This document shows positions 1 to 30,728 of a stretch of DNA of 30,728 nt, in pieces. Both the position numbers and the translations under genes were made by a program. The stretch lies in the IMG/VR virus record IMGVR_UViG_3300009156_000020, positions 1 through 30,728 of that record. One strand, written 5' to 3'. The notes beneath the pieces are model-generated. The model saw nothing but the letters and a program-made list of their open reading frames with translations. It had not been told where the DNA came from and ran no database searches. Within the stretch, counting starts at the first letter, position 1, and each line of letters starts with the position of its first letter. This stretch comes from a virus.

Positions 1-123
1 AGCCTGCACATTGCCAGTAGCGGGTGGTGTAGAGACTCCAGTCTGTGCGTGGCATGGGTTCACCTTCTACCCCGTTTTCTGCTATTCCCCTGACGCGAAC
101 GGCAGCACACCCTGCCGCAGACG
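1..123. repeat. Terminal direct repeat, left copy (circular join)
   Basis: Bases 1-123 are identical to 30606-30728. The repeat cuts through two genes: the start of the gene at 30418-30660 (its start codon maps to position 55 here) and the last 42 bases of the methyltransferase at 82-678. Because both genes read through the join without a break, the simplest reading is a circular or circularly permuted genome whose contig ends overlap, not a biological terminal repeat. Confidence 0.95.
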
Positions 124-678
124 TTCAGCGGCAATCTCGCAATAGCGTTCTTCAATCTCAACACCTATAGCCTTCCGACCTAGGCGCTTCGCGGCAACCA
201 ATGTGGTACCGCTGCCCATAAACGGATCGAATATGACAACGCCGGTTGTCATGCGTATTAGCCATCGCATCACACCTTCATTCTTCTGTGTGGGATGTCC
301 AGCATACTCAGAGCATCCAGGTCCAACACCATCGAACACGGCAGCAGCCATTAGCACTTCACTGCGCCGCTTCTTACCGTCAGCACGATAGTGATAGATC
401 GGTTCGTACGGCTTCCCGTTCACATTCGTACGGTGCCATATATGCACTGCTGACAGCAGCAGGTGTACCGGCGGCTGATTTAATTCACTCCAAAAACATA
501 ACGCTTCGTCACCTTCCCACTTTCGTAGGAATTCTTCTGCTGCTGGAATAGACGCATCGAAGTGCCCCCCACGGTTAGGATATGGTGGGTCAGTGATAAG
601 GACACCTGCAATAGCAGCCATATCGCGGCAATCACCGTGATAGATCGTGATACCTGCCTGTTCGTAATACGGTCTCAC
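82..678 (-). CDS. DNA methyltransferase (amino-MTase, DPPY type)
   Basis: This 198-residue protein has the catalytic DPPY motif at residues 30-33, HPTQK at 128-132 and the S-adenosylmethionine-binding motif DPFMGSGTT at 151-159. That order (catalytic before SAM motif) is the beta-class arrangement of N6-adenine or N4-cytosine methyltransferases, and these enzymes methylate an exocyclic amino group in DNA. The start is GTG at 678, preceded by AGGGA six bases upstream. No cognate restriction enzyme is seen, so it is probably an orphan enzyme protecting phage DNA; that role is inference. It lies next to the cupin-like and HNH genes in a leftward run of accessory genes. The short length suggests that the target-recognition region is minimal. 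Confidence 0.93.
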   Translation of the reverse strand: MRPYYEQAGITIYHGDCRDMAAIAGVLITDPPYPNRGGHFDASIPAAEEFLRKWEGDEALCFWSELNQPPVHLLLSAVHIWHRTNVNGKPYEPIYHYRADGKKRRSEVLMAAAVFDGVGPGCSEYAGHPTQKNEGVMRWLIRMTTGVVIFDPFMGSGTTLVAAKRLGRKAIGVEIEERYCEIAAERLRQGVLPFASGE

Positions 679-693
679 ACGCTTCCCTATGGT

Positions 694-777
694 TCACTTT
701 CTCCATGCTTCCAGCGCCACTGACAGCAGCAGCAATACCGCAGCAATAGCCAGCAGGATGATCACCACCCTAGTCAC
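694..777 (-). CDS. 27-residue single-pass membrane micropeptide
   Basis: A GTG start at 777 overlaps the end of the cupin-like gene by 8 bases and opens a 27-codon frame ending at 694. Residues 4-22 are almost entirely Val, Ile, Leu and Ala, followed by a short polar tail ending WRK, so it reads as one transmembrane helix with a positive cytoplasmic end. It fills the gap between the cupin-like gene and the methyltransferase exactly. Small membrane proteins like this can be lysis accessories or modulators of host membrane enzymes, but nothing in it points to one of these. There is no clear ribosome-binding site, so translational coupling is assumed. Confidence 0.45.
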   Translation of the reverse strand: MTRVVIILLAIAAVLLLLSVALEAWRK

Positions 778-1204
778 ACGCTTGCGTGAATCCCCATGGC
801 TGTTGATATGGACCCACCAGCAGCAGGGTCCAGCAGTCTTTGTCTAGCAGTTCAATGCGGTGCCGGTCTGCTGCGGTGAAGACGTTCACGCTTCCAGGTT
901 CATACAGGCTGACGCTGGAGACATCATCATCGGCGCAGCGGTATTCCCGATAGCCACCCGTCAGGATCAGACTGATGCCCCATGCCCACGGATGAGAGTG
1001 CACTTCTTCTGCCGGGTCTGATGCCAGGAAGTGGTGGAGATACATGGTGGACTTCGGCTGCTTCGTCAGTGGGTTCCAGCCAATGATGAAGTAGCGCAGC
1101 AGGTATGGCTTTCCCTGTGGTTCGATCTTCTGGGCAAACGTCTGGCGTGTGACCCCTTCACACCAGATGCGAATAGCGGCTTCATCCCACAGGGCAGTAG
1201 TCAT
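770..1204 (-). CDS. Cupin-like metal-binding protein
   Basis: This 144-residue protein has the layout of a small single-domain cupin: a histidine pair H69-S-H71-P, then G-rich strand GGYREYR with a possible ligand Glu87, then a second motif with G104 and H115 (RHRIEL) and a closing beta strand. These match the first and second cupin motifs that hold one divalent metal. Cupins include dioxygenases, isomerases and sugar-binding proteins, so the reaction is unknown. The start codon overlaps the stop of the HNH gene (ATGA arrangement at 1201-1204), showing that both sit in one leftward transcript. It resembles cupin-like proteins seen in other phage accessory regions, but no enzyme class can be assigned. 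Confidence 0.6.
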   Translation of the reverse strand: MTTALWDEAAIRIWCEGVTRQTFAQKIEPQGKPYLLRYFIIGWNPLTKQPKSTMYLHHFLASDPAEEVHSHPWAWGISLILTGGYREYRCADDDVSSVSLYEPGSVNVFTAADRHRIELLDKDCWTLLLVGPYQQPWGFTQACD

Positions 1205-1533
1205 TGTCCCTTCCGTGTCTTCTCTGCGTGGTGCATGCGACAGAGACCCTGCAAGTTACTCCGTGCCCAGAACAGAAACGGGTCACCATGATGCGGCTGG
1301 ATGTGGTCAATGTCCACCGCTGGCTCTACTCGGCCTTCACACTGACACGCCACACACAGTGGGTTCTGCCTGAGTACCAGCGCACGCATCCCCCACACGG
1401 GATGTCTCCACCGCTGGATGTAGTACCACGCACGCCACGGCTGCTGGTCTACTCTGCGTTCAGCGTGCTTCTCACACGGACCCAGCACACTGCACCCCTG
1501 CACGTGGCACGGCTTCAAGGGTGCGCTGGGCAT
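1201..1533 (-). CDS. HNH endonuclease
   Basis: The 110-residue protein carries a complete HNH nuclease domain in its C-terminal half. C60-x-x-C63 and C98-x-x-H101 form the structural zinc site. D76-H77, N93 and H102 give the catalytic DH...N...H pattern. An N-terminal C9/C14/C20/H23 cluster may bind a second zinc ion. The length is typical of free-standing phage HNH proteins, which can assist terminase cleavage or act as homing enzymes. Here it lies far from the terminase genes on the linear map and next to a cupin-like gene, so its role is open. Start ATG at 1533 lies ten bases after the stop of the 25-residue gene upstream. Confidence 0.88.
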   Translation of the reverse strand: MPSAPLKPCHVQGCSVLGPCEKHAERRVDQQPWRAWYYIQRWRHPVWGMRALVLRQNPLCVACQCEGRVEPAVDIDHIQPHHGDPFLFWARSNLQGLCRMHHAEKTRKGQ

Positions 1534-1543
1534 CGCAGTGCAT

Positions 1544-1621
1544 TCATTCGCCTATTGGCTGCCCTAGTGCCGCATCCATCAGGGCATCATGAAGTAGTTC
1601 CAGTTTCGCTGCTTTGTTCAT
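1544..1621 (-). CDS. 25-residue micropeptide
   Basis: An ATG at 1621 with a strong AGAAGGGG ribosome-binding site begins a 25-codon frame ending just before the HNH gene. The product is amphipathic and helical in character (MNKAAKLELLHDAL, then an acidic end). It may work as a leader peptide that couples translation to the HNH gene, since its stop lies ten bases from the HNH start. The ribosome-binding site follows directly on a large inverted repeat at 1636-1691, which could control its access. No family is recognised. Confidence 0.45.
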   Translation of the reverse strand: MNKAAKLELLHDALMDAALGQPIGE

Positions 1622-1635
1622 TGTCAGCCCCTTCT

Positions 1636-1691
1636 ACTTACCTTTAGTGTGTTACTGGCTGCCCGGCGTTATTAACACACTATAAGTAAGT
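1636..1691. promoter_or_regulatory. Large 19-bp inverted repeat upstream of the 25-residue gene
   Basis: Arms 1636-1654 and 1673-1691 pair over 19 positions with two mismatches, around an 18-base GC-rich loop. The stem is AT-rich, unlike its surroundings. On the minus strand the hairpin comes right after the gene ending at 1697 and immediately before the AGAAGGGG site at about 1628-1635. It could be a two-fold operator, an mRNA processing site or a 5'-leader structure. It lacks the T-run expected of an intrinsic terminator. Confidence 0.7.
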
Positions 1692-1696
1692 GCCTG

Positions 1697-1939
1697 TCAG
1701 TCATCCATGGGTTCCCCTGCTGCGGCAGCCAGTGCGGTGCAGAGCATGCCGATATGGAAATACAGCAGCTGCCGTGGCATGCGTGCGGCACGGGTGCTGT
1801 CTGTGTAGTACTCCATGACCATGCGTGCCAGTGCGCCGTGGTCATCATCGCGCCGTGCGGCGGAGATACGGGCCAGCAGCTTCGCATCAGCAGCGGTGTA
1901 GTCCGGTGATGGGTTCAGGTGCAGCCTGTTGCCGTTCAT
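1697..1939 (-). CDS. Hypothetical 80-residue protein
   Basis: The start ATG at 1939 has the ribosome-binding site AGAAGGTAAG and lies three bases after the stop of the upstream gene, so the two are cotranscribed. The protein is mostly helical, with an acidic middle (RRDDD) and an Ala-rich C-terminus ending EPMDD. No family is recognised. Another frame on the same strand (1672-1887) is open but lacks a good start site. It is followed by the large inverted repeat at 1636-1691. Confidence 0.7.
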   Translation of the reverse strand: MNGNRLHLNPSPDYTAADAKLLARISAARRDDDHGALARMVMEYYTDSTRAARMPRQLLYFHIGMLCTALAAAAGEPMDD

Positions 1940-1942
1940 GGC

Positions 1943-2650
1943 TTACCTTCTGCGCTTGCCCGTGGCAGCTGCGGCTGGTGGTGGCTGGGTCTCCGCTACT
2001 GGCTGCGCATTCTCCACCACGTCCACCGTGAATTTCTCCCACGGACCCGGACTGCCGCTGCGGCTGGTGATGGTGACCGGCTGCCCGTCTTCCATGGGTC
2101 CACCTGACTCTGCGCAGAGTAGCGAGGCAGGCACGCCAGTGGACGCATCACCGGACGTGCGCAGCGCAATGCGGCTGCCCACCTTCACGCACTGGGCATC
2201 AATCAGAGCCTGCACCTGTGCCTGTGTCAGACCACCCCCACCTGATGGCGCACTGCCGCTGCTATCTGCCGGAATAACGGGGGTGTAGTCATTGCCTGCC
2301 ACGTAATACCAGGACCAGATCAGACCGTGCCCATCCGCTGCGTCATCCAGATACTGCAGGCAGCGGGTGAAATACCCCAGACCATCTGGCGTGCTGCTGG
2401 GCAGGAATATTCTGGCTTTGGGTCCATTGGACCATTGCTGCGTGAGACCAAAGAACGGCGCATCAGGTGGCTGGGTAATTCCAGGTCCGACACCTTCAGG
2501 GATACGCAGCTGCTGTCCCTGCCATGGGTACGTGGCAGACATGACCGCTTCCCAGTTCACTGCGTCTGTGCTGTAGATCTGCCCGATCAGTGCATAGAAG
2601 TATTCCCGGAATTCAGATTCAGTCTGTGGGCAGTGGTTCATGTCTACCAT
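1943..2650 (-). CDS. Protein with C-terminal fascin/beta-trefoil-like repeat
   Basis: This 235-residue protein begins at ATG 2650, six bases after AAAGGAG. The N-terminal 125 residues are rich in aromatic residues and Pro and are unrecognised. A Gly/Ser linker (about 128-140, including PSGGGG) leads to residues 155-212, where the pattern VKVGSRIALRTS ... LLCAE-GG ... GPWEKFTVD matches one repeat of the fascin-type beta-trefoil fold, often found in sugar-binding or adhesive proteins. The end is Pro/Ala-rich and basic. It follows a small two-helix membrane protein, so a role at the cell envelope (adhesion, exclusion or lysis) is possible but unproven. A fibre or decoration protein is the alternative. 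Confidence 0.6.
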   Translation of the reverse strand: MVDMNHCPQTESEFREYFYALIGQIYSTDAVNWEAVMSATYPWQGQQLRIPEGVGPGITQPPDAPFFGLTQQWSNGPKARIFLPSSTPDGLGYFTRCLQYLDDAADGHGLIWSWYYVAGNDYTPVIPADSSGSAPSGGGGLTQAQVQALIDAQCVKVGSRIALRTSGDASTGVPASLLCAESGGPMEDGQPVTITSRSGSPGPWEKFTVDVVENAQPVAETQPPPAAAATGKRRR

Positions 2651-2660
2651 GGAGACTCCT

Positions 2661-2819
2661 TTACAGCAGGTGAAAGTACCGCAGCACGATAATCACCGTG
2701 AACAGCAGAAACAGCAGATCGATAAACAGCCGGATGTTGGGTGGATGCGAAGCGAATAGCGTCTTGACCGCAAACCACAAGATCACTAAGACCAGCAGCG
2801 TCAGCAGCAGCATGATCAT
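2661..2819 (-). CDS. 52-residue two-helix membrane protein (holin candidate)
   Basis: The start ATG at 2819 overlaps the stop of the preceding zinc-finger gene in an ATGA junction, and the stop at 2661 lies ten bases before the next start. The protein has two strongly hydrophobic segments, roughly residues 1-22 (MIMLLLTLLVLVILWF region) and 33-48 (IDLLFLLFTVIIVL region), separated by a short loop with HPPN. Size and topology fit a minimal class II-like holin or a small membrane-exclusion protein. No endolysin gene is recognisable next to it, so the holin label is only a candidate. Confidence 0.65.
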   Translation of the reverse strand: MIMLLLTLLVLVILWFAVKTLFASHPPNIRLFIDLLFLLFTVIIVLRYFHLL

Positions 2820-3049
2820 GACGGTATCCCCGACAAGTGCAGCAGACGCAGTGCCTGCTGATGGTCCATCTGCCCACAGTAGTCATAGGCGCAGCGCCAG
2901 CCGCAGAAGTAGGCGGACAGGCCACCGTCTGCCATCTGCGTATTCCAGGACACTTCCAGCCAGTCATCTGGGATGTCATCCCAGTCAGGCATGTGGATGC
3001 TGTGTCCGCAGTGGTCACAGGTCAAGTAGGTCATTCGCATCACACACAC
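2816..3049 (-). CDS. Small zinc-finger protein, paralogue of the 11944-12174 product
   Basis: The protein has TCDHCG near the N-terminus and FCGWRCAYDYC near residue 50, giving a CxxC...CxxxC zinc site. Between them is the pattern P-x-x-WLEVSW. The same arrangement (TCDGCG ... P-x-x-WLAVSF ... YCSVAC) is found in the gene at 11944-12174 on the other strand, so the two are diverged paralogues. The longest reading starts at GTG 3049; ATG at 3040 or 3034 are alternatives, and an AAGGGA site lies just upstream. The role is probably nucleic-acid or protein binding, not known more closely. Confidence 0.75.
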   Translation of the reverse strand: MCVMRMTYLTCDHCGHSIHMPDWDDIPDDWLEVSWNTQMADGGLSAYFCGWRCAYDYCGQMDHQQALRLLHLSGIPS

Positions 3050-3161
3050 GTCCCTTCAGACCGCGACATCCGGCGCAGGCTTCCCCGTGTGGCTGCCTGT
3101 CCTGCCGGTAAGCGCAGACAGCTGGCACACACCTGCGCCGGAAGACGGGTGCGGTGCCCAT
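3015..3161 (-). CDS. 48-residue Cys-rich protein
   Basis: An ATG at 3161, two bases after the stop of the HTH gene, opens 48 codons that overlap the start of the zinc-finger gene by 35 bases. Cysteines fall as CVPAVC, then CAGC, then a final C, a spacing compatible with a small zinc ribbon. The overlap and the lack of a clear ribosome-binding site lower confidence. If it is not translated, 3050-3163 would be the only unused gap in this part of the operon. Confidence 0.4.
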   Translation of the reverse strand: MGTAPVFRRRCVPAVCAYRQDRQPHGEACAGCRGLKGRVCDANDLLDL

Positions 3162-3163
3162 GG

Positions 3164-3409
3164 CTATTCACGGGGCACCGCAGTACGCCGTGCAATATAC
3201 CGGTCCAGTCCCGCACGGGTGAACTTGACATGCCTGCCGATGCGCACGTATTCAATCAGGCCACGGGAGACCCAATTCTTCAGGGTACCCGGTGACATAT
3301 CCAGATAGTCTGCGGCAGCTTCCCGGTTCATCAACTTATTGCTGTCGTCTGCTGTGGTGCGGGTGAACTTGGGTGCTGCGTCAATCAGTGCGCCTTTACG
3401 TGCTGGCAT
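3164..3409 (-). CDS. Excisionase/MerR-like HTH DNA-binding protein
   Basis: The sequence NREAAADYLDMSPGTLKNWVSRGLIEYVRIGRHVKF is a classic winged helix of the excisionase/MerR-like type (helix-turn-helix 17 family): helix 1 reads the domain start, the SPGTLKNWV segment is the recognition helix, and the IGRHVKF strand forms the wing. It probably binds DNA as excisionase for the integrase, or as a regulator. The start is set at ATG 3409 because GGAAGGGG stands six bases upstream. A GTG at 3442 would add 11 basic residues and overlap the upstream gene by 17 bases. It lies on the strand opposite the integrase, about 6.6 kb away, unusual for a xis gene. Confidence 0.82.
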   Translation of the reverse strand: MPARKGALIDAAPKFTRTTADDSNKLMNREAAADYLDMSPGTLKNWVSRGLIEYVRIGRHVKFTRAGLDRYIARRTAVPRE

Positions 3410-3425
3410 CTTACGCCCCTTCCGC

Positions 3426-3977
3426 TTACTGCTGGTCTTCACGGTCTTCCAGGTGCTGTGGAGTCAGTGCCCGTGTCTTCTTCTGCTGGTGCAGCGTGCG
3501 TAGCTGTTCGATCAGGCTGACCGTGGCATACCGTTCCCGTGTGGTCATCAGCTGTGGGTCCGGTGATGGCATGGCCTTCATGGGTGGTGGTGCCCCACAC
3601 GTCTGGCGCAGCAGCGACAGTGCAGCACGTGCTTCGTCCGTGGTCAGTGGCTGCGGCTGCTGCTCCTGCACGGCTGGTGCGGATGGTGGCAGTGGTGATG
3701 GGCGCTGCCCCTTCAGCGCACGGTCCACCCGTGTCATAGCTTCGCCCAGCAGCGTCAGTGGCTGGGGATAGGTCAGATCCAGCTGGATGATGCGGCACTT
3801 GATCCGTTCCCGCCATTCCGCATCGTCCATGGACAGGTCTGCTTCCAGCAGCTGGCGTGCAATGGCACACAGTTGCCGCAGCGGCACAGGCTTCCGCTTC
3901 CAGGGGTCTTCGTTCCCTTCCGTGCGTGCATTCCGGTGCGTCAGCGCCGGTAGGTATTTGCTTGTTGTACGTACCAT
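3426..3977 (-). CDS. Hypothetical 183-residue protein
   Basis: The N-terminal 90 residues are charged and helical (WKRKPVPLRQL..., DDAEWRERIKCRI). The middle is Pro/Gln-rich (PSPLPPSAPAVQEQQPQP), and the C-terminus is again helical with basic and acidic residues. This looks like two small helical parts joined by a flexible linker. No family is recognised. It follows the AT-rich spacer 3978-4068 and directly precedes the HTH gene, whose start lies just past its stop. The start ATG at 3977 is not well supported by a ribosome-binding site. Confidence 0.7.
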   Translation of the reverse strand: MVRTTSKYLPALTHRNARTEGNEDPWKRKPVPLRQLCAIARQLLEADLSMDDAEWRERIKCRIIQLDLTYPQPLTLLGEAMTRVDRALKGQRPSPLPPSAPAVQEQQPQPLTTDEARAALSLLRQTCGAPPPMKAMPSPDPQLMTTRERYATVSLIEQLRTLHQQKKTRALTPQHLEDREDQQ

Positions 3978-4068
3978 CCCAGGCTGTACTACTTAAAGCT
4001 GGTTAGTACTATTAAGATCTTTGCTGTACCTGTACAACCGTAAGACCCTTACACCGTGCGATATCGTA
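3978..4068. other. AT-rich spacer with short palindrome
   Basis: This spacer is clearly richer in A and T than the surrounding genes. It holds the short inverted motif TGTACCTGTACA (about 4024-4035). On the minus strand, TTGTAC and TAATAG are 17 bases apart, a poor match to a sigma-70 promoter. It may contain a promoter for the genes downstream of 3977, but the evidence is weak. Confidence 0.3.
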
Positions 4069-4458
4069 TTAACTCTCTCTGGCTTTCGCCTTCCGGTATC
4101 GCGCCATATACTGGCGCTGCTGCTCACGTCTAGTCTTTTCCCTGGAAGCAGTTGGATTGAACTGGTGATAGTCATTGATGCGGTATCCACCCTTGACCTT
4201 TCGCCACAGCCATATCCCCCGTGCTGACATGGCTGAAGCCACCGCGAACTGGTTCTGAACTGGCGCTGAATTTTCCAGTTCCTGACGCGGGATGAATCCA
4301 TCGGTCAAATGTTGCCGTGCGTAGGCAATGCCCCATAGGAACAGGTGAATGACCGTGGATGTCCCAGACGCACCCGTGGATGACTGTGAATGACCATCCA
4401 AACGTGCCGCAGCTTTTCTGACTTTTGGATGACGTAATAGTCCGTCATGAATGAGCAT
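4069..4458 (-). CDS. Replication-initiator-like winged-helix protein
   Basis: This 129-residue protein starts with HDGLLRHPKVRKAAARLDG and continues with ...LFLWGIAYARQHLTDGFIP... and ...GIWLWRKVKGGYRINDYHQFNP, then a very basic tail (REKTRREQQRQYMARYRKAK). This is the layout of the N-terminal winged-helix domain found in phage replisome organisers and primosomal proteins of the DnaD/DnaT kind, where the tail contacts DNA. It stands directly downstream of the candidate origin at 4459-4604, which supports a part in replication initiation. The usual C-terminal helicase-loading domain is absent. Function is inferred from pattern and position, not from a decisive motif. Confidence 0.6.
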   Translation of the reverse strand: MLIHDGLLRHPKVRKAAARLDGHSQSSTGASGTSTVIHLFLWGIAYARQHLTDGFIPRQELENSAPVQNQFAVASAMSARGIWLWRKVKGGYRINDYHQFNPTASREKTRREQQRQYMARYRKAKARES

Positions 4459-4604
4459 TCATTCACCCCCGTGAACTGGACGCGAACTTGACGCGAATTT
4501 TCGCTTACCTACTTAAGTGCTAGACTGCGTAAGACTTCTCCCAATTACACAATGCCCCCATAGTGCCTGTGCATAACCTGTGGATATTTACACACGTGTG
4601 CAAA
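4459..4604. other. Candidate replication origin with DnaA boxes
   Basis: This AT-rich stretch lies between two winged-helix-type genes. It contains a perfect DnaA-box core TGTGCATAA at 4568-4576 and, 11 bp further, TGTGGATAT at 4579-4587 (one mismatch), followed by a near-perfect palindrome TTTACACACGTGTGCAAA at 4587-4604. GACGCGAA occurs at 4479 and 4490, also 11 bp apart. A 20-base element at 4542-4561 matches one in the 9154-9173 control region at 19 positions. Together these suggest an origin or a control site; activity cannot be shown from sequence. The last 17 bases lie inside the neighbouring gene. Confidence 0.5.
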
Positions 4605-5010
4605 TTAGGGACTGCCAGACCCGCAGCGGCTTCCGGTGATGTGCCGGTCTCAGAGACTCCTGCCGGTCACCCGTCAGCCGGATGAATCCATCCCGTGCCG
4701 CTGCCCTGAACACACTGCCCAGTGCAGACGGGTTCTGCTCCTGCACGGCAGCGGCACCCACTTCATTCCACAGGTCATCACTGGTCAGCAGCGGCTGTCT
4801 ACGTGCAATGACATAGATGGCGTGCTGCATGGACTCCTTCCAGTCTTCCGCTGCCCGGTCTCCACTGTGTTGACAGCCACGGTCTGCCAGTGCGTGCGCC
4901 AGCGCCGGATTCAGCACGGGGTCATCCGCGTCCACGGCACCCTGCCTGCCGTCACACACGTGGTCCGGTCCCCCACGGGGACCACCGCAGAACAGACAGC
5001 ACGCTTCCAT
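4588..5010 (-). CDS. Zinc-finger plus winged-helix-like protein
   Basis: The 140-residue protein has an N-terminal zinc-binding pattern CCLFCGGP...HVCDG (residues 4-20) and a C-terminal helical part LTSDDLWNEVG ... LGSVFRAAARDGFIRLTG, which resembles a winged helix, followed by the basic HHRKPLRVW segment. Proteins with this C-terminal pattern are common in phage replication regions, though without a proven function. The start ATG at 5010 has AAGG upstream and is three bases from the stop of the ParB-like gene. Its 3' end overlaps the palindrome of the candidate origin, which keeps it in the replication cluster. Confidence 0.65.
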   Translation of the reverse strand: MEACCLFCGGPRGGPDHVCDGRQGAVDADDPVLNPALAHALADRGCQHSGDRAAEDWKESMQHAIYVIARRQPLLTSDDLWNEVGAAAVQEQNPSALGSVFRAAARDGFIRLTGDRQESLRPAHHRKPLRVWQSLICTRV

Positions 5011-5013
5011 GGG

Positions 5014-5868
5014 TCACTTACCTTTGTCTGTGGACTGTTCACGTTCAGCCATGGCCTGCCACCAGCTGGGAAGTTTCTTCTTCTTATCAGCCAGCGCCCG
5101 GTTGTACATGTCCACAATCACGGCAGCAATACACATGGTCTTTGGACTGCCCGTCTTCAGGTGTGTCTCTGCGGCTTTACGCAGAATACCGGGCACCCCA
5201 TGTGACACGGCTGACAGCCGCTGCACCATGTGCTTTTCGTCAGTCATGCCATTGAAACGATTGAAGACTTGTCCCAGTCCTTCAATGACCACACCCGTGA
5301 AGGCTGTAGGATCCCCGTCATAGGCATCACGCAGCGTGCGCACCACTTGCCCTAACACACGGTCATCACCCAGTGCTTTGACCTTTGCCAGTGCGGTGAC
5401 GGCGCTGATGCAGTTGGGTTCTTTGCTGCGGGAGATCTTGCAGCCATTCGTTTCTACAATGCGGCGGATGGCTGTTTCGCGGGGGTGCTCTGCCGTGCAG
5501 TGCAGGTGAAACAACGAAAACGGGGAGACATTCAGCTGCGCATTCAGGCCAATAAAGGTATCAGCCATCTGCTGGTCAGTCAGGTTCTCATACACCCGGC
5601 ATTCAATTTCATAGTCCCCGAAGTCACGCTTCCGCAGCGCATAGATGCGGTGCTGCCCGTCAACAATCCAGTAACCCCCGTCACGGTGGTTCATGGTGGG
5701 CAGACCTAGCTTCTCCAGCGCCAGATTGGCCGCTAGCCGGTCCCCGTGCCCCTTATTGAATTCACGCTGGGTGACGAGTGCGGTGGGTGTGCGCATCAGC
5801 GCAATGGGCACCAGATAGATCTTGGCTTCCTGCGCTAACTTCGGTATCTTCTTTGCTGCTGCTGCCAT
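5014..5868 (-). CDS. ParB/DGQHR-domain protein
   Basis: This 284-residue protein has YWIVDGQHRIYAL (about residues 66-78), the DGQHR signature shared by ParB-like and DndB-like domains, where it lines the nucleotide or phosphate site. Upstream of it, VTQREFNKGHGDRLAANL provides the first helix of the fold. The rest is helical and ends in a basic tail. No ParA is encoded, so a classical partition role is not supported; phage proteins of this type are usually found in replication and recombination operons. The start ATG at 5868 is backed by AAAGGC. Its first 107 bases overlap the end of the other ParB-like gene in a different frame. Confidence 0.82.
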   Translation of the reverse strand: MAAAAKKIPKLAQEAKIYLVPIALMRTPTALVTQREFNKGHGDRLAANLALEKLGLPTMNHRDGGYWIVDGQHRIYALRKRDFGDYEIECRVYENLTDQQMADTFIGLNAQLNVSPFSLFHLHCTAEHPRETAIRRIVETNGCKISRSKEPNCISAVTALAKVKALGDDRVLGQVVRTLRDAYDGDPTAFTGVVIEGLGQVFNRFNGMTDEKHMVQRLSAVSHGVPGILRKAAETHLKTGSPKTMCIAAVIVDMYNRALADKKKKLPSWWQAMAEREQSTDKGK

Positions 5869-6751
5869 TGGTCTGTGCCTTTCTCGCCAGTTGGCGGATG
5901 AAGGTGTCCAGTGTCTGACGTGCTGCGGTTAGTTGATCGACCCACGTCCTTATCCGGCGTGGGTCGATGTCATCCAGGTCAATCAGTTCCACACCCACGG
6001 TCAAGTTTTCTGCGGCGCACACAAAGCGGTCCATCACATCATCAGGCTTGAGTCTGCGCGTACGTCCAGCCACACGGTCACCAGGACAGGCAATGCCGTG
6101 CACCTTCATTTCCTTGCGGCACCAGTCTTCACCACGCTTCAGCGTCTTGGACATCTGACGGCTGGTGTATCCCTGTGCAGCCAGATCACGGAGCCGCAGT
6201 AAGGCAGCTTCACGTGCTGCACCGCGTGATGGTGATGACTTACCGTCTTTGCCCTTGCGCAGTGCATCAGCCGTGCTGTGTAATTTGCCTGAACCATGTT
6301 CCACGGCAGCAATGGTGGCTGGGTCACCGTGCCTTAGCACCGCACGTGCTGCCTGCACGACAGTCCTGCTGACTCCCAGCAGCTTCCCAGCTTCCTGTTC
6401 TGTCAATGCTTTATTTTGAGCATTGACAGAACCCCCGTGCCCACCGTGGATTGCCGTGACCAAACGCCCAGCAATGAAGGCACGCTGTTTCACCGTCAGG
6501 TGTCTACGATGCAGGTTCATCGACACAATGAAGTTCTGCACGGTGCCTTCCCCATCCCACAGACGATGGTCCGGTTCCCGGTTCAGGGCAGCACACGCAC
6601 GTGCTCTGTTGCGTCCATCAAGGATGCAGCCGTCACCGTCAATGATGATGGGCGTACGTAGTCCGTGGACACGGATGTCAGCCACCAGATCATCGAAGTC
6701 CTTCCCGGTCATCAGCGGCAGCAAGTCCGCTATCGGGTGAAATGCACGCAT
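5762..6751 (-). CDS. ParB-like N-terminal domain protein with HTH
   Basis: The protein begins with a ParB-like nuclease/CTPase-type domain: [47 protein letters not shown] (residues 4-60). This is followed by [14 protein letters not shown] and [22 protein letters not shown], a helix-turn-helix as in ParB/KorB proteins, so it probably binds a specific DNA site. The C-terminal half is helical and its last 35 residues, coded in the overlap, are low in complexity. Start is ATG 6751, because AAAGGAGG lies just upstream and inside a longer frame opening at 6772. With no ParA, likely roles are transcription control or DNA handling during replication. Confidence 0.87.
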   Translation of the reverse strand: [329 protein letters not shown]

Positions 6752-6768
6752 AGTGATACATCCTCCTT

Positions 6769-7710
6769 TCATGCCTTCACTGTTCTTCGCTGCAGCACGG
6801 TCTTCAGCCGTGCCTTATACGCCGCACGGAGTGACCGGATAGCTTCATCATCCAGACCCGTGGCTGCCTTTAACTGCTTCGCTACGGCTTCTAATTGCTG
6901 CCGGTCCTTCGCTGCCAGCAACCGTGTTAACCATTGCTGCTCTAGGTCTGGCTCGAGTGCGACACCACCACTGGCCCAGGTCGCTAACTGTCTGCCGCTG
7001 TCTTCCGTAATCGGCTGGTCCAGTGGGAACAGCGCCCGGTGCTGCTCCTGTAACTTGATGGGCAGTGGCACCCCCGGATGGTCGGGCATCAGCAGGAAGC
7101 TGGCGGTCAGTTCATAGGGGAGATTCTTCTCTGAGATAGGCACCCAGCCATTCAGCCCTGTTAGTGTCTGCTTCTCCCTGACTTCCCATGTGCCCTTATC
7201 CGTGCGCACCATTTCGATCTTGGGTTCAGCACGGAAGCAGAGAATTAGATGGGGACGTATCTGCAGCAGCTGCTGCATCATCCGCTTGTGACCCATCTTG
7301 GGCTTGATCCAGCTAGCCATCTTGCAGGCTTCCCGCTTCTTCCAGTCCTGCCCTGCCATCCGGTCCAGTTCATCTTCCTGCTGGTCTAAGATGCCCCCTT
7401 CCCCTGCCCATTCATGGGACATGGAGTCCACCACAATAACGGGATAGGGTCCGTCAGCGGCTGCCGTGATGGCTTCCGCATACCGGTCTGGCGTGAACGG
7501 TGGACGCAGATCCCCATGGTCAAAGCGGAAGCGGTCAGCGTAGTGCTTGGCCCTGCCTGCCTCTGTGTCAATGACGCAGAAGGGCGCATCACCCGCCATC
7601 CCATTCGCCAGACGCATGGCCGTGAACGTCTTTCCGCTGCCGCTGCTGCCGGATAGACCGATCAGGAGTCCGACGTTTTCACGGGTGGCTGGGCGGAAGT
7701 CAAACGCCAT
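6769..7710 (-). CDS. Sak4-like RecA-fold ATPase (AAA_24)
   Basis: The 313-residue protein has the Walker A motif GSSGSGKT at residues 21-28 and Walker B VIVVDS at 91-96. FCVIDTEAGRAKHYAD matches the strand-2 region of RecA-fold ATPases of the Sak4 type that support single-strand annealing recombination in phages. A conserved-looking SEKNLPYELTASF segment follows. The C-terminal 80 residues are helical and probably regulate or oligomerise the protein. It lies directly after the exonuclease and a 58-residue gene, as expected of a two-part recombination module. Its stop is separated from the ParB-like gene start by only 17 bases. ATP-dependent loading on DNA is inferred from the family. Confidence 0.88.
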   Translation of the reverse strand: MAFDFRPATRENVGLLIGLSGSSGSGKTFTAMRLANGMAGDAPFCVIDTEAGRAKHYADRFRFDHGDLRPPFTPDRYAEAITAAADGPYPVIVVDSMSHEWAGEGGILDQQEDELDRMAGQDWKKREACKMASWIKPKMGHKRMMQQLLQIRPHLILCFRAEPKIEMVRTDKGTWEVREKQTLTGLNGWVPISEKNLPYELTASFLLMPDHPGVPLPIKLQEQHRALFPLDQPITEDSGRQLATWASGGVALEPDLEQQWLTRLLAAKDRQQLEAVAKQLKAATGLDDEAIRSLRAAYKARLKTVLQRRTVKA

Positions 7711-7886
7711 CAGCGCCGGTCCTTTACTGGCTTCATTTCACCCGTCAGCCGGTCTGTCATCCGCAGGATGGGAATGACAAACAGCTGCCGGTCACCGTTC
7801 TGGTGTTCCACTTCCAGGGTGGCTTCCTGAATGGCCGTGGGTCTGTCTTCCCAATGCAGACTAATGACAATGGCCGTGACCGTCAC
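7710..7886 (-). CDS. Hypothetical 58-residue protein in the recombination module
   Basis: The start is taken as GTG 7886, five bases after the ribosome-binding site AGAAGGAG and overlapping the exonuclease stop. A longer reading from 7907 would lie inside the exonuclease gene. The product is beta-rich: alternating Val and Thr at the start, then ATLEVEHQNGDRQLFVIPIL and a basic end. Its stop shares a base with the ATPase start, so all three are translationally coupled. No family is recognised; a small accessory of the exonuclease or ATPase is the obvious guess. Confidence 0.7.
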   Translation of the reverse strand: MTVTAIVISLHWEDRPTAIQEATLEVEHQNGDRQLFVIPILRMTDRLTGEMKPVKDRR

Positions 7887-8758
7887 CGTAACTCCTTCTC
7901 TAACCATTCCGCTTCATGCCACGGGGGCAGGGTGGCGTAACAGGTCTGCCGTGGATAACCGGTCCAGTCTCCTGACTGGAGACACGCACGCCAGATGTCC
8001 AGCGCATACAGACACTTCTTCTCTGCCAGCATCAGCGCATCTGGACCCAGACTAATGACGCTGCAGGCATAGGGGGGGTAGGTCTCCTGCACGCAATAGC
8101 GGAAGATGGCAGGGTGCCCGGTCAGTATCTGCAGTCCACGCAGATACCACGCAGCCTGAATGTCCCAGCCGTTCTGGAACATGGACCGTGACCAGATGTC
8201 AGGATTGGCGCTGCCGCTGGTGGTCTTGAAGTCATCCACAGCCAGCGGAGTCTGACGCAGCCAGTCCAGCCGTGCCCTGCACCACACGCCGTACCCGTCT
8301 TCCTGCCACACCAGCGTGCGTTCAGGTTCCCCATTCAGAAACATCCCCGCACTGCCGCTGTCCTGGTGCTGCGCTAGCTGCAGCCGCAGCGCCGTCACCA
8401 TCTGCAGCACGTCATTCCAGCGGGGGGCAAGGATAGGCGTCTGCCCCCGTGCCCATGCCTGATCACGGGCATCCTTCGCCGCATTGGTCCGGTAGTCCTT
8501 CGCATCAATGACCGTGACGGCTGTGCTGCCTTCCAGCAGCAGTGCATGTGCGGCACGGCCAATGTCAAAGGCTTCGCAGTTCTCTGGTTCGACATCCAGG
8601 TTCAGCCGTGGGTGTGCCTGCCGTGCATGGGCAGCGGAGTGCAGGCAGATGCGCTGCGCTAGTGAACTGGACAGGGATGGCGCGGGGCAGGGGTCTGCGT
8701 GGTAGACCTGCGCCGGAATGTCATAGATCCCCGCTGTCAGGGTCTGCTGTTCAGACAT
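7883..8758 (-). CDS. PD-(D/E)XK exonuclease (RecE/YqaJ-like)
   Basis: This 291-residue protein has the full motif set of RecE- and lambda-exonuclease-like nucleases: GRAAHALLLEG (67-77, His71), the EPERTLVW segment with Glu144/Glu146, RARLDWL (161-167, Asp165), DFKTT (176-180, the D-x-K catalytic pair) and the helix QAAWYLRG (201-208). Such enzymes trim 5' ends of double-stranded DNA to expose single strands for annealing by the partner recombinase, here most likely the Sak4-like ATPase. The start ATG 8758 is chosen because GGAAGGG lies eight bases upstream. It is the first gene of the leftward block and lies just below the repeat array at 8796-8855. Confidence 0.9.
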   Translation of the reverse strand: MSEQQTLTAGIYDIPAQVYHADPCPAPSLSSSLAQRICLHSAAHARQAHPRLNLDVEPENCEAFDIGRAAHALLLEGSTAVTVIDAKDYRTNAAKDARDQAWARGQTPILAPRWNDVLQMVTALRLQLAQHQDSGSAGMFLNGEPERTLVWQEDGYGVWCRARLDWLRQTPLAVDDFKTTSGSANPDIWSRSMFQNGWDIQAAWYLRGLQILTGHPAIFRYCVQETYPPYACSVISLGPDALMLAEKKCLYALDIWRACLQSGDWTGYPRQTCYATLPPWHEAEWLEKELR

Positions 8759-8795
8759 AGCGGTGCCCTTCCCCACTGGCAAAACAGATTTCCAC

Positions 8796-8855
8796 AGTGA
8801 CCGTCAGTGACCGTGGTGACCTGCGGAGTGACCGTCAGTGACCGTGAATGACCGA
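8796..8855. repeat. Six phased AGTGACCGT-like 9-bp units
   Basis: AGTGACCGT occurs exactly at 8796, 8806, 8827 and 8837. Degenerate copies fill the third position (8816, GGTGACCTG) and follow at 8847 (AATGACCGA). The units are 10, 10, 11, 10 and 10 bases apart, so they all face the same side of the helix. This is the structure of an operator array, iterons, arm-type integrase sites or a partition-type site. A related array in the opposite orientation is at 13031-13069. Confidence 0.85.
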
Positions 8856-9035
8856 ATGGGATTTTGTGATGCGTCAGGCAGGAAGGGCAGGACAGTGCTG
8901 CAGGGTGCAGCTGTGCGGCTAAACGCAGTAACCCCCCACCAGACAGAGGCAGCCGGGGAACCCCCGGCGAAGTGGCGAACATACGCCCGGTGCCCGTGCC
9001 GGGTCAACACGGATCTGCAGATCTGTGCATTGGAC

Positions 9036-9066
9036 GATGGTCCTAGACCGTGGTCCTAGGACCATC
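9036..9066. promoter_or_regulatory. 11-bp inverted repeat with nested 14-bp palindrome
   Basis: GATGGTCCTAG (9036-9046) pairs with CTAGGACCATC (9056-9066) across a 9-base spacer. TGGTCCTAGGACCA (9051-9064) is by itself a perfect palindrome, so the site offers two overlapping dyads. GATCTGCAGATC, another perfect palindrome, lies 12 bases before. Likely dimer-binding sites of a repressor; the binding protein is unknown. Confidence 0.6.
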
Positions 9067-9145
9067 CAGCCCAGCCAGACCGGTCACCCCTGCCGAATGG
9101 CATCTTGACGGCGCTGGCCTGTTTTTGCTAGGAATTCCCCGTGCA

Positions 9146-9184
9146 AATGGGGGCAATTCCACAATGCCCCCATTGTTGTATAAT
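9146..9184 (+). promoter_or_regulatory. Rightward promoter with overlapping operator
   Basis: A perfect -10 hexamer TATAAT lies at 9179-9184; the -35 region is weak (TCCACA at 9158-9163 is the best match, 15-base spacer). A perfect 10-bp inverted repeat, AATGGGGGCA (9146-9155) and TGCCCCCATT (9165-9174), covers the -35 region, so a bound dimer would block the polymerase. It would drive the rightward operon from 9225. Part of the element is repeated near the candidate origin (4542-4561). Confidence 0.6.
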
Positions 9185-9224
9185 CGTATCTGGTTTGTTT
9201 GATTGGATTTACGGGAGACCCGCA

Positions 9225-9452
9225 GTGAAGAAGAAGACCAGGAAGCAGAAGCACACCGTGGAAAGGCAGGCACGTCCCACACGGGCGTACAGCCGGGACT
9301 TCACCCCGTCACGGGGTGACGGCCATGACTTCAAGATTCGCCGCATCCCTGATGCGTTCTGGAAACAGGTGCAATCGAAGGCGAAGCGTGAAGGGGTCAG
9401 CTTACGGGGGATGCTGCTGACGCATCTGCAGCAGTGGGTGGAGGCAGACTAA
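9225..9452 (+). CDS. Ribbon-helix-helix DNA-binding protein
   Basis: Residues 36-75 read FKIRRIPDAFWKQVQSKAKREGVSLRGMLLTHLQQW, a single ribbon-helix-helix unit: a beta strand, a helix, the turn at EGVS and a second helix. The N-terminal 30 residues are strongly basic (KKKTRKQKH). The start is GTG 9225, preceded by GGGAG; an upstream ATG in the same frame (9141) lies inside the promoter operator and is rejected. As the first gene after the controlled promoter, it is a good candidate for an autoregulator that binds 9146-9174. A dimer is expected from the family. Confidence 0.8.
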   Translation: MKKKTRKQKHTVERQARPTRAYSRDFTPSRGDGHDFKIRRIPDAFWKQVQSKAKREGVSLRGMLLTHLQQWVEAD

Positions 9453-9650
9453 ATGGCAATGATGTTAGGCGCACTGTACCGGGCACTACTAGACGGGAAG
9501 GTGCCAGAAGAACAGGCACGCAAGGCAGCGGAAGAAGTGGCGGGGTACGACAGCCGTCTATCCAGCGTGGAACGTGATCTGACCGTGCTGAAGTGGATGG
9601 TGGGTACCAACGTGGCGCTGACCTTGTTCGTACTGGGCAAGGTCTGGTAA
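9453..9650 (+). CDS. Coiled-coil protein with C-terminal membrane helix
   Basis: The start ATG directly follows the preceding stop, with GGAGG eight bases upstream. The first 45 residues are helical with a coiled-coil pattern (PEEQARKAAEEVAGYDSRLSSVERDLTVLKW), and the last 18 (MVGTNVALTLFVLGKVW) form one membrane helix. This is the layout of small tail-anchored coiled-coil proteins common in phages and bacteria (DUF1640-like). It may oligomerise at the inner membrane; a role in superinfection exclusion by a lysogen is possible, since it sits in the integrase operon, but this is inference. Confidence 0.75.
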   Translation: MAMMLGALYRALLDGKVPEEQARKAAEEVAGYDSRLSSVERDLTVLKWMVGTNVALTLFVLGKVW

Positions 9651-9654
9651 CAGC

Positions 9655-9894
9655 ATGGAACCACAAAAACTAGAACATTGGGTGTTTTCACGGGCACTCT
9701 CAGACAGGGAAAGCATTTTATTGGCTGTCGTTATCGGTGCATGCCGTGGTTCATGCGTGAGAGAACGCAACAACAGAGTATGGGGGTGTACCGCCAGAGA
9801 AATAGACGTGCAAGATTTCATCCGGTCGAAAGAAATCAAGCGCCTGAAAGCAATCCTTGTTTCTGAGAAATATTGGGTGGACCCACTTTACTAG
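9655..9894 (+). CDS. Hypothetical 79-residue protein
   Basis: The frame starts at ATG 9655, four bases after the preceding stop, with AAGG rather far upstream. The product has a helical middle (ALSDRESILLAVVIGACRGS), two further cysteines, and the charged helix DFIRSKEIKRLKAILVSEKY. Base composition is clearly more AT-rich than in its neighbours, suggesting later acquisition or a non-coding origin. No family is recognised. An 84-base spacer separates it from the integrase gene. Confidence 0.5.
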   Translation: MEPQKLEHWVFSRALSDRESILLAVVIGACRGSCVRERNNRVWGCTAREIDVQDFIRSKEIKRLKAILVSEKYWVDPLY

Positions 9895-9978
9895 GACGGC
9901 AGAAAGCTGGGTGCAGGCTGCTGGTTCAGAGCAGACCGCACCCGTTCTAATCAACGGCAAATTACAGGAGTCAGTCTA

Positions 9979-11205
9979 ATGACAGTGTTTCTACGGTGCA
10001 AGTGCGGCACCCGCAGCAAGCGTGGGGCAGGCTGCAAGCACACATGGGCATCACAGTTCAAGTTCAAGGGGGGGAACCCCATCCCGATTCAAACCCCACA
10101 CATCAACCGGATCGATGCAGAACGGTATGCGGACAAGGTGCGAACCAATTGGATCAAGCGGGAAACGGGTGAAGCCTACGATCAGGAATTCATGGCGCTG
10201 CATGAAGGGAAGTCCTTCACCCCCACCACGGGCAGCACCGGTCTGCAAGTCATCCAGTGCCGGGACCAATACCAGGAAGCCGCCAAACTGGAGATTACGA
10301 CAGAGACCAGAGACCGGTATCTCCGCATCCAGAACACGTTCATGGCGGTGGTCGGGGCAGAGACCCTAATGCACACGCTGACCCCTGCCGACATTGACCG
10401 CTGGCGTATCGCACGGGTGGATGCTGGCGTGTCACGGGCCACGGTGAATACGGAAATGGCAGCCATTCGGGTGCTGGTGAGGCATGCGGCACGGTCACAC
10501 ACCATCTTTGGGAAGACCGTGCTGGTGAATGGGCAGAAGGTGGATGGGATTCGAAACTGGAAGCTGCAGAAACACGTGCGCAAGCACAGACCCCTGTCCG
10601 CTGAAGAACTGAATCTGGCATTCAGCAAGCTGCCGCACCCGTACGACATCATGGCCCGTGTCACCCGTGAAGTCACGGCACGCTTGTCTGAAGTCTTCCC
10701 GCTGCAGCGCCGTGACGTAGGCATCAGCACAGACGCAGATGGCACACGGTACGGCTGGGTGATCAAGCGGCTGAAGGGGGGCAGTGGTGACCGGTCCACC
10801 ATCCCGCTGGATCTGGCCCTGACCCTGATGGCGCTGGCATCCAGGTCTGATGCGCTGCTGTTTCCTACGGTCTATAACCCGGCACGCACACTGGCGCAGA
10901 ATGCGAAGCGCATCAGCAGTAACTTCTGCAGCTACTTCAAGCGCATAGGGCTGAAGTGCTCACACCATGCCTTCAGGCACACAGCCATCACAGCCATGAT
11001 GGACAGAGGCAATGTTAGTGACCTGACCATTGCGCAGCACGCTGGCTGGAAGAACACCCGGCAGATCTCCACCTACGGTCACGTATCCAAGACAGCCGCA
11101 CGGCTGGCGGTGGATGGTAACGCCGCAGAAGTGGCTGCCATCCTAAAGACCGTGACCCGTGCCCCCATCAACACCAAACCCGCGAAGTGGAAGGCAGTGG
11201 CATGA
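9979..11205 (+). CDS. int: Tyrosine integrase
   Basis: The 408-residue protein carries the complete catalytic set of tyrosine recombinases: Arg235 in TARLSEV, Lys266 in RLKGG, H330-x-x-R333 in HHAFRH, His354 in QHAGW and the nucleophile Tyr366 in STYGHV. Residues 95-195 form the core-binding helical domain. The N-terminus has C7, C9, C19 and H21, a likely zinc-binding part that may read arm-type sites. It catalyses integration of the circular phage DNA into the host chromosome. AGGAG seven bases before ATG 9979 supports the start. The attP site is not identified; the phased repeats at 8796-8855 and 12821-13069 flank this operon. Confidence 0.95.
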   Translation: MTVFLRCKCGTRSKRGAGCKHTWASQFKFKGGNPIPIQTPHINRIDAERYADKVRTNWIKRETGEAYDQEFMALHEGKSFTPTTGSTGLQVIQCRDQYQEAAKLEITTETRDRYLRIQNTFMAVVGAETLMHTLTPADIDRWRIARVDAGVSRATVNTEMAAIRVLVRHAARSHTIFGKTVLVNGQKVDGIRNWKLQKHVRKHRPLSAEELNLAFSKLPHPYDIMARVTREVTARLSEVFPLQRRDVGISTDADGTRYGWVIKRLKGGSGDRSTIPLDLALTLMALASRSDALLFPTVYNPARTLAQNAKRISSNFCSYFKRIGLKCSHHAFRHTAITAMMDRGNVSDLTIAQHAGWKNTRQISTYGHVSKTAARLAVDGNAAEVAAILKTVTRAPINTKPAKWKAVA

Positions 11206-11621
11206 AGACACACACACAGAAGGAGTCCGCTGGGATGGCATTCGAACTACGGGCCAACGTGGCAATCCGCATTCTGGTGGAACGGGTGGAACTGGAACAC
11301 CACCCGCACCTGACGCTGGATGGACACAGCGCACGGCGCACGGCATGGCAGGCCATTGCGGGGGCAGCGGTGGAACAGCTGATCGATTCACCACCCGCAG
11401 CCGTGACGCACCGCAAGTCCCGGAAGCGCCGGAAGCTGAAGGCTGCCGCAGAGACCAGTGCAGCGGACACCCATACCCACACCTGCACGCATTGCCAGCG
11501 CCGGTATACGCCACTGCCGCAGCACCGGGCACGGTCCAAGTACTGCACACGGCTGGAGTGCCAGAAGGTACGCCGTGCCGCTGCCTCCAAACGGAAGGCA
11601 CTGAAGGCAGGTGCCGCATGA
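11202..11621 (+). CDS. Zinc-ribbon protein
   Basis: The start ATG 11202 overlaps the integrase stop (ATGA). The first 65 residues form a helical part (FELRANVAIRILVERVELEHHPHL...). After a basic linker (RKSRKRRKLK) comes CTHCQRRYTPLPQHRARSKYCTRLECQKVRRAAASKRK, a treble-clef-like CxxC...CxxxxC finger followed by a basic helix; this pattern is common in small DNA-binding or HNH-derived phage proteins. There are no catalytic HNH residues. It is translationally coupled to the integrase and may help it or regulate it, though this is not shown. Confidence 0.75.
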   Translation: MKTHTQKESAGMAFELRANVAIRILVERVELEHHPHLTLDGHSARRTAWQAIAGAAVEQLIDSPPAAVTHRKSRKRRKLKAAAETSAADTHTHTCTHCQRRYTPLPQHRARSKYCTRLECQKVRRAAASKRKALKAGAA

Positions 11622-11944
11622 AGCGCCGCACCATCCGCCCATACAAACGGCGCATTGCCCCACGGCTGGCATCGGGTGAGCACCGGGTGCCAGCCGGGAA
11701 CGGTCTGCCCCCCGTGGTGAAGTTTGCGATTCAATCCATTGCCGCTGCGGAAGGCCGGTCCTTCAGCTGGGTGGTGGAGGAAATCCTGATCGATTGGGCA
11801 CGGCAGGACTCCAGGTTGAAGAAGCTGCTGAGACCGGATGACGTGGCGTATCAGCCACGCAAGGCTGATGCAGCGCAACAGGCGAAGGAGCACGCAGAAG
11901 ACAGCAGGCTGCAGGCTGCGGCACACGCCAGGAAGGCATCCTGA
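11618..11944 (+). CDS. Probable ribbon-helix-helix protein (108 residues)
   Basis: The start ATG 11618 overlaps the preceding stop. Residues 1-20 are strongly basic (MKRRTIRPYKRRIAPRL). VVKFAIQSIAAAEGRSFSWVVEEILIDWA (about 33-61) follows the strand-helix-turn-helix plan of CopG-like ribbon-helix-helix proteins, with EGRS as the turn. The C-terminus is helical and rich in Ala, Glu and Lys. This would be the second such regulator in the rightward operon. Family assignment is from pattern only. Confidence 0.65.
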   Translation: MKRRTIRPYKRRIAPRLASGEHRVPAGNGLPPVVKFAIQSIAAAEGRSFSWVVEEILIDWARQDSRLKKLLRPDDVAYQPRKADAAQQAKEHAEDSRLQAAAHARKAS

Positions 11945-12174
11945 TGGCTGAATCGTTCACCAGCACCTACACCTGTGACGGCTGTGGCAAGACGGTGACC
12001 ATCGAAGGGCTTGCGGACTGCCCCCCGTTCTGGCTGGCGGTCAGCTTCCGCACGCCAGACCCAGACGGAACACATCCGGGTGGGTCCACATCCCACTACT
12101 GCAGCGTGGCGTGCGTGCTGGCATCTGTGGGCAAGTTCGCCGCAGCGCACGCGGATGAAGACTGGGCACAATGA
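11944..12174 (+). CDS. Small zinc-finger protein, paralogue of the 2816-3049 product
   Basis: The start ATG shares one base with the preceding stop. YTCDGCG (residues 9-15) and YCSVAC (about 54-59) form a CxxC...CxxxC zinc site, with CPPFWLAVSF between them. The paralogue at 2816-3049, in the opposite, lytic direction, shows the same TCDxCG, P-x-x-WLxVS and YxCxxxC elements. One genome thus keeps two copies under opposite transcriptional control. The function is unknown; nucleic-acid or protein contact is likely. Confidence 0.75.
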   Translation: MAESFTSTYTCDGCGKTVTIEGLADCPPFWLAVSFRTPDPDGTHPGGSTSHYCSVACVLASVGKFAAAHADEDWAQ

Positions 12175-12581
12175 GTAAACAGCTATTGGTGCTTGAAGAA
12201 GTGCTTGCCATGCTTGACACCATCGGTGCGTCCAAGCAGACACGAGAGAACTTCCGTAAGCAGGCTGAAGGTGTGCTCGCCAAACGTCCCATGCGCGGTC
12301 ACGATGAAGTGACGGTGAGCAGTGGGTACGGGCGTACGTCCCAGCGGGGGTTTGTGGAATTGACGCTGGATGAAGTGCGTTCACAGATGGAACCACGGAA
12401 GGCCAGAGAGATCGGTCTGATGCTCATTGAGGCAGCTGAAGCCGCAACATCAGATGAACTGTTCATCAAACTGCTCACCGAAAAAATCGGTCTGGATCTA
12501 GATGACACGGCGCGGGGTGCATTCCTGCTGGACATCCGCGAATTGCGGCAGGGCACCCGCGACATTTCAAGACCACAGTGA
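12171..12581 (+). CDS. Hypothetical 136-residue helical protein
   Basis: The start ATG 12171 overlaps the preceding stop (ATGA), so it closes the rightward integrase operon. The protein has an N-terminal helix pair (LLVLEEVLAMLDTIGASKQTRENFRKQAEG), a central strand VELTLDEV and ARE-IGLMLIEAAEAATSDELFIKLLTEKIG, the typical small helical layout of phage proteins of unknown function. The end is charged. The strong hairpin at 12601-12637 follows 20 bases after its stop. Confidence 0.7.
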   Translation: MSKQLLVLEEVLAMLDTIGASKQTRENFRKQAEGVLAKRPMRGHDEVTVSSGYGRTSQRGFVELTLDEVRSQMEPRKAREIGLMLIEAAEAATSDELFIKLLTEKIGLDLDDTARGAFLLDIRELRQGTRDISRPQ

Positions 12582-12600
12582 ACGTAGCCAACTGAAGCAG

Positions 12601-12637
12601 AACACCCGGCACGGGGCACCATCCCCTGCCGGGTGTT
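12601..12637 (+). terminator. Hairpin ending the rightward operon
   Basis: AACACCCGGCA (12601-12611) pairs perfectly with TGCCGGGTGTT (12627-12637), and inside it GGGG pairs with CCCC, giving a long GC-rich stem around a six-base loop. It follows the last gene by 20 bases. There is no T-run after it, so termination may need a factor or be partial. Confidence 0.6.
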
Positions 12638-12737
12638 GCGCTGTACGGGGGTCTGCCGGTCACCAGCGGCTGCCTGCGCCACGATCCGGCTGGCTGGCAG
12701 GGTTCTGCCCCTGTGGCGGCTGTGCCCCTGCAGGGGG

Positions 12738-12803
12738 CAGCGTCAGCGGCAGCCGGTGCGGAGTAGTACCGGGGTTCAGTGATCAGCCTAGCCGCTGACG
12801 CTG
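12738..12803. repeat. 13-bp inverted repeat with 40-base loop
   Basis: CAGCGTCAGCGGC (12738-12750) and GCCGCTGACGCTG (12791-12803) are exact inverse complements. CCGGT and ACCGG inside the loop can extend the pairing. It could form a cruciform, a structured RNA or a paired recombination or operator site. Confidence 0.6.
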
Positions 12804-12820
12804 GGCAGTCTACCGCTATC

Positions 12821-12859
12821 CACGGGCACCCACGGGCATTCACCGGTACCGCACCGGTA
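12821..12859. repeat. Phased array CACGGGCA/CACCGGTA
   Basis: CACGGGCA at 12821 and 12831 is followed by CACCGGTA at 12841 and 12852, spaced 10, 10 and 11 bases. The units share CAC--G--A, so they look like diverged copies of one binding site on one face of the helix. Confidence 0.55.
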
Positions 12860-12968
12860 GTGCATTAGGTAATCATGGCTGGGGGGTCAGCGCAGTTCAT
12901 GCCCGTATTCATTGGGTGAAATGCGTGTGTCACGGGATACCTTCTGAATCCCAGATGTCGTTCCTGTC

Positions 12969-13008
12969 AGTGCCCGTCAATGCCCGTTAGTCCCCTAAAG
13001 TCCCATAT
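12969..13008. repeat. Four 10-bp tandem units (AGTGCCCGTC-like)
   Basis: AGTGCCCGTC, AATGCCCGTT, AGTCCCCTAA and AGTCCCATAT follow each other without gaps from 12969 to 13008. The first two share eight of ten bases and the last two also resemble each other. The 10-bp period matches one helical turn. Confidence 0.55.
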
Positions 13009-13030
13009 TTATTGGGTGTTCCAGGTTCCC

Positions 13031-20395: not shown

Positions 20396-20825
20396 TGCCC
20401 GTCACCACAAACTTCTTTGCCCGGAGAATGGCGGCATACGCTGGCTGCAGTTCCCGGTTCATGCGCAGAATGACGGGCCAGAAGATGTGCAGGCCATACA
20501 TCATGCCCCGGTTCCCATACTCTGGACCCCAGGAGGTATGACGGGCCACCGTGCCATCTTCAATCAGGTGCGCCAGTGGAGACTTCACCACCACGGTAGA
20601 CGTGGCAACAGCCAGCCGCTTCGTCCCGGACTTCTTCCCTTTCTCCACCGCGACACTGCGGCGCAGGTTCCCAGTCCTGCGGGGATAGGCACGCCGTATC
20701 TCTTTCGCGGCTTCCTGTGCCTTACTGTTGACCACGGCCAGTGCTTCTGTCGCCAGTTGGTCAGGCAGCTGCAGCAGGTTCTGCTGTTCAGCCTTCACCC
20801 CTTTGATGGTCAGCTTGGTCTTCAT
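20388..20825 (-). CDS. HK97 gp10-like neck/tail completion protein
   Basis: The 145-residue protein has AYPRRTGNLRRSVAVE (about 45-60) and SPLAHLIEDGT (about 82-92), the two signature regions of the HK97 gp10 family, where the first contains the R-x-TG-L-x-x-S motif. These proteins sit at the head-tail joint. It overlaps the next gene by eight bases and the preceding one by four bases, consistent with a head-to-tail gene string. The length is normal for the family. Confidence 0.88.
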   Translation of the reverse strand: MKTKLTIKGVKAEQQNLLQLPDQLATEALAVVNSKAQEAAKEIRRAYPRRTGNLRRSVAVEKGKKSGTKRLAVATSTVVVKSPLAHLIEDGTVARHTSWGPEYGNRGMMYGLHIFWPVILRMNRELQPAYAAILRAKKFVVTGSA

Positions 20826-21181
20826 GGCTGCAGTTCAGAGACCACCAGCACCAGTTCACGCCGTGCGTTATCGGGATTGCGCAGCGAAGCCACTTGGAAC
20901 GTGCGCTGTCCATGGTCAGGGTCCACATAGGACAGCCGGGTCTTCAGCGTCACCTGCGGGTGATAGAACATCCCCACCGTAAACAGACCCTGCCCAATGA
21001 TGGTCCCTGCACTGGCAGCGGACTGTTCCATGTCGGCCTGTGACGTGGCATCAATGTGTGCCCAGACCTGTGCCGGTGACAGCGGCAGCCACTGTTCACT
21101 GAAGGTGCCACGGGGATCAGGCACCGGGTCCGCTGGGTTCTCCAGGGTCACCAGCGTGTCTAACTGTCCAGCCGTGATCAT
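20822..21181 (-). CDS. Head closure / head-tail adaptor protein
   Basis: The 119-residue protein has the start MITAGQLDTLVTLENPADPVPD (as in head-tail joining proteins, where the first strand is LDxxVTLE/IxxP), followed by WAHIDATSQADMEQSA and a strand-rich end FQVASLRNPDNARRELVLVVSEL. These proteins of the SPP1 gp16/HK97 gp9 type close the connector channel after packaging. Its order, between connector and gp10-like genes, is standard. It is coupled to both by overlaps. Confidence 0.85.
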   Translation of the reverse strand: MITAGQLDTLVTLENPADPVPDPRGTFSEQWLPLSPAQVWAHIDATSQADMEQSAASAGTIIGQGLFTVGMFYHPQVTLKTRLSYVDPDHGQRTFQVASLRNPDNARRELVLVVSELQP

Positions 21182-21528
21182 GCCAGCACCGGATCCGTAT
21201 AGCGGCGCAGCAGGCCAATCACCACGGGGGGCAGGTCTTCCCCGGCATTGCGTGGTGCGGCATAGATGGCTGCGCCCACATCATCCCCACGGAAGCGCCA
21301 CAGGTCCGAGAACATCAGCAGCACCGCCGCCTTGACATCCGCTGGGGTGGTGCTGGGACTGGTCCACAGCAGGGCATTCGAATTGCCAAACGTGGACTTT
21401 CGCACCCAGCGCAGCACGGCTTGTTCTGCACCGTCAGCCTTCAGCGTCACATCCGCATCTTGCGGACTGCCATCCGCAAACGTTAGCCGCTGGTGCAGCT
21501 TCACTTCCTGCAGCGTCACCAGCGTCAC
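21178..21528 (-). CDS. Head-tail connector (gp6-like)
   Basis: The protein of 116 residues begins VTLQEVKLHQRLTFADGSPQDADVTLKADGAEQAVLRWVRKS and continues with helices in PADVKAAVLLMFSDLWRFRGDD and IGLLRRYTDPVLA, which is the helical-bundle layout of HK97 gp6-like adaptors that dock under the portal. RYTDPVLA at the end is typical. It overlaps its neighbours by four bases on each side. Confidence 0.86.
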   Translation of the reverse strand: MTLVTLQEVKLHQRLTFADGSPQDADVTLKADGAEQAVLRWVRKSTFGNSNALLWTSPSTTPADVKAAVLLMFSDLWRFRGDDVGAAIYAAPRNAGEDLPPVVIGLLRRYTDPVLA

Positions 21529-22055
21529 CGGCTGTCCTTCCCGTCACGGCCACACTTCACGGCCAGTGTCCAGCCGGTCACTCCATCACCGGGACGTGCG
21601 CCAGTGTCTGTGTGGCAGAACCACATGGACCCACGGTCTGTGACCATCTGCCCCTTGGTGTAGGTCTGCCCGTCTTTGAACGTGCCGGTATAACTGGGCA
21701 CGGTCAAGCGCAGCGTGCCAATGGTCTTCTGCTGGTCCCCACGGCGGTACGACAGGGTAATCAGCTGCTGGTCTGTGGGATCCTGCACTGCGGTCATTTC
21801 GTCACAGGAGAAGCCATCCGCCCCGTCTGCGCCGTCTTTCCCGGCTGGGCCAGGAATGAACGACCGTGTTTCCGTCACGGCCATGCGTTCACGCAGCAGG
21901 GTCACGGCAGGTTCCATGGTGGACAGCCGTGCATCCATCTGGCTGCACCGTTCCAATAGTGTGGCGTGCTGTGCATGCAGTGGACCCAGCGCACCCTTGA
22001 TCATCAGCAATAGCCTATCGGCTAACGCTTCAGCAGCATCAGCAGCGTCAGACAT
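21525..22055 (-). CDS. Collagen-like protein with carbohydrate-binding-type end
   Basis: Start ATG 22055 has GAAGGTGA just upstream and overlaps the portal stop. The N-terminal 60 residues are helical, likely a coiled coil (AEALADRLLLMIKGALGPLHAQHATLLERCSQMDARLS). A short Gly-X-Y run (GPAGKDGADGADG) follows, a collagen-like stalk. The C-terminal 70 residues (YTGTFKDGQTYTKGQMVTDRGSMWFCHTDTGARPGDG-GWTLAVK) match the small aromatic-rich domain found in chitin- or carbohydrate-binding modules and phage fibres. A second GRDGKDSR ends it. It stands between portal and connector genes, unusual for a fibre or decoration protein. Confidence 0.75.
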   Translation of the reverse strand: MSDAADAAEALADRLLLMIKGALGPLHAQHATLLERCSQMDARLSTMEPAVTLLRERMAVTETRSFIPGPAGKDGADGADGFSCDEMTAVQDPTDQQLITLSYRRGDQQKTIGTLRLTVPSYTGTFKDGQTYTKGQMVTDRGSMWFCHTDTGARPGDGVTGWTLAVKCGRDGKDSR

Positions 22056-23457
22056 GAAGGTCACCTTCACAATACTTCCGCGTCAGAATAGCCGCCGTCT
22101 TATACAGCATCTTTGTCACGTCGTCAGCGCCAGATGGCGCAGCTGCCGCTGGTGCCTCTGGTGTGCTGAACGGCTTCAAGCTATCGCGGTCGGACAGCGC
22201 CTGCAGTGAAAACATCTGCTGCTGCATGTACGGACTGCTACCACCCGGCACGGTGCCCATCCCGAAGTACTTATGCCGTGCTTCATCAGGAGATAGCACG
22301 CCACCACTGACCGCATCTGTCGCAGCCTTTGTCCGTGTCGCGGTATCCATCCACAGCAGATCGTCAATATCAAACTCTGTCCCGTAGATATGGTCCGGTA
22401 CCGTGGTCAGTCCCAGTCCGTCATCCAGGGACAGTTCCAGCGCCACAATCAGTGACTGCAGGCACTGACTGTAATATTGCTGCATCAACGGCTCTGAGTT
22501 GGCGTAGGGTACCGGGTGCCCACCAGAGTCCACCAGTGCGGCTGGCACATGGAAGGCTGCGCAGATGGTTTCCGTGGTCCACTTCAACTGTTCAATCAGC
22601 TGGGCATCCACGGCATTGACGGCCATGGGTTCATACTTCAGCCCATCACCTAAGACAGCCACCTTCCCGACATTCGCGCCGGTATAGTTCTGGTCCCAGA
22701 AGTCTTTCAGCCGGTCTGCGGTGGTCTGGTCAATGCTGCCGGGTGCGGTCAATACCCCACCAGGATTAGACCCATTGCCAAAGAAGTTGGTGGAATTGTC
22801 CTGGATCTTCAATCCCTGTAACGCCACCATCCCGCACGCATAGATGGGGGAGACCCCAATCAGCGGATGGAATAAGGGCACCATGGGATCGTGAATGACT
22901 TCACGGGCAGGGACAGCCACCCCCTGCTGCGGCACACCCGCCAGATCACTATGCGTCAGCTGATAGAAGACACTGCCATCCGGTGCCACCAGCACGGTCA
23001 CGGCTTGCGGGTCCAGTCCATACAGGGCAATGACCACCCCACGGCTATCCCGCTGCTTCAGGATGTAGGCATTCCCGAAGCGCAGCTTGGAGACCAGCCA
23101 GTATTCAATGAACTTATTGATTAGTTGGTACCGGTTCGGCTTCCTGAGCACCGGACTGAATGCCGGTGATGTGGTCTCTGTCCAGATCCCCGCGTCATCC
23201 TGTTCCACCAGCCGCAGCCGCAGCTTCCCCACATCCTGCGCAATCAGCGTGGTGCAGGCAAAGACCGCTGCATAGGACATGGCCGTTTGGCCTGTCCACA
23301 GTTCATCGTTCTTCTGCCATGCGCCAGGATAGTGGTCACGGACAATGACCGGGAACCACCCGCCACTGCCCGTGCCACGGGCCGACACGGGCACGCCAGC
23401 TGGTAGGTTGGCACCAGTTGGACGTGCCCGTGTCAGTTCCATCCCCCACAGCCGCAC
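22048..23457 (-). CDS. Portal protein (HK97 type)
   Basis: The 469-residue protein fits HK97 gp3-like portals: AVFACTTLIAQDVGKLRLRLVE (N-terminal helix after the crown), LRFGNAYILKQRDSRGVVIALYGLDPQAVTV, the stem region HDPMVPLFHPLIGVSPI, and helices RLKDFWDQNYTGANVGKVAVLGDGLKYEPM and TETICAAFHVPAALV. Twelve copies form the DNA channel and docking ring. The end is Pro/Ala-rich. The start is GTG 23457, with AAGG upstream; ATG at 23442 is an alternative. It lies after the protease-capsid gene, not before it. Confidence 0.92.
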   Translation of the reverse strand: MRLWGMELTRARPTGANLPAGVPVSARGTGSGGWFPVIVRDHYPGAWQKNDELWTGQTAMSYAAVFACTTLIAQDVGKLRLRLVEQDDAGIWTETTSPAFSPVLRKPNRYQLINKFIEYWLVSKLRFGNAYILKQRDSRGVVIALYGLDPQAVTVLVAPDGSVFYQLTHSDLAGVPQQGVAVPAREVIHDPMVPLFHPLIGVSPIYACGMVALQGLKIQDNSTNFFGNGSNPGGVLTAPGSIDQTTADRLKDFWDQNYTGANVGKVAVLGDGLKYEPMAVNAVDAQLIEQLKWTTETICAAFHVPAALVDSGGHPVPYANSEPLMQQYYSQCLQSLIVALELSLDDGLGLTTVPDHIYGTEFDIDDLLWMDTATRTKAATDAVSGGVLSPDEARHKYFGMGTVPGGSSPYMQQQMFSLQALSDRDSLKPFSTPEAPAAAAPSGADDVTKMLYKTAAILTRKYCEGDLHV

Positions 23458-23459
23458 GC

Positions 23460-25373
23460 TTATGCCTTGCTGGGTGTGCGTGCCGTGGTGACGGGTTCCT
23501 CCGCAGGCATGGTGCCTGTCGGCGCAGGATACGCGGCTGCCGTCAGATACTTCACGGCATTCACGTTGGCCTTCTTCCAGTTAATGAACCGTTCGGCCCG
23601 AAGACCGACACAATTGTTTTGCCACAGTGAGACCAGCACTGTGGTGGCATCAGCCGGTGACATCGGCGCGGAGTCCATCTGCAGTGAAGCTTCCCGGCTG
23701 GCGTCAATGGTCACGCCACCTTCATCCGCCAGCAGCACCAGTGATGGCTGCATGGCAATGACCAGTGCCTGCGCAGCCATGCTGGTGATGAACGTCAGCC
23801 CTTTGTACGTGCCACCTTCCAGACCCACGCCAGGAAACACGGGACTGCCATCCAGGTTGGTCCTGAAAGACAGGGATAGGGCATTCGTGGGCGACAGGAT
23901 GATGTGGACCCCACCCACCGCAATGTTATTGCTGGCGAAGTGGCCTATCAGCGCCATGATGTCGGCCAGCGGGTTAGCCGTTGCCGCTGCCGTGGGTGCG
24001 CCATTGGTGACGCTGGCAGGGTTCACCCCCGCCACGGCTGCCACTGCCGGATCAATGAACTGTTGATCCAGGAATTGGGCAATGCCTGCCACCATATCCG
24101 CACGCACCAGTGCTTCTGCGGAAGGATTAGACAGCCTGACCAATTCCTCTGTCAGCACAATGATGCCAGCAGCTTTGCTGACCGTCAGGGCTTCTGAGGC
24201 AAAGGCTAACTTTGAGACTGGTTTGGGCTTTTGTTCTCCAACCCAGGAATATGTCCCGCCAGCGGTCTGACTGGGGACTTTGGTATTGAAGGGCACTTCC
24301 CGGAAGCCGGTGATCTTGCCCAGAATGGTGGCGGGTCGGAGTAACTCCAGGAAGTCATCCGCAATGTTCTGATTGACCAGCGGCGCTGCCCATGTGGCAT
24401 CCGTGGTGGTGCCCGGTGCCACAGCCGCCTTCAGACTCAACGCCACTTCTGGCGTGCTGTCCTGCCACCGCTTCGCATACTCTGCGGCTTCGAACATGTT
24501 CCCGTTGCACACCAGCTTTGCGCACGCCAGTCTGACAAACGCGGTGCCCTTGGGAATGTTGGACTTGACCTGCACCACAGGCTGCGGTCTCTGCTCTGGG
24601 ATGATGACTGGCTTGGCCTGTTGGACGTTCAGGGTCTCCATTTCACGCAGACGGACAATGTGCCCATCCAGTGACTTCACTTCAGCGGAGTACCCGTCAT
24701 AGACCTTGGTGTCTTCCGCTGACAGCGTGGTCCCGTCTGTGTCAGCCTTCTTCATCAGGTCAGCCATGGACGTGACCACAGCCGCACGCTTCTGTTCATG
24801 CTGCGTGATCTGTTCTGCATATGTCTGTTGCATGGGTGGCGTGTTCCTGACACGCACAGTGGGCAGTCCCGCAGCGCCGGGAAGGTTCAGGCTTAACGCA
24901 GCCGCTGATTTAATCGTGGTGATGGTGGCTGCCATGTTCGCGGGGATCGTGACGGCTGATGTCTCAGCCCACAGCCACTTCGTGATATGCCGTCCAGACC
25001 ACGGGTCACGGGCATTGACCGGCACATGGTCCAGTGCCTTGAACCCAATGGAGAACCCGCGCACCAGCCGTGCCTTCACGGACTGCCACGCTTCGTCAAT
25101 GCGTGCCTTCAGGGTTCCAGGTTCATCAATGCGCGCAAACTTGGCCGTAATGTGGATCCCGTCTGGGGTCACCCGTGCGGCAATGACTTCCCCCACAGGC
25201 TGGGCCTGATCGTGCTGCCACAGCAGCGGCATGGGCAGCGTGAACTGCGCACCCGTGGGTTCCACAATGTCCCCGCTGCGGTCACAGGCAGGGGTGGTGG
25301 CGTAGCCTTCAATGGTCCGCTGGTCTACGTCAACGGACTTGATGTCCAGCAGGGCATAGGCACGGTCCAGCAT
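23460..25373 (-). CDS. Fused prohead protease and major capsid protein
   Basis: One uninterrupted frame codes for both. From ATG 25373, residues 1-155 are an S78-family prohead protease (RAYALLDIKSVDVDQRTIEGYATT; His54 in LLWQHD; Ser108 in VRGFSIGF). Residues 180-250 form a coiled delta-like scaffold, and about 275-635 the HK97-fold capsid protein (RPATILGKITGFREVPFNTKVPSQTAGGTYSWVGEQKPKP...). The protease probably cuts itself and the delta part away. No clear ribosome-binding site precedes ATG 25373; ATG 24833 (residue 181) could start a capsid-only form. An earlier in-frame start (25511) would lie within the HNH gene. Confidence 0.9.
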   Translation of the reverse strand: MLDRAYALLDIKSVDVDQRTIEGYATTPACDRSGDIVEPTGAQFTLPMPLLWQHDQAQPVGEVIAARVTPDGIHITAKFARIDEPGTLKARIDEAWQSVKARLVRGFSIGFKALDHVPVNARDPWSGRHITKWLWAETSAVTIPANMAATITTIKSAAALSLNLPGAAGLPTVRVRNTPPMQQTYAEQITQHEQKRAAVVTSMADLMKKADTDGTTLSAEDTKVYDGYSAEVKSLDGHIVRLREMETLNVQQAKPVIIPEQRPQPVVQVKSNIPKGTAFVRLACAKLVCNGNMFEAAEYAKRWQDSTPEVALSLKAAVAPGTTTDATWAAPLVNQNIADDFLELLRPATILGKITGFREVPFNTKVPSQTAGGTYSWVGEQKPKPVSKLAFASEALTVSKAAGIIVLTEELVRLSNPSAEALVRADMVAGIAQFLDQQFIDPAVAAVAGVNPASVTNGAPTAAATANPLADIMALIGHFASNNIAVGGVHIILSPTNALSLSFRTNLDGSPVFPGVGLEGGTYKGLTFITSMAAQALVIAMQPSLVLLADEGGVTIDASREASLQMDSAPMSPADATTVLVSLWQNNCVGLRAERFINWKKANVNAVKYLTAAAYPAPTGTMPAEEPVTTARTPSKA

Positions 25374-25432
25374 GGGTGTGGCTGGACACTGTTGGGCACC
25401 GCAGACCCTGTGGCAATTTTTCGTTTTTTTAT

Positions 25433-26017
25433 TCAGTCCCAGAACGAAGGTTGCACGGGCCGCTTTGTGTGCCGCCGATAGGCATCCCAGAAGGCACAGC
25501 GTCCACCCCACGCCTCAGGTGACATCTGCTGCTTGGCGCGATTGCACGTCTGACAACACCAGCGGACATTCGTGGCGTAGTACGGTTGCACAGTAGGGTT
25601 CACAATATCCAGCGTCAGATCGTGCAGACCATGCGGCATACCAATAAATGCGCTGTGGCAATACACACAGGCACCCGCATAAGCCATCTGGACATCACGC
25701 AGCATCTGGTCCGGGTGCCATCCGAAATGTGTCCGTAGACGGTCACCGGCAATACGCAGCCGCCGTGCGTGGGTGTTGATGACATTTCGAACCTTCACAG
25801 CCATCCGTCCAGCGGTGGTCTGTTTGGAGGCATCACGCTTGTTCTGTTCACACCCAATACAGACAGCGTGATAGCCAGATGCACCACGTGCATGTAGTGC
25901 ATGGGCCTTCCTGAATCCGTGGTCAACGTCGCAGACAATGCCGCAGTCCTTGCACCGTTTTGTCACTGTGTCACCTGCCAGCGCCGGAACTATGTGCCCA
26001 CAGGATTGGAATAGCAA
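25433..26017 (-). CDS. HNH endonuclease in the head module
   Basis: The protein has zinc-finger-like clusters CKDCGIVC (22-29) and CIGC (53-56), then an HNH-type domain: CVYC (117-120), LTLDIVNP (133-141), ATNVRWCCQTCNRAK (148-162). Position D137 stands where many members have a DH or DR pair, a known variant of the fold. It may be a homing-type or terminase-assisting nuclease. The start is TTG 26017; GTG at 25966, with AGGTGA just upstream, has the better ribosome-binding site and gives 177 residues. AT-rich sequence flanks the gene on both sides, including the short hairpin AAAAGATTCTTTT at about 26020-26032. Confidence 0.8.
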   Translation of the reverse strand: MLFQSCGHIVPALAGDTVTKRCKDCGIVCDVDHGFRKAHALHARGASGYHAVCIGCEQNKRDASKQTTAGRMAVKVRNVINTHARRLRIAGDRLRTHFGWHPDQMLRDVQMAYAGACVYCHSAFIGMPHGLHDLTLDIVNPTVQPYYATNVRWCCQTCNRAKQQMSPEAWGGRCAFWDAYRRHTKRPVQPSFWD

Positions 26018-26030
26018 TTAAAAGATTCTT

Positions 26031-26207
26031 TTATTCCTTCTGCGCCGTTTCAGCATATTGCAAGGCAGTGCGCACTAAGTCAGGCACGCTGCGTTTCAGC
26101 AACAGCGCACGCTGATATAGCCGGTCATATCGTTTGCTGGGTAAGGCGAAACTGACCGCAACAGACCGGTCAGCTGGATCGATACGTGGTCTGCCTCTGC
26201 GCTTCAT
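26031..26207 (-). CDS. 58-residue ribbon-helix-helix-like protein
   Basis: The start ATG overlaps the terminase stop (ATGA at 26204-26207) and the frame ends at TAA 26031. The product begins RRGRPRIDPADR, then VAVSFALPSKRYDRLYQRALLLKRSVPDLVRTALQYAE, a strand-helix-turn-helix plan typical of Arc/CopG-like DNA-binding proteins. Ribbon-helix-helix proteins often regulate their own operon. Its place, between the large terminase and the HNH gene, is unusual; the pair could be a regulator-nuclease cassette. Confidence 0.7.
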   Translation of the reverse strand: MKRRGRPRIDPADRSVAVSFALPSKRYDRLYQRALLLKRSVPDLVRTALQYAETAQKE

Positions 26208-27733
26208 GGCTGCCCCCCGAAGATGAATGCCTGATACTGCTTCGGCGCTGGCGCTGCGGTCTGCCGGTCTTTGCGGTCTACCGCCATCACCAGTGCTGCC
26301 ACCGTGTCTATCCGTGCGGATGACAGCTTCTTGGATGGCTTCATGTTCCCCGCATGATCGGTCTCTACCGCGACATTGCCCACGTGATGGCGCAGCACGG
26401 GGTGCCCATTGTGGCGCAGCGTGCGGGATAGGACGGACTTCTCCAGGGATTTAGTCGGAGCAGACAGCTGCGCCAGACCCTGCCGCACCGGCACGCACGT
26501 GAACCCGTCCTGGTCCTTCAGCCGGTTCACCAAGTCCGTGGCATTCCACGGATCGAAGGCCACTTCACGCACGTCACTGCTGTCCGCCCATGTCGCCAGT
26601 TCACTGCGGACCCGTTCATAGTCCACGACATTGCCGGATGTGACGATCAGGTGTCCATCCGCTGCCCACTGTTCATAGGGCAGCCGGTCACGGAGTCCCC
26701 GTTCATGCAGCTTGTCTCCCGGCAGGAAGGCTGCCACCCGCACAGAGAAGCCATCCCCATCCGCATCAGGATAGACAGCCACCATGGCCGTGATATCCGT
26801 GGTGGTGGACAAGTCCAGTCCGACATAACAGGGTCCGCTCCAGGTAGACCGCTGCTCGCAGCAACTGTCCCATGCGTCAATGCCAATCCATCTGGCGGCT
26901 TGCTCTGTCCACTGATTCAAGTACAACCGTCGAAACGTGTTCTCCTGTGCGGGTATCTCCTGCGCACGGGCAGCCATCACCCGCATTTCATCCATGCTGC
27001 GGAAGTCCCCCAGCGCCGGATTACACCCACGCCAGACGGCTTCATCACGCCAGTCCGCATCTTCTGCGGCTTCATAGATGACCGGCAGGAATGATGGATC
27101 TAACTTGGGATTGACTAAGACGTTCTTCGCGTGTGCATACAGTTCATACAAGATACTGTGCCGGTCATAGCCTGCCGTGGAGATAGCAATAACTAAGGGC
27201 TGTGCTCTCGCACCCGTGCTGCTGGCTAAGACATGCCATAACTCAGAGTTAGGCGCACAATGCAGTTCATCATAGATGATCCGGCTAGCGTTAAATCCAT
27301 GCTTAGAATACGCTTCTGCAGAGATAGCCCGGTACACGGACCCAGACTTCCGATGCACGATGCGCTTCTGACTGTCTAAGATGTCGCACTGTGACAGTAA
27401 CTGCGCATCGTTTCGGATCATCTGTGCTGCGACATTGAACACCAGTGCTGCCTGATCACGGTCTGCTGCGGCACTATAGACTTCTGCGCCAGCTTCCCCA
27501 TCAAACAGCAGTCCATCAATCGCCAGCGCAGCGGCTATCTCTGTCTTGCCGTTCTTGCGTGGCAACATCAGCAGCATGGTCCTGGTCACCCGTCTGCCCC
27601 GTTCCGTGCGGAACAGTGGACGGATGATGCGCCGTTCCTGCCACTGGCGCAGCTTGAACGGCTGACCGGCAAATGGACCCTTGGTGTGGGTCAGCTTGTT
27701 GATGATTTCAACCTTGCGTGTGGCATCAAGCAC
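26204..27733 (-). CDS. terL: Terminase large subunit
   Basis: The 509-residue protein has the ATPase part with a Walker A-like PRKNGKTE (58-65), Walker B IIYDE (152-156) and LVIAISTAG (the coupling motif C region, AISTAG). The nuclease part shows GLDLSTTTDITAMV, a typical acidic start of the RNase H-fold domain, and later AFDPWNATDLV. This is the HK97-type large terminase family, which packages DNA through the portal. The family uses cohesive ends in several members, but the terminal sequence here cannot decide. The start is GTG 27733; 71 bases separate it from the preceding small zinc gene. Confidence 0.93.
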   Translation of the reverse strand: MLDATRKVEIINKLTHTKGPFAGQPFKLRQWQERRIIRPLFRTERGRRVTRTMLLMLPRKNGKTEIAAALAIDGLLFDGEAGAEVYSAAADRDQAALVFNVAAQMIRNDAQLLSQCDILDSQKRIVHRKSGSVYRAISAEAYSKHGFNASRIIYDELHCAPNSELWHVLASSTGARAQPLVIAISTAGYDRHSILYELYAHAKNVLVNPKLDPSFLPVIYEAAEDADWRDEAVWRGCNPALGDFRSMDEMRVMAARAQEIPAQENTFRRLYLNQWTEQAARWIGIDAWDSCCEQRSTWSGPCYVGLDLSTTTDITAMVAVYPDADGDGFSVRVAAFLPGDKLHERGLRDRLPYEQWAADGHLIVTSGNVVDYERVRSELATWADSSDVREVAFDPWNATDLVNRLKDQDGFTCVPVRQGLAQLSAPTKSLEKSVLSRTLRHNGHPVLRHHVGNVAVETDHAGNMKPSKKLSSARIDTVAALVMAVDRKDRQTAAPAPKQYQAFIFGGQP

Positions 27734-27804
27734 AGGGGCATGGACTCACACGGCAGGATGGGGCACCGGGCCAGCGGGGAACTGGCAGCGACTAGTCTAC
27801 AGTC

Positions 27805-27990
27805 TCAGTATCGAAGCACAGAAGCACCGCAGTGCTTGCAGTGCCCACTTGGATTGAACGTCCCACAGTACGCACAGCGTGGCGTGGTCACACAAACAGT
27901 CCGCTCAGAATCACCATGCGTGGTGACTTCCACGTAATCCAGCGCACATCCTAGCCTAATCTCCAGCTGCTGGACCTGCCTGAATGTCAT
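27805..27990 (-). CDS. Zinc-ribbon protein between terminase subunits
   Basis: The 61-residue frame, taken from ATG 27990, has RQVQQLEIRLGCALDYVEV (helix), a short strand TVCVTT, and CAYCGTFNPSGHCKHCGASVLRY, a CxxC...CxxC zinc ribbon. An earlier in-frame GTG at 28017 would overlap the small terminase gene. Small zinc-ribbon proteins between terminase genes are unusual; it may join terminase to DNA or act as a regulator. No ribosome-binding site is obvious. Confidence 0.65.
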   Translation of the reverse strand: MTFRQVQQLEIRLGCALDYVEVTTHGDSERTVCVTTPRCAYCGTFNPSGHCKHCGASVLRY

Positions 27991-27998
27991 CACGCCGT

Positions 27999-28457
27999 TC
28001 ACAGCAATCCTGCCCACTTGGACTGCTCTGGGGTCTCTGCCAGCGGCAGCTTAGACAGCCGTGCCCTGCCCTTGGGGGTCAGTCCCAGGTCACGCCAGAG
28101 CGTCACGCACTGGTGCAGTGCCTTATCACTGATGCGGATAAACCGCGCCAATGTCGCGCTGTCTCCCTGTCCAGATGCCCGTATCTTCTGCTCTGTATCC
28201 AAGTACCTGGACCACTGCTGACAGCACGCAATCAGCGCACTGCGGTCAGCCGTGGTGACCAGACCGGACTGCCGCAGCAGCGGGACCACCCGTGCCCATT
28301 CAGCCATGGCCCGTTTGTTCTGCTGCAGTTCCTGCGGTGGCGTATCAAAGTCTGCTGTGGCAGGTGGCAGCTGCGGCACGGACTTGGCCCTGACCCTGCC
28401 TCCCACTACTTTCAGCGTGCCTTCTTTCGCTCTGCGTCCACTGTTCCAGCCACCCAT
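27999..28457 (-). CDS. terS: Terminase small subunit (P27 type)
   Basis: The 152-residue protein reads like the P27 family: a basic N-terminus (MGGWNSGRRAKEGTLKVVGGRVRAK), then helices with NKRAMAEWARVVPLLRQSGLVTTADRSALIACCQQWSRYLDTEQKI and DKALHQCVTLWRDLGLTPKGRARL, including the phrase LGLTPKGRARL common in this family. It recognises phage DNA and loads it onto the large subunit. The start ATG 28457 is five bases from the previous stop. The cos or pac site is not identified. Confidence 0.9.
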   Translation of the reverse strand: MGGWNSGRRAKEGTLKVVGGRVRAKSVPQLPPATADFDTPPQELQQNKRAMAEWARVVPLLRQSGLVTTADRSALIACCQQWSRYLDTEQKIRASGQGDSATLARFIRISDKALHQCVTLWRDLGLTPKGRARLSKLPLAETPEQSKWAGLL

Positions 28458-28462
28458 TGGCG

Positions 28463-28741
28463 TTACCCCCTGACTGACCGGGAGACCCGTGCTGCCACCC
28501 GTTCCCGTGACTCCGTGCAGGTGGACCAGTGAATATCTGCAAAGTCCACCACGCTGACCAGGACACCATCCGTCTTCTCAAACACTCGCTTGATGGTCAC
28601 CGGCAAGGTCAGCGGCACCTTCTTCCCCTTCAGCGTGGTGACCCATTCAATGTTCTTCCGGCAGGCTTGCGCACGGCACACCCCATAGGATGGCGGTATG
28701 GACCGGATGACATTGACCAGCGTACACGGTTCATCCTTCAC
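28463..28741 (-). CDS. Small Cys-containing conserved phage protein (92 residues)
   Basis: The protein has CRAQACRKNIEWVTTLKGKKVPL, where the Cys pair plus W-x-x-T-x-x-GKKVPL follow a pattern seen in short phage proteins of the C-x-C-x-I-x-W type, and later WSTC near residue 73. These probably form a one-zinc fold. The end is basic (ARVSRSVRG). It overlaps the preceding gene by 11 bases and lies just before the small terminase. The function is unknown. Confidence 0.75.
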   Translation of the reverse strand: MKDEPCTLVNVIRSIPPSYGVCRAQACRKNIEWVTTLKGKKVPLTLPVTIKRVFEKTDGVLVSVVDFADIHWSTCTESRERVAARVSRSVRG

Positions 28742-28970
28742 GGTGGCCTTCCTTCCTGAAGATTAGCCGTCCTGCCTCCCCAAGTATTTCCACATTCGCC
28801 AGCAGCGTGATGGTCACTTCTGTGACTTCACCCACGTGGGCATGCACGTCCACGCCACGCACATAGTTGGACACGTCCACCCCATCCATCAGCAGCGTGC
28901 AGTCCACGCCATGGGCACCAATCTTCAGGCAGAGTGTCGGTCTTCTGGATGCAGCTGCGTCATGCGCCAT
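28731..28970 (-). CDS. Hypothetical 79-residue protein
   Basis: The start ATG 28970 follows GGAG by seven bases and overlaps the cytosine methyltransferase stop by 11 bases, so an in-frame start at 29045 is rejected. The product reads RPTLCLKIGAHGVDCTLLMDGVDVSNYVRGVDVHAHVGEVTEVTITLLANVEI, which is beta-rich with a small sandwich look, and recurs in phages near terminase genes as a protein of unknown role. The C-terminus is basic. Confidence 0.7.
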   Translation of the reverse strand: MAHDAAASRRPTLCLKIGAHGVDCTLLMDGVDVSNYVRGVDVHAHVGEVTEVTITLLANVEILGEAGRLIFRKEGHREG

Positions 28971-29652
28971 GCTGATACTCCAGCGTGTGACTGTCCGTGT
29001 CTCTGAACAATGGCTGCTGTAGGTCCAGTGCTGTGCCCTGCCCAAACCACTGCGCAGCCATGGCGGCTGCTATTCCAGGATACGTCCGGGCACGGTCTGC
29101 AGACCGGGTGGGTGATGGGGCCAGACGGTTGTGCCCCGCGTCTGTCTGATTGGCCCATCGTTCAATCAGCCTGCCCTGCACACGCACCAGCCTGCCCGGA
29201 ATGCGTCTGGTCGGACGCAGCAGCGGCAGACCCTTCAGCCACAGGCAGGTAGCTTTGCAGGCATCTTCACCGAAGTCATACGGCTGGATGATCTGGTCAG
29301 CCGGTCTGATGGCTGTCCCAATCCGCCCACGGGGATTCTCCAGCGCAATACGTGGCACAGGGGCACGCAGCAACTGCCGCACAAAGTCCACCGCTGCAGC
29401 ACTCATGGTCACCCGTTCAGGTCTGCGAGTATTCCAGTGCAGACCACTGGCGCAGAGATACGTGCAATCAGGGAAGGCCACCAGCGCATCCCACTGCCTG
29501 CTGTCCAGCAGCACTGTCCGCACGTCAGCCTGCAGGTGGAACGGACTGCCGTCTTCCGCTGGCTTCAGGTCACAGGACCATGCGTCATGCCCCAGCGCAC
29601 GGCAGGCCGCACGCACTCTGCCGCTGCACTCACAGGCTACCAGGATACGCAT
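28960..29652 (-). CDS. Dcm-like cytosine methyltransferase family protein
   Basis: The 230-residue product has RILVACECSGRVRAACRALGHDAWSCDLKPAE (SAM-binding motif I region), DALVAFPDCTYLCASGLHWN (catalytic motif IV with PDC in place of the usual PPC) and IALENPRG (motif VI). ACKATCLWLKGLPLL follows, also typical of short phage cytosine methyltransferases. The catalytic Cys is retained. It may be an active orphan 5-methylcytosine enzyme or a degenerate form. Start ATG 29652 is chosen (GGGTGAAG upstream); the frame extends to 29709. No recognition domain is evident. Confidence 0.8.
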   Translation of the reverse strand: MRILVACECSGRVRAACRALGHDAWSCDLKPAEDGSPFHLQADVRTVLLDSRQWDALVAFPDCTYLCASGLHWNTRRPERVTMSAAAVDFVRQLLRAPVPRIALENPRGRIGTAIRPADQIIQPYDFGEDACKATCLWLKGLPLLRPTRRIPGRLVRVQGRLIERWANQTDAGHNRLAPSPTRSADRARTYPGIAAAMAAQWFGQGTALDLQQPLFRDTDSHTLEYQHGA

Positions 29653-29657
29653 CCACT

Positions 29658-29882
29658 TCACCCACGGCTGAACAGGTGCTGCTGACCGGCGCACCGGGCA
29701 GCATCCCACCGCTGACCCGCCGCTGACGTAGTACGCTCACCGGACTGAAGCACACAGGATCTGCGGTGGACCGCTGGGACTTTCAAGATCAGCCCACACC
29801 AGTGACAGTGCGCAGAATCGCTGGAATCATTGAATGTTTTGACGTGTTTTGGCAAATTCACCGAATCATTCAATGTTTTCAT
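29658..29882 (-). CDS. Small zinc-finger protein with repeated KTxNDS start
   Basis: The frame from ATG 29882 begins KTLNDSVNLPKHVKTFNDSSDS, with KTLNDS and KTFNDS coded by a nearly exact 17-base direct repeat (about 29822 and 29862). CHWCG...HRRSC follows (C...C...H...C zinc site). The C-terminus is basic. GAAGG nine bases upstream supports ATG 29882 over an earlier in-frame start at 29909. Base composition at the start is AT-rich. Function unknown; the repeat could serve as a binding site as well. Confidence 0.6.
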   Translation of the reverse strand: MKTLNDSVNLPKHVKTFNDSSDSAHCHWCGLILKVPAVHRRSCVLQSGERTTSAAGQRWDAARCAGQQHLFSRG

Positions 29883-30071
29883 CACCAAAACCTTCAAAAT
29901 CCTTAGCAAAAACGCGATAAGTCCCCAGAAGTTGCGCCGACACTACGACGGTTAGAGGGGGGGGGTGCACTTACGACCCTTCCGCGCCCCCCGGTCAGGA
30001 GCGGATGAACGGCTGCAAGTGAACATCCGTGTGCGCGTGTTCGCCGTGTCTGATGTGCGTGCGGCACGGTG

Positions 30072-30302
30072 TCAGTCCGGTGATGGCGCGAACTTCGCGG
30101 GATGCCCTGTCACATCCGTGTGTGTGTCCGCTGGACGGATGGAGTCAGGCAGCGGTGCAGGGGCGTTGATGTCTCCTGCTGGCGCTGGTGCGGTCACAGG
30201 GGCATCCTGCACAATGTCTGCGGGATGCAGACCACGGGGTATTCTATTCAGCAGTTGCCGCTGCATCTGCCGGTTTTTCTGGCTGCGTCCACGTGTGGGC
30301 AT
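30072..30302 (-). CDS. Hypothetical Pro/Ala-rich protein (76 residues)
   Basis: ATG 30302 follows a G-rich stretch that can serve as ribosome-binding site. The product begins with a basic part (PTRGRSQKNRQMQRQLLNRIPRG), then turns acidic and Pro/Ala-rich (DAPVTAPAPAGDINAPAPLPDS). It may be disordered. Upstream lies the TGCCCC array 30326-30444, which would control it. There is no family match; the frame could be accidental. Confidence 0.45.
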   Translation of the reverse strand: MPTRGRSQKNRQMQRQLLNRIPRGLHPADIVQDAPVTAPAPAGDINAPAPLPDSIRPADTHTDVTGHPAKFAPSPD

Positions 30303-30325
30303 ACCCCACCCCCCCTAATTGAAAG

Positions 30326-30444
30326 TGCCCCGATTACTGGCCGATCTACCTGTGGGGCAGAGCATGCCCCCCTTACGGCAGTTACTGCCCCCCAAAGTGG
30401 CACGTGCCCCGTGCGGACTAACCGTGGGGCAAATGGTGCCCCCC
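30326..30444. promoter_or_regulatory. TGCCCC/GGGGCA operator-like array
   Basis: Seven TGCCCC or GGGGCA elements start at 30326, 30354, 30365, 30386, 30405, 30426 and 30437; the last six are 11, 21, 19, 21 and 11 bases apart, near multiples of the helical turn. Two of them form perfect GGGGCA-N5-TGCCCC dyads (30354-30370 and 30426-30442), and GGCA-N5-TGCC at 30377-30389 is a shorter version. The array lies between two leftward genes and runs into the end of the first. The same GGGGCA/TGCCCC halves occur in the dyad at 9146-9174. Confidence 0.65.
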
Positions 30445-30660
30445 TTTGTGGGTCAGCCGTGCAATCTGTTCTTCTTCTGCCGTCATCCACTTCAGCTGCT
30501 GTCCGGTGCAGTGGCGCTGGCGCAGACCATGTGACTGCAGCCGCTTGTCCAGTGCCTTCAATGGCGTATCGTGCCGGTGCTGCAGGATGAACCCGATCCG
30601 GTTACAGCCTGCACATTGCCAGTAGCGGGTGGTGTAGAGACTCCAGTCTGTGCGTGGCAT
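30418..30660 (-). CDS. Small protein with CxxC, crossing the circular join
   Basis: The 80-residue frame starts at ATG 30660 (equal to position 55 in the first copy) with GAAGGTGA upstream, and ends at 30418. It has WQCAGCNRIGFILQHRHD (CxxC plus two His), a likely small zinc site, then helices LKALDKRLQSHGLRQRH and MTAEEEQIARL. The C-terminal codons overlap the operator-like array. It follows the methyltransferase gene 82-678 across the join, with 26 bases between. Function unknown. Confidence 0.65.
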   Translation of the reverse strand: MPRTDWSLYTTRYWQCAGCNRIGFILQHRHDTPLKALDKRLQSHGLRQRHCTGQQLKWMTAEEEQIARLTHKGGHHLPHG

Positions 30661-30728
30661 GGGTTCACCTTCTACCCCGTTTTCTGCTATTCCCCTGACG
30701 CGAACGGCAGCACACCCTGCCGCAGACG
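30606..30728. repeat. Terminal direct repeat, right copy (circular join)
   Basis: This is identical to 1-123. It contains the start of the 30418-30660 gene and the last 42 coding bases of the methyltransferase (30687-30728, a partial copy of 82-123). On the circular genome it exists once. Confidence 0.95.

Follow-up and report, generated by a model that had tools for sequence, protein, structure and literature searches.

Clustered GGGGCA half-sites ahead of the terminase block of a phage genome: a putative multi-site binding region with half-sites retained in a relative

What is a dense group of short GGGGCA half-sites doing ahead of the terminase genes of a phage? The window in which this question arises (the whole contig IMGVR_UViG_3300009156_000020, 30,728 bp) has a perfect terminal repeat of 123 bp and therefore represents a circle of 30,605 bp. 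The majority of its genes are transcribed leftward, the exception being the integrase operon, which has its promoter at about 9150-9184 and runs rightward from 9225 to about 12,600. On the leftward side of this promoter follow the recombination genes, the initiator, the HTH and HNH genes, the accessory genes, the array, a methyltransferase-like gene, TerS, TerL and the structural genes (Table 1). A sequence-only reading had proposed that one repressor acts at both the array and the integrase promoter, keeping the phage silent in spite of its having no recognisable CI protein. Accordingly with that premise, no CI-like repressor was found among the scanned proteins of this phage group; no close prophage was found in genome_contigs. 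To place the array where the late block starts was, in turn, imprecise: between it and the terminase genes come first a small gene and then the cos cut that we infer.

Table 1. Coordinates of the array, of its parts and of the other features discussed (window numbering)
Feature	Position	Strand	Remark
Cysteine-dioxygenase-like protein, phrog_4786	770-1204		adjoins HNH gene; 75% identity in G001
HNH endonuclease	1201-1533		
HTH protein	3164		
AT-rich, GTAC-rich segment after initiator gene	3940-4068		conserved in G001; alternative origin candidate
Replication initiator, phrog_2447/3926/9474 (N-terminal part)	4069-4458	-	
ParB-like proteins, mutually adjacent	5014-5868 and 5762-6772		absent from otherwise syntenic G001
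AAA protein (recombination)	6769-7710		
Exonuclease (recombination)	7883-8782		
Operator-like palindrome AATGGGGGCA-N9-TGCCCCCATT	9146-9174		upstream of integrase-operon promoter, TATAAT 9179-9184
Arc-like ribbon-helix-helix protein, phrog_6506	9225-9452	+	first gene of integrase operon
TerL	26204-27733		
TerS	27999-28457		
Phage DNA-methyltransferase-like gene	28960-29709		
Most AT-rich stretch of genome, AAAACATTsAATGATTC repeats	29801-29931		left-end side of inferred cos
Inferred 12-nt cohesive-end segment, HK97-type cos, CGTCGTAGTGTC	29939-29950	-	from sequence comparison
Right-end G-tract	29987-29992		37 bp before inferred cut
76-aa ORF just downstream of array	30072-30302	-	
Array half-sites	30326, 30354, 30365, 30386, 30405, 30426, 30437	-, +, -, -, -, +, -	
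Lone half-site GGGGCA	30326-30331	-	
Perfect dyad GGGGCA-GAGCA-TGCCCC (N5)	30354-30370		
Imperfect dyad ACGGCA-GTTAC-TGCCCC (N5)	30375-30391		pairing limited to GGCA/TGCC
Lone half-site GGGGCA	30405-30410	-	within GGCACGTGCC palindrome
Perfect dyad GGGGCA-AATGG-TGCCCC (N5)	30426-30442		overlaps 3' end (last codons) of gene 30418-30660
80-aa ORF upstream of array	30418-30660	-	

The claim of seven half-sites in 120 bases stands, positions included: seven GGGGCA/TGCCCC words lie within 117 bp (30326-30442), with GGGGCA on the minus strand in five cases and on the plus strand in two. Two N5 dyads are perfect and a third is imperfect, and the statement that the half-sites mostly fall at multiples of a helical turn holds weakly, since the successive TGCCCC spacings are 39, 21, 19 and 32 bp and only 21 and 32 fit well. 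The array is non-coding, in the gap between the two small leftward genes and ahead of the terminase block, except for the dyad that runs over the end of the upstream one (a gene for which a search of viral contigs returned no relatives). Chance and local composition are ruled out as its source by shuffling: when the circular genome was shuffled 300 times with its dinucleotides preserved, no 120 bp contained more than 4 such words, against the 7 observed, and none of 5000 shuffles of 30300-30480 gave either 7 half-sites or 3 GGCA-N5-TGCC dyads. In hexamer clustering, GGGGCA ranks first of all the 6-mers of the genome. Its genome-wide count is 53, compared with 36 +/- 5 in shuffles, and outside the array it occurs 30 times for 26 expected under a higher-order Markov model; with no clear excess there, the local cluster is the anomaly, and a Chi-like genome-wide word is ruled out. 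The nucleotide sequence of the array had no match in phages or plasmids.

Is the array retained in other phages? The comparison rests on two genomes, the window and a relative found via the initiator protein (IMG/VR 3300005290_000045, 30,537 bp; hereafter G001), which spans nearly the whole genome in the same gene order, with 83% identity in TerL, 80% in the integrase and 60% in the initiator. At the syntenic place, past the cysteine-dioxygenase-like gene and ahead of the terminase block, GGGGCA occurs six times within 101 bp of G001, always on the same strand (the transcribed one) and with no N5 palindromes, whereas 4 were reached in only 2 of 300 shuffled genomes. The array region of the window aligns with that of G001 better than any of 1000 dinucleotide shuffles does, narrowly so for the array by itself (47 against a maximum of 46); the two have AAGGGGGGCACCA..TG...CACGG in common, but not the N5 palindromes. 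A near-identical contig (3300009094_000079) and two TerL relatives (L006 and L007) end short of the array, and no GGGGCA dyad or cluster was found in five more distant relatives (G002, G003, L210, L212 and L214), some of whose contigs are possibly incomplete there.

Between these two phages, thus, the half-site word is retained and the palindrome is not, which favours half-sites read in DNA over an RNA hairpin, a terminator or a ParB centromere. If the dyads acted in RNA, their hairpins might terminate, process or antiterminate the leftward transcript, and stems of six base pairs with five-base loops could form on either strand; however, no U-tract and no terminator-like site were found (the GC-rich stems are not followed by a T-run), the loop sequences vary, and G001 has lost the stems but not the half-sites. 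On those grounds the hairpin or terminator was rejected, and a role in RNA is hardly credible. A ParB/parS centromere was rejected as well, because G001 has the array without homologues of either member of the ParB-like pair. There is also the view that the array is a neutral relic, its short G-tract words having arisen in number through slippage or duplication in place, where accessory genes turn over. Coherent with it, the genes just upstream of the array differ between the two phages while the array stays beside the stop codon, and GGGGGGCA is scattered in the coding sequence of the window too. Nonetheless, retention at the syntenic place despite diverged sequence speaks against a relic, and simple slippage leaves the mixed orientations and the dyads unexplained, all of which makes this origin distinctly unlikely.

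If the half-sites are read in DNA, does the same protein read the integrase promoter? A GGGGCA-type dyad with a longer spacer was indeed found at that promoter as the sequence-only reading had described, its spacer being N9 and not the N5 of the array. The palindrome is present in both phages, as CAAATGGGGGCA-N9-TGCCCCCATTG in the window and CACAATGGGGG-TCCATCCAGGAATGC-CCCCCATTGTG in G001, with CAATGGGGG...CCCCCATTG as its conserved part; the core (C)AATGGGGG occurs in all four arms of the two phages, and GGGGCA in three of the four (in G001, in one arm only). The idea of a single repressor thus gains from a non-random, non-coding array that is syntenic in the relative, from a promoter palindrome common to both phages and from an Arc-like first gene in the integrase operon, but it loses from differences in flanks, spacing and extension and from the G001 arm without GGGGCA. 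CAAT precedes no array half-site in either genome, so that the two loci do not have the same extended half-site, and the sites overlap a promoter at 9146-9184, but none was found in the array. It is possible that one protein reads both loci, although the comparison does not support it, because the array half-sites lack CAAT and are preceded by other bases. It is favoured by the G>=6 runs of G001, four in all, each of which reads GGGGGGCA: one lies in the operator, two in the array and one beside the inferred cos. The broader proposal, i.e., that one protein reads GGGGGGCA at the integrase operator, at the right-end G-tract and in the array between the right-end genes and cos, would be a long shot.

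The mention of cos leads to packaging. The contigs of G001, G002 and G003 start alike, upstream of the terminase, with five to seven bases followed by ATTTTC; G001 ends in ...CCCTAAC and starts with GGCGCA..., without the 12 bases CGTCGTAGTGTC that the window carries between TAAC and GGCGCA. The contigs of all three relatives seem to end at the equivalent place, and, taking these contig ends as physical ends, we infer an HK97-type cos at about 29939-29950. The cohesive ends of HK97 are 3' extensions, given as 10 or 12 nt, and the site bound by its small terminase, which includes an A-tract, spans +15 to +29 (PMC11331095, PMC9410871). The likeness to such systems (HNH - cos - terS - terL) includes the gene order, an alignable cohesive-end segment and A-tract, and a G-tract before the right end. 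The distance from this tract to the right end is 42 bp in HK97 and HK022, and 35 and 36 bp to the contig end in G003 and G001, respectively. More generally, a G>=6 tract occurs in 12 of the 17 HNH-terS gaps or right ends compared, for 3.3 expected from shuffles, usually 25-52 bp before the cohesive end (the carriers include HK97 (L244), HK022 (L245), L246, L250, G001, G003 and L210), and a literature search turned up no description of this right-end G-run of HK97-type phages. In phi105 and rho14, a C-run replaces the G-run in the HNH-terminase gap.

Could the array then be an accessory part of cos, made of extra copies of the right-end G-tract? The inferred cut is 375 bp away, the cos-proximal tract of G001 (GGGGGGGCAT) repeats the word of the array units, and three of the four G>=6 tracts of that genome fall in the array-cos segment, besides the recurrence of such tracts in the gaps compared. 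Against it, several array half-sites have four G only, and we know of no cos system requiring sites 400-500 bp inside the right end. The array is GC-rich and lies 375-494 bp inside the right end, whereas the HK97 small terminase binds solely at +15 to +29, across the cut (PMC11331095); therefore, the array is not the packaging recognition site, and an accessory packaging role is unlikely.

Another possibility is a lambda-O-type origin, with the array as the iterons of the winged-helix initiator and with unwinding in the AT-rich stretch at 29801-29931. This reading draws on viral contigs scanned for GGGGCA-N5-TGCCCC in the vicinity of GGCA-N5-TGCC, with 64 loci found (L097-L160): such arrays, with a spacing of about 20 bp, recur across many unrelated phages, in 34 of the 64 loci they lie 49-159 bp 3' of a winged helix (HTH_36 type) inside an initiator gene, and all 10 array genes examined matched replication-initiation PHROGs. 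This placement is seen over a wide range of GC content. The control word GGGGAC-N5-GTCCCC also lay 3' of a winged helix in 8 of 32 loci, so arrays of this kind are generally lambda-O-type iterons and not peculiar to GGGGCA. The array of the window resembles them in its repeated short dyads at about two-turn spacing and in the presence of a predicted winged-helix initiator. However, in lambda the iterons sit inside the O gene and next to a tract rich in AT (PMC7466680), whereas this array is intergenic, 4.2 kb on the circle from the initiator gene, and has no AT-rich tract directly adjoining it. The 100 bp of the genome with the highest AT content lie some 400 bp off and are better explained by cos; 29801-29931 is best read as cos-associated.

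The initiator itself is short and has repeats of its own, namely six TCATYCA at 4346-4465 (about 120 bp) around the gene start, for a maximum of 2 in shuffles, and the conserved AT-rich segment follows the gene; the repeats are hardly conserved in G001, with two at most per stretch. Initiator relatives (L166 and L168-L170) likewise have clustered words inside their own genes. A structure model of the initiator (pLDDT 88) had no significant match in the PDB. The skew at 4-fold sites does not change across the array and tracks the coding strand only, which rules out a strand-composition switch as the mark of an origin. Taken with the missing N5 palindromes of G001, these observations make an origin at the array improbable.

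Our preference, held tentatively and with less than even confidence, is to read the array as a region where a putative phage-encoded protein with sequence-specific DNA binding would occupy multiple sites and modulate leftward transcription. The candidate protein would read the half-site GGGG(GG)CA in an array flanked by the variable right-end genes and by the cos/terminase block; several half-sites, in either orientation, could be loaded with dimers or with monomers side by side and make up a nucleoprotein patch, and this patch may modulate leftward transcription into the cos-terminase-late region, be it read-through from the early region or transcription from a promoter as yet unrecognised. 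The likeliest binders would be one of the ribbon-helix-helix proteins (9225, 11618 or 26031) or the HTH protein; of the three ribbon-helix-helix proteins named by the sequence-only reading, that at 9225 has PHROG support, while the other two remain putative, with one weak Pfam match. The clustering beyond chance, the non-coding position and the six GGGGCA of G001 at the syntenic place are shown, and the binding, the binder and the effect on transcription are what we infer. In favour of this reading, too, the word outlasts the palindromes, as half-sites in DNA predict, both phages have the small DNA-binding proteins, and every G>=6 tract of G001 reads GGGGGGCA and falls in the operator, in the array or beside cos.

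What weakens the protein-array reading is chiefly the negative result for a sigma-70-like promoter, looked for within the array and just past it. In addition, the genomes compared are two, the flanks and the spacing differ from those of the integrase operator, and the orientation bias (five of seven half-sites in the window and six of six in G001 on the transcribed strand) is needless for a dimeric repressor. The operators of the ribbon-helix-helix proteins Arc, MetJ and CopG offer the closest likeness in their clustered short half-sites, both direct and inverted, and this phage encodes an Arc-like protein; the array differs in having no recognised promoter and candidate binding sites only, and in that it matches the likely autoregulated operator at 9146-9174 in GGGGCA only.

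If bound by a phage regulator, the array would be a first clue to the control of packaging and late genes in this phage group, and, were a single protein to read GGGGGGCA throughout, it would couple the control of lysogeny to the cos/terminase region. Apart from this, the comparison yields a testable position for cos and a G-tract that recurs in HK97-type phages at about 35-42 bp from the right end. It also shows that a dense GGGGCA-N5-TGCCCC array in a phage is most often the sign of a replication initiator gene, which is of use in annotation.
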